Shown here: positions 1-47,343 of the stretch, one piece after another
How positions within the stretch are numbered: the first letter of the stretch is position 1
How the letters are laid out: each line of letters starts with the position of its first letter
Virus record (IMG/VR): IMGVR_UViG_3300005733_000036
Coordinates: 1-47,343 of that record
DNA: 47,343 nt
From: a virus
Direction: 5' to 3' (one strand)
Notes under the pieces: generated by a model
Database searches by the model: none
What the model was told of the DNA's origin: nothing
What the model saw: the letters and a program-made list of their open reading frames with translations, nothing else
Position numbers and translations under genes: made by a program

Positions 1-993
1 TTACATAAAGCGGGCTACGGACTGGCTAACCTTGAACTGAACGTGCCGCTAGATGGAAATCAGGTGCACCGAATGGCGTCGGTTTCCAAGCAATTTACTG
101 CCATGGCCGTATTGCTGTTGGTGGAACAGGGCAAAATTGATCTTGACCAGGACATTCATACCTATTTACCTGCATTGCGAGACTACGGCCATACCGTAAC
201 CGTCCGTCAAATGTTAGGTCATACCTCTGGTATGGGCGACTATGATCTTATCGCTGATTCGTATGAAGGCAGCAAAACAGAAAACAATACTGGGTTAAAA
301 TCTGCCGCAGGTGGCGATTTTCGTTTAGGTAATGAAGACTACCTTACCATCATGGAATTTTATGATGTGGTAAAGCGAGTACCACTAGCCATGCCACCAG
401 ACCAGAAATTCCAGTACAGCAATCTTGCCTACTTCTTACTGTCTATGCTTGTTGAAGAGGTTTCAGGACAGACACTTCGTGAGTTTAGCCATCAATATAT
501 CTTCAAACCACTCAACATGAAACACACCTTCTTTAGCGATAATCCTGTGGAAATTGTTAAAAACCGGGCCTATGGCTACAAGCAACTCGATAATGGTAGC
601 TATGTTACTGATATGACGAATTTATTTTGGGTTGGAGATGGTGGCTTACACTCTAATTTAGATGATTTGTTGCGATGGAGTGATAATTTTCTGCAGCTGA
701 AAATTGGTAAATCACCCCAGGCATTGATCGACATCATGAATACGCCGAACAGTCAGCAGCAAGCCGGAGAAGGGGTCTTTTACGGTAATGGGCAGTTTAT
801 CCATACGTTCAAAGGTTATCAGGCATACTCACATTCAGGAGGGTGGTTAGGCACCGCTACCTATTTCGCGAGATATCCCGAATTGGAGCTATCTTTTGCC
901 ATGATGTGCAACGATATTTCTAATGACCAAGTCTTCGAGGCGTTTAATGAGGTTCGCGAAGCTGTGTTTAATACCATTACCAACACTGAATAG
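1..993 (+). CDS. Serine beta-lactamase-family hydrolase (5' end missing)
   Basis: The frame is open from the first base, so the true start lies upstream. The protein shows the three motifs of the class C beta-lactamase/penicillin-binding fold (Pfam Beta-lactamase): SVSK, with the nucleophile Ser near visible residue 27 and its Lys three residues on, YSN near 139, and HSGG near 278. The opening GYGLANLELN is typical of exported serine hydrolases or esterases whose signal peptide lies further upstream. It acts on beta-lactam-like amides, peptides or esters; the substrate cannot be told. This is a host gene outside the prophage, ending 140 bp before the tRNA. Confidence 0.9.
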   Translation, partial: LHKAGYGLANLELNVPLDGNQVHRMASVSKQFTAMAVLLLVEQGKIDLDQDIHTYLPALRDYGHTVTVRQMLGHTSGMGDYDLIADSYEGSKTENNTGLKSAAGGDFRLGNEDYLTIMEFYDVVKRVPLAMPPDQKFQYSNLAYFLLSMLVEEVSGQTLREFSHQYIFKPLNMKHTFFSDNPVEIVKNRAYGYKQLDNGSYVTDMTNLFWVGDGGLHSNLDDLLRWSDNFLQLKIGKSPQALIDIMNTPNSQQQAGEGVFYGNGQFIHTFKGYQAYSHSGGWLGTATYFARYPELELSFAMMCNDISNDQVFEAFNEVREAVFNTITNTE

Positions 994-1089
994 CGGATAT
1001 TGATTATCGCTTTATTGAAAGTGAAGTCTGTACACTGATGGAATTTTCGACAACCAGAACAAAAGCCTGATAATTGTATGGCTTAACCG

Positions 1090-1117
1090 TTGCAATCAGA
1101 CAAAATATGAGTACACT
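1090..1117 (+). promoter_or_regulatory. Promoter of tRNA-Pro
   Basis: A sigma70-like TTGCAA at 1090-1095 and TACACT at 1112-1117 are separated by 16 bp. A G/C-containing discriminator follows, and the tRNA starts 16 bp after the -10. The layout fits a stable-RNA promoter. Assigned by eye. Confidence 0.5.
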
Positions 1118-1133
1118 TAGCGGCTCTTTCGGT

Positions 1134-1210
1134 CGGTGTGTAGCGCAGCCTGGTAGCGCACTGTCATGGGGTGTCAGGGGTCGGAGGTTCAAATCCTCTC
1201 ACACCGACCA
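1134..1210 (+). tRNA. tRNA-Pro (anticodon GGG)
   Basis: The 77-nt cloverleaf has acceptor strands CGGTGTG and CACACCG followed by encoded CCA. The D arm contains AGCGCAGCCTGGTAGCGC and the T arm GGAGGTTCAAATCCTC. The anticodon stem CTGTC/GTCAG encloses loop ATGGGGT, with anticodon GGG. The same U-U mismatch in the anticodon stem is present in E. coli proL, from memory. The prophage lies immediately 3' and supplies the 3' part of the gene, so the tRNA stays functional. Confidence 0.95.
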
Positions 1211-1211
1211 A
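1164..1211. repeat. attL: attL core (48-bp direct repeat with attR)
   Basis: The tRNA 3' segment starting TCATGGGGTG and ending with CCA plus one base recurs exactly at 46031-46078. Both flanking bases differ (g versus a before, t versus c after), so the repeat ends are sharp. It runs from the anticodon loop to the 3' end of tRNA-Pro, a common attB for lambda-type integrases, and defines a prophage of about 44.87 kb. Confidence 0.93.
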
Positions 1212-1257
1212 TCAATTCAATAACTTACGCATAAATTTGCCACCCCAATAAATCATG

Positions 1258-1294
1258 CGTACCCTTTCCGTACCCTTTCCGTACCCTTATACAG
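1258..1294. repeat. Tandem 11-bp repeats, probable integrase arm-type sites (attL side)
   Basis: Three consecutive 11-bp units begin CGTACCCTT at 1258, 1269 and 1280; the third continues TATACAG. They lie 47-83 bp inside the attL core. The 16-bp string CCGTACCCTTATACAG (1279-1294) recurs 149 bp inside attR at 45867-45882. Lambda-type integrases bind core and arm sites at once, so these are the natural arm-site candidates. The binding role is inferred. Confidence 0.6.
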
Positions 1295-1299
1295 TATTC

Positions 1300-1650
1300 T
1301 TATTCCGCAGCCATTTCTTTTATTTTTTCAGCAGCCTTGATTAGCATATCAGCAAAATTAACGGCGTCTTTTTTATTTTTCGCGGCCCTTTCCTCACCCC
1401 AAGCATCTTCATCAACCATATACTCTACATGAGATAAAATTACATCGTTTAAGTCGATGGTTCTGGCTGTATCAAACCCGCCAGACCAATCAAGATGAAT
1501 ATCAATCATTAGCTTATTGTCTTCTCCGAGCCGGGGCTCTAAAAAAACAGCCTCATCATCGTCTATCAACTCCATAAACTCCTGTTTTAGGATGTCTGTT
1601 CCGTAAAATGCGCTAAATATATTCTTTAATATGGTGCTGTCTTTCATCAT
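1300..1650 (-). CDS. Hypothetical protein, 116 aa, downstream of integrase
   Basis: No family recognised. The protein is acidic, with an aromatic and Asp-rich middle (IDIHLDWSGG) and a C-terminal amphipathic helix rich in Lys and Ala. Its SD (AAGGT) lies inside the last codons of the integrase gene, 3 bp upstream, so it is probably translated from the int transcript. It is the last phage gene before attL, so it would be separated from its operon promoter on excision or circularisation. Confidence 0.75.
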   Translation of the reverse strand: MMKDSTILKNIFSAFYGTDILKQEFMELIDDDEAVFLEPRLGEDNKLMIDIHLDWSGGFDTARTIDLNDVILSHVEYMVDEDAWGEERAAKNKKDAVNFADMLIKAAEKIKEMAAE

Positions 1651-1653
1651 TGC

Positions 1654-2781
1654 TTACCTTATGTTAATTTCTGCGGCTGGAACGCGAACCCATTCAACAT
1701 GATTCTCTTTGTAAATCTTTGTCGATTTTGCATCGGTGTGTGCGGCCCTTGATTGTGGATCTACGCCAGCCTTGTCAAATAGGTGAATAGACAAAGCGCG
1801 GATTTCGTGGAATGTTGGTCTGGCATTCTTAGGCAGGCTGGCACAAATACCCAGTGAGTCACGTAAATCACTAAACCCCCGGCTTATGTATTTGCTTGAT
1901 ACCTGGAAAGGATGTTCACAACCTTCGCTAATTTGCGTGGCATACCGGCCAACCCTGTGAACTACATAAGGACAAGCCAGTTTCCTACTATCATCAATGA
2001 CCCGCTGCAATTCTTCGGTAACAGGGATCTCAACGCGTGAAGCTTCTTTATCTTTGACTTTCTGCCGATGGATCCGCAAATGACCATTTTTTATATCACG
2101 GTATTTTATGCGGCTTACTTCAAGTGTGGCGTGCGTGGTTTGCAGGGCCAACCGCATTGCAATATACAGCCAATGCAACTCTGGATCGGCTTTCGCTGCA
2201 TCCAGTATATTTTTAAAATCTTCAAGCTTCAGGCGCCGGCGTTCTTTGCTTTCTTTAGGTTTGGTCTTTTTGCGGTCGGCAAAGTTCTCTGTCATGGCCG
2301 ATTCGTCAATGAGGTAATTAAACACCTTGCGCAGAAAGCTTATTTTTCGGTTGTAAACATTATTACTTTTGCCATCGGCGGCAACTGCCAGGTAATCATT
2401 AACCGTTTCAAGGGATATTGACTTGCTGAGTACTCGCCCAAAGTTTTCAACCAGCAACTCACAGTCAGAGTTAAATTGACGCCAAGCATCAACACCAAGG
2501 CTTTCTTCACTATTCACGCGCTTAATTACAATCGGGATCCAGTAGGATAGCGGCTTGTTGTATTTGTCTGCTTTGTAATGCGATAACGCTTGATCTCCGC
2601 GCTGCTCGATATTGAATAAGAGCGTAGCTTGAATGGCATCAAGCCTGGATGTTCCAGCGGGGAAATAAAAATCTTTCCCGGTCGGATAGCGGTACCTGAA
2701 TCGCTCAACGCCGCGTACCTTTTTAATGGTTAACCCGGTGGGCAAATCCTTATTTGCAGGCATTCTCCGTTTTGGTGCCAT
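1654..2781 (-). CDS. int: Lambda-type tyrosine integrase
   Basis: 375-residue site-specific recombinase for integration at tRNA-Pro. Residues 1-60 resemble the lambda Int arm-binding domain (PF09003: PKRRMPANKDLPTGL, then RYRYPTGKDFYFP), followed by a core-binding domain and a catalytic domain. Seen in the catalytic domain: H325-x-x-R328 (HEIRAL), H348 (AAHTDAKS) and the nucleophile Y357 (KIYKEN). The box I Arg expected in T-G-x-R-x-x-E is not visible; the stretch reads LALQTTHATLEVSRI, so activity should be tested. The gene begins one base after the xis stop codon and lies next to attL. Confidence 0.92.
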   Translation of the reverse strand: MAPKRRMPANKDLPTGLTIKKVRGVERFRYRYPTGKDFYFPAGTSRLDAIQATLLFNIEQRGDQALSHYKADKYNKPLSYWIPIVIKRVNSEESLGVDAWRQFNSDCELLVENFGRVLSKSISLETVNDYLAVAADGKSNNVYNRKISFLRKVFNYLIDESAMTENFADRKKTKPKESKERRRLKLEDFKNILDAAKADPELHWLYIAMRLALQTTHATLEVSRIKYRDIKNGHLRIHRQKVKDKEASRVEIPVTEELQRVIDDSRKLACPYVVHRVGRYATQISEGCEHPFQVSSKYISRGFSDLRDSLGICASLPKNARPTFHEIRALSIHLFDKAGVDPQSRAAHTDAKSTKIYKENHVEWVRVPAAEINIR

Positions 2782-2782
2782 A

Positions 2783-2998
2783 TCATGCCGCCTTTGCTCG
2801 CATCATTTCCAATAGCGTCATAGTATTAGATTTCTGCGTTTCTTCCATAAATAAACGATACTGGCCCGCTGGTGTTGTTTCCACATGATGAACGCCTTTA
2901 AGCTTCCTGCCACTCTTAATCCAGTTCCTAACCGTCTTACTGGTTACGCTTCCACCCCAAACGGTTTCAGCGTACTCACTTGCTGTTAAAGCTATCAT
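2783..2998 (-). CDS. xis: Excisionase, lambda Xis-like
   Basis: 71-residue winged-helix DNA-binding protein: LTASEYAETVWGG, then SVTSKTVRNWIKSGRK as the recognition helix, then a wing ending YRLFMEE. Size, fold pattern and position directly before int match lambda Xis, which bends arm DNA to direct excision. The start is ATG at 2998; a GTG one codon upstream is also possible. SD-like GGTGAG lies just upstream, overlapping the end of the preceding small gene. Confidence 0.8.
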   Translation of the reverse strand: MIALTASEYAETVWGGSVTSKTVRNWIKSGRKLKGVHHVETTPAGQYRLFMEETQKSNTMTLLEMMRAKAA

Positions 2999-3001
2999 CA
3001 C

Positions 3002-3145
3002 TCACCACCCCGTAAAAGTAATTGTGAAAAATGAAAGCAGCCACAAAATTAACTCAATGACCGCCCAGCCTAATATTCCGATTGCAGAAAACAACAGAAA
3101 AAAGTCAAACTTAGTTTCAGGGAAAATCTTTCCTATTGGCCCCAC
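3002..3145 (-). CDS. Small membrane protein, 47 aa
   Basis: A GTG start at 3145 lies inside the last codons of the upstream coiled-coil gene, with SD-like GGGGGTGAG just before it. The product opens MGPIGKIFPETKFD, then a long hydrophobic stretch with one or two membrane segments (FFLLFSAIGILGWAVIELI and LWLLSFF). It ends immediately before xis. Overlap at both ends and a clean hydrophobic profile support a real gene; the function is unknown. Confidence 0.6.
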   Translation of the reverse strand: MGPIGKIFPETKFDFFLLFSAIGILGWAVIELILWLLSFFTITFTGW

Positions 3146-3582
3146 CGCTCACCCCCGTTTAGTTGTTGGCGTAGTTGTTTTGATTCTTCTAGCTCAAATT
3201 GCTCAAAGTATTCATCGCAGTTACACTCCACAACGTAGGTTTCTCCAATTGGCTCACACCCGCAATCAATCTTTTCGTAGATTTCATCAATAAGCCTGTC
3301 AACAATAAATTGTCTGTCTATTGAAACTGTTCGTGAGTCACCATTCCCGGGATGAACAAATCTATAAGTAGAAAGCTCATCCCACTTCCGCTCAACTTCT
3401 GCTATGCGCTGAATTAAACGCTGGTTGCGCTCCTGCTCCTCAATTAACAGTAACTGCGTTTCACCTAGCTGCTTTTCAGCCTGCTCAAGCTCCGCAAGCC
3501 TTTTCCCAGCTTCTTCAAATTCTTCATCAATCATTCGCATTGAATTGATTTCTCTAAGTTGCATTTTTATAGACTCATCCAT
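3133..3582 (-). CDS. Coiled-coil early protein with C-terminal QLRQQLNGG tail
   Basis: About 149 residues. The N-terminal half is a continuous Glu/Lys/Gln-rich coiled coil (RLAELEQAEKQLGETQLLL). The second half has closely spaced cysteines (CGCEP and CNCDE) that may bind metal. The C-terminus SKQLRQQLNGG repeats that of the upstream neighbour, encoded by a 27-bp direct repeat (3153-3179 and 3589-3615). The start is ATG at 3582 with SD-like GGCGAG. Such leftward-arm proteins are usually non-essential; no function is assigned. Confidence 0.7.
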   Translation of the reverse strand: MDESIKMQLREINSMRMIDEEFEEAGKRLAELEQAEKQLGETQLLLIEEQERNQRLIQRIAEVERKWDELSTYRFVHPGNGDSRTVSIDRQFIVDRLIDEIYEKIDCGCEPIGETYVVECNCDEYFEQFELEESKQLRQQLNGGERWGQ

Positions 3583-4030
3583 CACTCGCCCCGTTTAGTT
3601 GTTGGCGTAGTTGTTCATTATCACGCTCGTTAAATGTAGCTCTACCATACTCACACATGCAGCACCTACTGCGTGGCGAAACCTCATGCACTAACGTTCC
3701 ACATTCGTAACATCGGGTTAGTGTCATTGAGTCCTTTAAATATTGATACTTTTTCTGCCAATTTTCATAAGCAACTTCCCGCCCCCGCTCAACTTCCGCT
3801 ATGCGTTTTTCTGCGGCTTCGGCGCGTTTAACGCTGTTTTTAACAAGATTTGCTAAGCTTGAATTCTCTCTATCGAGCGCCTCTTTGTCAGATTTCAGCT
3901 CTGCAATGCGCTCCTGTAATCCTTCGTAATTACACTCTGGCAATGCCTTAACGAGCAATAGCGCGTTTTCTTGCTCAAGTTCAGCAATCCGCTCACGCTG
4001 CTCGTTGATGATTTTGTTTAGGTCGCTCAT
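3575..4030 (-). CDS. Coiled-coil protein with zinc-ribbon-like cysteines
   Basis: 151 residues. Residues 1-90 form a long heptad coiled coil (RIAELEQENALLL, RIAELKSDKEALDREN). Then comes a CYECG...CCMC zinc-ribbon-like segment near 108-128, and the shared tail NEQLRQQLNGA. The start at 4030 has SD GGAGAA and overlaps the upstream stop as ATGA, indicating translational coupling. It is the paralogue-like partner of the next gene downstream; function unknown. Confidence 0.72.
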   Translation of the reverse strand: MSDLNKIINEQRERIAELEQENALLLVKALPECNYEGLQERIAELKSDKEALDRENSSLANLVKNSVKRAEAAEKRIAEVERGREVAYENWQKKYQYLKDSMTLTRCYECGTLVHEVSPRSRCCMCEYGRATFNERDNEQLRQQLNGASDG

Positions 4031-4329
4031 GAATTGTTCTCCATATCCCAGTAAACAAAGTCCATGAACGACTCAAACATGTCGCCATATTCTTGCCAGC
4101 GCTTCCCGCGTTCCTGAGATTTAGTTAACTTTCGAGCTTTACGCATCCCGAAGTATTTAACCTCCCATGTCGGGTGGCATGGCTTAACTACACCAGGCTT
4201 ATCGCTGTCGAAGTTAACACCGATATAATGACCTTTATCCTCTACAATAACGCCAGGTTCGCCGTTCACTTCAACTGCTCGCCCAATGCAAGCATTTACG
4301 CCGTAATATTCGTTTATGTACTCAAACAT
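4027..4329 (-). CDS. Conserved phage hypothetical protein (HPTWxVxY type)
   Basis: 100 residues, starting at the ATG directly after a strong GGAGGGG SD. It has the pattern seen in many siphophage early proteins: a YYGV...IGRAVEVNGEPGVIV beta-rich N-terminus, then HPTWEVKYFG, then a C-terminal helical part rich in Arg, Lys and aromatics (RKLTKSQERGKRWQEY). The first half looks like a small beta-barrel. The role is not known. It is coupled by ATGA overlap to the next gene. Confidence 0.75.
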   Translation of the reverse strand: MFEYINEYYGVNACIGRAVEVNGEPGVIVEDKGHYIGVNFDSDKPGVVKPCHPTWEVKYFGMRKARKLTKSQERGKRWQEYGDMFESFMDFVYWDMENNS

Positions 4330-4337
4330 AACCCCTC

Positions 4338-4655
4338 CTAACAGCAATGAAACGTTGAAGTATGGCTTGGCGGTTTAAATGCCAGTGCCGCATTCCAGTG
4401 GGCCGGGCTTGGTTCTGGTTTTATTCTTTTTCGGCCAGCCTTGGTTGGCTCGCCTATAGCAACAACTTTCACCTTTCTTCCCGGTAACGGGGTTTCCTCA
4501 GTTTTATAGCGCTGGGAGTTTCGCAGTCTCAGTAGAACACCACTGGCATAACGCGGGTTAAATCCCATAGCCTTTGAGAGCTCGCCAGCTGTCCACCAAC
4601 CGCCGCGTTTAAGCATAAGCATCGCTGCTTGATAGTTTTTATTGATGGATTCCAT
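4338..4655 (-). CDS. Winged-helix-like phage protein, paralogue of the 13356 gene
   Basis: 105 residues. Residues 8-60 read as a winged helix (LMLKRGGWWTAGELSKAMGF, then YASGVLLRLRNS), followed by KTEETPLPGRKVKVVAI. The same architecture and nearly identical TEETPLPGRK stretch occur in the gene at 13356-13616 on the other arm and opposite strand. The start codon shares one base with the RdgC stop (TAATG). Probably DNA-binding; the target is unknown. Confidence 0.72.
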   Translation of the reverse strand: MESINKNYQAAMLMLKRGGWWTAGELSKAMGFNPRYASGVLLRLRNSQRYKTEETPLPGRKVKVVAIGEPTKAGRKRIKPEPSPAHWNAALAFKPPSHTSTFHCC

Positions 4656-5836
4656 TACGCTACCCCCTCAACTGGCGGCACCAGCACTACACGAGCTCCG
4701 TTAAAGCCGGGTGGACTTACAATCCCATCCACTTCCATTTGCTCGATAATACGAGCGGCCCGGTTGTAACCTATAAGGAATTTCCGCTGTATGGCTGATG
4801 CTGAGGCGCGTCGCGTTTTGGTGACAAATGCTCTGGCTTCTGTATATAAAATATCGAAACCTTGCTCATCAAAGAATGGGTTGCTTTCCTGCTCATTAGT
4901 ATGAAACTCCTGTTTAGCTTGCTCAGCATGGCGAGCAGGCACCTCTGATTCCTCATTAAGCTTCAATTCTTGCTTAATGTAACCAGCGAACTGAACCAAA
5001 AGGCTAACGCCCAATACCACATCGGCATCAAACTTAGCGGCTACCTGGTCTTTTGGAATATCGGCGTTTTCTTCAATCACCCGATCGGTGAACTTAATGC
5101 GCTTCAGTGAACCGTCATTGTCGAATACCGCGGTAAATGCTTCGTCGTACTCGATGCCGACCTTCTGGACCAACTTGCCGGCGGACAGGTGCTGCTGAAT
5201 TTCATCGCTATCAAGCGCGGTGTTTTTGGCTTTGATAGTACTGCCGGTTTCATCAGTGGCTTTTAAGTCTGCCTCTTCCAGTAATTCAATCTTGGCAGGG
5301 ACTTCATCAGTTAACCAGCGCGTTAACTCCATGCTTGTGTTGTGGCGAACCATGGGCACAACTGGCAGGCTGCCAAGTGTTTTGCGCAGCATGGCAAGGA
5401 ATGCTTCAGCGGCTGAATCACTGGCCGCATTAACGATTACCAGGTTGCTTTCAGGAATGATGGTGCCGTAAGTGTAGGAATGGTCAGTAAACGCCTGCGG
5501 GAGTAGGCGAGTAATGATTTCCTGTTTTAAGTCAGACTGCGCTTTTTTGCCTACCGGCGATCCAGTTTCGGCGTCAATGGCTTCAACCTTTTCGCTGAGC
5601 TCGCGATTAATCACGCGTGAGGGTAGTAGGCGTTCTTCTTTTTTCAGTGCAACAGTGTAAAAACCGTTAGCCACATGACACAGAACAGAACCTTGCGGTA
5701 CCGGTGAAGCCCAGCCCATGGTTGAAGTTTCCATGCTTCCGCATGGGCGAAAGGCTAATTCAGCTAACTGGCTTTCGATTTCAGCCAGGTTAACTGAGGC
5801 TGTCAGGTTGTAAAATTTAGTGTTCTTGAAAAGCAT
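4655..5836 (-). CDS. rdgC: RdgC-FtsK gamma fusion, recombination-modulating protein
   Basis: 393 residues in two domains. Residues 1-295 match RdgC along their length ([74 protein letters not shown]). RdgC is a DNA-binding ring that limits RecA filament formation. Residues about 325-386 match the FtsK gamma winged helix ([20 protein letters not shown], then [15 protein letters not shown]), which in FtsK reads KOPS and contacts XerD. A loose Glu-rich linker joins them. Cellular RdgC is about 300 residues and lacks the gamma domain. It is coupled on both sides by one-base TAATG overlaps. Confidence 0.9.
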
Positions 5837-6210
5837 TATGCTGCCACCCCTTCTTTTATTTCATTCCACTTAGCCCAGGTCATCTGCGGCTTTTTGGTTT
5901 TAGGATTAATCATTACGCCACCTTTAGCGTTTGTTTTTGGCACATGCGCCCTAACATGCAGAGAGCGGCAACGTGTTGTTTTTTTTGTGAGAGCAATCAA
6001 ATCCTCAGCAAATTGAGGCGCATCGAGTGGCTTGCCGATTGCTACCGGAGACATTCTATTGAAGAACGCCTCAGCCTCATCTTTAACCCATTGCTCATAT
6101 TTCTCAGGATTAAATTCTTGTTTGAATTTAAGCGGCATGGTGTCGAACTTCTTTTCAGCTTTCTTTCTGGCAACTTCTATAGTCACGCCATAAACTTTGA
6201 ACATACTCAT
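5836..6210 (-). CDS. Hypothetical early protein upstream of RdgC
   Basis: 124 residues, Lys-rich and mostly helical in the first half ([19 protein letters not shown], then [16 protein letters not shown]), with a basic C-terminus ([13 protein letters not shown]). Its stop overlaps the RdgC start by one base, so the two are translated together and may act together. No family recognised. Confidence 0.7.
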
Positions 6211-6252
6211 AAGATTTATTACCTTTTAGTAAGAAAAGTTACTGGGAGCGGC

Positions 6253-6390
6253 CTAAGCCGCCTCAGCATCATTGGCTTTCGTTATTATCCAGCCGCCTGG
6301 CGCTTCTTTAACCACAACGTTGAACCAGGGGAACCGATTTGCGCAATTGCATAAAGCCTGCGCCTGGCTATATTTTTTGAATATTTTCAC
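6253..6390 (-). CDS. Small hypothetical protein, 45 aa
   Basis: A GTG start overlaps the upstream stop as GTGA (6387-6390), a classic coupling arrangement. The product begins MKIFKKYSQAQALCNCANR and continues FPWFNVVVKEAPGGWIITKAND: a helix followed by a beta hairpin, like other small phage early proteins. No function known. The support is the overlap, intact frame and plausible composition. Confidence 0.55.
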   Translation of the reverse strand: MKIFKKYSQAQALCNCANRFPWFNVVVKEAPGGWIITKANDAEAA

Positions 6391-6662
6391 AGTACGGCCT
6401 CGCTGTTTTTCACGTCCTCAACTTCTGTTGAGCGGGGTATGCCGAGTTTATCCACTTCGCGGCAGAACTCAGCGACTTCACTTTCTGAAAGAAAGGTGCC
6501 CATTTTGTATCGTGAGCCATCATAAAATTCGACTTCGCGATTTGTTACGACAACACGGGTAAAGAAAACCCAAGCTTTCTGGCCGTTTGAAATTTGAACC
6601 TCAAGTGAAAAGCGTCCTTCGGTGTACTGACTTTTTTCAATGCTTGATGCTAATGATTTCAT
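6387..6662 (-). CDS. Hypothetical early protein, 91 aa
   Basis: No family recognised. The central part is beta-rich with alternating aromatic residues (WVFFTRVVVTNREVEFYDG), followed by an acidic helical C-terminus. The SD AAGGA (in TTAAGGATAAACG) precedes ATG 6662. It lies between the first leftward gene and the RdgC group in the left operon. Confidence 0.68.
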   Translation of the reverse strand: MKSLASSIEKSQYTEGRFSLEVQISNGQKAWVFFTRVVVTNREVEFYDGSRYKMGTFLSESEVAEFCREVDKLGIPRSTEVEDVKNSEAVL

Positions 6663-6804
6663 CGTTTATCCTTAATTTGCTGATTGGCCGCTCTCGTCTG
6701 CAAACAATGACGTCCGTTGGTTGCGGCCCCGTAACAGGGGCTTTTCTAAATTAAAATTTCCTGATGTGGTGCCGCGAACATAAATGCGACTACGCATACC
6801 CAAA
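6663..6804 (-). promoter_or_regulatory. Structured intergenic segment of the left operon
   Basis: No gene seen. The segment carries GGTTGCGGCCCC (6719-6730), the exact reverse complement of GGGGCCGCAACC at 7112-7123 in the leader upstream of the first gene. In a leftward transcript the two could form a 12-bp helix around the 79-residue reading frame. A local GCCCC/GGGGC hairpin (6727-6742) competes with it. A regulatory role is inferred. Confidence 0.4.
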
Positions 6805-7044
6805 TCATGCGGCCGCCTTTGATGGGGAGCCAATTACAGGAACGCTCATTGATTCACATTCAGCCCAGAACCGCTCTGGGTGAGATATGCGAATTGATGC
6901 CTTGTGTTCTTCTTCTTGCTTCAACTCGACAACAAACGGAGAAATTGTTCTCATTACATGAGTAAAGGAGAACGTTGCCGTTATATCGTTGTTTTCAACT
7001 TGAAGTGTGAAAACATTCAAACTTCTGCTTTTTTTAATTCTCAT
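6805..7044 (-). CDS. First gene of the leftward early operon, 79 aa
   Basis: Basic N-terminus (MRIKKSRSLNVF), then a beta-rich body and Ala-rich tail. It has the position of lambda N, first after PL, but shows no clear Arg-rich boxB-binding peptide, so it should not be called N. SD AAGGAAAG precedes ATG 7044. It lies between two mutually complementary RNA segments. Function unknown. Confidence 0.65.
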   Translation of the reverse strand: MRIKKSRSLNVFTLQVENNDITATFSFTHVMRTISPFVVELKQEEEHKASIRISHPERFWAECESMSVPVIGSPSKAAA

Positions 7045-7204
7045 TGTCTTTCCTTAAAGAATTAATGAATCAACCAGGTGGCAATAACCCAAGTCAGGGC
7101 GTAGTTGAATAGGGGCCGCAACCGGTGGGTTGCAGTGGCGGTCGATTTGGGTTGTTACTGGGCAGTGGTTCATGCTTATCACCGATGTTGGTTTCGATGA
7201 TTTA
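7045..7204 (-). promoter_or_regulatory. Structured 5' leader of the PL transcript
   Basis: About 160 nt between PL and the first gene with several inverted repeats: AATAACCCAA near 7082 pairs with TTGGGTTGTT near 7147 (one G-U), and CAACCGGTGGGTTG near 7120 is a hairpin. GGGGCCGCAACC (7112-7123) can pair with a segment beyond the first gene. In the absence of an obvious N protein, an RNA-mediated antitermination element like HK022 put is one possibility. No ORF of note. Confidence 0.45.
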
Positions 7205-7233
7205 AATTTAAGATAACTTAAGTTTTAAGTCAA
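7205..7233 (-). promoter_or_regulatory. PL promoter
   Basis: Read leftward: TTGACT (7233-7228), a 17-bp spacer, then TAAATT (7210-7205). The spacer holds one operator and the -35 overlaps another, so repressor binding would block it. It faces the left operon, which begins with the gene at 7044. Confidence 0.65.
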
Positions 7234-7255
7234 GATTAAATGTAAGAAATCTTAA
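7208..7255. promoter_or_regulatory. OL-like operator array
   Basis: Three related inverted repeats: TTAAGATAACTTAA (7208-7221), the imperfect TTAAGTCAAGATTAA (7225-7239) and GTAAGAAATCTTAA (7242-7255). The first is the exact reverse complement of the right array's TTAAGTTATCTTAA. Placement over PL and on the far side of the repressor operon matches lambda OL. Confidence 0.75.
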
Positions 7256-7273
7256 ATTTTAAATTCAGGGCAC

Positions 7274-7296
7274 AAAAAAACCGCCAAAATAGGCGG
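7274..7296 (-). terminator. Terminator of the repressor operon
   Basis: On the minus strand CCGCC (7296-7292), loop TATTTT, GGCGG (7285-7281) and a seven-T run form a textbook intrinsic terminator. It ends the repressor plus rex-position transcript before it reaches OL/PL. Confidence 0.85.
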
Positions 7297-7319
7297 CCTT
7301 TCCTTTACATTGATTAAGC

Positions 7320-8036
7320 TTACTTTGAAAGCATCCGGCAATCGTTAGATATTTCATCTATAGCTTTCGATGATCCCGTTAAATCAAATTTAAAGATAAC
7401 AGCTTGCTCACCGTGCCAGTCAAATTCCAGGGACAAAACATTGGATTTTTTTAATTTTTTAATAATCGATTCAGCTGATGAGAAGTAAATGAATCTACTG
7501 CCCCACTCTTGTGTAAATGTATGCACCTCTACGCTGTCATTGAATTTTATTCTTGCATCAATTAAATCGTACCCGCTTTTTGTTTTTCCGTGTGATAAGA
7601 TTGGTCTCTCATTGAAAGCAACATACACCCATTTATCGTTCTTATCACACCCTACAAATAAATCTGCAATGACATTGCTATATGGAAATCCCATTCGCCT
7701 ATTCGGCTTGACACTGTCAGATGTGGCGAAATAGGAAGCCTCACCGGTCATTTCATCACTAGAATTGAGTGTTCTCCACTTTGATAAGTTCACTGCGGCC
7801 GGTTTACCTGGTATTGATTTCTGTTTTTCCTTAGGGACGATCGATTCAGTCTGCTCAACTTTTTGAGAAACATCTTTTTCATTATTTACTGACGAAACAG
7901 CTAATGCCACCATAGCGCCCAAAAAAATCAAAGCTATAAGTGGTCGGCTTCTTTTGTTTTCAAATCCACAATTTGTACACTTTTTAGCTGTGCTGCTGAT
8001 TTCTTTTCCGCATTCTTTACATTTAATTATTGCCAT
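7320..8036 (-). CDS. Zinc-ribbon membrane protein in the rex position
   Basis: 238 residues. N-terminal zinc ribbon (CKECG at 6-10 and CTNCG at 19-23), one transmembrane helix near 33-48 (LIALIFLGAMVALAV), a polar linker, then a beta-rich domain with WRTLNSSDEM, VGCDKNDKW and a closing Cys. The last domain distantly recalls T6SS-associated VasI/TagO proteins; that link is weak. It follows the repressor in the same direction and ends at a terminator, so it should be expressed in the lysogen, like lambda rexAB. Superinfection exclusion or another lysogenic trait is inferred. SD AAGGA precedes ATG. Confidence 0.75.
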   Translation of the reverse strand: MAIIKCKECGKEISSTAKKCTNCGFENKRSRPLIALIFLGAMVALAVSSVNNEKDVSQKVEQTESIVPKEKQKSIPGKPAAVNLSKWRTLNSSDEMTGEASYFATSDSVKPNRRMGFPYSNVIADLFVGCDKNDKWVYVAFNERPILSHGKTKSGYDLIDARIKFNDSVEVHTFTQEWGSRFIYFSSAESIIKKLKKSNVLSLEFDWHGEQAVIFKFDLTGSSKAIDEISNDCRMLSK

Positions 8037-8089
8037 AAGAATTCCTTTTTAGGCTAATTAACAGGTTATATATACATTGAAATACCTTA

Positions 8090-8797
8090 TTACCAAATGC
8101 TCGAATGCCAGAAGACGCGACCAATAACAGCTATGTACTTTGCTTCCTCTGCATCATAATGTTCATCTGGGTATTCTGCTGTGTTCATTGAGTTGATGCG
8201 AATGCCGCCGCCAGGCAGTCTATACAGGCGTTTCACCCGGAGCAGGCCATCATGGTTAATCGCGTAGGTTTTGCCGTCGACAATTCTTTTATCCATTGTG
8301 TCCACACCAACAACATCACCATCGTAAAGCCTAGGCTCCATGCTGTTGCCAGAAACTTTAACGCATGCGGCCGCTTCAGGTTGAACGCCGCATCTTCGAA
8401 GTGTGGATTTTGAGAATCTTAATTTTGGCCCCTTAATCTCAGGAGCCAGTTCACCGCCAACACCTGCCGCTAATTCTATTTCCATATAAAAAGGCACTTC
8501 CACTTCTTCCTCATCTACTTCGGTACTGCTATCCCACGCATCCACTCTTCCAATGTATTCAGCATTTTTCTCGCCGACAATATTTACATTAGGTAAGTGC
8601 ACCTTGGGCAGCAAAGAGCTGTGTTTACCAAGAAGGTTAACTATCTCGTATATATTGTCGCTGCTGGGTTTATATTCGTCCTTTTCCCATGCTCGAACGG
8701 TCACATGAGAAACGCCCAGCCGCTTGCCAAATTCTCCGGCTGATTTAAATCCCGCTGCTTTTCTAGCTCGCTCCAAACAAGAGCCGAAAGTTTCCAT
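8090..8797 (-). CDS. cI: CI/LexA-type prophage repressor with S24 peptidase domain
   Basis: 235 residues. Residues 1-60 form a HTH_XRE domain (GEFGKRLGVSHVTVRAWEKD). The C-terminal S24 domain has nucleophile S152 in SGNSMEP and general base K189 in LLRVKRL. The likely self-cleavage site is the Ala111-Gly112 bond in ELAAGVGG. It represses PL and PR, and RecA-stimulated cleavage would induce the phage. It is divergent from cro across the operator array. The RdgC fusion in the left operon could modulate RecA and so induction; that is inference. Confidence 0.93.
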   Translation of the reverse strand: METFGSCLERARKAAGFKSAGEFGKRLGVSHVTVRAWEKDEYKPSSDNIYEIVNLLGKHSSLLPKVHLPNVNIVGEKNAEYIGRVDAWDSSTEVDEEEVEVPFYMEIELAAGVGGELAPEIKGPKLRFSKSTLRRCGVQPEAAACVKVSGNSMEPRLYDGDVVGVDTMDKRIVDGKTYAINHDGLLRVKRLYRLPGGGIRINSMNTAEYPDEHYDAEEAKYIAVIGRVFWHSSIW

Positions 8798-8815
8798 AGG
8801 TCACCAAAATTATTT

Positions 8816-8877
8816 TTAAGTTATCTTAAAACAGCTTGACGTAAGATATATTAAGGTTTATTTTTAAGATATCTTAC
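8816..8877. promoter_or_regulatory. OR-like operator array
   Basis: Three inverted repeats about 24 bp apart: TTAAGTTATCTTAA (8816-8829), GTAAGATATATTAA (8841-8854) and TTAAGATATCTTAC (8864-8877; its inner 12 bp are perfectly palindromic). They fill the cI-cro intergenic region as OR1-3 do in lambda, and the same half-site builds the left array. Confidence 0.82.
8836..8864 (+). promoter_or_regulatory. PR promoter
   Basis: TTGACG (8836-8841), 17-bp spacer, TATTTT (8859-8864), facing cro. The middle operator sits in the spacer and another begins at the -10, so repressor or Cro binding would occlude it. Confidence 0.65.
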
Positions 8878-8897
8878 ATTTTACGAGGTCAAGAGCT

Positions 8898-9083
8898 TTG
8901 AAAAAGATTGACGCAATCGCCCACTTTGGAAGCGCAACCAAGTTGGCCAAAGCGATAAAAATTGCACCAGCCGCTATATCCCAGTGGGGTGAAACTGTGC
9001 CTCTGCTTCGCGCCTACCAAATAGAGCGCCTTACCAATGGTGCGCTTAAGGCTGAAGAGCCAGAACTTAAAAAAGCCAGCTAA
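8898..9083 (+). CDS. cro: Cro-like repressor
   Basis: 61 residues, all helix-turn-helix: AIAHFGSATKLAKAIKIAPAA then ISQWGE, as in Cro/YdaS-type regulators. The start is TTG at 8898, 8 nt after GAGGT. First gene from PR and divergent from cI, it should bind the same operators and favour lytic growth. Confidence 0.88.
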   Translation: MKKIDAIAHFGSATKLAKAIKIAPAAISQWGETVPLLRAYQIERLTNGALKAEEPELKKAS

Positions 9084-9099
9084 CACGGAGAACATAGCC

Positions 9100-9288
9100 A
9101 TGTATGCAGATCCACGAAAAATCAAAAAGAACGAAGTGAAAGTTCGTTTTGACGATGATGTGAATGAGTTGCTTGATGCGCTGGTGAAGAACACCGGCGG
9201 GCAAAAAGCGGTTCTGGTTCGTGACATATTCATGCGCGGCCTTAAAGCGTCTGTATCGGAATCTGAAAACAAGCTTACGGCGGCTTAG
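9100..9288 (+). CDS. Ribbon-helix-helix DNA-binding protein
   Basis: 62 residues. EVKVRFDDDVNELLDALV is the beta strand and first helix of a ribbon-helix-helix fold, followed by GGQKAVLVRDIFMRG. The ATG at 9100 follows the SD-like CGGAG. It lies between cro and a terminator, where lambda has its early regulators; the target is unknown. Confidence 0.78.
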   Translation: MYADPRKIKKNEVKVRFDDDVNELLDALVKNTGGQKAVLVRDIFMRGLKASVSESENKLTAA

Positions 9289-9302
9289 ATTGCCTTGGAA
9301 GA

Positions 9303-9322
9303 ACCCCGAAAGGGGTATTTTT
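9303..9322 (+). terminator. tR1-like early terminator
   Basis: ACCCC-GAAA-GGGGT followed by ATTTTT, a compact intrinsic terminator with a stable GNRA-type loop, placed as lambda tR1 after the first PR genes. It implies antitermination or readthrough for the replication genes. Confidence 0.8.
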
Positions 9323-9344
9323 AGACCTTTTCAGGGCCTCAATA

Positions 9345-9551
9345 ATGACTGAAATCATAGAGCTTAGCGAGGAAGAAATGGAAATCGTCCAGCAAGTCGC
9401 AAAAGAAATGAATATTAATTTAAATCAGGCTGCTCAACTAATCATTGAACGTGGAATTCAAGGGTTGCTGGCTGATATCTCACCTACAACGATGGCTTTA
9501 AAGGGCGTTTTAAGGGCCTCAAAAGTCCAAAACAACGGCGGGGCCGCCTAA
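9345..9551 (+). CDS. Small regulator-like protein, 68 aa
   Basis: Acidic N-terminus (IIELSEEEMEIVQQVAKEMN), then NINLNQAAQLIIERGIQG, resembling a ribbon-helix-helix or short HTH unit. It starts at the ATG after the terminator, and its stop shares one base with the next start (TAATG). A cII-like role is possible by position only. Confidence 0.65.
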   Translation: MTEIIELSEEEMEIVQQVAKEMNINLNQAAQLIIERGIQGLLADISPTTMALKGVLRASKVQNNGGAA

Positions 9552-10036
9552 TGTCCGAGCCAACTAACATCCAACACCGGTATATCGCATACATCGACCA
9601 TTACATTCGGTGTTTCGATAATTTCCCGAGCATGCAGGAAATGGCAACGGCATTTGATGTGAACATCAATGCGGTACGGGATCACATTCTGGCGTTGGCG
9701 AACAAGGGCTTTTTAAAACAGGTGCCTGGTCGCAAATGCTACCAGCGCACAATTAAGTTTAAACAGTACCCAGCCAGAGCTGGCGCGGAAGGGGAGGCTC
9801 ATCGCAAAAATAAACCCCTTACTAACAAACTCTATCCCTCTGTAATGGTAAAGGAAAGCACTGATTTAACTATCAACAAGAGTGATTGTGGGAGGTGCTA
9901 CACGGTTATCTTCAAAGATTCTAAAGGGGCAGTCTCCGGCAATGAGAGTGACCTCGCCACCGATAGGAATGCTATATGTCGCTGTGCCGAAGACGCCAAA
10001 ATCAACTGTGACGACAGTGGCCCCGAGACGAGATGA
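9551..10036 (+). CDS. LexA-type winged-helix protein
   Basis: 161 residues. Residues 8-65 match the LexA DNA-binding domain pattern (YIAYIDHYIRCFDNFPSMQEMATAFDV...AVRDHILALANKGFL). No protease domain follows. The last ~57 codons overlap, in exact antisense codon register, a convincing minus-strand gene (9866-10090), so the C-terminus may be fortuitous open frame or a true overlap. The N-terminal half is well supported. Confidence 0.7.
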   Translation: MSEPTNIQHRYIAYIDHYIRCFDNFPSMQEMATAFDVNINAVRDHILALANKGFLKQVPGRKCYQRTIKFKQYPARAGAEGEAHRKNKPLTNKLYPSVMVKESTDLTINKSDCGRCYTVIFKDSKGAVSGNESDLATDRNAICRCAEDAKINCDDSGPETR

Positions 10037-10090
10037 GGAAAGTATGACTTTATCGCCTTTTTTCCAATCACCTTTGTGTTCTTTAAGCAT
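9866..10090 (-). CDS. Small beta-rich protein on the opposite strand, 74 aa
   Basis: ATG 10090 follows GGAG by 6 nt. The sequence MLKEHKGDWKKGDKVILSS then ATVVTVDFGVFG reads as a small beta barrel. It is coded leftward inside the rightward early region, the last of three such minus-strand genes (with 10468-10665 and 10190-10303). No family recognised. Confidence 0.6.
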   Translation of the reverse strand: MLKEHKGDWKKGDKVILSSSRLGATVVTVDFGVFGTATYSIPIGGEVTLIAGDCPFRIFEDNRVAPPTITLVDS

Positions 10091-10189
10091 GATTTCACTC
10101 CATTGTTTGCTAGTTGGTTTTTTGGTCAATTCCAGATTAGCAGACAGTGGCAGTGAAATTAAAGCAGTAATGGTGGCCGCATGAATACG

Positions 10190-10303
10190 CTACTGGCGCT
10201 GTGGATATGTGCGAACCCGGCAAACCTCCCGGCCGTCAACGACCTGAACGGTCATAACAAAAATGCAGTGTCGTGCGCTAATAATCTTAATGAAGTCATA
10301 CAT
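10190..10303 (-). CDS. Small hypothetical protein on the opposite strand, 37 aa
   Basis: ATG at 10303 (another ATG two codons upstream) follows GGGAGA closely. The product, MYDFIKIISARHCIFVM then VQVVDGREVCRVRTYP, looks like a beta-strand mini-protein. It lies between two other leftward small genes. Evidence is SD plus composition only. Confidence 0.45.
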   Translation of the reverse strand: MYDFIKIISARHCIFVMTVQVVDGREVCRVRTYPQRQ

Positions 10304-10377
10304 AACCATTCTCCCAAGTTGTACGGGCATGCTAACAGGCTTCCAGAGCGGGTAGAACTGAACAAAGGAGCGGTTTT

Positions 10378-10722
10378 ATGAGCGAAGGTAAACTAAAAAT
10401 TCAGATTGATGTAAGCCGGATTACAGAACTTCTCAAAGAAGTTGAGCAAGCCGACTTGCCTGAGGAATCACTTAAACGCTTTCTTGAAGTCTTTGAGCGC
10501 CTTGTCGATGCTGGCCATTTGTTTAAGGAAGTCGTCCCGGTCGATCTTGGTGATAGTTCCACAGCTGCAGGTGAAAGAGTCGTTTCGTTTTATCCAACCA
10601 ATACTCTTATTGGTCTTTTTTCTGCACTTCTGGCAGGTGATCGGGATTTCAGCGCTATCGAGCATAGTCATTCCTTTGTCAATTGTTCAAAAGATAAACA
10701 TAACAAAGGAGAAACCCTGTGA
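10378..10722 (+). CDS. Possible rightward gene antisense to a zinc-ribbon gene
   Basis: ATG 10378 has a good SD (AAAGGAG, 8 nt away), and the first 50 residues are plausible (KIQIDVSRITELLKEVEQAD, then an amphipathic helix). From 10468 on it lies in exact antisense codon register to a very convincing minus-strand gene, and its C-terminus is less protein-like. It may be a real overlapping gene, a truncated one, or a shadow. Confidence 0.35.
   Translation: MSEGKLKIQIDVSRITELLKEVEQADLPEESLKRFLEVFERLVDAGHLFKEVVPVDLGDSSTAAGERVVSFYPTNTLIGLFSALLAGDRDFSAIEHSHSFVNCSKDKHNKGETL
10468..10665 (-). CDS. Zinc-ribbon protein on the opposite strand, 65 aa
   Basis: ATG 10665 lies 6 nt after AAAGGA. The product has CQKC and CSCG zinc ligands, the SIGWIKRNDSF spacer, and a basic helical C-terminus (IDKALKDFKKAFK), a layout I recognise from small phage and host zinc-ribbon proteins. 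Codon use is ordinary. It is read leftward within the rightward early region and would need its own promoter, which I could not identify. Confidence 0.72.
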   Translation of the reverse strand: MLDSAEIPITCQKCRKKTNKSIGWIKRNDSFTCSCGTITKIDRDDFLKQMASIDKALKDFKKAFK

Positions 10723-10862
10723 GAAGTGCTTTTCATTCATGGTTGCGCCGGAATTTTCCGGCAATCGAGCGCCACAAAAACCTAATAGCGTTTTCGTTGT
10801 TTTGGATTGCCCTGGGCATACCTATCATTTTTAAAACGGCGCAATTGGCCGGTATTGAGTAG
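10719..10862 (+). CDS. Small membrane protein, 47 aa
   Basis: GTG 10719 is preceded by AAAGGAG at 7 nt. The product opens MRSAFHSWLRRNFPAIERH, followed by a single transmembrane helix (LIAFSLFWIALGIPIIF) and a short tail. A basic N-terminus suggests it stays in the cytoplasm. Function unknown. Confidence 0.62.
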   Translation: MRSAFHSWLRRNFPAIERHKNLIAFSLFWIALGIPIIFKTAQLAGIE

Positions 10863-10871
10863 GAGATAAAA

Positions 10872-11030
10872 GTGAAGTTTAAACACTGCAAAGATGAGAA
10901 GCGATTAGCTTTAAGAAAAAAGAGCGTCAAAAGAATGCACCGGCCTCATAAATTTGAGCAGATGTTAAAGGGTCGGAAAAAAGTGGATGGGCTCATGTCT
11001 CGAATTGGCTGTTCAATTGATGGTATTTAG
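10872..11030 (+). CDS. Small basic protein, 52 aa
   Basis: GTG 10872 follows AGGAG by 6 nt. The product is very Lys/Arg-rich (KRLALRKKSVKRMHRPHK) and could bind nucleic acid. It is the last reading frame before the long structured RNA, which begins right after its stop codon. Function unknown. Confidence 0.58.
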   Translation: MKFKHCKDEKRLALRKKSVKRMHRPHKFEQMLKGRKKVDGLMSRIGCSIDGI

Positions 11031-11770
11031 TAGCGTCTGGTATATGCGTAGCCCAGTTGTAACGCTTCATGTGTCCTCATGCCTGTAGTTCCCGGACAAC
11101 TGAATCGGCTGAATATACAAGCCAGAGATAACAGGTTCTCTTACAGCTGGTAGCCACGCCAGCGGCGACAAAGCACCAAACACTTACATGAGTGCGTTTT
11201 GGAAAGACGGTTAGCACATTTCTTGTCTGTCGTTGGTTCGGCGTGTTAGCCGTCTTTATCAAAGCGTTATGCGCTAAAGAGTGCGGTAACGGTAAGCAAT
11301 AGGGCTTATTCATCCGTGTTGGCGCCAAGGTGACGACCATGGCCGCGCCTACTGCGAAAGTGTAGGACGTTTTGGGAAGGCTTTACTACTTGCCCGTAAT
11401 TCCCATTCACATTCTTAGAGTGTGACTGGTAAGGGTGAAGCTTTCACCAAAGCGTTACAACCCCGAATAAAACTGGGCGTTATAGCCGTAGGTTGGGCGC
11501 TTTCCCGAGTCTCTGAAAAATGAGAGCCAGTATGTACCGCTGGTAGGGCATCAGACCAAAAGGGCATCGGTAAGGCAGTTAACTAGCAAGCGGAGGTTAA
11601 CACCGGTTATAAGCGGCCAGAGGCGACACGAGAGACTGAGCTTGCAGCCAGGGCTTGCCCACCTGGACCGAACGGGCTTTAAGGTGCGCTCAGCCCCCCC
11701 AAGGGCCGAACGCAAGACAATAAAAAACCCGCTAGCCGTGGAAAGCAAATCGCGGGTTATTCATATATCG
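11031..11770 (+). ncRNA. Candidate large structured RNA, about 740 nt
   Basis: No credible ORF, but dense base-pairing potential. GTTGTAACGCTT (11056-11067) pairs perfectly with AAGCGTTACAAC (11450-11461), about 380 nt away, and is extended across a bulge by GCCCA/TGGGC (11051-11055, 11474-11478). A 15-bp helix joins 11203-11217 and 11243-11257 (two G-U pairs). TTATAGCCG (11480-11488) pairs with CGGTTATAA (11604-11612), one G-U. Nested hairpins include GGTGAA/TTCACC, CACATTC/GAGTGTG and CCAGG/CCTGG. G-U-tolerant pairing points to rightward RNA. Size and prophage setting recall GOLLD/ROOL-type giant RNAs; I cannot match either consensus. Confidence 0.7.
11726..11758 (+). terminator. Hairpin at the 3' end of the structured RNA
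   Basis: AACCCGC (11726-11732) and GCGGGTT (11752-11758) form a 7-bp stem around a 19-nt loop, followed by only a short T-rich stretch (ATTCAT). It may be an RNA 3' boundary, a processing site or a leaky terminator before the replication gene. Confidence 0.4.
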
Positions 11771-11779
11771 AGGTTAATT

Positions 11780-12598
11780 ATGACGCAAACAGCGGAAGTA
11801 ATCAAATTTGCGAGGCCAGTTGTGAAAGCAGATATAGATAAAGGTTTTGATCGCTTGGCTGGCACTCTGACAGATGCACTGGCCATCAATGAGCCTGAGT
11901 TAAACGGTAGAGAGTTTCAGTTAGTGATGGCGATCATCTCTAAGACTTACCGTTATCACAAGCCTGTAGACTGGATTGCCAGATGCCAACTTGAAGAAAT
12001 CACCGGTATTTCTGGCTGCAATATTTCGACAGTTCTTAAAAGTCTAAAAGCGAAAAGAGTTGTTATTGCGGAAGGTCGAAAAATAGGCATAAACAAGGTT
12101 GTTTCTGACTGGTGTAAGTTGGATAAGAAACAATCAAATGTTTCAAATTCAAAACCTAGTAAAAATGTTTCGGATTCAAAACAAGATGTTTCGGATTCAA
12201 AACAAGATGTTTCGGATTCAAAACCTCAGAGTTTCAATTCTGACCCCCACAATAGAAAGACTACCAAACAAAAGACTACTAAACAGAAGATCAGGGAGAG
12301 TTCTGCAAAAAAAACTGCAATCAATTTGCCTGAACATATTCCACGCAAAGCACTCGAGGATTTTATTGCCAACCGGGCAAAACTTAAAAAACCTATGACG
12401 GATAGAGCCGTCGAGCTTCTCATTGACAAACTAACCACCCTGCATACCCAAGGCCATAACCTTACGGAGTTACTTAACGAAGCAATCATGAACGGCTGGC
12501 AGTCTGTTTACCCTGGCAAAACTAAGCAGTCAGCCAGCAGAGCCAGACCTGAAAACTTCAGCAGTAAAGACTACGGCAACGATCTGGTGAGGTTTTAA
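11780..12598 (+). CDS. O: Lambda O-like replication initiator
   Basis: 272 residues. The N-terminal domain (about residues 20-110: LNGREFQLVMAIISKTYRY, RCQLEEITGISG, STVLKSLKAKRVV) matches the phage replication protein O winged helix. A Ser/Lys/Asp repeat stretch follows, coded by DNA iterons, then a helical C-terminus expected to recruit the loader and DnaB. ATG 11780 follows GAGG by 6 nt; codons upstream in frame belong to the structured RNA. The helicase loader is next. Confidence 0.88.
   Translation: MTQTAEVIKFARPVVKADIDKGFDRLAGTLTDALAINEPELNGREFQLVMAIISKTYRYHKPVDWIARCQLEEITGISGCNISTVLKSLKAKRVVIAEGRKIGINKVVSDWCKLDKKQSNVSNSKPSKNVSDSKQDVSDSKQDVSDSKPQSFNSDPHNRKTTKQKTTKQKIRESSAKKTAINLPEHIPRKALEDFIANRAKLKKPMTDRAVELLIDKLTTLHTQGHNLTELLNEAIMNGWQSVYPGKTKQSASRARPENFSSKDYGNDLVRF
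12138..12224 (+). repeat. ori: Replication-origin iterons inside the O gene
   Basis: Four 18-bp direct repeats at 12138, 12165, 12186 and 12207. The last three are identical (ATGTTTCGGATTCAAAAC) and spaced 21 bp, two helical turns; the first differs by two bases. A-rich DNA follows. Lambda carries its O-binding iterons at the same place within O. They encode NVSDSKQD-type peptide repeats. Confidence 0.8.
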
Positions 12599-12600
12599 TC

Positions 12601-13359
12601 ATGAATACTAAAACTGTAACAGTGAATTGCGAAAAGCATGGTGATTACGAAGCCAAACAGATGGAGTTCCAAGACAAGGTTATCACCACCACAAAGTGTC
12701 CAAAGTGTGCTGTAGAGCACCTTGAGGAAACCAAGCGCAAAGAGCGGGAGGCGAGCGAAGTTGCGCAAAAACTAAGAATTCAAACCGCTGTTAGTAACTT
12801 TGAGCGGTGCATCCCGGCAAGATTTAAGCACGCAACGCTAGAAAACTACATTGCTGACACTGCGCAAAAACAGGAAAAGCTAAGCGCCTTTCAGCGGTAT
12901 TCAGCGGCATTCGGAAACAAAATTCAGGAAACGGGGGGAGGCCTGATCCTTACTGGCAACCCTGGCACCGGTAAAACTCACCTGGCTATCGGGCTGGGGC
13001 GAGATCTCGCTAGTGTTGGTTGGCACGTATCCTATGTGAATCTTACTAACCTTATCCGCAAGATCCGCTCAACGTGGAAAGACGACACGCTAAGCGAAGA
13101 TGAAATGATCCGCAGGCTTCAGGATTTAAACTTGCTGATCATTGATGAGGTTGGCGCCCAGACTGGCAGCGATAACGAGCGAAACATTGTTTTTGAAATC
13201 GTCAATGGACGCTACGAACAGGTAAAACCAACCATCATCATTTCAAACTACTCAGTCAAAGAGGTCGCTGACTTCATAAGTGAGCGAAGCGTTGACCGTA
13301 TCACCCAGGGCGGTGCCGTTCTTAACTTCACTTGGGAAAGCTATAGAGGTGCGGCATGA
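12601..13359 (+). CDS. DnaC-like helicase loader (AAA+ ATPase)
   Basis: 252 residues. N-terminal Cys/His segment (C10, H13, C33, C36), then an AAA+ domain with Walker A GNPGTGKTH (119-127) and Walker B LLIIDEVG (about 176-183), followed by an arginine-bearing segment near SERSVDRI. It belongs to the DnaC/IstB-like family. It would load host DnaB at the O-bound iterons, replacing lambda P. Confidence 0.92.
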   Translation: MNTKTVTVNCEKHGDYEAKQMEFQDKVITTTKCPKCAVEHLEETKRKEREASEVAQKLRIQTAVSNFERCIPARFKHATLENYIADTAQKQEKLSAFQRYSAAFGNKIQETGGGLILTGNPGTGKTHLAIGLGRDLASVGWHVSYVNLTNLIRKIRSTWKDDTLSEDEMIRRLQDLNLLIIDEVGAQTGSDNERNIVFEIVNGRYEQVKPTIIISNYSVKEVADFISERSVDRITQGGAVLNFTWESYRGAA

Positions 13360-13616
13360 GCAAGTCAAGAGAAGCTGCTGAGATCATGCTTGCTGATGGT
13401 GGGTGGTTCACGGCTTACACGCTAGGAAAGGCTATGGGATTACCATCTCAAAAGGCGTCGGGTTTTCTGTGGAATATACGCAACAGTCCAATGTATCAAA
13501 CAGAGGAAACACCACTGCCAGGTAGAAAAATAAAACTGATCGCCATTAACGGCCGAAAGAAAACCGAAAAGTCACTTTGGGATTTGGCGTTGTTTGGAGG
13601 GATGAAATCAGCATGA
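13356..13616 (+). CDS. Winged-helix-like protein, paralogue of the 4338 gene
   Basis: 86 residues: IMLADGGWFTAYTLGKAMGL, KASGFLWNIRNS, then QTEETPLPGRKIKLIAI. It shares its whole core with the leftward-arm gene at 4338-4655. Its start overlaps the loader stop (ATGA) and its stop overlaps the methylase start, so it is tightly coupled between replication and methylation genes. Probably DNA-binding. Confidence 0.75.
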   Translation: MSKSREAAEIMLADGGWFTAYTLGKAMGLPSQKASGFLWNIRNSPMYQTEETPLPGRKIKLIAINGRKKTEKSLWDLALFGGMKSA

Positions 13617-14158
13617 GTAACGATACTTGGGCGACTCCGCCAGAAATTTTCCACGCGCTGGATCTTGAGTTCCGTTTTGGATTTGACGTTTGTGCCGAAC
13701 ATAGCACCGCGAAATGCCCTGAATACTGGACAATCGATGATGATGCTTTAAAGCAGGATTGGGCAAAGGCCGGGGGCGTATTTGGTCAATGGCTTTGGTG
13801 TAATCCACCTTACAGCAACCCATTCCCATTCATAAAAAAAGCTATTGAAGCTCAATTGGCTGGCCGTGGCACTGTAATGCTGCTTAACCACGATATGTCG
13901 AATGAGTGGGGAGCTTACCTACTGCCATACGTTACAGAAATAAGGGTGTTGATAGCCTCTGGCAGTAAAGCGGACAAAACCTACCAAAACGGCCGCATTG
14001 GTTTCATTAAAAACGGAAGGCCAGCGAAGGATAACCCAAAAGGTCAGGTTGTTTTGGTGTTCGATCCTCACCGCATCGGGTATTGCCACACTACCTATGT
14101 TGCAAAAACAGCGCTAATGGCTAAGGGCGCAATTGACAGCAAGGAGCGGGCAGCATGA
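13613..14158 (+). CDS. dam: Phage N6-adenine DNA methyltransferase (Dam family)
   Basis: 181 residues of the phage Dam family (PF05869). NPPYS motif at 64-68 (LWCNPPYSNP) and the opening WATPPEIFHALDLEF are characteristic. It transfers methyl from SAM to adenine, probably in GATC, guarding against restriction or timing replication and transcription. The start overlaps the preceding stop (ATGA). Confidence 0.92.
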   Translation: MSNDTWATPPEIFHALDLEFRFGFDVCAEHSTAKCPEYWTIDDDALKQDWAKAGGVFGQWLWCNPPYSNPFPFIKKAIEAQLAGRGTVMLLNHDMSNEWGAYLLPYVTEIRVLIASGSKADKTYQNGRIGFIKNGRPAKDNPKGQVVLVFDPHRIGYCHTTYVAKTALMAKGAIDSKERAA

Positions 14159-14517
14159 AATTGATTTTACAAACATTATATGTGTGGGCTTACAACAAGC
14201 TATTAGGTCAAACCAAGTTTGACTCTGATTACAACAATAAAGTAGGCCAGTGGCTTGATGAAGGCAAGGAGTTGATTGTTTCAAACCACACCGCAACCCT
14301 AAATGGATTTTGTTTGTGGGTTAGTAACTATCCATATTCTTATGGCCATCCATGGGAACCAAAAGGAGATATTGACCAAGGGAAAGAATTTGGCCTTTCA
14401 GCGAAAAATATAGTCAGGCTGGAATTAAGGGTTAGAGAGGTTCGCGGAAACGTATTGGCCGATAAAAACAATACAAAAAAAAGAGAGCTCTTGAAAAGGA
14501 TGGGGGATCTATCGTGA
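14155..14517 (+). CDS. Hypothetical protein, 120 aa
   Basis: No family recognised. The middle is rich in aromatics (GFCLWVSNYPYSYGHPWEP) and the C-terminus is basic (NNTKKRELLKRM). Coupled by ATGA to Dam and by GTGA to the next gene, so it is a genuine operon member in the nin-like region. Confidence 0.72.
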   Translation: MKLILQTLYVWAYNKLLGQTKFDSDYNNKVGQWLDEGKELIVSNHTATLNGFCLWVSNYPYSYGHPWEPKGDIDQGKEFGLSAKNIVRLELRVREVRGNVLADKNNTKKRELLKRMGDLS

Positions 14518-14687
14518 GCAACCCACAACCAACCAACTGGATCCGCCCGCCCTACGCAAAGGAAGAAAGCGCCAGCGCCAAGATGAAGAAGCGTAAGGAA
14601 GCTCTGGACGCCGCAGAAGAGCGGGCCCATAAACAGCCAGCCAATATCTTTGAGGACTTTGAACAGATGTTTAAGGAGTTGTCTTGA
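14514..14687 (+). CDS. Small charged protein, 57 aa
   Basis: GTG start overlaps the previous stop (GTGA). The product is mostly helical and charged (AKMKKRKEALDAAEERAHK). Its 3' end carries the AAGGAG that serves the next gene, whose TTG start overlaps this stop (TTGA). Function unknown. Confidence 0.62.
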   Translation: MSNPQPTNWIRPPYAKEESASAKMKKRKEALDAAEERAHKQPANIFEDFEQMFKELS

Positions 14688-15907
14688 AATCAGTGGCCCT
14701 GGCAATTAATGACACGAGCGTTAAGCAATCCGCTTTAGATGGCGAGATTGGTGAGGTTCGTGACATTAAAAAGCCTATTTCTTTGCGGTTTCACAAATCC
14801 AGAGAAAAGGCGACATGGTGTTATTTGCATTACATCAAAGGCCGGGTGCAACGAACTAGAATAGGATACTGGCCCGCGCTGAGAACCAAAGAGGCGTTGG
14901 CGCTGCTTCCTGCCATCATTGAACAAATAGGGCGCGGTGATGATGTTCAGGCCAGCCAGTTTAATACAGTGGGTGATCTGCTTAGTTGGTATGCAGTCAG
15001 GATAGATCAGGAAGTATTAAAAAGTGATAGCCGGCGCAAAGGGGTATTAAGTGCAATTAATAAGCACCTACGCCCCCGCCTTGAAAATATCAAGATCATC
15101 AATTTGAAGAAGTCGGTAATTGATGAGAAGTTAATATTGCCCTTACAAAACGATGATCTTAAACCATCAAGTATCCGTCAGTACTTTGCCATTTTAAAGC
15201 GTGTGTTCACTAGTGCTCATGAGCTCGGCGCCATTACGGTTAACCCAATGGCCAGTATGAAATTCAGGGACCACGTTCAGCGGCGTATAGAGCCAAAGGC
15301 CGGTCGAATTTTAGTCTCTGATGTTCACCGAGTGCTTAAGCAGATAGGCGAGTTGTCAGGCGTGATTCATGTGATGCTGCTTATGATGCTGATGTTTGGT
15401 ACCCGTATCGGCGAAACCAGGCAGTTGCGGTGGCGCCACGTCGATTTTGAAGCACGGCGCTTAACTATCCCTGAGCAGATAACTAAGACTGGTTCAGTTC
15501 ACATACTCCCGCTCACCGATCACGCCATTGCGCTCCTGAAGAATTACCGGGCCCAGTGCCCTGGTGAATATCTGTTTGGCAATAATGAGCCATGCTCAGA
15601 AAGTCAGGCGGACAAGTTGGTGCGAACTGCATCTGGCAGGAAGTGGTCAGCTCATGATTTACGAAAGGCGGCCCGCAGTGCCTGGGCAACGATAGGGATT
15701 GATTACTGGGTATCAGAGCGCCTGTTAAACCATAAACAAAAAGGGTTGGATTTGGTGTACATCAAAGCTGACTCGATGGACGTAAAACGGGCAGCACTTG
15801 AGCAATATCACACATGGCTATTTGGTGGTTCCGCGACAAGTCATATACAAGTCATGGAGAAATCTAGCGAACCTGAAAACACAAGCATATTCAACAAGGT
15901 GGCGTAA
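14684..15907 (+). CDS. Second full-length tyrosine recombinase
   Basis: 407 residues with all catalytic signatures: Arg in FGTRIGETRQL (near 239), H-x-x-R in HDLRKAARSAW (near 323), the LLNHKQKG box, and the nucleophile Tyr in LVYIKAD (near 358). The N-terminal part has a DUF4102-like arm-binding look, followed by a SAM-like core-binding domain. Start TTG 14684, 5 nt after AAGGAG. It lies in the replication/nin region, far from attL/attR, and unlike the attL integrase it has an intact box I. It may resolve dimers, act on another att site, or be the real integrase of an ancestor. Confidence 0.92.
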   Translation: MKSVALAINDTSVKQSALDGEIGEVRDIKKPISLRFHKSREKATWCYLHYIKGRVQRTRIGYWPALRTKEALALLPAIIEQIGRGDDVQASQFNTVGDLLSWYAVRIDQEVLKSDSRRKGVLSAINKHLRPRLENIKIINLKKSVIDEKLILPLQNDDLKPSSIRQYFAILKRVFTSAHELGAITVNPMASMKFRDHVQRRIEPKAGRILVSDVHRVLKQIGELSGVIHVMLLMMLMFGTRIGETRQLRWRHVDFEARRLTIPEQITKTGSVHILPLTDHAIALLKNYRAQCPGEYLFGNNEPCSESQADKLVRTASGRKWSAHDLRKAARSAWATIGIDYWVSERLLNHKQKGLDLVYIKADSMDVKRAALEQYHTWLFGGSATSHIQVMEKSSEPENTSIFNKVA

Positions 15908-15909
15908 AA

Positions 15910-15966
15910 ATGGCGTTTTCTAATATGGAATACATAAACAACCGATTGGGGCGGCTGAATAGATGA
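15910..15966 (+). CDS. Possible 18-aa leader peptide
   Basis: ATG GCG TTT frame of 18 codons (MAFSNMEYINNRLGRLNR) directly after the recombinase gene. Its TGA overlaps the next start (ATGA), suggesting translational coupling. Support is positional only. Confidence 0.3.
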   Translation: MAFSNMEYINNRLGRLNR

Positions 15967-16241
15967 TTTATGTGATTATGTTTTTCGTTTCTCTCTGCTT
16001 TGTTGGCAGTAAGGCTTACCAGAATCTGAGTATCATTCACGGCAACACTAAGACGGTTTTGATGATGGGCTATGTGATCGCCAGTTTTGAGGTTGCTGGA
16101 ATCGCTGTTGTCTCAGTTGAGGCGAATAGTGGTGGTTTGTCAGCTGCCTGGTTGATTATCCCCATGGGAACGGCCGGCGGCTTAGGTTGCCTGCTATCGA
16201 TGATCCTGCACAAGCGAATGCGCTCAAAAGGTGATTTATGA
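15963..16241 (+). CDS. Small membrane protein upstream of RusA
   Basis: 92 residues with three hydrophobic segments: IYVIMFFVSLCFVG, MMGYVIASFEVAGIAVV and AAWLIIPMGTAGGLGCLLS, ending in a basic tail. Located before rusA with an ATGA overlap. It could affect the membrane, but it is in the early/nin region, so a holin role is not implied. Confidence 0.7.
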   Translation: MIYVIMFFVSLCFVGSKAYQNLSIIHGNTKTVLMMGYVIASFEVAGIAVVSVEANSGGLSAAWLIIPMGTAGGLGCLLSMILHKRMRSKGDL

Positions 16242-16609
16242 TCAAGCTTGAACTGCCATACCCTCCGACGGTAAACCACTATTACGGGCAGAGGCCGAGA
16301 GGTGGCCGCTACATTAAGCCTGAAGGTAAAACTTATAGAGTTGAAGTTCTGGCGGCAGCAATGGAGAAGAAGGCCTGTAATTACGTTACTGAAGAAATTG
16401 AGGTTGATATAGAGGTTTACCCGCCAGATAAGAGGAAGCGTGATCTGGACAATATCAACAAAGCATTGCTGGATGCGCTTGAGTCTGCCGGTGTTTTCAA
16501 AGATGACAGTCAAATAGTCAAGTTAACCAGTACAAAATGTGATCTGCTGAAGGGTGGCAAGGTCATTGTTCGAATTTCTAAAAAGAAAGCGGTAAAGGCC
16601 GTGCGCTAA
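16238..16609 (+). CDS. rusA: RusA-family Holliday junction resolvase
   Basis: 123 residues, the full family length. Catalytic acidic residues are visible at D69 and D71 (RDLDNINKALLDAL) and in KDDSQI near 89-90, with K75 nearby; all match the RusA pattern. It cuts four-way junctions symmetrically and would resolve recombination intermediates before packaging. ATGA overlap with the membrane gene. Confidence 0.95.
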   Translation: MIKLELPYPPTVNHYYGQRPRGGRYIKPEGKTYRVEVLAAAMEKKACNYVTEEIEVDIEVYPPDKRKRDLDNINKALLDALESAGVFKDDSQIVKLTSTKCDLLKGGKVIVRISKKKAVKAVR

Positions 16610-16618
16610 GGTGAAAAA

Positions 16619-16969
16619 ATGCAGATTGAAACGAACTTGCAAGATGAGTTGGAGCAGTGGGGGTGGTGGGCGCAGGCTTGTCCAAGCCGTTCATTAAACT
16701 ACCCTGGCAGTGAGCCATTCACTGTTAAAAAGGGTGGTTTAGGGCTGACCATTACCGATGATAGGGCGTTAGAGATAGATCAGGCGATCGCCTATTTATT
16801 CAACGGGGATGAAAAAGCTATATTGGCTATCAAGTTAAGGTTTGTTTGCGGTTTCACTTACAGGGATATAGGTAAACGATTGGATCTAAGTAAAGACCGC
16901 TCTCAAAGGCTTGTTGATGACTGCGTTTCTTGGTTGACTGGTTATTTTGTTGGAAAGCGCGTTGCGTAA
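16619..16969 (+). CDS. Q: Q-like late antiterminator
   Basis: 116 residues resembling the phage antitermination Q family: ELEQWGWWAQACPS at the start and a C-terminal helix-turn-helix (FTYRDIGKRLDLSKDRSQRLVDD). Last gene of the early operon, followed by a terminator and then the late genes, which is where Q acts. Family call by pattern, so moderately sure. Confidence 0.75.
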   Translation: MQIETNLQDELEQWGWWAQACPSRSLNYPGSEPFTVKKGGLGLTITDDRALEIDQAIAYLFNGDEKAILAIKLRFVCGFTYRDIGKRLDLSKDRSQRLVDDCVSWLTGYFVGKRVA

Positions 16970-17068
16970 CTCTTTGTGGTTTGTCGTGGTTCTATTAGGC
17001 GTTATTGTGTTTACTTTTGTCTCGCTCTGAGTTAGAATTTTCATGTAGATTGCGCAAACTATATCCAA

Positions 17069-17099
17069 AGCCCCAAGGTTAACCCCTCGGGGCTTTTTT
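17069..17099 (+). terminator. tR'-like terminator after Q
   Basis: AGCCCC (17069-17074) and GGGGCT (17089-17094) followed by a T run to 17099. It sits between Q and the late region, where a Q-dependent transcript must read through. It may also help separate the convergent lipoprotein gene. Confidence 0.85.
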
Positions 17100-17104
17100 G
17101 TTGG

Positions 17105-17638
17105 CTACTGTTTATCAACGAGATTGATGAATTTTGGCAACTTCTGGTTTATTAATGCTGTTGTTGATTTCCCGAAAGTGGAAACGCCATAAGTGTTGTC
17201 GTTTCTAGTGATTTTGAATTTAACATCATCAGCGTTCGCCAGCACTTTAAGTACTTCGTACGGCACGACAAATGATTTCAATGATGAATTTGATACTTGA
17301 GTACGTTCAAATTTAGTAAATGTGTGCGTTGAGTCATCAAATTCATAAACCTTGTCGTTTGTTTTGAATGATATCGATTTAATCCCAATGACTTCATCAA
17401 TCACCATCGCCTCAACCTGAACTGATGAAGGCGATGATGACGACCAGTAAAGACCAATACCCTGCATATCTTCGCTTGAATCACCAGATTCAAAAGCGGC
17501 GACAGGGTATTGGTAAATCTCAGTCGAGTTTTCAAATTTATCAACATAGACCTTTGGATCCGGCGTAAGAGAGTCAACCATTGTTGATGAGCAGGCGGTA
17601 ATAATAGCAGTGATTGCCAGTAAGAATATTTTTCGCAT
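17105..17638 (-). CDS. Lipoprotein moron
   Basis: 177 residues with a signal peptide and lipobox (LLAITAIITAC), so a lipid-anchored envelope protein. The body is acidic and beta-rich. ATG 17638 has AAGGA at 6 nt, favouring it over an ATG two codons upstream that abuts the SD. Read against all late genes between Q and lysis, the classic place for lysogenic-conversion genes such as lambda bor. Role inferred: surface change or superinfection exclusion. Confidence 0.8.
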   Translation of the reverse strand: MRKIFLLAITAIITACSSTMVDSLTPDPKVYVDKFENSTEIYQYPVAAFESGDSSEDMQGIGLYWSSSSPSSVQVEAMVIDEVIGIKSISFKTNDKVYEFDDSTHTFTKFERTQVSNSSLKSFVVPYEVLKVLANADDVKFKITRNDNTYGVSTFGKSTTALINQKLPKFINLVDKQ

Positions 17639-17728
17639 TGTCATTCCTTTGAGTGAAAAGGTATTAATGACAATTTTTAACTAAATTGTAAAGGCTTCCT
17701 GTCCATTTCCCCTGGACTGCTCCCAGCC

Positions 17729-17750
17729 GCCCCGCTCAGGGGCATTTATT
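17729..17750 (+). terminator. Hairpin in the late leader
   Basis: GCCCC-GCTCA-GGGGC (17729-17743) followed by ATTTATT, just upstream of the endolysin gene. It could be a weak terminator or translation-modulating hairpin in the late transcript. Confidence 0.45.
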
Positions 17751-17759
17751 GAGATTATC

Positions 17760-18236
17760 ATGTACTACGGTTTAAATAGTTCAGCGGAAGCAAAAGCGCT
17801 GGCTCATAAAGTTGTGTCTGTTCTTGGTGGCGGCCATGATGCCTGGTGCCTGCTAATTGAAACGGCATGCGCCGAAACGCTGTTAGGTAACTATCCTGAT
17901 TCTCATCCGGATAAATGGGGCGTTGGCTTATGCCAGCATGACCAAATAGGCTTGGATGATATCCAGCAAAATAGCAAGGCTGTTCACTTTGAATTAGTGA
18001 AGCGTTATTTCGGGTATGACATAGAAAACGTTATTTTAAGTGACCTAGCAAACGATCCATTACTGTCACTTATTTGTTGTCGACTTTCATATAAACGCGT
18101 TCCAGAAAGAATTCCTAGCGATCTATTAAGTCGCGCTCACTACTGGAAAGAACATTACAACACAGACGCTGGCGCTGGTACCGTTGAAGAGTACCTTGAG
18201 CGCGTTGCTGAGTGTTTAGGTGAGGAATGGCAGTGA
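17760..18236 (+). CDS. Endolysin, lysozyme/transglycosylase-like
   Basis: 158 residues. The N-terminus has a probable catalytic Glu in LIETACAETLLG followed by WGVGLCQHDQIGLDDI. The C-terminal motif HYWKEHYNTDAGAGTVEEYL is one I recognise from many siphophage muralytic enzymes. It would cleave peptidoglycan glycan strands. No signal peptide is seen, so release depends on the holins downstream. First gene of the late lysis cassette. Confidence 0.75.
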   Translation: MYYGLNSSAEAKALAHKVVSVLGGGHDAWCLLIETACAETLLGNYPDSHPDKWGVGLCQHDQIGLDDIQQNSKAVHFELVKRYFGYDIENVILSDLANDPLLSLICCRLSYKRVPERIPSDLLSRAHYWKEHYNTDAGAGTVEEYLERVAECLGEEWQ

Positions 18237-18466
18237 AAACCTATCAAGGGCACGAATGGAGCCATAAAGGCCTGTTATACGGCTTTGTGCCAGTATATAT
18301 CAATGAACCGTACAGCGAGGCTCCTGAGATAACAGTTCGCCACTGGTCGTTAGAATTTCTGGCGGATTTTGCAGAGGCTCTATTTGCCACTTGTTGCAAG
18401 ATTAAATGCCTTATCGATCCAAGCTATGAGCCTCAATTTTTCTTCAAGGTCACTGGTGAGCTGTGA
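18227..18466 (+). CDS. Hypothetical lysis-cassette protein, 79 aa
   Basis: Starts within the endolysin gene with the SD-like GAGG. The product is aromatic-rich (LLYGFVPVYINEPYSEAP, then FLADFAEALFATCC). Its stop overlaps the next GTG start. No family recognised; the context suggests a lysis accessory. Confidence 0.65.
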   Translation: MAVKTYQGHEWSHKGLLYGFVPVYINEPYSEAPEITVRHWSLEFLADFAEALFATCCKIKCLIDPSYEPQFFFKVTGEL

Positions 18467-18963
18467 ACTGGTCTGACTTAGGTGAAAAGGTTGCTGACTT
18501 CGCCCCAGTGCTCGGCACTTTGTTGGCCGGTCCAGCTGGCGCTTCTGTCGGCTCACTAATTGCCAGCGAATACGGCACTAAATCTGATCCGGCTGAAATA
18601 GCCGCTAAATTATCAACCGATCCAAACGCAGCCATTAACCTGAGAAAGATTGAGCTTGATAACAAGGCTGAGCTCGCACGTATCAGTGCTCAAGCGTTAC
18701 GCCTTGAGGCTGAGGATAAACAGAACGCCAGGGCAGAGCATAAAAACAGCATTATGCCTGCAGTGCTTAGCGTTGTTTTAACGCTGCTGGTGGCTTTTAT
18801 CGTTTATCTGCTGTTTTACGTGGCAGTGCCAACCGGTGCAAAAGAGGTTTTATTTATGATGCTCGGAATTGTTGCCAGAGAGTGGGCCGGATCCATGCAA
18901 TACTGGTTTGGCACAACCCGATCAAGCTCAGATAAGAATAAACTTTTCTTATCAAAACCTTAA
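18463..18963 (+). CDS. Holin, 3TM type
   Basis: 166 residues of the GTA/phage 3-TM holin pattern (PF11351-like). A Gly/Ala-rich N-terminal hydrophobic segment (LGTLLAGPAGASVGSLIAS) is followed by a charged helix (DKQNARAEHKNSIMP), TM VLSVVLTLLVAFIVYLLFY and TM EVLFMMLGIVAREWAG. GTG start overlapping the upstream stop. It would permeabilise the inner membrane for endolysin release. Confidence 0.78.
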   Translation: MNWSDLGEKVADFAPVLGTLLAGPAGASVGSLIASEYGTKSDPAEIAAKLSTDPNAAINLRKIELDNKAELARISAQALRLEAEDKQNARAEHKNSIMPAVLSVVLTLLVAFIVYLLFYVAVPTGAKEVLFMMLGIVAREWAGSMQYWFGTTRSSSDKNKLFLSKP

Positions 18964-19033
18964 ACTAATTAACAATACAAGCATGTATGTCCATACAGTA
19001 TTATTGTGGTGTGAATCAATAACCAGAAACGTT

Positions 19034-19318
19034 ATGAGCCTATTACACCACACAGACCCACACATAGACCACGACCAGAGCATGGCTGACAAATTCTCAA
19101 TAGTAACTTATGCCAGTGGGTTATTCACAACCTGGTGGGGATTTGTAACCTCTCAAGAGGGTGGTATTTTCGCGGGTATTGTAATCGGTGCTGCAACATT
19201 CGCGGTTACCGTGTATTTCAAGATGAAAGACGAAAAGCGAAAGCGCGAAATTCATCAATTGAAAATAGCTCAGTTGTTGGCGGCCACGCCAGAGCAGGAA
19301 GAAATAAAACAAGAGTAA
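19034..19318 (+). CDS. Second holin-like membrane protein
   Basis: 94 residues from ATG 19034. A His/Asp-rich start precedes two membrane segments (FSIVTYASGLFTTWWGFV and GGIFAGIVIGAATFAVTVYF) and a strongly charged C-terminus (KDEKRKREIHQLK). This is the layout of P21-S-type two-TM holins. A later ATG at 19082 is an alternative start. Follows the 3-TM holin. Confidence 0.7.
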   Translation: MSLLHHTDPHIDHDQSMADKFSIVTYASGLFTTWWGFVTSQEGGIFAGIVIGAATFAVTVYFKMKDEKRKREIHQLKIAQLLAATPEQEEIKQE

Positions 19319-19321
19319 ATC

Positions 19322-19729
19322 ATGATCGTCATCTTTGGCCGTAGTAATCATTGGATTTCTCGGTTAATAAGATGGCGCACAAGGTCAGATTGGTCCCATG
19401 TCGGAATTGTTGATCTTAACCGAGTGTTAGAGTCAAAAGGTCCGATAGGCGTACAGTTTACCCCGATCAGCGAATTCATAGCGCGTTACACTCACACCGA
19501 GATTCGTTGTCTCCCTGGCAGCATAGAAAAAGCAAAATCAAAACTCGGTGCTCCATTCGATAGGCGTGGGCTGAAAGGGTTATTTTTTAAATTAAAAAAC
19601 ACTCACGATAAAAAAGCGTGGTTCTGCTCTGAGTTAGTCGCATACGCATCTAATGAGATACACGATGATGACGCACACTTAGCAACACCAGAGCGTATTT
19701 ATAGGTTAAGCACAAGGTTACCCAAATGA
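19322..19729 (+). CDS. NlpC/P60 (YiiX-like) cysteine hydrolase
   Basis: 135 residues. A His in WSHVGIVD (H26) precedes a Cys in KKAWFCSELVAYAS (C102), the circularly permuted papain-like order of YiiX/YebB-type NlpC/P60 enzymes, with a short acidic stretch after. It may cut peptide or lipid amides. Placed in the lysis cassette directly after the holins, it could be a second wall- or envelope-cutting enzyme. Confidence 0.78.
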   Translation: MIVIFGRSNHWISRLIRWRTRSDWSHVGIVDLNRVLESKGPIGVQFTPISEFIARYTHTEIRCLPGSIEKAKSKLGAPFDRRGLKGLFFKLKNTHDKKAWFCSELVAYASNEIHDDDAHLATPERIYRLSTRLPK

Positions 19730-19980
19730 GCGTTGAGATTTCAAATCAACAAGTTTTCCCTAAGTTTGACGGCGAGGCCGTTTTGTCTATTAAGTTTGTT
19801 GATGGATCGCCTCAGTTGGAATTCAATACCGGTGATGGGTGGGAGCCGTTTGGGGAAGGTTTGTATACCTCAAGCACTGCAGTCAGTATCAGTGGGCATC
19901 CAGAGTTGGACTACAGAATGAATAATATTGGCAATTCAGTCATTAGGTTGCTGGGCAGTAAAAACGGTATTCCCCTTTAG
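19726..19980 (+). CDS. Hypothetical protein, 84 aa
   Basis: ATGA overlap with the hydrolase. Beta-rich, with a repeated-looking start (VLSIKFVDGSPQLEFNTGD) and GEGLYTSSTAVSISG. It could be a virion or spanin-like accessory, but no lipobox or TM is present. Not recognised. Confidence 0.62.
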   Translation: MSVEISNQQVFPKFDGEAVLSIKFVDGSPQLEFNTGDGWEPFGEGLYTSSTAVSISGHPELDYRMNNIGNSVIRLLGSKNGIPL

Positions 19981-19988
19981 GGATTATT

Positions 19989-20558
19989 ATGACCGCCCGA
20001 CTTGATGACAATCTCGGAAAGTTTTTCGATAAAGCTTTTCAGAAGATTGAGAAGCAGATTGAATTTGCCGCTTTGCTTACAGCTAACGCTATTGCCGAGG
20101 ATGTCAAAACTGGTGTCGAGCGCCAGTTAAAGTCTGATATAGATAGACCAACACCATTTACCCAGAAGGCATTTAGAGTTAAGCGAGCCAATAGAAAAAC
20201 GTTGGCCGCAGCCGTTGAAATAAAGCCCGTCCAGGCAAGGTATCTAAAGTATCAGATAGAAGGTGGTACTCGACGTAACGAGCCTGTTGTTATCCCTCGT
20301 AAGCGGGCAGTAAATAGGTACGGTAATTTACCAAGAGGTAAGCTAAAGCGCTTACGTCAACAGGGTAAGTCATTTATAGCTGATGGCTTAGTGCTGCAAA
20401 AGATGAAGCGAAAGAATAGGCCTTTGGCATTCCTCGCTGATGAAGCGAAATATAAAAAGCGCTTCAAGTTCTTCGAGAGGGCACGCAGTACAGCCAACAA
20501 GGTAGCTCAAAAAAGATACAACGAGTCAATAAAATATGCTTTATCGACAGCTAGATAG
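19989..20558 (+). CDS. Basic structural-type protein, possibly tail-completion (gpZ-like)
   Basis: 189 residues, strongly basic (KRANRKTLAAAVEIKP, RGKLKRLRQQGKSFIADG). The pattern of a helical N-terminus, basic middle and helical end recalls the HK97 gp10/lambda gpZ minor tail proteins. Its position before cos and TerS is unusual for such a protein. Tentative. Confidence 0.6.
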   Translation: MTARLDDNLGKFFDKAFQKIEKQIEFAALLTANAIAEDVKTGVERQLKSDIDRPTPFTQKAFRVKRANRKTLAAAVEIKPVQARYLKYQIEGGTRRNEPVVIPRKRAVNRYGNLPRGKLKRLRQQGKSFIADGLVLQKMKRKNRPLAFLADEAKYKKRFKFFERARSTANKVAQKRYNESIKYALSTAR

Positions 20559-20708
20559 CGAGTTGCACACCGCTGGTGCAAAAAAGGTACTTTCCAGACC
20601 CACGTTAGCCCGAGGGTAATTCGCATCCCGAAGTTTGGCTATTTATGAGTTATTTTCGCTTCAAGTTGTTGTGTTATGCCGTTTCACTTTTCACGAACCT
20701 AAAGAATC
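20559..20708 (+). other. cos: Probable cos/packaging region
   Basis: 150 bp without an ORF directly upstream of the Nu1-type small terminase, where cosN/cosB lie in lambda. Inverted repeats include TTGCAC...GTGCAA near 20563-20581 and GGGTAATTCGCATCCC near 20614-20629. No cut site can be fixed by eye. Confidence 0.5.
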
Positions 20709-21224
20709 ATGGACCCGCATTTAATAAATAAAAAGAACATGGCGGCGTCTTGTGGCATATCCACTCAAGCCTTTGATAAGTGGGGCGTAAAGCCTTACAA
20801 GAAAGAGGGTCGCCAACAGTTTTACCGTGTTCAGGATGTGATTGACAACCGGGTTGAAAACGAGCTTAAGAAAAATCACAACCGAGTTAACCACGGTGGC
20901 GAGAAGATTGATATTGAGTATGAGAAAGCAAAGCTCACTCAACAGCAGCGGATCACGCAAGAGATCAAGAATGAAATTTTAGAAGCCAGAGCGATCCCGG
21001 TGGAAGCAGCCCGCGATGTGTTAGCTAGAATTCTGGCGCAAATCGGGGCAACCCTTGATGCCTTAGCTCCAAACATTAAACGGCGGCACCCTGAGATTGA
21101 ACAGCGCATTATCGACTTTATTAAGTCAGAAACGATCAAGCACCAGAACGAGGCCGCCAACCTCGATAATTACATAGACGAAATATTAGACGATGTTGTC
21201 ACCCAGGCAGAGGCGAAAATTTAA
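20709..21224 (+). CDS. Terminase small subunit, Nu1-like
   Basis: 171 residues. N-terminal winged-helix MerR-like DNA-binding domain (NMAASCGISTQAFDKWG) with charged linker, then a helical region with ARAIPVEAARDVLARILAQ, as in the Nu1 family (PF07471). It recognises cos DNA and recruits the large subunit. Confidence 0.92.
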   Translation: MDPHLINKKNMAASCGISTQAFDKWGVKPYKKEGRQQFYRVQDVIDNRVENELKKNHNRVNHGGEKIDIEYEKAKLTQQQRITQEIKNEILEARAIPVEAARDVLARILAQIGATLDALAPNIKRRHPEIEQRIIDFIKSETIKHQNEAANLDNYIDEILDDVVTQAEAKI

Positions 21225-23151
21225 GAAAGCGCTGAAGGATGGGTTAAACGTTTTGTATCGCTCGCCACCATTAACCGGGGTGGAGTGGGCCGATGAACAT
21301 TTTTATATGTCGCCAGAGTCCTCCTATATCGAGGGCAAATGGAAAACCGCGCCGAGTCAGATAGCCATTCTGAACTCGATGTGTAACGACGATATCCGCG
21401 AGGTGAACTGGTTAAAGTCCGCCCGGGTCGGTTACACAAAACTTATCTGTGCTGCGATCGGTTATTTTGTTGAGCACAAGAAACGCAATATTGGTGTGTG
21501 GCAACCCGATGACGGTGCCAGGGATGCATTCAGTAAAAAGCACATTGATCCAATGTTGCGTGATGTGGATGTGGTCCGCTCAATATTCCCCTGGTTAAAC
21601 AAGAAACATAAAAACAACACCATTGAGAATAAAGGGTTCTCAAACCGTCGAGAGCTTTTCTTACTCGGTGGTAAGGCGGCGAAGAACTACCGCGAAAAAT
21701 CCCTTGATGTGTGTTTTTACGATGAGCTATCAAAGTTTGATCGTGATATTGAGGGTGAAGGCTCACCCACATTCATAGGTGATAAGCGCCTGGAAGGTTC
21801 GGCGTTTGGCAAATCCATCCGCGGATCTTCACCAACGGTCCTGGGTGAATGCCAGATGACCGAGGCGGCGGAAAGTTCAGAGCACCGCTTTAAACGTTAT
21901 ATCCCATGCCCGCATTGCGGCACACACCAAGTGTTAGTGTTTGGTGGTAAGGGGGCTGAATATGGCCTTGAGTGGGATAAGGAATTAGAAGGTACTGAAC
22001 GCGCTAGAACGGCCCGGTACCGCTGTAAAGAATGTGACGACACATTCAGCTATTCCGATTTCCTTGAGGCGGATAAGCAAGGTTACTGGTTAAGTGATAA
22101 TGGGCTGGCTACCCATGACAGCATCACGTTCTATCATGCTGAAGGGTATCCAGAAAAAAAATCCATTGCGCCCACGCCTGAATCGGTAACGTGGATCTTA
22201 AACTCCCTGTACTCCAACTTTTCGCCCTGGTCGCGGATTGTTATTGAGTGGTACAAGGCGCAAAAAAACAAGCTCACTCTCAAATCATTCATCAACACTA
22301 CGCTGGGTGAAGCGTTTGAAGAGTTAGAAAAAACCGCCACCGAACCTGAACATCTATTGGCCCGCCGTGAGCACTATGATGCTCAGGTACCTGATGATGT
22401 GGTGTATATGACGGTCGGCGGTGATATGCAGGATCACTGGTCTCAGTTCACCGTGTATGGTTGGGCGGCTGGTGAAGAATGTTATGTTATTGATTATTTT
22501 GAGGTGCACGGTGATCCGTCCAGACCCGAGTTTTGGGATCAGCTTGAAAAGCCATTAAGGCGAAGTTACCAAAAAGCAAACGGTGAGATCATGAACTGGG
22601 CTACCGGCGTCTTTGACTCCGGGGGCCATTATACCGATGAGGTATATAAGTTTTGTAAGCGCTTTGGTGTGATGCGGTTGTTCCCTGGTAAGGGGGCCAG
22701 CGAATATGGCAAACCGATAGCCACAAAACCAAAGAAGAAAAACGGCCACGGCGTGTACCTCATTTCCGTGGGTACCGATAACGCCAAAGATTTAATATCA
22801 GACAGGCTTTGCATTAAGCCGGCAGAAAGGGGAATTCCAAACCCTGGTTTCATTCACTTTCCGATCAAAGAATGGTGCGAACTTTCATTTTTTGAACAGT
22901 TGCTGTCCGAGTCAAAAAAGGCACAAAAATACAAAGGCGGGATCCGGTATGTCTGGACCTGTCCGGAAGGCAAGCGTAATGAGCAGTTAGATTGCGCGGT
23001 GTATGGCTTATCAGCGCTGAGAATTGCCCAGCAATACTACGCACTTGATCTGGACATATTAGGCCAGAAAGTTAAGCCGCAGACTGAAAAATCGCAGGCA
23101 ACAGAAAAAAGCATGCAGGATTTAGGGAAACTATTTAATGGCAACCGCTGA
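21193..23151 (+). CDS. Terminase large subunit, lambda gpA-like
   Basis: 652 residues, the gpA length and pattern (PF05876). The ATPase Walker A analogue is SARVGYTKL near 80, with the acidic box VCFYDELSKFD. A zinc-like CPHCG...CKECD pair precedes the nuclease domain (MTVGGDMQDHW, VFDSGGHYTDEVY). It cuts cos and drives packaging. Overlaps the small subunit by 32 bp. Confidence 0.96.
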   Translation: MLSPRQRRKFKKALKDGLNVLYRSPPLTGVEWADEHFYMSPESSYIEGKWKTAPSQIAILNSMCNDDIREVNWLKSARVGYTKLICAAIGYFVEHKKRNIGVWQPDDGARDAFSKKHIDPMLRDVDVVRSIFPWLNKKHKNNTIENKGFSNRRELFLLGGKAAKNYREKSLDVCFYDELSKFDRDIEGEGSPTFIGDKRLEGSAFGKSIRGSSPTVLGECQMTEAAESSEHRFKRYIPCPHCGTHQVLVFGGKGAEYGLEWDKELEGTERARTARYRCKECDDTFSYSDFLEADKQGYWLSDNGLATHDSITFYHAEGYPEKKSIAPTPESVTWILNSLYSNFSPWSRIVIEWYKAQKNKLTLKSFINTTLGEAFEELEKTATEPEHLLARREHYDAQVPDDVVYMTVGGDMQDHWSQFTVYGWAAGEECYVIDYFEVHGDPSRPEFWDQLEKPLRRSYQKANGEIMNWATGVFDSGGHYTDEVYKFCKRFGVMRLFPGKGASEYGKPIATKPKKKNGHGVYLISVGTDNAKDLISDRLCIKPAERGIPNPGFIHFPIKEWCELSFFEQLLSESKKAQKYKGGIRYVWTCPEGKRNEQLDCAVYGLSALRIAQQYYALDLDILGQKVKPQTEKSQATEKSMQDLGKLFNGNR

Positions 23152-23353
23152 GCAAACCGCACAACTAAACGAGGCCAGAACGGCACGTCATAAATTAATG
23201 ACTGGCACTGCTGTGGTGAGTGTGAATAAAGATGGTATGTCGGTTAGCTACACCAGAGCCAACTTGTCGGAGCTTAATTATTACATCGAGCAACTTGAAC
23301 GGGTGGTTGAGGGTACTGGCCGCCGCCGCGCGCCTGCTGGGGTGAGATTTTGA
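23138..23353 (+). CDS. Head-tail joining protein gpW
   Basis: 71 residues of the gpW fold (PF02831): QLNEARTARHKLMTGTAVVS then RANLSELNYYIEQLE. It plugs the portal after packaging so that gpFII and tails can join. Overlaps terminase by 14 bp and the portal start. Confidence 0.93.
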   Translation: MATAEQTAQLNEARTARHKLMTGTAVVSVNKDGMSVSYTRANLSELNYYIEQLERVVEGTGRRRAPAGVRF

Positions 23354-24951
23354 AAGACGTTAAAATTTTAGACGCCGCCGGCCAGCCAATCGCCAGTTCT
23401 TACCGAGGTGCTGCAGGCGGGTTTGGAAACCAATTGATTGAATGGGCGCCGTTATTAAAATCTGCTGATGCAAGTTTGCTGCCTGATCTGCAGATGGGTA
23501 ACGCCCGCGCTGATGATCTTGTTAGAAACAACGGCTTTGCCAACGGTGCCGTGCAGATGCACGTGGATAACGTGGTGGGCTCATTGTTTAGGCTTAGCTA
23601 TAAGCCCCAATGGAAAATATTGGGTATCGATGAGGCTGACGCCCGCGATATGGCGGTGGATGTTGAGGCGGCGTTTCGTGAGCATGCAGAGGATCCGGTT
23701 GGTTGCTATTTTGACGCTGAGCGAAAACGCACGTTTACCATGATGGTAAGGGAGGCGGTTGCCACTCACGTTAACTTAGGCGAGGCAATGGCCGCGGCTG
23801 AGTGGATCCGACGTCCGGGTAGTCCGTTTCGCACTGCGATTAAAATGATATCACCCAAGCGTGTATCAAACCCTCATGGTGTTTCAGATTCACAGTTTTT
23901 ACGTGGTGGGGTAGAGCAGGATCGGCATAGTGCCGCGATTGCTTATCATGTCATTAATCCGCGCTATGGCTTTGGTGAAAGCCTGATGGGGTATGGTTGG
24001 GGTGAATGGCGCAGGGTCGCCAGAGAAACCCGCTGGGGTCGACAGCAATTCATTCATGTGTTTGAACCATCCGAAGATGGGCAATCACGCGGGAGTAATA
24101 AATTCCTATCGGTCATGGAGCAGTTGTTCATGATTGATAAGTTGCAATTAACCAAGCTTCAAAACGCGATCATTTCCGCGATGTATGCCGCCGTTGTTGA
24201 ATCTGAACTGGATTCAGAAACCGCGCACAATATGATTTTAGGTGCTGGAGCTGGTAACGACCAGGTGCAAAAAGGGCTGGTTGATTTAATGGCAATGTCA
24301 GCCGCCTATCACCAGGGTGCCAATGTCAAAATGAACGGGGCGAAAATCCCGCATTTATTCCCTGGTGAAAAATTAGAACTTAAAACGCCTTCTCATGCGG
24401 ACAACGGGTTTGCTGATTTGGAGGCGTCCATTTTGCGCTATACCGCTGCAGGTATGGGGGTGAGTTACGAACAGATCGCGCGGGATTATTCAAAAGTCAA
24501 TTATTCCAGCGCGCGTGCATCAATGATGGAATCATGGCGGCATTTCATGGGCCGCCGCAAAGTCATCGCCGGTAAGTTTGCCTCGTCCTGTTTTTCCCTG
24601 TGGCTTGAAGAGGCGATAAGCCGCAACGTGATCACGCTTCCTCGAAAAGCAAAGTATAACTTTTATCAACGCAAATCTGCCTGGTGTAATGCTGAATGGA
24701 TCGGCTCCGGCCGTCTGGCTATCGATGGATTGAAAGAAGTCAAAGAGGCGGTATTACGTATTGAGTCCGGGCTGTCTACTTATGAAAAAGAGCTGGCCAT
24801 TATGGGTGAGGACTATCAGGAAATCTTTAGTCAGCAGGTGCGAGAAACCGCAGAACGCAAAGCGGCGGGGTTACCACCTGCCAGCTGGGAGCAGGTAAAC
24901 CGATTTGGTGCTGAACAGCCAGAACAAAACACAGAAGGAGAGGCCGCGTAA
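23350..24951 (+). CDS. Portal protein, lambda gpB-like
   Basis: 533 residues, the lambda portal family (PF05136): RADDLVRNNGFANGAV near 50, HVFEPSEDGQSRGSNKF, AAGMGVSYEQIARDYSKVN. It forms the dodecameric portal at one capsid vertex. TTG start overlapping the gpW stop. Confidence 0.95.
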   Translation: MKDVKILDAAGQPIASSYRGAAGGFGNQLIEWAPLLKSADASLLPDLQMGNARADDLVRNNGFANGAVQMHVDNVVGSLFRLSYKPQWKILGIDEADARDMAVDVEAAFREHAEDPVGCYFDAERKRTFTMMVREAVATHVNLGEAMAAAEWIRRPGSPFRTAIKMISPKRVSNPHGVSDSQFLRGGVEQDRHSAAIAYHVINPRYGFGESLMGYGWGEWRRVARETRWGRQQFIHVFEPSEDGQSRGSNKFLSVMEQLFMIDKLQLTKLQNAIISAMYAAVVESELDSETAHNMILGAGAGNDQVQKGLVDLMAMSAAYHQGANVKMNGAKIPHLFPGEKLELKTPSHADNGFADLEASILRYTAAGMGVSYEQIARDYSKVNYSSARASMMESWRHFMGRRKVIAGKFASSCFSLWLEEAISRNVITLPRKAKYNFYQRKSAWCNAEWIGSGRLAIDGLKEVKEAVLRIESGLSTYEKELAIMGEDYQEIFSQQVRETAERKAAGLPPASWEQVNRFGAEQPEQNTEGEAA

Positions 24952-24963
24952 GCGGTCTTTTTT

Positions 24964-26238
24964 ATGCCTATGATCAATCAACTCACTAACCAGTTTATGG
25001 CAATGGATCCTAAACATGCCAAAAGCCTAGTTGGTTCTCTGGCGCTACAAAATAAGACCGGTGTAACTGTTTTTGATGCGTCCGGACAGGTTGAAGTGAA
25101 CGAAAAGCCGCGCATCAATGATGCGTTAGCCGGGTATCACACCGGGGTTGATAGTTACGACCAGAAGCCTTTTCATTTTATTGATGGTATCGCGGTTATA
25201 CCAGTAACAGGCACGCTGCTTCACAAGCTGAGTTGGTCCTCTTCCTGGGCAACCGGTTATAACTACATTGTCTCTAAATTCGATGCCGCCAACGCTGATC
25301 CGGATGTAAAGGGCATTTTACTGGTGATTAATTCCCCAGGCGGAACGGTGGCGGGCTGTTTTGATGCGGCCGACCATATTGCAGAAAACAAAGGCGCTAA
25401 GCCCTTATGGGCGATTTATGACGATATGGCCTGCAGCGGCGCCATGTGTATCGGCAGTGTTGCGGATAAACGATTTACAACACAAACCGCGCTTTCCGGC
25501 TCTATTGGTGTGGTGCAAATCCATGCCAGTTATGAAGAGATGCTAAACGATGCTGGCCTTGCCGTAACGCTGATTTATTCCGGCTCTCACAAGGTAGACG
25601 GCAACCCGTATAAAAACCTGCCTGATGACGTTTACGAATCCTTCAAATCGCAATGTGACAACTTACGAGGCCAATTTGCTGAAAAAGTGGCCTCAAATAT
25701 TGACTTGTCGCTTGATGATGTGATGGCTACGGAAGCGAAAACTTACACCGGCCAACAAGCGGTTGATGCGGGCTTGGCGGATGAAGTGATCAACGCGCAT
25801 CAAATCCTATCCCATTTCAATCAACACCTGTCCGACTCGGACAGTTCAACACTAAGGAATATCACGATGAGTGATCAAACCACCCCTGTGGCTGAAGAGT
25901 CGGTAGATACCGTTGCTGAAGCCCAAGAGTCAGCGCCCGCACCCAATGCGGCCGCTGATGAGCGCCAGCGTATTGGCGCAATTGTTAATGCACCAGAGGC
26001 TGAGGGGCGTACCGATTTAGCGCGCCATTTAGCGTTTGAAACGGATATGTCAGCTGAGGCGGCCGTAAGTGTATTAAAGGCTTCACCAATGGCAAATGTC
26101 GCGTCTAATGAAAACTCATTGGATGCCGCCATGGCCGGTACCGAGCAACCAAACATCACCGCTATGGCTGATGATGCAGAGGAATCAGAAGCATCGCAGT
26201 TTGTAGCAGCTTATAAACACGTCGTTGGAGAGAAATAA
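24964..26238 (+). CDS. Head maturation protease gpC (S49) with C-terminal scaffold
   Basis: 424 residues. N-terminal ClpP/SppA-type S49 protease: LLVINSPGGTVAG and the nucleophile Ser in DDMACSGAMCIGS, with the LSGSIGVV stretch. From about residue 302 it becomes acidic and scaffold-like. It processes portal and scaffold during prohead assembly. It contains a nested in-frame Nu3-type gene. Confidence 0.94.
   Translation: MPMINQLTNQFMAMDPKHAKSLVGSLALQNKTGVTVFDASGQVEVNEKPRINDALAGYHTGVDSYDQKPFHFIDGIAVIPVTGTLLHKLSWSSSWATGYNYIVSKFDAANADPDVKGILLVINSPGGTVAGCFDAADHIAENKGAKPLWAIYDDMACSGAMCIGSVADKRFTTQTALSGSIGVVQIHASYEEMLNDAGLAVTLIYSGSHKVDGNPYKNLPDDVYESFKSQCDNLRGQFAEKVASNIDLSLDDVMATEAKTYTGQQAVDAGLADEVINAHQILSHFNQHLSDSDSSTLRNITMSDQTTPVAEESVDTVAEAQESAPAPNAAADERQRIGAIVNAPEAEGRTDLARHLAFETDMSAEAAVSVLKASPMANVASNENSLDAAMAGTEQPNITAMADDAEESEASQFVAAYKHVVGEK
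25867..26238 (+). CDS. Nested scaffold protein (Nu3-like)
   Basis: Internal in-frame ATG 25867 with AAGGA 8 nt upstream gives a 123-residue acidic, Ala-rich protein (MSDQTTPVAEESVD...). Lambda makes its scaffold Nu3 by the same internal initiation within C. The strong internal SD within a protease gene supports it. Confidence 0.78.
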   Translation: MSDQTTPVAEESVDTVAEAQESAPAPNAAADERQRIGAIVNAPEAEGRTDLARHLAFETDMSAEAAVSVLKASPMANVASNENSLDAAMAGTEQPNITAMADDAEESEASQFVAAYKHVVGEK

Positions 26239-26597
26239 TGACAGTCGAAACTTACAACTATGACGATATCACCAGCGGCAGCGATGCCATTGCTACTACC
26301 GCAGTGACTATCCTTTCCGGCCAGGATTTGGCCGCCAATACACCGATTGGTCAAGTGACCGCTTCAGGCAAATTTGTGGAGTGTAACCCCGGTGCCAGTA
26401 ATGGCAGTGAGACACCGGTATACATCACAGCTCAAGCGATCGATGCGACAGGCGGTGACGTAGTGGCGCAAGTCTATAAAGCGGGTACGTTTGATCCTGA
26501 GCAACTCGCCTGGCATGCAAACTTTACCGCTACCACTAAATTACTGGCTTTCGTCGGTACCCCCATCAGCCTGCAAGCGCAAGCCGCTGAACTTTAA
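26238..26597 (+). CDS. Head decoration protein gpD
   Basis: 119 residues of the gpD fold (PF02924): LAANTPIGQVTASGKFVECNP, VYITAQAID, QVYKAGTFDPEQLAW. It binds as trimers on the expanded capsid and stabilises packed DNA. Start shares one base with the C stop (TAATG). Confidence 0.93.
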   Translation: MTVETYNYDDITSGSDAIATTAVTILSGQDLAANTPIGQVTASGKFVECNPGASNGSETPVYITAQAIDATGGDVVAQVYKAGTFDPEQLAWHANFTATTKLLAFVGTPISLQAQAAEL

Positions 26598-26608
26598 GGA
26601 GTTGAATC

Positions 26609-27643
26609 ATGGCTTTTAATGCATTATCAACCAGCACTATGCTGGATATTGTTCGCACGGTTGGTAAATACGAACCGTTCTTTTTATCTACATTCTTTCC
26701 AAGTGTGGTTAATTCGCCGAGTGAAACTATTCATTTTGATGCCGTAGTAGAAGATGTTGTTATGGCACCGTTTGTCTCGCCGGTGGTTGCGGGTAAAGTT
26801 CATAAAGAGCGCGGCGGTGAATTGCGTACATTTAAGCCTGCTTATGTTAAGCCTAAGCACGCAGTGAAGCCTAGCCAATTATTAAAGCGGCGACCTGGTG
26901 AGGCGTATCTTGGCAACTTAACGCCAGCTCAGAGAAAGCAGGCCATTATTACAGATAATCTGATGCGCCAGGATAAGGCGATTAGTGCGCGTGAAGAGTG
27001 GATGGCAGCCCAAGCGGTGTTAACGGGTTCGGTAACCGTGGTCGGTGAAGATTACCCGGAACAGTTAGTGGACTTCCAGCGTAGCGCTTCAAACAGCATT
27101 ACGCTTGCTGGCGCTGCGAAATGGGATACGGTGGACGTGGATACTTACGATCCTACCGATGATATTACTAATTGGTCAGAAAACGCGACTGGCGGTATTA
27201 ATATTGCCTGCTTTGGCAAGGGTGCCTGGACGAAGTTTAGTTCATTCAAATCTGTAAAGGAAAAGCTTGATACTCGCCGTGGAAGCTCATCTGCTTTAGA
27301 AACAGCCTTAAAAGACTTGGGTATGGTCGTAAGTATTAAAGGCTACTTTGGTGATGTCGCGATAGTGGTGTATACCGGTCAATTTACCGATCCTGAGACG
27401 AGTTCAAAAGACTACTACATGCCAGTTAATAAGGTATTACTTGGTAATACTGCTTATGAGGGCGTCCGCTGCTACGGTGCGATTGAAGATGTTGATGCTA
27501 CCGATGAAGGTATCGTGACAGCCTCTCGTTGGCCTAAAAACTGGAAAGAGAAAGAGCCATCAGCAGAGTATGTGATGACTCAATCCGCCCCACTGATGGT
27601 CACGCCTGACGCTGACGCATTCGTTGATATCACTGTTTACTAA
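26609..27643 (+). CDS. Major capsid protein gpE
   Basis: 344 residues of the lambda gpE family (PF03864; HK97 fold): LDIVRTVGKYEPFFLSTFFP, VSPVVAGKVHKERGGELRTF, a long helix with AISAREEWMAAQAVLTG, and EYVMTQSAPLMVTPD. Forms the icosahedral shell. Confidence 0.95.
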   Translation: MAFNALSTSTMLDIVRTVGKYEPFFLSTFFPSVVNSPSETIHFDAVVEDVVMAPFVSPVVAGKVHKERGGELRTFKPAYVKPKHAVKPSQLLKRRPGEAYLGNLTPAQRKQAIITDNLMRQDKAISAREEWMAAQAVLTGSVTVVGEDYPEQLVDFQRSASNSITLAGAAKWDTVDVDTYDPTDDITNWSENATGGINIACFGKGAWTKFSSFKSVKEKLDTRRGSSSALETALKDLGMVVSIKGYFGDVAIVVYTGQFTDPETSSKDYYMPVNKVLLGNTAYEGVRCYGAIEDVDATDEGIVTASRWPKNWKEKEPSAEYVMTQSAPLMVTPDADAFVDITVY

Positions 27644-27687
27644 CTTTACGTGGGGGCTTTGCCCCCTGTCTATTACGAGGAAATATC

Positions 27688-27852
27688 ATGGCAACTCAAA
27701 CTACTGAGCAAACAGCAACCAGCAAAACCAAAAAAGTGACGCTACTGAAAACCGTACAACTGGAGCCGGGCAAAGCGCCATTAGCGCCAGGTGAACACAC
27801 ATTGGCCACTGCCGTAGCGAACGACTTAATAAAAGATGGCCTGGCAGAGTGA
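27688..27852 (+). CDS. FI-like small head protein, 54 aa
   Basis: Frame from ATG 27688 (GAGGAAATATC upstream). Basic start, TKKVTLLKTVQLEPGKAP, then helical end. It occupies the slot of lambda FI, which assists packaging, between capsid and FII. Overlaps the next GTG start. The FI call rests on position. Confidence 0.68.
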   Translation: MATQTTEQTATSKTKKVTLLKTVQLEPGKAPLAPGEHTLATAVANDLIKDGLAE

Positions 27853-28130
27853 GTATTCTGGATATTCTGGCCTCTGCCAGTGCTGACACCCTGGAGCATT
27901 TAGGGGAACCAGTCACGGTAAACGGTGAAGAATATACCGGTATTCACAACGAGTTGGAGTATGAAGATGAAACAGGCATTAAAAAAATAGTGACTGTTTC
28001 GTTTTCACTCTCTGACGTAAAACTGTTTAGTCGGGGGGATCCGGTGATTGCACGTGATGTTAATTACAGGATTGACAAAATCCCACCGACTGACTCGCCA
28101 CTGGTTGATGTTGAGTTGAAATATGCTTGA
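27849..28130 (+). CDS. Head-tail joining protein FII-like
   Basis: 93 residues, GTG start. Beta-rich with GEPVTVNGEEYTGIHNEL, FSRGDPVIARDVNYRIDKIPP and a C-terminal strand, fitting the gpFII/tail-attachment family. It bridges gpW and the tail. Overlaps the next gene by 8 bp. Confidence 0.78.
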   Translation: MSILDILASASADTLEHLGEPVTVNGEEYTGIHNELEYEDETGIKKIVTVSFSLSDVKLFSRGDPVIARDVNYRIDKIPPTDSPLVDVELKYA

Positions 28131-28542
28131 TCCCTCCATCATCTTTGAGCTGTTTATCAAGGTCGTCCGGTTTTCACTGGCGATTGATTCAGAGATTACC
28201 ATTATTCAGGGTGAGCTTGATACTGAAACTGATTTTCCACTGGTGGCGGTAGCATCAGGCCCAGTGATCACCAGCGATTTAACTAAGCAATCTCAGCAAA
28301 ATGATTTTACGGTGAATGTTGATGTGTATTTGCGAAGCAGCGAAAAAGACTATTTCAAAGACATTACCGCCATTATTGAAAAAATAAAACGGGGTTTATC
28401 CAGTTCCAGAGAGCTGGCCATACTCCCGATTTTTAAAATCGAACTGCAACAACAATCTGAACCAAACCGCAGCGCGGAAGGGGTTGAATATTCCTCACAC
28501 ACCCGCCTTGAGTGGTTAATTGAATACCATACCGAAAGGTAA
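28123..28542 (+). CDS. Tail terminator protein, gpU-like
   Basis: 139 residues: LFIKVVRFSLAIDSEITIIQG, NDFTVNVDVYLRSSEKD, KIKRGLSSSRELA. Placement between the FII-like gene and the tail tube, and its size, match the gpU tail terminator that caps tail length. Confidence 0.75.
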   Translation: MLDPSIIFELFIKVVRFSLAIDSEITIIQGELDTETDFPLVAVASGPVITSDLTKQSQQNDFTVNVDVYLRSSEKDYFKDITAIIEKIKRGLSSSRELAILPIFKIELQQQSEPNRSAEGVEYSSHTRLEWLIEYHTER

Positions 28543-28560
28543 CCAATCGAATTAAACGAA

Positions 28561-28582
28561 CCCGCCAAACGGCGGGTTTTTT
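28561..28582 (+). terminator. Intrinsic terminator before the tail-tube genes
   Basis: CCCGCC-AAAC-GGCGGG followed by six T. It lies between gpU and the tail tube within the late operon. Either read through by Q-modified polymerase or used to set expression. Confidence 0.85.
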
Positions 28583-28609
28583 ATTGCCTAAAATCCAAGA
28601 GGAACCATC

Positions 28610-29029
28610 ATGGCAGGTGAAATTAACGGTACTAAAGTACTGATCAAAAAAAATGGCCAAACCATTGTTGGCCAAATGGAAGCGACCGTGACGTTTGGTG
28701 GTACGCCAATTGATATCACCAACAAATCAACTAACGACTGGGTAACGTTACTCAACAATAATTTATCCGGCAAACAGTTATCCATTGCAGGCACCATTAT
28801 CTATAACGATAACACGTCGTACAAAGCGATCCGGACTGCCGCGCAAACTGGTAATCAGGATACCTACACGGTTGTCTATAACGCAGGCCTTCAAACCGAC
28901 GAAGAGTTTTCAGCAGTCATGGTGCCAACCGGGTTATCCGATGCGTTGCCGATGGGTGACAAGGTGACTACCTCGATCACGTTATTGTCGAGCGGAGCAG
29001 TTACGCACACTCAACCTTCCGCGAGTTAA
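28610..29029 (+). CDS. Tail tube protein, copy 1
   Basis: 139 residues of the TP901-1/lambda gpV-like tube family: KVLIKKNGQTIVGQMEAT, GGTPIDITNKSTNDWVTLL, GLSDALPMGDKVTTSITL. Follows the terminator. It shares its whole body with the next gene, so the pair arose by duplication. Confidence 0.87.
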   Translation: MAGEINGTKVLIKKNGQTIVGQMEATVTFGGTPIDITNKSTNDWVTLLNNNLSGKQLSIAGTIIYNDNTSYKAIRTAAQTGNQDTYTVVYNAGLQTDEEFSAVMVPTGLSDALPMGDKVTTSITLLSSGAVTHTQPSAS

Positions 29030-29032
29030 ATT

Positions 29033-29446
29033 ATGGCTGCTGAACAGAACGGCACAAATTGCCTCTTGTATCGTCTCGATGAGGGAGGCAGTGATCAAGA
29101 TGAAGTGTTGGTAGGCCAGATTGAGCTTAGCCGCACATTCAATGGCGCACCAATCGATATAAGCAGCAAAAGCGATAACGACTGGATCAAATACATCAAT
29201 AATGAGTTGGCGGGCCGGGGTAATACAATTTCAGGCACCATCGTTTATAACAATGATGCGGAATACGCTCAGATGCGCGCCGATGCTCAGGCGGGTGTGG
29301 TTCGGGTGTATGTGCTCGATTATACCGGTCTGGCGGCGGATGAACTTCGTTTTGAGGGGATCGCCGGTGGGTTGTCTGATGCAATCCCAGTAGGCGACAA
29401 AGTGGCCACCAGTTTCACTATCACGTCAACCGGCACGGAGCTTTAA
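29033..29446 (+). CDS. Tail tube protein, copy 2
   Basis: 137 residues: NGAPIDISSKSDNDWIKYI, NTISGTIVYNNDAEYAQM and GLSDAIPVGDKVATSFTI mirror copy 1, with a longer acidic N-terminal loop (DEGGSDQDEVLVG). It may form part of the tube, a specialised ring or a decorated variant. Its stop shares one base with the G start. Confidence 0.85.
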   Translation: MAAEQNGTNCLLYRLDEGGSDQDEVLVGQIELSRTFNGAPIDISSKSDNDWIKYINNELAGRGNTISGTIVYNNDAEYAQMRADAQAGVVRVYVLDYTGLAADELRFEGIAGGLSDAIPVGDKVATSFTITSTGTEL

Positions 29447-29856
29447 TGGAATTTAAACTGTGTTATAAGACCTACTCATTCAAAATGAACCTGGCCGCAA
29501 TGAAGCAGTTTAAGGAGCGAACTGGTCTGGATTTATGGTTCACTCTGGTGGCCTTCCTTGAATGCTACGTTGAGAATCAACATAAACCCACGCTAACCCT
29601 CATGCGCGCCTTGTTTCAAAAGTTGGATTTTGAAACCGCGTCAGAAGTGTTGTATTGCTTGATCCAGCAGGCAGAGAAATCCATTGAAATTGAGCAACTG
29701 CAAGATGCCATGTTTCGCGTTGGCTGGCGACCGGTTGATGCCGAGGACAGTGAGTTTCGGCAACCCTGGCCACTGGTGATGGTAGACATTGCCAACCAGA
29801 TTGACCGACAGTTACAGCAGGCTATCGACGTAAAAAAAAAGGCACCCGCTGGCTAA
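29446..29856 (+). CDS. Tail assembly chaperone G
   Basis: 136 residues, helical, with YSFKMNLAAMKQFKERTGL near the start, in the position of lambda G. It ends soon after the slippery stretch; about one or two ribosomes in a few would shift to make the G-T fusion with the next frame. Binds the tape measure during tail assembly. Confidence 0.82.
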   Translation: MEFKLCYKTYSFKMNLAAMKQFKERTGLDLWFTLVAFLECYVENQHKPTLTLMRALFQKLDFETASEVLYCLIQQAEKSIEIEQLQDAMFRVGWRPVDAEDSEFRQPWPLVMVDIANQIDRQLQQAIDVKKKAPAG

Positions 29857-29871
29857 CTGCGCCGAAGCCAG
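29835..29871 (+). promoter_or_regulatory. Programmed -1 frameshift site
   Basis: A-AAA-AAG heptamer (29835-29841) in the zero frame, inside a nine-A run, followed after 7 nt by hairpin CTGGCT (29849-29854)/AGCCAG (29866-29871). Slipping by -1 joins G to the frame ending at 30092, with no stop in between. This is the universal G/GT device of siphophages. Confidence 0.86.
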
Positions 29872-30092
29872 TGAAAACAGACCCGTTTGATTTTGACTAC
29901 TGGGCCCATTTTAAGGCGGCCGTTAAAAACGGTATTGCACCCTCTGAAGCTTGGCAACTGGATTACCCCGAACTATTCCACATTCTTGAACTATCAGCCG
30001 CCACCGGTGGATTTGATATTGCGATGATGATCAATGCTGAACGCCGTTCTAACGGCGCCCGCGATCCAAGGTATTTAATCGATGAGCACTGA
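29871..30092 (+). CDS. Tail assembly chaperone T part (made as GT fusion)
   Basis: Frame -1 to G and open back to the slippery site, so the real product is the G-T fusion of about 215 residues. The T part reads FDFDYWAHFKAAVKNG and ends with ERRSNGARDPRYLIDEH. A GTG at 29871 exists but has no good SD. Overlaps the tape measure start by 11 bp. Confidence 0.82.
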   Translation: MKTDPFDFDYWAHFKAAVKNGIAPSEAWQLDYPELFHILELSAATGGFDIAMMINAERRSNGARDPRYLIDEH

Positions 30093-32475
30093 AGAATTTT
30101 TATTTCGGATCGCCGCTGACACCAAAGAGTTAAGAGAAGAACTCAAAAAAGCCCGAGCCGAAACCGGCAAATTTTCCGATGATTTGGATAAAGCCAACGA
30201 AAAAGGCCTGGCGCTTAATACGTCGCTGAGCAAGGTAGCCTCTGGTGTGGCGATGGTGGCCACTGGCGTAGCCGCCGCCACCACCGCGTTTATTGCCTAT
30301 TCCACCGCGCAGGGCCGGGCTATCCGTGAAACGGAAATCATGGCGCAAGCGGCCGGACTGTCTGTGGAAGAGTTCCGCAAAATGTCCTTTATTATGGGCA
30401 CGGTGGGGCTGGACGGTGAAAAGCTCGGCGACATCATGAAAGATACCCAGGAGCGGATCGGGGATTTTCTCGCCACCGGCGGCGGTCCGTTTCAGGATTT
30501 CGCGGACGTGATGGGCTACACCAAAGACGAGGCCACCGCCTTAGCCCGTGAATTTGAAACGATGAGCGGGCAGGAAGTTCTGCAGGCCATGGTAACCCGC
30601 ATGGAATCGGCCGGAAAAAGTACCCAGCAAATGAGCTTTGCCCTTGAGGGGATGGCCTCGGATACTACCCGGCTGATCCCGCTACTTAAAGATGGTGGCG
30701 CCCAGGCAGCAGCACTGGGTGAAACGTTCGATAAAATCAATGTGCCATTGTCTGAGGAAGAAAACGCGCAGTTCCGCGCGCTGGCAGACAATGTGGATTT
30801 AGCCCAAACCTCGTTTGTGAATTTTCTCAATAATGCGATTGCGCCGTTTTTACCGGCCATTAATGCCGCTGCAAATGCGTTGGCTGAGTTTTTCGCTTCA
30901 GCGCAGACTGAGGTCGATTTGGACCGGATTGTTGATGACAACGAACTAGTTAAGCAGATTGATACGCTCACGGAAATTAACAGGCTGGAAGCGAGCATCA
31001 ATGAAAAACTTGAACAACAAAAAAACGCAAGGAAGTTAGGAAGGCCTGGCGCTGTTAGTGAAAAGTTAGAAGCGGAATATCAAGCGGCCGCTGAGGCCAT
31101 CACCGCGCAGCGAATAGCGATTGAGGAGAGGAATAAAGCTGAGCAGGAGGCCATCGATTTAGAAAGTAAGAAAGGCACTCTCAAATCGAATATCGGTGCA
31201 GACTCAATAGACATCAAGCAAAATCTTATTGATGAACTCAAAGATCGTGAAGATGCAAAAAAATCGGCGATACAGCTTCTTAAAGAAGAACGTGGAGATC
31301 GCTTAAAAATACTAGCCGCCATGTTTCAGGATGAGGCAAACTTAACCGCATCAGAACTTAAAAAGAAAAACGATCTCGCCAAACAAATCCATCAAGATTA
31401 TTTCTATCAGGTAAACCAACTGGCCCAAACTCAGAACGAAAAGCGTGTTGAGGGCATGGCCGCCGAGTTATCGACGTTAAATGATTTACTGGCGAACAAA
31501 TTAACCTCTCAGGAAAACTATCAGGCCCGCGTAAATGAAATATTGGGCCTAGACAGTGATAGTGATTCAACCGAACTTGAGAAACTACAACAGGAACGGT
31601 CAGAGCGACTGCAAATTCTTGAGCGCTCATTTGATGAAGAAGCAGCATTAACACATGATCAATTGCAGCAAAAGAATGAAATATCAAAGCAAATAGAAAG
31701 CGACTACATTGATTCAATCAATGAGTTAGTGCAGACGCAAGAAGAAAAGCGCATTGAAGCGGCGGAGCGTGAGTTATCCGGCCTGGCCGAGTTGTTCGAA
31801 AACAAACTGATTTCGCAGGAACAGTACGAAGAGAAACGCCGTGAAATCATTGGGCAGTACGATCCGACGAGTCTGGATCCGGAAGCGCTGGAAGAAAAAA
31901 ACCAACTGGAGCTGGACCGACTGCGCGACAAGTTGGATGAGCAGTTAATTTCCTATGAGGATTACTACACCCAGTTAGCAGCGCTGCAAAAGAAAGACAC
32001 CGAAGAGAAGAAAAAACAAAAAGAGCTCGAAAACTGGTGGTCTGAATCCTCGGTTAAAAAACAAATCGATTTAGGCACCACGCTGCTCACCTCACTGGGT
32101 AATAACTCCAAAAAGCAGCATAAAATTCAACAGGGGTTATCCGCTGCGAATGCGGGCATGAATACCGCCGAGGGGGTAACCAAGGCGCTGTCTAAACAGG
32201 ATTATGCAGGCGCAGCCTATATTGGTTTAACTGGTGCTGCGCAAATCGCCGCAATATGGGCCTCAACGCCGGATGGTGGTGGATCATCTTCACAGTCACC
32301 CGCCGCGACGCCCGCTGAAACTCCGGCGGTTACCTACAACGAACAAACTACGACCGTGACCGATATTACTGAGGACGTTTCATCCCAGGCAATTTTCAGA
32401 ATTGAGTTTACTGATGAAGTGGTCGATGCCGTGGCGCGCAAAATCGACAAGGCAAAAAGTGACGGTCGAGTATGA
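30082..32475 (+). CDS. Tape measure protein
   Basis: 797 residues, mostly helical and coiled coil, with a hydrophobic segment (VASGVAMVATGVAAATTAF) near 55 and the typical C-terminal LSAANAGMNTAEGVTKAL...AAYIGLTGAAQIA. It sets tail length and helps DNA passage. Two tandem ~90-residue repeats (about 398-488 and 501-591) share KILxxxFxxEAxLT and QTQxEKRxE, with a third partial unit. Confidence 0.93.
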   Translation: MSTEEFLFRIAADTKELREELKKARAETGKFSDDLDKANEKGLALNTSLSKVASGVAMVATGVAAATTAFIAYSTAQGRAIRETEIMAQAAGLSVEEFRKMSFIMGTVGLDGEKLGDIMKDTQERIGDFLATGGGPFQDFADVMGYTKDEATALAREFETMSGQEVLQAMVTRMESAGKSTQQMSFALEGMASDTTRLIPLLKDGGAQAAALGETFDKINVPLSEEENAQFRALADNVDLAQTSFVNFLNNAIAPFLPAINAAANALAEFFASAQTEVDLDRIVDDNELVKQIDTLTEINRLEASINEKLEQQKNARKLGRPGAVSEKLEAEYQAAAEAITAQRIAIEERNKAEQEAIDLESKKGTLKSNIGADSIDIKQNLIDELKDREDAKKSAIQLLKEERGDRLKILAAMFQDEANLTASELKKKNDLAKQIHQDYFYQVNQLAQTQNEKRVEGMAAELSTLNDLLANKLTSQENYQARVNEILGLDSDSDSTELEKLQQERSERLQILERSFDEEAALTHDQLQQKNEISKQIESDYIDSINELVQTQEEKRIEAAERELSGLAELFENKLISQEQYEEKRREIIGQYDPTSLDPEALEEKNQLELDRLRDKLDEQLISYEDYYTQLAALQKKDTEEKKKQKELENWWSESSVKKQIDLGTTLLTSLGNNSKKQHKIQQGLSAANAGMNTAEGVTKALSKQDYAGAAYIGLTGAAQIAAIWASTPDGGGSSSQSPAATPAETPAVTYNEQTTTVTDITEDVSSQAIFRIEFTDEVVDAVARKIDKAKSDGRV

Positions 32476-33200
32476 TAATTAGCAAATCCAACATCGTATC
32501 AACGAATAATATTTTGTTGATTTCTGGCACGCTGTCCGATGGTGCCATGGTGAATACGCGCGATCCGGACTTTTCAAGCAACGTTAGCAGTAATTCGACA
32601 ACGTTTAGTATTCGATTCACGTCGGTTGGTTCCATCCAATACCTCGGCCTGCACGGACTATCTCTACCGGTTGGTTGTGTTGTGACCATTACTGGCACGG
32701 GCTTTAATCATAGTTTCACGACAACCAGAGACGTTAAGAATTTAGTGTTCTATCAATCCAGCCCGGCCACCGCCGGTAATCTGACGATTGAATTTTCTGG
32801 CGGTGGCAGTAAAACGATTAGCTATATTCAAGCCGGGCTGGCTACGGTTATTGATTGGGGGACGAACCCCGGGCAGCCTCTGCACTATCTGGCTTCGCAG
32901 CGCAGAACGCGGGCGGCAACTAACGAAAACGGCATGCCGGTGCGCCGGGTTCAGGAGGTTGTCATTCCCCGGCTTCGGCTCACTATGAATAACATGGCAA
33001 AAAGTTGGGCGCGTGATGATCTGCAGGCCATCAGACTAATGTATGAAACCTATGGCATATTGTCTCAGCTCGATTATGAGGATGACAGCCAGCCCGATGA
33101 AAGTTGCGCGCTGTTTGAGCTTTCTGATTTTGCTGTGTCCACGCACAGTCAGACCACCGAATTGGTCAATGTGTCATTAACGTGTAGGGCGCTGGCGTGA
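32472..33200 (+). CDS. Distal tail protein
   Basis: 242 residues, beta-rich with GSIQYLGLHGLSLPVG and VQEVVIPRLRLTMNN. It follows the tape measure and overlaps it (ATGA), as distal tail or baseplate proteins do. No Pfam family is certain. Confidence 0.72.
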   Translation: MIISKSNIVSTNNILLISGTLSDGAMVNTRDPDFSSNVSSNSTTFSIRFTSVGSIQYLGLHGLSLPVGCVVTITGTGFNHSFTTTRDVKNLVFYQSSPATAGNLTIEFSGGGSKTISYIQAGLATVIDWGTNPGQPLHYLASQRRTRAATNENGMPVRRVQEVVIPRLRLTMNNMAKSWARDDLQAIRLMYETYGILSQLDYEDDSQPDESCALFELSDFAVSTHSQTTELVNVSLTCRALA

Positions 33201-35545
33201 TCCATTATTTTATTGTTGAACTGGATTTGCCGGTGGTAACCGGCACCTGCACGCTCAACGGTAACCCGGGTTTTGGTACGCCGCTGACCTGCCCGGATCA
33301 AAGCTCACCGACAACCAACATCAAAACTTACCAATTCACAAATGCCAATATTATCTTAAGCACGTCAGGCATTTTTAAATGCGTTGAAAACGTCGCAGAA
33401 ACCCCGCCGAAACTGAAAGCGGGCAATGGTGTGGCCAGTCGTGCAACATGCACGATCACGCTGTCTGATTTTATCGGCGATCCGAATCCAGACAGCCCCG
33501 CCCTGGTTGATACGCCAGATATTGCTAATTCCGGTACGTTTTTTGGTAAGCTTAAGGCCAGAAACATAATGGCCAACAAACCGGTCCGCGTCCTAGCCTA
33601 TCAGGTAGATAATGCCAATAACCACACACTGGTTTCCACCCATCACTATATTGCCACGCAATTAAAGCGCAGTGGCCGGGATAACTGGGTGTTGTCGTGC
33701 CAGGATGTGTTATTCCGCGCCGATAATGAAAAAAGCCAGTTTCCAAAATTGATCACCGGTCGGTTGTCATCTGATATTACGGACAGTCAAACCAGCATCA
33801 CTATTGATGGTGATATTGCCGACTGGACGCCATATGCCGATTACACCGCTGTCATTGGATCTGATTTATTGATGATCACCAACGCCACGGGAAGCAGTAG
33901 CAGTGTAACGCTTACCGTGGTTCGCGCTTCCACCATTAACATTGGCTCTCGCACTATCGCAAACACGCCAGAATCGCACAGTGGCGGTGATGAGGTATTC
34001 CGGGCGCGTAAATTTGTGGATGCGGATCTGTATGATGTACTGGCCGCCGTGTTTGAAGATGCCGACATTGCCAGCAGTTATTACAGTGCCAGCCAAATAC
34101 AGGATGAACTGGATTCGTGGCTGGGTAGCCTGTCTGGCTCTATCGATGCGATTTTCTACGAGCCCACTGAAACCACCCGTTTTCTGGATGGTTTGTGTCA
34201 AACCTTAATGCTGGATATATACACCGATGTGAGTACCGGCAATATTGTTGTTAAAGCCACCTCGCCATGGTCCAGCACCGCCGCGACGTTAACGGAAGGG
34301 GTCAATTTTAACTATGGCTCATTGAGTATCGAAGAGCCTGAAGAACTGTATTACTCGCGGGCGTTTCTGCAGTACGACAAACGCAAATTGACGCAAAATA
34401 GCGATGATGTGAATTTTGCCCGCTCAAGCCTTGCGTATAACACGGCCCTTGAGGGCAGTTTGTACTATGACGAAGAAAAAGTTAAAAAGCTCGGCAAATC
34501 AATCATTCTATCCAATAAATCAAACAATATTGAAGTGGCTGATCTAACGGTCGTCCGGTTTGCTCAGCGGTTCAGTAATCGCCCGCAACGATTGACGTTC
34601 GAAGTGGAAGAGGCGGATTTAAATTTTGAGCTGGCGGATGTGATAGAAATTCTGTCCACTGATAATCAGGATGTTGACGGCAGCCCACGCCACGGCGTCC
34701 GGGCGCAAGTGGTGCAGATCGCGCCAATTAGTCGCGGCATAGGCCGCCGGTATAAGGTATCAACGGTAACCTATAATCCCTACGCAGGCAGCACGGCCGG
34801 TGAGGATATCGTTATCAATAATACCTATGACGTGAATCTATATACCGCTGCAGGTGGTCCGGTAACCTCCGGCACGTTTACATTTATCATTGGCCAGAAT
34901 GTTGGTCAGAACGAACTCTCACAAGCGCTCAATTCCGGCTCTATCCCGTCCGGCTCAACCGTTAATATTGTCCTCATTAACGGTGCGGTATTGATGGGTA
35001 AGGGCGGGAACGGTAAAACCTCCGAGTCGGGCGCCTCGCTCGATGGTTTCTCAGGGGGGGATACCGTCACCATTCAATCGGGTCTCACAGTCAATATTTA
35101 TCTCAACGGTACTACCCCGAATTTTGGTAACGGTACGTATGTGGCGGATGGATATTTATATGCCGCTGGCGGTGGTGGCGCGGCGGCATACACCACTGAT
35201 AACGGCGTGCAAGCATTTGCCTCAGGCGGCGGTGGACGAGGTAACACGCCTGGCGTCCGGGGGGTAAAGACCGATACTTATCCAACGCTCGGATCAATGA
35301 CGTTGCCCGCGGACGGTACCACGTCAGCCCCTGGCGGCGGTGGTTACGCAGAGCTTAACGGCGTGGTTGCTCAGGGCGCGGCGGGTGGTGACATAGGTCA
35401 GCCAGGCGGCAGCTCCTTTAATGGTAGCGGTGGCGCCAGCGGTCGAGGGCTGATATCAAATGGCTCAACGGTGAATATTTACACTTACGGGGAGACCTCC
35501 CGGTTTGTTAATGGTTCTGGCGATACTCCAGCCTCTTTATCGTAA
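33197..35545 (+). CDS. Tail tip protein with Gly-rich C-terminal adhesin-like region
   Basis: 782 residues, GTG start overlapping the preceding gene. The N-terminal two-thirds look like a central tail-hub protein (DFIGDPNPDSPALVDTP, RPQRLTFEVEEADLNFELAD). From about residue 600 to 750 it is very Gly/Ser-rich (YAAGGGGAAAYTT, ASGGGGRGNTPG, PGGGGYAELNG). This recalls the polyglycine sandwich of T-even gp38-type receptor-binding adhesins. Inferred role: hub plus receptor binding. Confidence 0.78.
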   Translation: MIHYFIVELDLPVVTGTCTLNGNPGFGTPLTCPDQSSPTTNIKTYQFTNANIILSTSGIFKCVENVAETPPKLKAGNGVASRATCTITLSDFIGDPNPDSPALVDTPDIANSGTFFGKLKARNIMANKPVRVLAYQVDNANNHTLVSTHHYIATQLKRSGRDNWVLSCQDVLFRADNEKSQFPKLITGRLSSDITDSQTSITIDGDIADWTPYADYTAVIGSDLLMITNATGSSSSVTLTVVRASTINIGSRTIANTPESHSGGDEVFRARKFVDADLYDVLAAVFEDADIASSYYSASQIQDELDSWLGSLSGSIDAIFYEPTETTRFLDGLCQTLMLDIYTDVSTGNIVVKATSPWSSTAATLTEGVNFNYGSLSIEEPEELYYSRAFLQYDKRKLTQNSDDVNFARSSLAYNTALEGSLYYDEEKVKKLGKSIILSNKSNNIEVADLTVVRFAQRFSNRPQRLTFEVEEADLNFELADVIEILSTDNQDVDGSPRHGVRAQVVQIAPISRGIGRRYKVSTVTYNPYAGSTAGEDIVINNTYDVNLYTAAGGPVTSGTFTFIIGQNVGQNELSQALNSGSIPSGSTVNIVLINGAVLMGKGGNGKTSESGASLDGFSGGDTVTIQSGLTVNIYLNGTTPNFGNGTYVADGYLYAAGGGGAAAYTTDNGVQAFASGGGGRGNTPGVRGVKTDTYPTLGSMTLPADGTTSAPGGGGYAELNGVVAQGAAGGDIGQPGGSSFNGSGGASGRGLISNGSTVNIYTYGETSRFVNGSGDTPASLS

Positions 35546-35565
35546 TCATTTAGTAAGGAATTATT

Positions 35566-38500
35566 ATGGCGGCACCTATTGCCAGCGCGGGCAGTAATCA
35601 AACGGTTGATCCCGGCGAACTTGTGACGCTCGACGCATCCGGCTCAAGCGATCCGGACGGCCACACGCTCAGTTATGTGTGGCAGCAATTAAGCGGCACC
35701 ACCGTTACGCTATCCAGTGTCGGCGCGGTCCAGCCCACGTTTACCGCGCCCGCAACCCCGCAGGATTTGTTGTTTCGCGTGGTGGTGGATGATAGCAATG
35801 GTGATGGCCCGACGATTTCAAGCCCGGTCACCATCACGGTGGCTGGTGCCGTAACGGCCCCCACCGCCGATGCAGGCAGTAATATTAATGATGCCAGCGT
35901 GGGCGTATTGGTGACGCTCGACGGTAGCGGCTCTACCGATCCGGATGATTTACCGCTCACCTACGCATGGACGGTGGCGGAAGTGCCGGCCGGATCAGGT
36001 ATTACCGCGCTCACCAACACGACTACCGCAAATCCGAGTTTCACCCCGGATGTGGCGGGTATTTACCGGTTCACCTTAACTGTAAATAACGGTACTGAGT
36101 CATCTGCCCCCGATAACGTGTTTGTGACGGCCATTGATCCGGCCACCATTCCGGTGGCCGATGCCGGTGAAAACCAAAACGATGCCGTTTATGGTGAGGT
36201 TATCACCCTGGACGGCTCAGGCTCCACCGATGATGTGGGGGTGACGAGTTACCTGTGGTCTCAACTGGGCGGCCCGACAGTGACGCTATCCAGCACGACC
36301 TCTGCGCAGCCGACCTTTACCGCGCCGACTGGCACAAATGATGAAATACTGGTATTGCAGTTTTCCCTGATTGTTGAGGATGCCGACGGCAACCGCAGTG
36401 AGCCGGCCGCCGTGGCTGTATTGGTGAATCCGCCCAATACCGCACCCGTGGCGGTAACCTCTGGTAATTTTACAGTTAACTGGGGTGAGACGGTGATGCT
36501 GGATGCCAGCGGATCCAGTGATGCCGATGGCGACGATTTAACCTATGTGTGGGTACAACTGGCAGGCCCGACAGTCACGCTCTCTGATATAGAGGCGATG
36601 CAGCCGACCTTTACCGCCCCGAACGAAAACACACAATTGGATTTTGGCTTAATTGTTCGCGATACGGCCGGCGCAACCAGCTCCCCGGCGCTGTCCATTG
36701 TCACCGTAGAGGAAGCAAACGAAATCCCGGTGGCGAACGCGGGTACCGCGCAAATCGCTGATGCCGATGATATTGTGACACTTGACGGTAGCGGCTCAAC
36801 GGATGCCGATGGGGATGATTTAACCTATGCCTGGTCGCAATTATCCGGCACGCCGGTGACGCTAAGCAGCTATAGCGCCGCGCAACCGACCTTTACCGCC
36901 CCGGCGTTAGCCGTTGCTGATACGTTGGTATTTCAACTGGTGGTCAATGATGGCCGTGATTCCAGCGCGCCCGACACGGTAGACATTGATATTAATGCGA
37001 CCGGGTATGATTCTCAGCCTCCGCGCATCACCCTTTATGGTCCGGCCAGTTACGAAATCGGCCAGGGAGGTACTTACACTGAGGTCGGCGCCAGCGCCTA
37101 TGATAGTTATGATGGTGTTGTGGCGGTGACCATTTCGGGCACGGTAGATACCGCCACCTTGGGTACCTACATTGTGACCTACAACGCTACCGATGCGGCG
37201 GGCAATCTTGCCAGCGTGCAGCGCACCGTTAAAGTGGTTGATCCTACTACCTTTAAAGATCATTCTGTCGGTGATTTTCACAGCGCCGGACCGACCACGC
37301 CCGGTCAGCCGGTTGAAGATGATCCGCTACTGGCCGAAACCTTTGTTGATGGGGAATTAGTCCGGATTGGCTGGGCAGATATTAACCCGGCGCCGGGTGT
37401 GTTTATTTTTTCAGACATTCAGCGCCGGATTGATTTGGCCGCTGAGAATGGCAAAACCATTAGCCTGGGGATCGTCGATGGTGATGAGGCCCCACAGTGG
37501 TTAAAAGACGCATCAGAAACGTTTACGTTTATCTTTCGTGAGGGGGCGCCCGATCAGCAAACGTTTATCGCGTGCCTGCCCTGGGATGCCAATTACCTAA
37601 GATTTAAATCGGAGTTGGTTACGGCGTTGGGTAATGCTTTTGACAGTAATCCGACACTCACCACGATATATTTTAGTTATGCCGCCATGACGAACGGGTT
37701 AGAGTTTCACTGGCGGGTGGATGAGGCAGCGTACACCGCCGCCGGTTACACGCAGGAAAAACTGTTAGCATCGGCTAAAACCGTACTGGATAACTACATT
37801 GGGAGCTTCCCGAAAACACCCATTGCCATTGAGGGTCATACGGTGTTTGAGTCTGAGTATGTGTTTGAATCGCTCTATGATTACGGCCACTCACTGATTG
37901 GCGGACGCCTGGGGATTGGTCTGTGGTGGCTCGCCTCGCGGATTGTGCTGAACACTTCAGGCAATGATCACGATACGGTGATCTGGCCAATCGCCGTGCG
38001 CTGCCAACAACAGGGCGGTTTTATCATCGGTCAGACCGTGGGTAACTTTACCGAGCGGCCGGATCGGTTCGACTCGGGAGAGGGCTGGACGTCCGAGGAA
38101 GCGTTTACCCATGAGCGGTTATTTTTCAATGGCGGCAACGCTGATGATATTACCATTGATTGCTGGGAGCTCTGGACCAAAGATTTACAAAACCCATCAA
38201 TCGTAGCGCTCATTGATAGCGTTGTGCCACCTGATCCGGTTGCTAAGGCCGGTCTGGATGTCACCGCCGAACCCGGTGAACAGATCACGCTGGATGGCAC
38301 CGCCAGTGAGAGCCCGTTGAACCTGCCGCTCACCTACACCTGGCAGCAACTGTCCGGCATCTCAATTACCAATACGTTAACCGGGGCGGATACCGCCACC
38401 CCGACATTTACCGCGCCATACTCACCCACGGAAACCGTGATCGTCATGGAGTTGGTGGTTTCGGATGGCAATAACACCGGACGTGATACCGTATCGATTA

Positions 38501-38931
38501 CCGTGCCCGCTATTGATACCGATGAACATGAGGCGCTGTTTGCCAAAGTTGGTTTTTCGCAGCAGGCCTATCACATTGGCGCCTATCAGGGCGCGGGCAA
38601 TACTATCGCCCTGAAATTCCGGCCGGATAACGCGTACCCGGGCGTGCTGGTGGATGGCGATGGATACATTGATTTTGAGGCCAACAGCATCACCAAGGCT
38701 GAATTTCACGCCGGTGGCGAATTGATTTCATCTGATGATTCCGGTGATTCGGTGGTGATCAGCGGCGCACAAATCGAAATCAAACCCGGCCAGCTATCGC
38801 TGCAGCCTGGACTCTATACCGATGCTGCAGTGGCGGTGTATTTCGCTGGCGCGACCTCGGGAATATTTTTAGCCGGTCCGGCCTCACCCGTGGGTATGTT
38901 GCTCACCTTCAGGAGTGCAACCGGCGCATGA
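35566..38931 (+). CDS. Tailspike with PKD repeats and a TIM-barrel-like segment
   Basis: 1121 residues, intracellular start (no signal). Five PKD/REJ-type repeats (about 3-475; each with LDASGSSD or LDGSGSTD and PTFTAP), a DUF5011-like Ig domain (485-560: SAYDSYDGVVAVTISG), and a region about 600-885 reading like a (beta/alpha)8 hydrolase (VRIGWADINPAPGVFIFSD, SLGIVDGDEAPQWL, IAIEGHTVFESE). Then a sixth PKD (888-980) and a new C-terminus. Likely binds and trims host polysaccharide. Confidence 0.78.
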   Translation: MAAPIASAGSNQTVDPGELVTLDASGSSDPDGHTLSYVWQQLSGTTVTLSSVGAVQPTFTAPATPQDLLFRVVVDDSNGDGPTISSPVTITVAGAVTAPTADAGSNINDASVGVLVTLDGSGSTDPDDLPLTYAWTVAEVPAGSGITALTNTTTANPSFTPDVAGIYRFTLTVNNGTESSAPDNVFVTAIDPATIPVADAGENQNDAVYGEVITLDGSGSTDDVGVTSYLWSQLGGPTVTLSSTTSAQPTFTAPTGTNDEILVLQFSLIVEDADGNRSEPAAVAVLVNPPNTAPVAVTSGNFTVNWGETVMLDASGSSDADGDDLTYVWVQLAGPTVTLSDIEAMQPTFTAPNENTQLDFGLIVRDTAGATSSPALSIVTVEEANEIPVANAGTAQIADADDIVTLDGSGSTDADGDDLTYAWSQLSGTPVTLSSYSAAQPTFTAPALAVADTLVFQLVVNDGRDSSAPDTVDIDINATGYDSQPPRITLYGPASYEIGQGGTYTEVGASAYDSYDGVVAVTISGTVDTATLGTYIVTYNATDAAGNLASVQRTVKVVDPTTFKDHSVGDFHSAGPTTPGQPVEDDPLLAETFVDGELVRIGWADINPAPGVFIFSDIQRRIDLAAENGKTISLGIVDGDEAPQWLKDASETFTFIFREGAPDQQTFIACLPWDANYLRFKSELVTALGNAFDSNPTLTTIYFSYAAMTNGLEFHWRVDEAAYTAAGYTQEKLLASAKTVLDNYIGSFPKTPIAIEGHTVFESEYVFESLYDYGHSLIGGRLGIGLWWLASRIVLNTSGNDHDTVIWPIAVRCQQQGGFIIGQTVGNFTERPDRFDSGEGWTSEEAFTHERLFFNGGNADDITIDCWELWTKDLQNPSIVALIDSVVPPDPVAKAGLDVTAEPGEQITLDGTASESPLNLPLTYTWQQLSGISITNTLTGADTATPTFTAPYSPTETVIVMELVVSDGNNTGRDTVSITVPAIDTDEHEALFAKVGFSQQAYHIGAYQGAGNTIALKFRPDNAYPGVLVDGDGYIDFEANSITKAEFHAGGELISSDDSGDSVVISGAQIEIKPGQLSLQPGLYTDAAVAVYFAGATSGIFLAGPASPVGMLLTFRSATGA

Positions 38932-38964
38932 AAAACTTTAACGAAAAGCTTTAGGGAGGCGGAT

Positions 38965-40038
38965 ATGATTCGCTCTTTAATTCGATCGCCTATCAGGTCC
39001 GGCATTCGCTCGCTCATCGGTAACACGTCAACCGGCTTATCCTCCATCGCCGAGTTGTTTTATAACGGAGAGTATGGAGCATGGTATGCCGTATCTGATA
39101 TGTCGGCGCTTTATCAGGATTCAGCAGGCACGACAGCGGTGACATCAGACGGCGATCCGATAGGAAGAATAGAGGATTTATCAGGTAACAACGTGCATTT
39201 AACGCAATCCACCTCCGCGTCCCGGCCCACATATCAGGCCAACACTGAGTCAGCGTTTTTTGATGCGGTTGACGACACGTTAACCGCAACGTTATCTAAT
39301 CCGATAGCAGGCACAATGCTGATGGACATTGGTAGTGCCATCGTTCATGCTGAAATTGATGTGGCAACTACTTTTTCGGTTAACCCGCAACCCCAATACC
39401 CGACGGCAGATATCCTGAATAACCTGTTAATTATCGACAGAGTATTACCTGATAATGAAGTTTCGTTGGTTAAATCAAAATTTGGCGGCGACAATAATTT
39501 TAGTGGTGTCATCGAAATATTTGGCCTGTTCAGAGGTAGGTCAGATATCACAAACGTGCATTCAGAAAATTGGGATCTCAGCGCTAATACTACATTAAAT
39601 AGTCTGTTTAGGGATATGAGCAAACTCACTCATGTTGGTACCGCTAACTGGGACACCAATAATGTAACCACTGCGTTTGCGTTTTTGGCATACAGCCCGT
39701 TAGTCACAACGATAGATATGCGGAGCTGGGTTACCTCGTCGTGTACATCGTTTGGCTGGTTTGCGCGCGAAGCGAGTGCGTTATCGACTGTTTTAGTGCA
39801 TGGCGGAACAGGCTCGCCATTCTCTGATAGCCCGTGTACCAATTACACTAACGCATTCGTTAACACCAATCTCACCCAGCAATCAATCGACGATATTTTA
39901 GTTGCCATCGAAACGGCGGGCACATCGAACGGTACGTTTGATCAATCTGGTGGCAGCGCGCCGAGCGCAACAGGTAGTGCCGCTATTGATGCGCTGCGTG
40001 GCAGGGGTTGGACGATTGACGTAACAGGTGGCTACTAA
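38965..40038 (+). CDS. Tail fibre protein with DUF285/BspA-like repeats
   Basis: 357 residues. The N-terminus is a striking basic repeat (MIRSLIRSPIRSGIRSLIGN), a likely anchoring peptide of related phage tail proteins. The middle resembles a lectin-like domain (GRIEDLSGNNVHLTQS), and the second half carries DUF285-type units (NWDLSANTTLNSLFRDMSKL, NWDTNNVTTAFAFLAYS) common in BspA-like surface proteins. It may bind the host surface. Confidence 0.72.
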   Translation: MIRSLIRSPIRSGIRSLIGNTSTGLSSIAELFYNGEYGAWYAVSDMSALYQDSAGTTAVTSDGDPIGRIEDLSGNNVHLTQSTSASRPTYQANTESAFFDAVDDTLTATLSNPIAGTMLMDIGSAIVHAEIDVATTFSVNPQPQYPTADILNNLLIIDRVLPDNEVSLVKSKFGGDNNFSGVIEIFGLFRGRSDITNVHSENWDLSANTTLNSLFRDMSKLTHVGTANWDTNNVTTAFAFLAYSPLVTTIDMRSWVTSSCTSFGWFAREASALSTVLVHGGTGSPFSDSPCTNYTNAFVNTNLTQQSIDDILVAIETAGTSNGTFDQSGGSAPSATGSAAIDALRGRGWTIDVTGGY

Positions 40039-40406
40039 TGACGACCGAGTACATTTACCGCGTAACGATTGCCGTACCAGAGTCGATGATCGAAAAGGCG
40101 AATCATCTTGCTTTGATTATGGGTGAGAGTGAATCAGACATAAATACGTTCAGCACGGCAAACCATGAAAACGCCAATGGCGATAAGTACGCCGTTTGCT
40201 CAACAGTGGCCAATGCAACATTTATGAGTGGCGCACAATCCGGCGAGTTACCCCCGAGTAAGCCTCATGCTGAGGCGGCAAATCGGGCGTGGGCTGCAGA
40301 GGTTTATGCATCGCTTGGCACTGATGGCGGGTTAATGATGTTAGTAGATAGCGATGCGCAAAGTGCCATTGCGGCAATGGGACTATCACTGCCAGATACC
40401 GCCTAA
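40038..40406 (+). CDS. Hypothetical tail-cluster protein, 122 aa
   Basis: Begins at the overlap with the fibre stop (TAATG). Reads TTEYIYRVTIAVPESMIEKAN, with SGELPPSKPHAEAANRAWAA in the middle. Mixed alpha/beta; could be a fibre chaperone or virion part by position. Not recognised. Confidence 0.65.
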   Translation: MTTEYIYRVTIAVPESMIEKANHLALIMGESESDINTFSTANHENANGDKYAVCSTVANATFMSGAQSGELPPSKPHAEAANRAWAAEVYASLGTDGGLMMLVDSDAQSAIAAMGLSLPDTA

Positions 40407-40471
40407 AAACATTTTTCGTGAATCTCTCTGTTTACTTGGTTTATACTGGGTAAGCAGGGAATATACCGCCT

Positions 40472-40508
40472 TGTCTGCATTTTTAACCAATCAAGGATTA
40501 TGCAGACA
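40472..40508 (+). repeat. Inverted repeat enclosing the ribosome-binding site of the small recombinase
   Basis: TGTCTGCAT (40472-40480) and ATGCAGACA (40500-40508) are perfect 9-bp inverted repeats around a 19-nt loop that holds AAGGA. The right arm reaches the first base of the start codon. It may be an RNA hairpin that hides the start, an operator, or a recombination site. Confidence 0.55.
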
Positions 40509-41173
40509 TGAGCAAATCAGATCGTCTTACCCGCCCTGAAATAAAACGCGTTTTAAAAACGTGCCTCGTTTTACAATCCAGTCAGTGCCGCAGAGCTGCC
40601 ATCGTGTTAAGTCATGCCGGTATGCGTGTAACTGAAATCGGATTACTCCAAACCAAAAGCGTTATTACCAAGTCCGGACAAATCCGGGGTGAAATAGCGT
40701 TACCTGCCAAAATCTGTAAAAACCTCAAACACCGAAGCGCCTGGTTATCCAATCCGAAAACCCGCGATATATTGCAGGAGTGGATCGACTACCGTTTAAA
40801 AATGAAGTGGGGAACGGGCGACCCTGACCAATACATGGGCCTTAATCCGGAAAGCCGTTTTCTTTATTCAAACCGAGGCAGGCCGTATTCATTACAGCCG
40901 AAGTATGCAAAGTTAAAATCCGGTGAGATACGAGAATACCAATCCTGTGATGCGCTGCAGGCGATGATTACCGATACCTATAAGAAATGCGGCCTATTCA
41001 ATGCCAGTAGTCACGCTTGCCGTAAAAGCCTGGCAACCAATGCAGCGTTAAAAGGCGTGGATATTGAGGATATAGCGCAGATACTGGGCCATGATTCGCC
41101 GCAAACCACGCTGGAATATATTGTGATTGATGAAAAGCGGATCCGGGAAATGTATGCGGCTATTGATATTTAG
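40508..41173 (+). CDS. Catalytic-domain-only tyrosine recombinase (FimB-like size)
   Basis: 221 residues. All catalytic residues visible: R40 (GMRVTEI), H169-x-x-R172 (SSHACRKS), H195 (LGHDSPQTT) and Y204 (LEYIVI). No arm- or core-binding domain precedes it, as in Fim-type invertases. It follows the tail genes and faces a leftward regulator operon; stops overlap. A role in inversion or in gene exchange near the fibre genes is possible, but no clear invertible segment is seen. Confidence 0.88.
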   Translation: MSKSDRLTRPEIKRVLKTCLVLQSSQCRRAAIVLSHAGMRVTEIGLLQTKSVITKSGQIRGEIALPAKICKNLKHRSAWLSNPKTRDILQEWIDYRLKMKWGTGDPDQYMGLNPESRFLYSNRGRPYSLQPKYAKLKSGEIREYQSCDALQAMITDTYKKCGLFNASSHACRKSLATNAALKGVDIEDIAQILGHDSPQTTLEYIVIDEKRIREMYAAIDI

Positions 41174-41373
41174 CCGCTCACACATTTTAAATTAATCAAT
41201 TCCCAAAACGCTGGGTGCATTTTTCTGTCACCGCGCTCCCATTGCTGCCATGCTCGGCGACTGGTATGCAGTAGCTCGGCGCATTTATCCTGGGCGGCGG
41301 TAATACCTAAATTGTTTTCACCCTGCAATTTTTCTCGCAGGGCGATGACTTCTGTGGTTGTTGGGTTACTCAT
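41170..41373 (-). CDS. HTH regulator, XRE-like
   Basis: 67 residues from ATG 41373: LGITAAQDKCAELLHTSRRAWQQWERGDR is a clear XRE-type helix-turn-helix. SD-like GGAG lies upstream. Last gene of a three-gene leftward operon; may repress it through the palindromes at 42015-42059. Confidence 0.78.
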   Translation of the reverse strand: MSNPTTTEVIALREKLQGENNLGITAAQDKCAELLHTSRRAWQQWERGDRKMHPAFWELINLKCVSG

Positions 41374-41623
41374 TACCAACTCCAGCCACCTTATCAATTA
41401 CGTTTGGCAAAGCGTTAAACCGCTTTTCCGTCACTGCTTTTAACTGTCCGGTAACGATACACATTTGGTCATAATCGTCAGTTTTTACCGCCTGCTCAAG
41501 CTTACCAATCAATAATTTTTGCTCTCGTGCCCAGTCAGCCGCCCAATCACGGGCGACCTCCTGCTTTACTTCTGGCGATTTTGCGCGATTTAACCGCTCG
41601 CCTATGCTTCTTCTCTTGGTCAT
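41366..41623 (-). CDS. Hypothetical helical protein, 85 aa
   Basis: Basic N-terminus (MTKRRSIGERLNRAKSPEV), then amphipathic helices (WAADWAREQKLLIGKLEQAV). AAGGG precedes ATG 41623. Overlaps the HTH gene by 8 bp, so the two are coupled. Function unknown. Confidence 0.68.
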   Translation of the reverse strand: MTKRRSIGERLNRAKSPEVKQEVARDWAADWAREQKLLIGKLEQAVKTDDYDQMCIVTGQLKAVTEKRFNALPNVIDKVAGVGNE

Positions 41624-41632
41624 TTCAATCCC

Positions 41633-41914
41633 TTAAAAATAAATATCAAATTTATCCCAATCACAAGCGTCGCTTTCGTCCTCGCAATCAGAATTAATGA
41701 TATCCCACTCAATTCTGCCTACAGTGTCCTCAGGGTATTCACTTTCCGGATTTACCAGCGGCGCAGAATAGGTTGAATAGTTGTTGTTTGGGCTGTTGTC
41801 AAAAGTAGCTTGACCTACAGAGCGATACAGAATGCCCTCGTGGCGAAACTCAACCTCACCTTCTGCGTTAAAAGTAAAATCAATGTTTGCTGTGTTATCG
41901 AATTGGTAGTTCAT
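41633..41914 (-). CDS. Very acidic protein, 93 aa
   Basis: About 21 Asp/Glu against four Lys/Arg; the end reads DCEDESDACDWDKFDIYF. Tyr/Asn-rich centre. AGAGGAC precedes the ATG. The charge pattern is that of DNA-mimic or anti-restriction proteins, but no family was recognised, so that is only a suggestion. First gene of the leftward operon. Confidence 0.7.
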   Translation of the reverse strand: MNYQFDNTANIDFTFNAEGEVEFRHEGILYRSVGQATFDNSPNNNYSTYSAPLVNPESEYPEDTVGRIEWDIINSDCEDESDACDWDKFDIYF

Positions 41915-42213
41915 TTGTTTGTCCTCTAACCCGTAAAGGGTTTGTTAGTTTAAGTTTAGTGGGGCATCGCCCCGTTTGTCGCTTTTTAATCCACGCCCCT
42001 TGAGTGGGGCGACTAAGTTAATTGCTTAACTTGGTATTAAATATACGCGCAATGCGCGTAAAGGTCAACACTTTATTTCAAAAAAAATTGAAATTATTTT
42101 CATGCGGGTAAAGTTTCACGAAAAGCAGTTTAGCCATCACCATGTCCATGTTCGTTGTTATCTATCTGTCCAAGCATCACTCATAATCCCCCCAAAGTTT
42201 CACGAAAAGTATC
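41915..42213. promoter_or_regulatory. Intergenic control region with several palindromes
   Basis: About 300 bp without a clear gene. It holds AACCC/GGGTT (41928-41942), GGGGCATCGCCCC near 41961, GCCCC/GGGGC near 41996-42010, AAGTTAATTGCTTAACTT (42015-42032) and ACGCGC-AAT-GCGCGT (42045-42059). Two copies of TTTCACGAAAAG lie at 42114 and 42198. A 14-codon frame (42142-42186) has no good SD. Likely promoter and operators of the leftward operon. Confidence 0.5.
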
Positions 42214-42441
42214 TTAATCCTGCTTCTTTACCAGTTCAGCCATTTTATCCACGGCCTCACCCTCATTACGCAGCTTGAACTGCTTTTTAATATCCTTGAG
42301 CGTTTCCTTGGTTTCCGGCAACACGTAAGCATCCAGCCGCTTCTTTGTTTTAAGCTGGTCCTGGTGATGCTTTAACCGCGCATTGGCAATGGTTTGCTGG
42401 CGTTCTTCTTTGCTCTGAGCCACTTCGTTTAATTGTTCCAC
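42214..42441 (-). CDS. Small helical regulator, possible RHH
   Basis: 75 residues: a charged N-terminal coiled coil (EERQQTIANARLKHHQDQLK) then RLDAYVLPETKETLKDIKKQF, which resembles a ribbon-helix-helix unit, and NEGEAVDKMAELVKK. GTG start; weak SD. It is divergent from the right operon across the GTTTAC operators, so it is the likely repressor of that operon. Confidence 0.65.
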   Translation of the reverse strand: MEQLNEVAQSKEERQQTIANARLKHHQDQLKTKKRLDAYVLPETKETLKDIKKQFKLRNEGEAVDKMAELVKKQD

Positions 42442-42468
42442 GCTAAAAGCCCCGGATAATAATTAAAA

Positions 42469-42549
42469 GTTACACGGTAAACAAACTTTTGTCACTGTTG
42501 TTGTTTACACGGTAAACAGATTATACTATTATTTGTTTACACGGTAAAC
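42469..42549. promoter_or_regulatory. Three GTTTAC-acg-GTAAAC operators
   Basis: Perfect palindromes GTTTACACGGTAAAC at 42503-42517 and 42535-42549, 32 bp (three turns) apart, and a copy one base short at 42469-42482. They lie between the divergent regulator and the right-arm operon, straddling its promoter. Operators by placement and symmetry. Confidence 0.78.
42498..42527 (+). promoter_or_regulatory. Promoter of the right-arm operon
   Basis: TTGTTG (42498-42503), 18-bp spacer, TATACT (42522-42527), with one operator touching the -35 and a second just after the -10. Drives the small-gene operon from 42580 on. Confidence 0.6.
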
Positions 42550-42579
42550 GGTTTTAATTTAACGAAAAGATGGTGGGTT

Positions 42580-42879
42580 ATGAACGAAGAACAAATCAAA
42601 GCCCTGGGTAACGCTGAATTTTTCAGGTTGTTCATGGATGCCTGCAAGCAAACGTATGCGGAGTATTGCGAAATGCAGGCAGAGAAAGAGGGTTTAAATT
42701 CTTACTCTGAACCGATGTTTGAATTTGCCATGGATGAAGCCGAGAAACGCTGTAAAGAGGGTGGTGAAATGTTGGAGTCAGCCGCCACCATGCTTAATGC
42801 ATTTGCAATTAATACAGGCAGTCTGGGCGCCAGAGCTAAACGCGATGAAATCAGAAAGTTTTTGGGCATAAAAGATTAA
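42580..42879 (+). CDS. Hypothetical protein, 99 aa
   Basis: First gene of the right operon, 11 bp after the start-associated element. Helical and acidic (ALGNAEFFRLFMDACKQTY, FAMDEAEKRCKEGGEM), a compact helical bundle. No family recognised. Confidence 0.72.
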   Translation: MNEEQIKALGNAEFFRLFMDACKQTYAEYCEMQAEKEGLNSYSEPMFEFAMDEAEKRCKEGGEMLESAATMLNAFAINTGSLGARAKRDEIRKFLGIKD

Positions 42880-42893
42880 CGAAAAGGTGAAAT

Positions 42894-43157
42894 ATGAAAA
42901 ATTTTGACCCTAAATTACCAAGAACTTTTGATGTTCATTTGGCGGAAGAGCCAAGTGCAAACCCCATAACCATTACTGAGTACGGTAAAGCGCTAATTCA
43001 TGATGATGGTATAGATCTAATCAAATTTGATGGGAGCAATGGCTCATGCCGCGAACAGGCAATTGCATCACTCATGCTATTGCGTGAGCAAATAGATTAT
43101 GAACTTGACGCTATGTTAAAAGTGCCTGGTGGTTCCGGCGCGGTTAGTGTCGATTAA
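42894..43157 (+). CDS. Hypothetical protein, 87 aa
   Basis: Starts 4 nt after an element that overlaps the previous stop. Beta-rich N-terminus, then a helix (EQAIASLMLLREQIDYELD). No family recognised. The next element begins one base after its stop. Confidence 0.7.
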   Translation: MKNFDPKLPRTFDVHLAEEPSANPITITEYGKALIHDDGIDLIKFDGSNGSCREQAIASLMLLREQIDYELDAMLKVPGGSGAVSVD

Positions 43158-43176
43158 TTTAACGGAAAGGTGGGAT

Positions 43177-43680
43177 ATGGAAATTACAGCGAATGAGTTT
43201 AAGCCGGCAGTAAGAGGCCAGTCGGACTTTTTTAGTTGGCAGCTTTATCGGTGGCTAAAAAAGCACAAGCATTATTATCGTATCTACCGCGGCCTATGGA
43301 ATAGCTGCGATGGTTACAACCCCGAAAGGCCTGTCTTGTATATCGGCTTGCGTGATGATGGTTGTTTGTTTGGTAATCAACTTCGGCGCATCTGCACACA
43401 CGGGCACAACCTTGATACCTGGGCATTTGAAGCTGGCGTAATGCGTGTGGATGAATGGGAGGACGTAACAGAGCAGTTTTATGCCTTGTACCGGAAGATT
43501 GGGGTATGTGCAATTCATGGTGATGCTTGGCATGACTTTGATGTGGTAGGTGATGAGCGGACCTGTAAACGGTGTGGCAAGATTGAAATAAAGCAAACGC
43601 GCATGGTGCCAAAAACAGAATGGGTGTCACAAAACACCATGCCAGAACTTTCACGAAAAGGTGGGGTATGCCGCACGTAA
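43177..43680 (+). CDS. Hypothetical protein with C-terminal zinc motif, 167 aa
   Basis: Start ATG 43177 follows the element directly; upstream in-frame codons lie in the previous gene and are not used. N-terminal domain SDFFSWQLYRWLKKHKHYY and IGLRDDGCLFGN, then the zinc-like HGDAWHDFDVVGDERTCKRCG. Its last 13 codons hold the next element, and its end overlaps the next gene by 13 bp. Confidence 0.72.
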   Translation: MEITANEFKPAVRGQSDFFSWQLYRWLKKHKHYYRIYRGLWNSCDGYNPERPVLYIGLRDDGCLFGNQLRRICTHGHNLDTWAFEAGVMRVDEWEDVTEQFYALYRKIGVCAIHGDAWHDFDVVGDERTCKRCGKIEIKQTRMVPKTEWVSQNTMPELSRKGGVCRT

Positions 43681-43895
43681 TGTTTGATGCAAGCGCAGGT
43701 CGCGAACGCTGGAAGCAATGCAAAGTGTGTGGCGCGACAAAACATAGCGGTTATTGGTGGCTTGCTGGGTGGCGTTCAAAAGTAGAGCCGCCTTGCTATC
43801 CGTATGCAAACAATATTTCTAAATCTGAATGGGCTGCAAACGCTGAGTCCATCCATGGAAAAATTAACGAAAAGATGGAGAGTGAATATGTCTGA
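43668..43895 (+). CDS. Small zinc-finger-like protein, 75 aa
   Basis: ATG 43668 immediately follows TTTCACGAAAAGGTGGGG. RERWKQCKVCGATKHSGYWW has a CxxC pair; other Cys/His lie further on. Tandem tryptophans mark a compact fold. Its C-terminal codons (INEKMESEYV) encode the next element. No function known. Confidence 0.66.
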   Translation: MPHVMFDASAGRERWKQCKVCGATKHSGYWWLAGWRSKVEPPCYPYANNISKSEWAANAESIHGKINEKMESEYV

Positions 43896-44094
43896 CTTTA
43901 AACAACGCCTAGAAGATGAGTATTGCGACCTCATGGCGAAAATAGGCAAGTTAAGTAATTTCATAAAATCGGCAAACTTTGCTGATATTGATAAAAAGCA
44001 GCAAGTACTGCTTGAGCAGCAAGTTCAGCACATGGCTGATTATGGGCGCGTACTAAGTGAGCGCATGACACTGCTTAATATTCCAGTTAAGTGA
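43888..44094 (+). CDS. crAss001_48-related helical protein, 68 aa
   Basis: FKQRLEDEYCDLMAKIGKLSN, then FADIDKKQQVLLEQQVQHM, is the helical hairpin of a small family widespread in phages (crAss001_48-related). Function unknown. ATG lies 8 nt after an element coded within the previous gene. Confidence 0.72.
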   Translation: MSDFKQRLEDEYCDLMAKIGKLSNFIKSANFADIDKKQQVLLEQQVQHMADYGRVLSERMTLLNIPVK

Positions 44095-44131
44095 TCTGGT
44101 TTAACTTTTACGAAAAGGTGGAGCGAAACGA

Positions 44132-44311
44132 ATGTTAGGCGCAGCAATTATCAAAGCTAAACAAGATTTTGAAATATGGATTCTTAGTTCCATTCCTGAT
44201 TTTGATGAATCCTTACTTTTAAACTTCGACAAGAAAGATGGCTACACAGAATCAGAAACGGTTAACGCTATGTGGGTTGGATTTTGTGCAGCCTATAAAA
44301 TTTACCGTTAG
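44132..44311 (+). CDS. Small hypothetical protein, 59 aa
   Basis: ATG 44132 follows TTTTACGAAAAGGTGGAG by 9 nt. The product runs MLGAAIIKAKQDFEIWIL, IPDFDESLLLNFDKKDGY, then VNAMWVGFCAAYKIYR: helical with aromatic residues. The repeat upstream is strong support for a gene of this size. Confidence 0.68.
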   Translation: MLGAAIIKAKQDFEIWILSSIPDFDESLLLNFDKKDGYTESETVNAMWVGFCAAYKIYR

Positions 44312-44344
44312 TAGAATTAATTTAACGAAAAGGTGGGATAGGCG

Positions 44345-44686
44345 ATGAATATTAATTTAAGTGGCTCTGGAAAAGTTGTTATTGATGGTCGTGAATTTAC
44401 CGGCCGCAATGTTCAAATTTCTGGTAACAAAGTGATTGTCGATGGCGTCACCCAGGACGGTGAGTTGGTTGGTAATGTTAATGTCACTGTACACGGTGAT
44501 GTTGAATCACTTTCTAACGGGTCAGGCAAAGTAACTGCGCGTAACGTTGGCAATATCAAAACGGGATCTGGCGATGTGGAATGCGGCAATGTTGCCGGGA
44601 ATGTCACCACTGGGTCTGGTGATGTTGATTGTGAGGATGTTGGTGGAAATGTACGCACCGGTTCCGGCGATGTAGTTCACAGATAA
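44345..44686 (+). CDS. Putative beta-solenoid protein with GSGDV repeats
   Basis: 113 residues. The C-terminal half has three units around TGSGDV (IKTGSGDVECGN, VTTGSGDVDCED, VRTGSGDVVHR), preceded by shorter related turns (SGNKVIVDGV, NGSGKVTARN). The pattern suggests a short right-handed beta-solenoid or DUF4097-like fold. Cys residues recur in register. Function unknown. Confidence 0.72.
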   Translation: MNINLSGSGKVVIDGREFTGRNVQISGNKVIVDGVTQDGELVGNVNVTVHGDVESLSNGSGKVTARNVGNIKTGSGDVECGNVAGNVTTGSGDVDCEDVGGNVRTGSGDVVHR

Positions 44687-44711
44687 CTTTCACGAAAAGG
44701 GTGATTAGACG

Positions 44712-45068
44712 ATGAATAATAGAATTTTAACTTTGCTTTTACTGGCCGCTTTACCATGCGGCGTCATAGCAGATTATTTTTATGGTATGGCTGAAGTCGG
44801 TCGGCTTTCATTTTTTGGTTACCTAATTCTCAGCCTTTTGTATTTCGCATGCCTAATGATTCCACCCGAAGAACTGTTTAAAAAATACAAAGGGAGCTTG
44901 ATAGGTAAGACGCTATCAGTTTCAAGTTTCCTTATTCTTGTTTTTTGTGGCTGGACGTTCACCGCTATTTTATGGGGTAGTTCAATCGGATTGTGCTGGG
45001 TTAAAAGAATTAACTGGCAGCAGAAAAGCGCTAAAAGCTCAGCCGAAGATAATTCTCTGGAAGGGTGA
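44712..45068 (+). CDS. Membrane protein, 118 aa
   Basis: Three to four hydrophobic segments: ILTLLLLAALPCGVIADYF, FFGYLILSLLYFACLMI, SVSSFLILVFCGWTFTAILW, GLCWV, then a basic/acidic tail. ATG follows the last element by 7 nt. Membrane-located accessory, possibly a superinfection or stress function; unknown. Confidence 0.7.
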   Translation: MNNRILTLLLLAALPCGVIADYFYGMAEVGRLSFFGYLILSLLYFACLMIPPEELFKKYKGSLIGKTLSVSSFLILVFCGWTFTAILWGSSIGLCWVKRINWQQKSAKSSAEDNSLEG

Positions 45069-45071
45069 AAT

Positions 45072-45248
45072 ATGGACGACATCAATTGCCCTGGTTGCGG
45101 CGTCGAACTAAGTGAGAATAACGCTGGGTGTTACCGGTGTTACTGTATTAAATGTGTTAAAGCCATGCCGGAGCTTCCGAACGATGGCAATGGGTATCAC
45201 TTAACCGGTGAATACCCAAACTTTGAGTGGTTGGCTAGTCGTGCCTGA
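45072..45248 (+). CDS. Zinc-ribbon protein, 58 aa
   Basis: INCPGCGVELSENNAGC then CYCIKCV give paired CxxC ligands of a zinc ribbon. AAGGGTGAAAT before the ATG resembles the downstream half of the start-associated element but lacks TTTAACG. It begins three bases after the membrane gene stop. Function unknown. Confidence 0.64.
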   Translation: MDDINCPGCGVELSENNAGCYRCYCIKCVKAMPELPNDGNGYHLTGEYPNFEWLASRA

Positions 45249-45516
45249 TATAGAGCCTAGAACTCAGCGGGGCGCAATCCGCCAAAATAAGCTACTACAA
45301 CTGAAAATAGAAGGGCTTGAAGAAGATTTAAAAATGCTCGAGGAGCAGTTGAGTAAGCTCACGACTGAAGATGTTCCGGCGCATGTAAAAAAATGGATGA
45401 ATGAATACAAACTACCGTGGCAAGTTTTTTGGTGTTGCGAGCATGAAGAATGGATAATTGGATTGGACACTTGCTTTCCTTATCACATTGAGCAGTGTGA
45501 ATGTCCAAAGTGCTGA
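45208..45516 (+). CDS. Coiled-coil protein with C-terminal cysteines
   Basis: 102 residues from GTG 45208; GTG 45241 is an equally plausible start. A coiled coil (LLQLKIEGLEEDLKMLEEQL) is followed by WCCEHEEW and a closing CECPKC. Overlaps the zinc-ribbon gene. Last gene of the operon. Function unknown. Confidence 0.6.
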   Translation: MNTQTLSGWLVVPDIEPRTQRGAIRQNKLLQLKIEGLEEDLKMLEEQLSKLTTEDVPAHVKKWMNEYKLPWQVFWCCEHEEWIIGLDTCFPYHIEQCECPKC

Positions 45517-45567
45517 GAATGGCGATAAATTTTTGGGGTCAAAATGGGGTCATAATCTCTCTGTTTT

Positions 45568-45628
45568 AGTCGGTCTGAGTCGTAGGTATAACTCGCAAGC
45601 CCCTGAAAATAACCGACTCACACCGACT
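45568..45628. repeat. 15-bp inverted repeat near the right end
   Basis: AGTCGGTCTGAGTCG (45568-45582) and CGACTCACACCGACT (45614-45628) are inverted with one mismatch around 31 bp. CTCACACCGAC in the right arm matches the tRNA-Pro 3' end. Could be a stable hairpin ending the operon or a relic of an attachment event. Confidence 0.6.
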
Positions 45629-45635
45629 GGTGTTT
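45621..45635 (+). terminator. Terminator of the right-arm operon
   Basis: CACC-GACT-GGTG followed by TTTTT. It partly overlaps the longer inverted repeat and closes the rightward small-gene operon. Confidence 0.65.
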
Positions 45636-45866
45636 TTGCTCAGCCGGTTCAAGTACGGTCCCAGAAAAAGCGTGTGGTCAAACTGGTTTGTAAGTTATTG
45701 ATTTGCAATATATGCAAGGTGTGTAAAAATAGCCTAAAAAGCAATGTTTAAAAATACAGTAGTTTTATGCTGTAAGCCTTGTTAAATAAGGCGTCTCTTG
45801 GATTTGGGTAGTAATCTTGAGGGGGTGGCGTTTCAAATTTTGATACCACCCTAAATAGAGATTTTG

Positions 45867-45882
45867 CCGTACCCTTATACAG
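45867..45882. repeat. Arm-type site on the attR side
   Basis: CCGTACCCTTATACAG is identical to 1279-1294 on the attL side and lies 149 bp inside attR. The shared 16-bp string flanking both ends is expected for integrase arm sites of attP. Confidence 0.6.
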
Positions 45883-46030
45883 CAGTTTGTATTTTTGCAG
45901 TTATCGATAAGCTTTTGATTCCAATATGTTCTTTATTTCCTTAATTTCGGACTTTTCCAAAGTCGAAAACTGTCTAAAATAAAAGATAAAATATTGATTT
46001 TAAACTATATTGGATTGGTTTGGCCTTTCA

Positions 46031-46078
46031 TCATGGGGTGTCAGGGGTCGGAGGTTCAAATCCTCTCACACCGACCAA
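46031..46078. repeat. attR: attR core
   Basis: Exact 48-bp copy of the tRNA-Pro 3' end at 1164-1211. No 5' tRNA half precedes it, so it is the displaced original end of the host gene. Confidence 0.93.
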
Positions 46079-46119
46079 CTTCTCTCTCACCCTTATGTAG
46101 CTTGACTCTCAAGTGATTC

Positions 46120-47343
46120 GGCTCTACCCCATAAACGGGGGATCAGCATTCATCTTGTTCGGTTAATTATTCCATCCCATCCACAATGGGTCATTACTCT
46201 TATTCTGTAATTCTCGAAGTTTCTAAAACCATACGCTCTTCTCGATATCATTTCCATTTTGTTGTGGAAGCCTTCAGTGATGCCGTTATTTCGGGTGAAC
46301 CGCCACATCGCAACAATTGGTTCTAACCAGGATGTGAGTGTTTTAGCCAGTGCGTTAAGCGGACTATGTTGGAGCTTTTCAATTAACGATAAGAACTTAG
46401 GAAGCTTTCTGGCCATTCGCTTTTCATTCACTGTCTTTAACAATATGTAGCGCATGAGCTCTTGTTTGATGCCGTACATTGCTCGAAGTACCGGGTAATC
46501 TTTTAGGTAAGCCATTAAGTTCGCCAGGTTGTCGTTGCTCAAGCGCCACTGATGTCGCCGCATTAAACTTAATAAACCTCGGTTACGTCTCTCCTCAGGA
46601 TGATGCTGTTGCCAGGCTTTTAAAAAGTGATGGTTGATAAGCCTGACCACGTGAAAGCGGTCAGCCACTATCAATGCATTGGGGAAGTAACGCTTCGCGA
46701 TATTGCGATACGTTTCTGATAAATCCATCGCAATTAGCGTGACGTTCTCCTTACCAGGTAAACGCCGCAGGTACTGGCGTAAACTGAGCTCTGAACGTCC
46801 CAGCTTTACGTCGAATACATTGTGGTTCTTCAAATCCACAAAGGTAGTGGCATAGCCCTTTTTACGCGTAAAGAAATGCTCATCTATCCCCAACATCTGT
46901 GGGCAAGGACGACTCACAATCTCTTTGTATTTTTGATTGATGTGCGACTGATACCACCGCTCTACTGTCGTCGCACTAATCCTGTATATGCGTGACAACT
47001 TGCGCTGCGTCACGCCACCATGATGGGCTTCAAATACTTCCAGGCGATAACACTCAGAGGCCCGGTAACGAGGACGGATACCGACAAAAGGATGCCTGAA
47101 ATAGCGATTACAGGCTTGACAATGATACTTCGGCACCTTGAGGTGCAACGTCAGGACCTGATTGCCTTGTCGGGTATGTTTTACCGTTCGATGATGTGTC
47201 GCTTTAACCCTTAAGTGCCTGGCATTGCAGTGTTTACATGCTGGTCTGGTACTCGGCTTAGCCCAGACCTCAATGTGGTCGTTACGATTAATCTGTTCAA
47301 TTTCTAACTCAGTTATGCCTAAAATGGCTCCTGCGTGGGACAT
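46120..47343 (-). mobile_element. ISL3-family insertion sequence (one end in the window)
   Basis: The DNA from GGCTCTACCCCATAAACGGGG (46120) inward has the GGCTCT-type terminal inverted repeat expected for ISL3 elements, and the transposase follows. The other end lies beyond the window, so the 8-bp target duplication cannot be checked. Inserted about 40 bp beyond attR, in host DNA. Confidence 0.82.
46150..47343 (-). CDS. ISL3-family transposase
   Basis: 397 residues, apparently complete with ATG at the last bases of the window. N-terminal zinc-binding domain (CKHCNARHLRVK, YHCQACNRYFRHP), HTH (VTQRKLSRIYRISATTVERWY), and a DDE domain with GIDEHFFTRKKGY, IAMDLSETYRNIAKRYFP and VADRFHVVRLIN, then a late Glu in NNGITEGFHNKMEM. 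Cuts and rejoins the IS ends. Confidence 0.95.
   Translation of the reverse strand: MSHAGAILGITELEIEQINRNDHIEVWAKPSTRPACKHCNARHLRVKATHHRTVKHTRQGNQVLTLHLKVPKYHCQACNRYFRHPFVGIRPRYRASECYRLEVFEAHHGGVTQRKLSRIYRISATTVERWYQSHINQKYKEIVSRPCPQMLGIDEHFFTRKKGYATTFVDLKNHNVFDVKLGRSELSLRQYLRRLPGKENVTLIAMDLSETYRNIAKRYFPNALIVADRFHVVRLINHHFLKAWQQHHPEERRNRGLLSLMRRHQWRLSNDNLANLMAYLKDYPVLRAMYGIKQELMRYILLKTVNEKRMARKLPKFLSLIEKLQHSPLNALAKTLTSWLEPIVAMWRFTRNNGITEGFHNKMEMISRRAYGFRNFENYRIRVMTHCGWDGIINRTR

Follow-up and report, generated by a model that had tools for sequence, protein, structure and literature searches.

What occupies the stretch of some 740 nt, devoid of any credible open reading frame, that separates the early genes of this phage from its O gene? 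The window analysed here is the whole of an IMG/VR virus record, 47,343 nt long, and the region in question is 11031–11770, the plus strand of which is read rightward. An initial annotation, made from the sequence alone, proposed that the gap encodes a large structured RNA, comparable in size and setting to giant RNAs such as GOLLD and ROOL, and perhaps a new class or an outlier. The gap itself is real, and the gene beyond it matches Pfam Phage_rep_O. We find that positions 11031–11715 very probably specify a rightward, noncoding, structured RNA of mosaic organization. As far as Rfam, keyword searches of the open-access literature and our general knowledge show, the class is undescribed; within the same literature scope (open-access keyword searches, general knowledge) the mosaic architecture, too, is without earlier description.

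Folding, coding status and homologues

The plus strand of the region has a minimum free energy of -270.2 kcal/mol, where dinucleotide shuffles give -240.0 (sd 7.4; z = -4.1; 0 of 20 shuffles as stable). The minus strand exceeds its shuffles more weakly (z = -2.3). This agrees with the rightward reading first proposed, as do the arm cassettes described below. All of the complementarities that had been named exist in the sequence; helix length by itself settled nothing, however, and so homologues were needed to decide which of the helices are real.

A blastn search for distant relatives returned one named phage, the isolated Alteromonas phage P24 (78.7% over 179 nt), in which the homologue holds the same position, ahead of the replication genes. 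When IMG/VR was scanned for exact matches to conserved parts of the RNA, it yielded the set with ‘type A’ 3' domains, including L034, from a close relative of the window phage, and a scan with the constant piece CAAAGCGTTATGCGG yielded members with other 3' ends. The working set comprises 23 loci, the window plus 22 further phage loci, P24 among them; some share long stretches, so the independent witnesses are fewer than 23. The RNAs range in size from roughly 350 to 900 nt, and their carriers are Alteromonas-type phages. Searches of plasmids and of E. coli genomes gave no homologue, scans of genome contigs with one DNA pattern and one protein query gave zero loci, and a more degenerate viral scan gave no member beyond the set already in hand.

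No open reading frame is conserved across these homologues, and a coding region was rejected on the ground that open frames are not common to them. The longest stop-free stretches (up to 117 codons) vary in frame and length from one RNA to the next; indels are not multiples of three, as with a 5-nt indel in the 3' domain; and entire arms of differing length are swapped between RNAs, which we count against coding. For these same reasons the ‘hypothetical protein’ that GenBank places over the P24 RNA (QIV64695.1; L002 1033–1371) is probably spurious.

The helices named at the outset fared differently when homologues were compared. The perfect 12-bp helix 11056–11067/11450–11461 is of unusual length (1 of 200 shuffles contains one so long), but it is not conserved, and we reject it as the long-range organizer of the fold. 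It breaks in L034, where AGUUGUAACGCU is replaced by AGUUGUACUGAA with no change in the partner strand, and it is absent from P24; its 5' strand has a better-supported partner in a local CAGUUGU/ACAACUG helix, and the conserved CAAAGCGUUA arm base supplies its 3' strand. The 15-bp helix 11203–11217/11243–11257, with two G-U pairs, is ordinary by length alone (18 of 200 shuffles), and another helix of the same length looks like chance. It is nonetheless a genuine arm, the base of which is conserved and the sequence of which is different, yet complementary, in other members. The 9-bp helix 11480–11488/11604–11612 is mismatched in L034 and overlaps a covarying helix, 11566–11571/11602–11607. The repeat GCCAGMGGCGACA is present as a pair (2 of 100 shuffles), but as a 13-nt repeat it is not kept in the homologues. 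What the initial annotation missed was the mosaic of exchangeable modules, the presence of two arm cassettes in tandem, and the nature of the last hairpin, which would be chiefly a leftward terminator, part of an oop-like unit.

Arm cassettes and other exchangeable modules

The RNA in the window is composed of the following parts.

11031–11194, plus strand: 5' domain, ‘type V’, with a local helix 11054–11060/11096–11102 (CAGUUGU/ACAACUG)
11195–11266, plus strand: arm cassette 1; CGUUUUG (11195–11201) pairs with CAAAGCG (11260–11266), and helix 11203–11217/11243–11257 continues the stem
11284–11374, plus strand: linker module X, CGGUAACGGUAAGCAAUAGGGCUUAUUC...GUGUAGG
11368–11454, plus strand: arm cassette 2; CGUUUUG (11368–11374) pairs with CAAAGCG (11448–11454), with an AAGGCUU/AAGCUUU arm
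11449–11503, plus strand: junction element; AAAGCG (11449–11454) and CGCUUU (11498–11503) flank a sub-domain
11496–11680, plus strand: 3' domain, type A, with helices 11566–11571/11602–11607, 11578–11584/11595–11601 and 11636–11638/11645–11647
11648–11652/11662–11666 with 11657–11660/11674–11677, plus strand: putative H-type pseudoknot in the 3' domain, with compensatory changes read by eye
11686–11713, plus strand: 3' hairpin, GCG.UC.GCCC/GGGC.GA.CGC; P24 types have an unrelated but pairing AACA.CACA/UGUG.UGUU (by eye)

Related phages contain the same pieces in different orders. The modules are of several kinds—5' domains (at least five types), arm cassettes, linkers and 3' domains—and they recur in varied combinations. 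Jumps in identity along one and the same RNA indicate, on sequence comparison, exchange of modules between phages. Thus 11031–11269 is shared, at 90.8% identity, with L034 only, and linker X and cassette 2, some 190 nt together, are absent from L034. Linker X itself is 95.6–97.8% identical to its counterparts in L004, L080, L081 and L107, despite differing adjacent modules.

Every arm stands on the constant base CGUUUUG...CAAAGCG; CGUUU(U/C)G is present in all 23 RNAs, with a CAAAGCG-type sequence 36–86 nt further on. Between the two base strands the sequences fall into 13 clusters, each of which folds as a long arm on the base. For 12 of the 13, the best partner of the 5' strand among all 13 clusters is its own 3' strand, and the mean duplex energy of the true partners is -15.6 kcal/mol, compared with -7.3 when partners are permuted (0 of 100,000 permutations as good). 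All 13 cassettes are more stable on the plus strand than on its complement when the base is included, and 11 of 13 when it is not, because of G-U pairs, which make up 53 of 387 pairs. The two cassettes in the window, which lie in tandem, have energies of -32.0 (plus) versus -13.6 (minus) kcal/mol for cassette 1, and -40.6 versus -21.9 for cassette 2. The pattern is one of compensatory change at the scale of the whole helix, and it indicates selection on the plus-strand RNA. Individual arms travel: that of P24 recurs in L011, L012, L080, L081 and L127 amid differing 5' domains and 3' ends, and that of L008 recurs in L009, L080, L104, L107 and L113.

In most relatives, the space between AAAGCG and CGCUUU is taken by a hairpin, Z (GAUUNNN/NNNRGUC). 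Covariation is present in the homologues, and hairpin Z is one example: 99% of cells are paired; three pairs carry changes in both strands, which 3 of 500 shuffles attain; the covariation score is equalled by no shuffle among the 500; and the slid controls all fall far short. Two of the outcomes that the initial annotation had named as refuting it, an absence of covariation and an ORF conserved across homologues, are therefore not borne out. AAAGCG could in principle pair with either CGUUUUG or CGCUUU; the CGCUUU pairing is the less stable in 26 of 26 cases, by 1.8–7.8 kcal/mol. A switch by exchange of the AAAGCG strand is possible, but the modelled energies do not favour it.

Some of the pairings in the 5' and 3' domains are read by eye. 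The CAGUUGU/ACAACUG helix of the 5' domain becomes CUGAUUGU/ACAAUCAG in P24 and CUGAAUGU/ACAUUCAG in L079, with both strands changed and pairing kept (by eye). Within the 3' domain, AUCGGU/ACCGAU in the window is ACCGGU/ACCGGU in L034, and a CUG/CAG helix is there CAG/CUG. The two stems of the pseudoknot are CCAGG/CCUGG with GCCC/GGGC in the window, CCAAG/CUUGG with ACCC/GGGU in P24, and GUAGGUG/CACCUAC with GGCUC/GAGCC in L034. These compensatory changes in the 3' domain come from a by-eye reading of few distinct sequences. A possible alternative partner for the ACCC strand is a GGGU-type sequence near 11547. The type A domain probably ends in a pseudoknot. Type A members are 79–84% identical over 11496–11676, and a covariance model of the 3' domain built with L034 left out finds L034 at 136 bits (E=1e-31). 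RNAalifold gave a covariation of -0.03 for this domain, the type A set being too similar and L034 misaligned at the pseudoknot. Other members have 3' types B, C or D in place of type A; in type B, a hairpin of about 30 nt stands in for the entire domain.

Gene context and the predicted leftward unit before O

In each of the 23 loci the gene that opens the replication operon, whichever it is, has a copy of the RNA immediately before it. The modules that follow differ. Some begin with O; some have a gene for 60 or 61 aa, then one for a protein of about 294 aa, then a DnaB helicase where the contig extends; and in others T5orf172 or HNH genes come first, with an HTH_36 protein after them. (The L136 contig ends inside its first gene.) The T5orf172 (GIY-YIG-like) and HNH genes that lie between the RNA and the replication gene (L079 942–1661, L136 12948–13436, L113 5291–5653) are possibly homing endonucleases, and could promote exchange of modules.

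How is the RNA transcribed? A sigma70 scan of the window and of P24 found no rightward promoter candidate ahead of it, and at 10995–11055 of the window there is no promoter sequence common to the RNA starts, though the upstream genes differ between phages. Some members, P24 included, have a rightward terminator directly 5' of the RNA; in others it is a AACCCTGCC...GGGTTTTT hairpin. Since no rightward promoter was found in the interval from the upstream genes to the RNA, and since terminators directly precede it in several members, we infer that the RNA is part of a rightward early (pR-type) transcript and not a free-standing gene.

Second copies occur. L077 has two modular RNAs in tandem (2165–2600 and 3040–3610), between which lie a terminator and two small ORFs, of 78 and 59 aa; the second copy, which is the upstream one, runs straight into the leader of a small ORF with no intervening terminator. 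L010 has a second copy that is truncated. Small ORFs also interrupt the modular RNA, or lie in the interval from its 3' hairpin to the leftward terminator, at L010 1785–2005, L010 3150–3310 and L126 12500–12840 (reverse-complement coordinates).

Between the RNA and O there lies a further, distinct unit, facing the other way.

11720–11756 (hairpin 11728–11756), minus strand: terminator-type hairpin, tO-like, with A6 on its plus-strand side and a UUAUUC tail downstream
11777–11805, minus strand: predicted sigma70-like promoter, pO-like (scan match); -35 TTGATT at 11805–11800, 17 nt, -10 CATAAT at 11782–11777; overlaps the O start codon
11780–12598, plus strand: replication protein O (Pfam Phage_rep_O, PF04492, E=1.1e-22), the context gene

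The hairpin has an A-run of 5–7 upstream and a T-run of 2–4 downstream in the 22 members scored, and 11718–11756 is about 92% identical to several members. Judged by these runs, it would be a strong leftward terminator and a weak rightward one. In all 23 loci the pattern TTGNNN-17-CATA(A/C)T lies, in fixed register, over the codon at which the first gene starts, and the N-termini encoded beneath it are unrelated: MTQTAEVIKF, MSELTKFNNP, MMQIENINNS, MSEYKKYSKP, MSDLITYYKI and MNQEQKKYKP. The leftward transcript would start at about 11770 and be about 50 nt in length. We regard the predicted promoter and terminator as forming an oop-like unit distinct from the large RNA.

In lambda, transcription from pO begins at the start of O, runs leftward against that from pR and stops at tO (PMC3985674). 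Lambda's pO/oop/tO and the window have in common a leftward promoter at the start of the replication gene, a short leftward RNA and a terminator just upstream, all predicted here from sequence (PMC3985674). The units differ in that lambda's lies 3' of cII whereas this one lies 3' of a noncoding RNA and, unlike lambda's, is kept ahead of unrelated first genes. Nor would its transcript be antisense to a cII mRNA, as oop is: the region upstream is the noncoding RNA, and no cII-like gene was recognized there.

The phage has other features worth recording. On the minus strand, 4655–5836 encodes an RdgC-like protein (PF04381, E=7e-89) whose C-terminal part is an FtsK gamma domain (PF09397, E=4e-22); in a phage gene this pairing of domains is unusual. 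There are two tyrosine-recombinase (phage integrase family) genes, 14684–15907 on the plus strand and 1654–2781 on the minus strand, one of them near the replication genes. A beta-lactamase-family gene at the left end of the window (43–993) and an ISL3 transposase at the right (46150–47343) are probably host flank or insertion.

Known RNAs and possible mechanisms

Rfam cmscan of the window region, at the gathering threshold and at E<=10, found no family; the sole match, Trp_leader at E=6.3, corresponds to the terminator hairpin. Six related loci likewise matched no family at E<=1. The suggestion of a new class or an outlier is thus upheld, while membership of GOLLD, ROOL, OLE or HEARO is rejected for want of a covariance-model match. 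GOLLD's tRNA-island setting is missing as well: no tRNA adjoins the RNA, and the only Rfam tRNA in the window (1134–1207) is some 10 kb away.

Other RNAs of the rightward early transcript, the put elements of HK022 and the nut sites of lambda, act in cis on the polymerase, through an RNA-dependent modification that takes effect at downstream terminators; they are under about 100 nt long and are not mosaic. By analogy, the present RNA would share with them its placement in that transcript, which we infer here, and would differ in size and mosaicism.

The explanation that best accounts for the whole, and to which we would give a little short of an even chance, is a mosaic RNA of a new class, carried on the early transcript and serving as a cis leader of the replication operon. 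The order would be 5' domain, one or two arm cassettes, linkers or hairpin Z, 3' domain, leftward pO/tO-like unit and replication genes. The arms would fold co-transcriptionally at the constant junctions and, once folded, would set the passage of RNA polymerase or of mRNA into the replication genes, by processive antitermination, attenuation or mRNA processing, with opposing transcription of the pO type acting alongside. Since only helix and base would matter, the arm sequences could be swapped by recombination between phages. RNAs that act in cis are usually recognized by just such a constant place ahead of modules whose proteins belong to unrelated families, and it is on account of this consistent position that we advance the cis role as such, tentatively and as rather less than an even bet. 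The L077 copy fused to a small ORF's leader, and the occurrence of the same cassettes in different contexts, speak for the overall explanation. Against it, the related sequences represent fewer independent events than 23. The RNA is, moreover, much larger and more elaborate than one would expect of a cis leader; the second copies in L077 and L010 precede small genes that are not replication genes; homing-type ORFs (T5orf172, HNH) separate RNA from replication gene in some members; and much the same picture would be expected of a trans-acting RNA inherited by synteny.

That last point brings in a giant RNA of the GOLLD or ROOL kind, cut or terminated from the early transcript and accumulating as a free, perhaps oligomeric, scaffold. 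GOLLD itself forms a 14-mer nanocage. We think this on balance improbable, though to be taken seriously for its size, its probable pseudoknot and its resemblance to the GOLLD plan; the elaborate fold and the phage location are in keeping with it. GOLLD has a universally conserved 3' region, a less conserved 5' region and a pseudoknot (PMC12286853), and the RNA described here is likewise a large phage or prophage noncoding RNA with a variable 5' part and a putative pseudoknot; its 3' part is well conserved as type A in the window and its relatives, other members having types B, C and D. It differs in that its 3' domain is itself exchangeable and in that it has no tRNA neighbour, and the description of GOLLD in that paper (PMC12286853) includes neither arm cassettes set on constant bases nor a fixed site before replication genes. 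With ROOL it shares large size, phage origin and a complex fold, but matches no model. Phage ICP1 supplies a precedent in an abundant transcript of about 800 nt from an ORF-less stretch (PMC7567579). The likeness to this RNA and to the PLE IIR transcript, one of description, is in the similar-sized ORF-less gap and the marine gammaproteobacterial phage (PMC7567579); the ICP1 RNA is strongly transcribed and lies beside the lysis cluster, whereas the present one sits before replication genes. A free RNA, furthermore, sits poorly with a 3' end that has no strong rightward terminator (T-run of 2–4), with the replacement of the 3' domain by a 30-nt hairpin in type B, and with the strict early/replication operon position.

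The arms invite two further readings. With a constant base and 13 swapped arm clusters they resemble variable specificity parts, and might be diversifying decoys, directed for example against nucleases of the host or of rival phages, or against antisense RNAs (compare the antisense control of P4, P1 and N15). This is unlikely: the phage carries an ordinary CI-like repressor, and GGA motifs are below expectation (8 in the window against 10.7 expected, with no ANGGA), which excludes a CsrA sponge of the CsrB/CsrC type. Or the element might act as DNA, as recombination linkers or single-strand hairpins (an origin, a primosome site, attC-like sites) at the boundary of the replication module, where exchange at constant sequences, inverted repeats and a replication gene close by would all be at home. 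DNA hairpins, however, have no need of a G-U-driven strand bias that favours the plus strand in 13 of 13 cassettes, the compensatory changes lie deep within modules, and no recombinase gene directly adjoins; we regard this reading as very unlikely indeed. As for an unstructured spacer with helices due to chance, helix lengths alone are barely unusual and the 12-bp helix is not conserved, but self-complementary replaced arms, covariation and modules conserved at 95–98% make it scarcely credible.

To our knowledge, very few giant phage RNAs have been recognized, and the functions of GOLLD and ROOL are poorly understood. We suggest, tentatively and with some reserve, that this may be the first combinatorial phage RNA, in which interchangeable folded cassettes are mounted on constant helical junctions, possibly conferring phage-specific specificity. 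If so, it would be the RNA counterpart of domain shuffling in proteins. Natural variants already supply swaps of arms, linkers and 3' domains, which makes structure and function testable with existing sequences and with an isolated phage, P24 of Alteromonas macleodii. And the fixed site, with early genes on one side, replication genes on the other and a lambda-like pO unit adjoining, offers what the context of GOLLD and ROOL does not: a concrete hypothesis, namely that the RNA may control the onset of replication.
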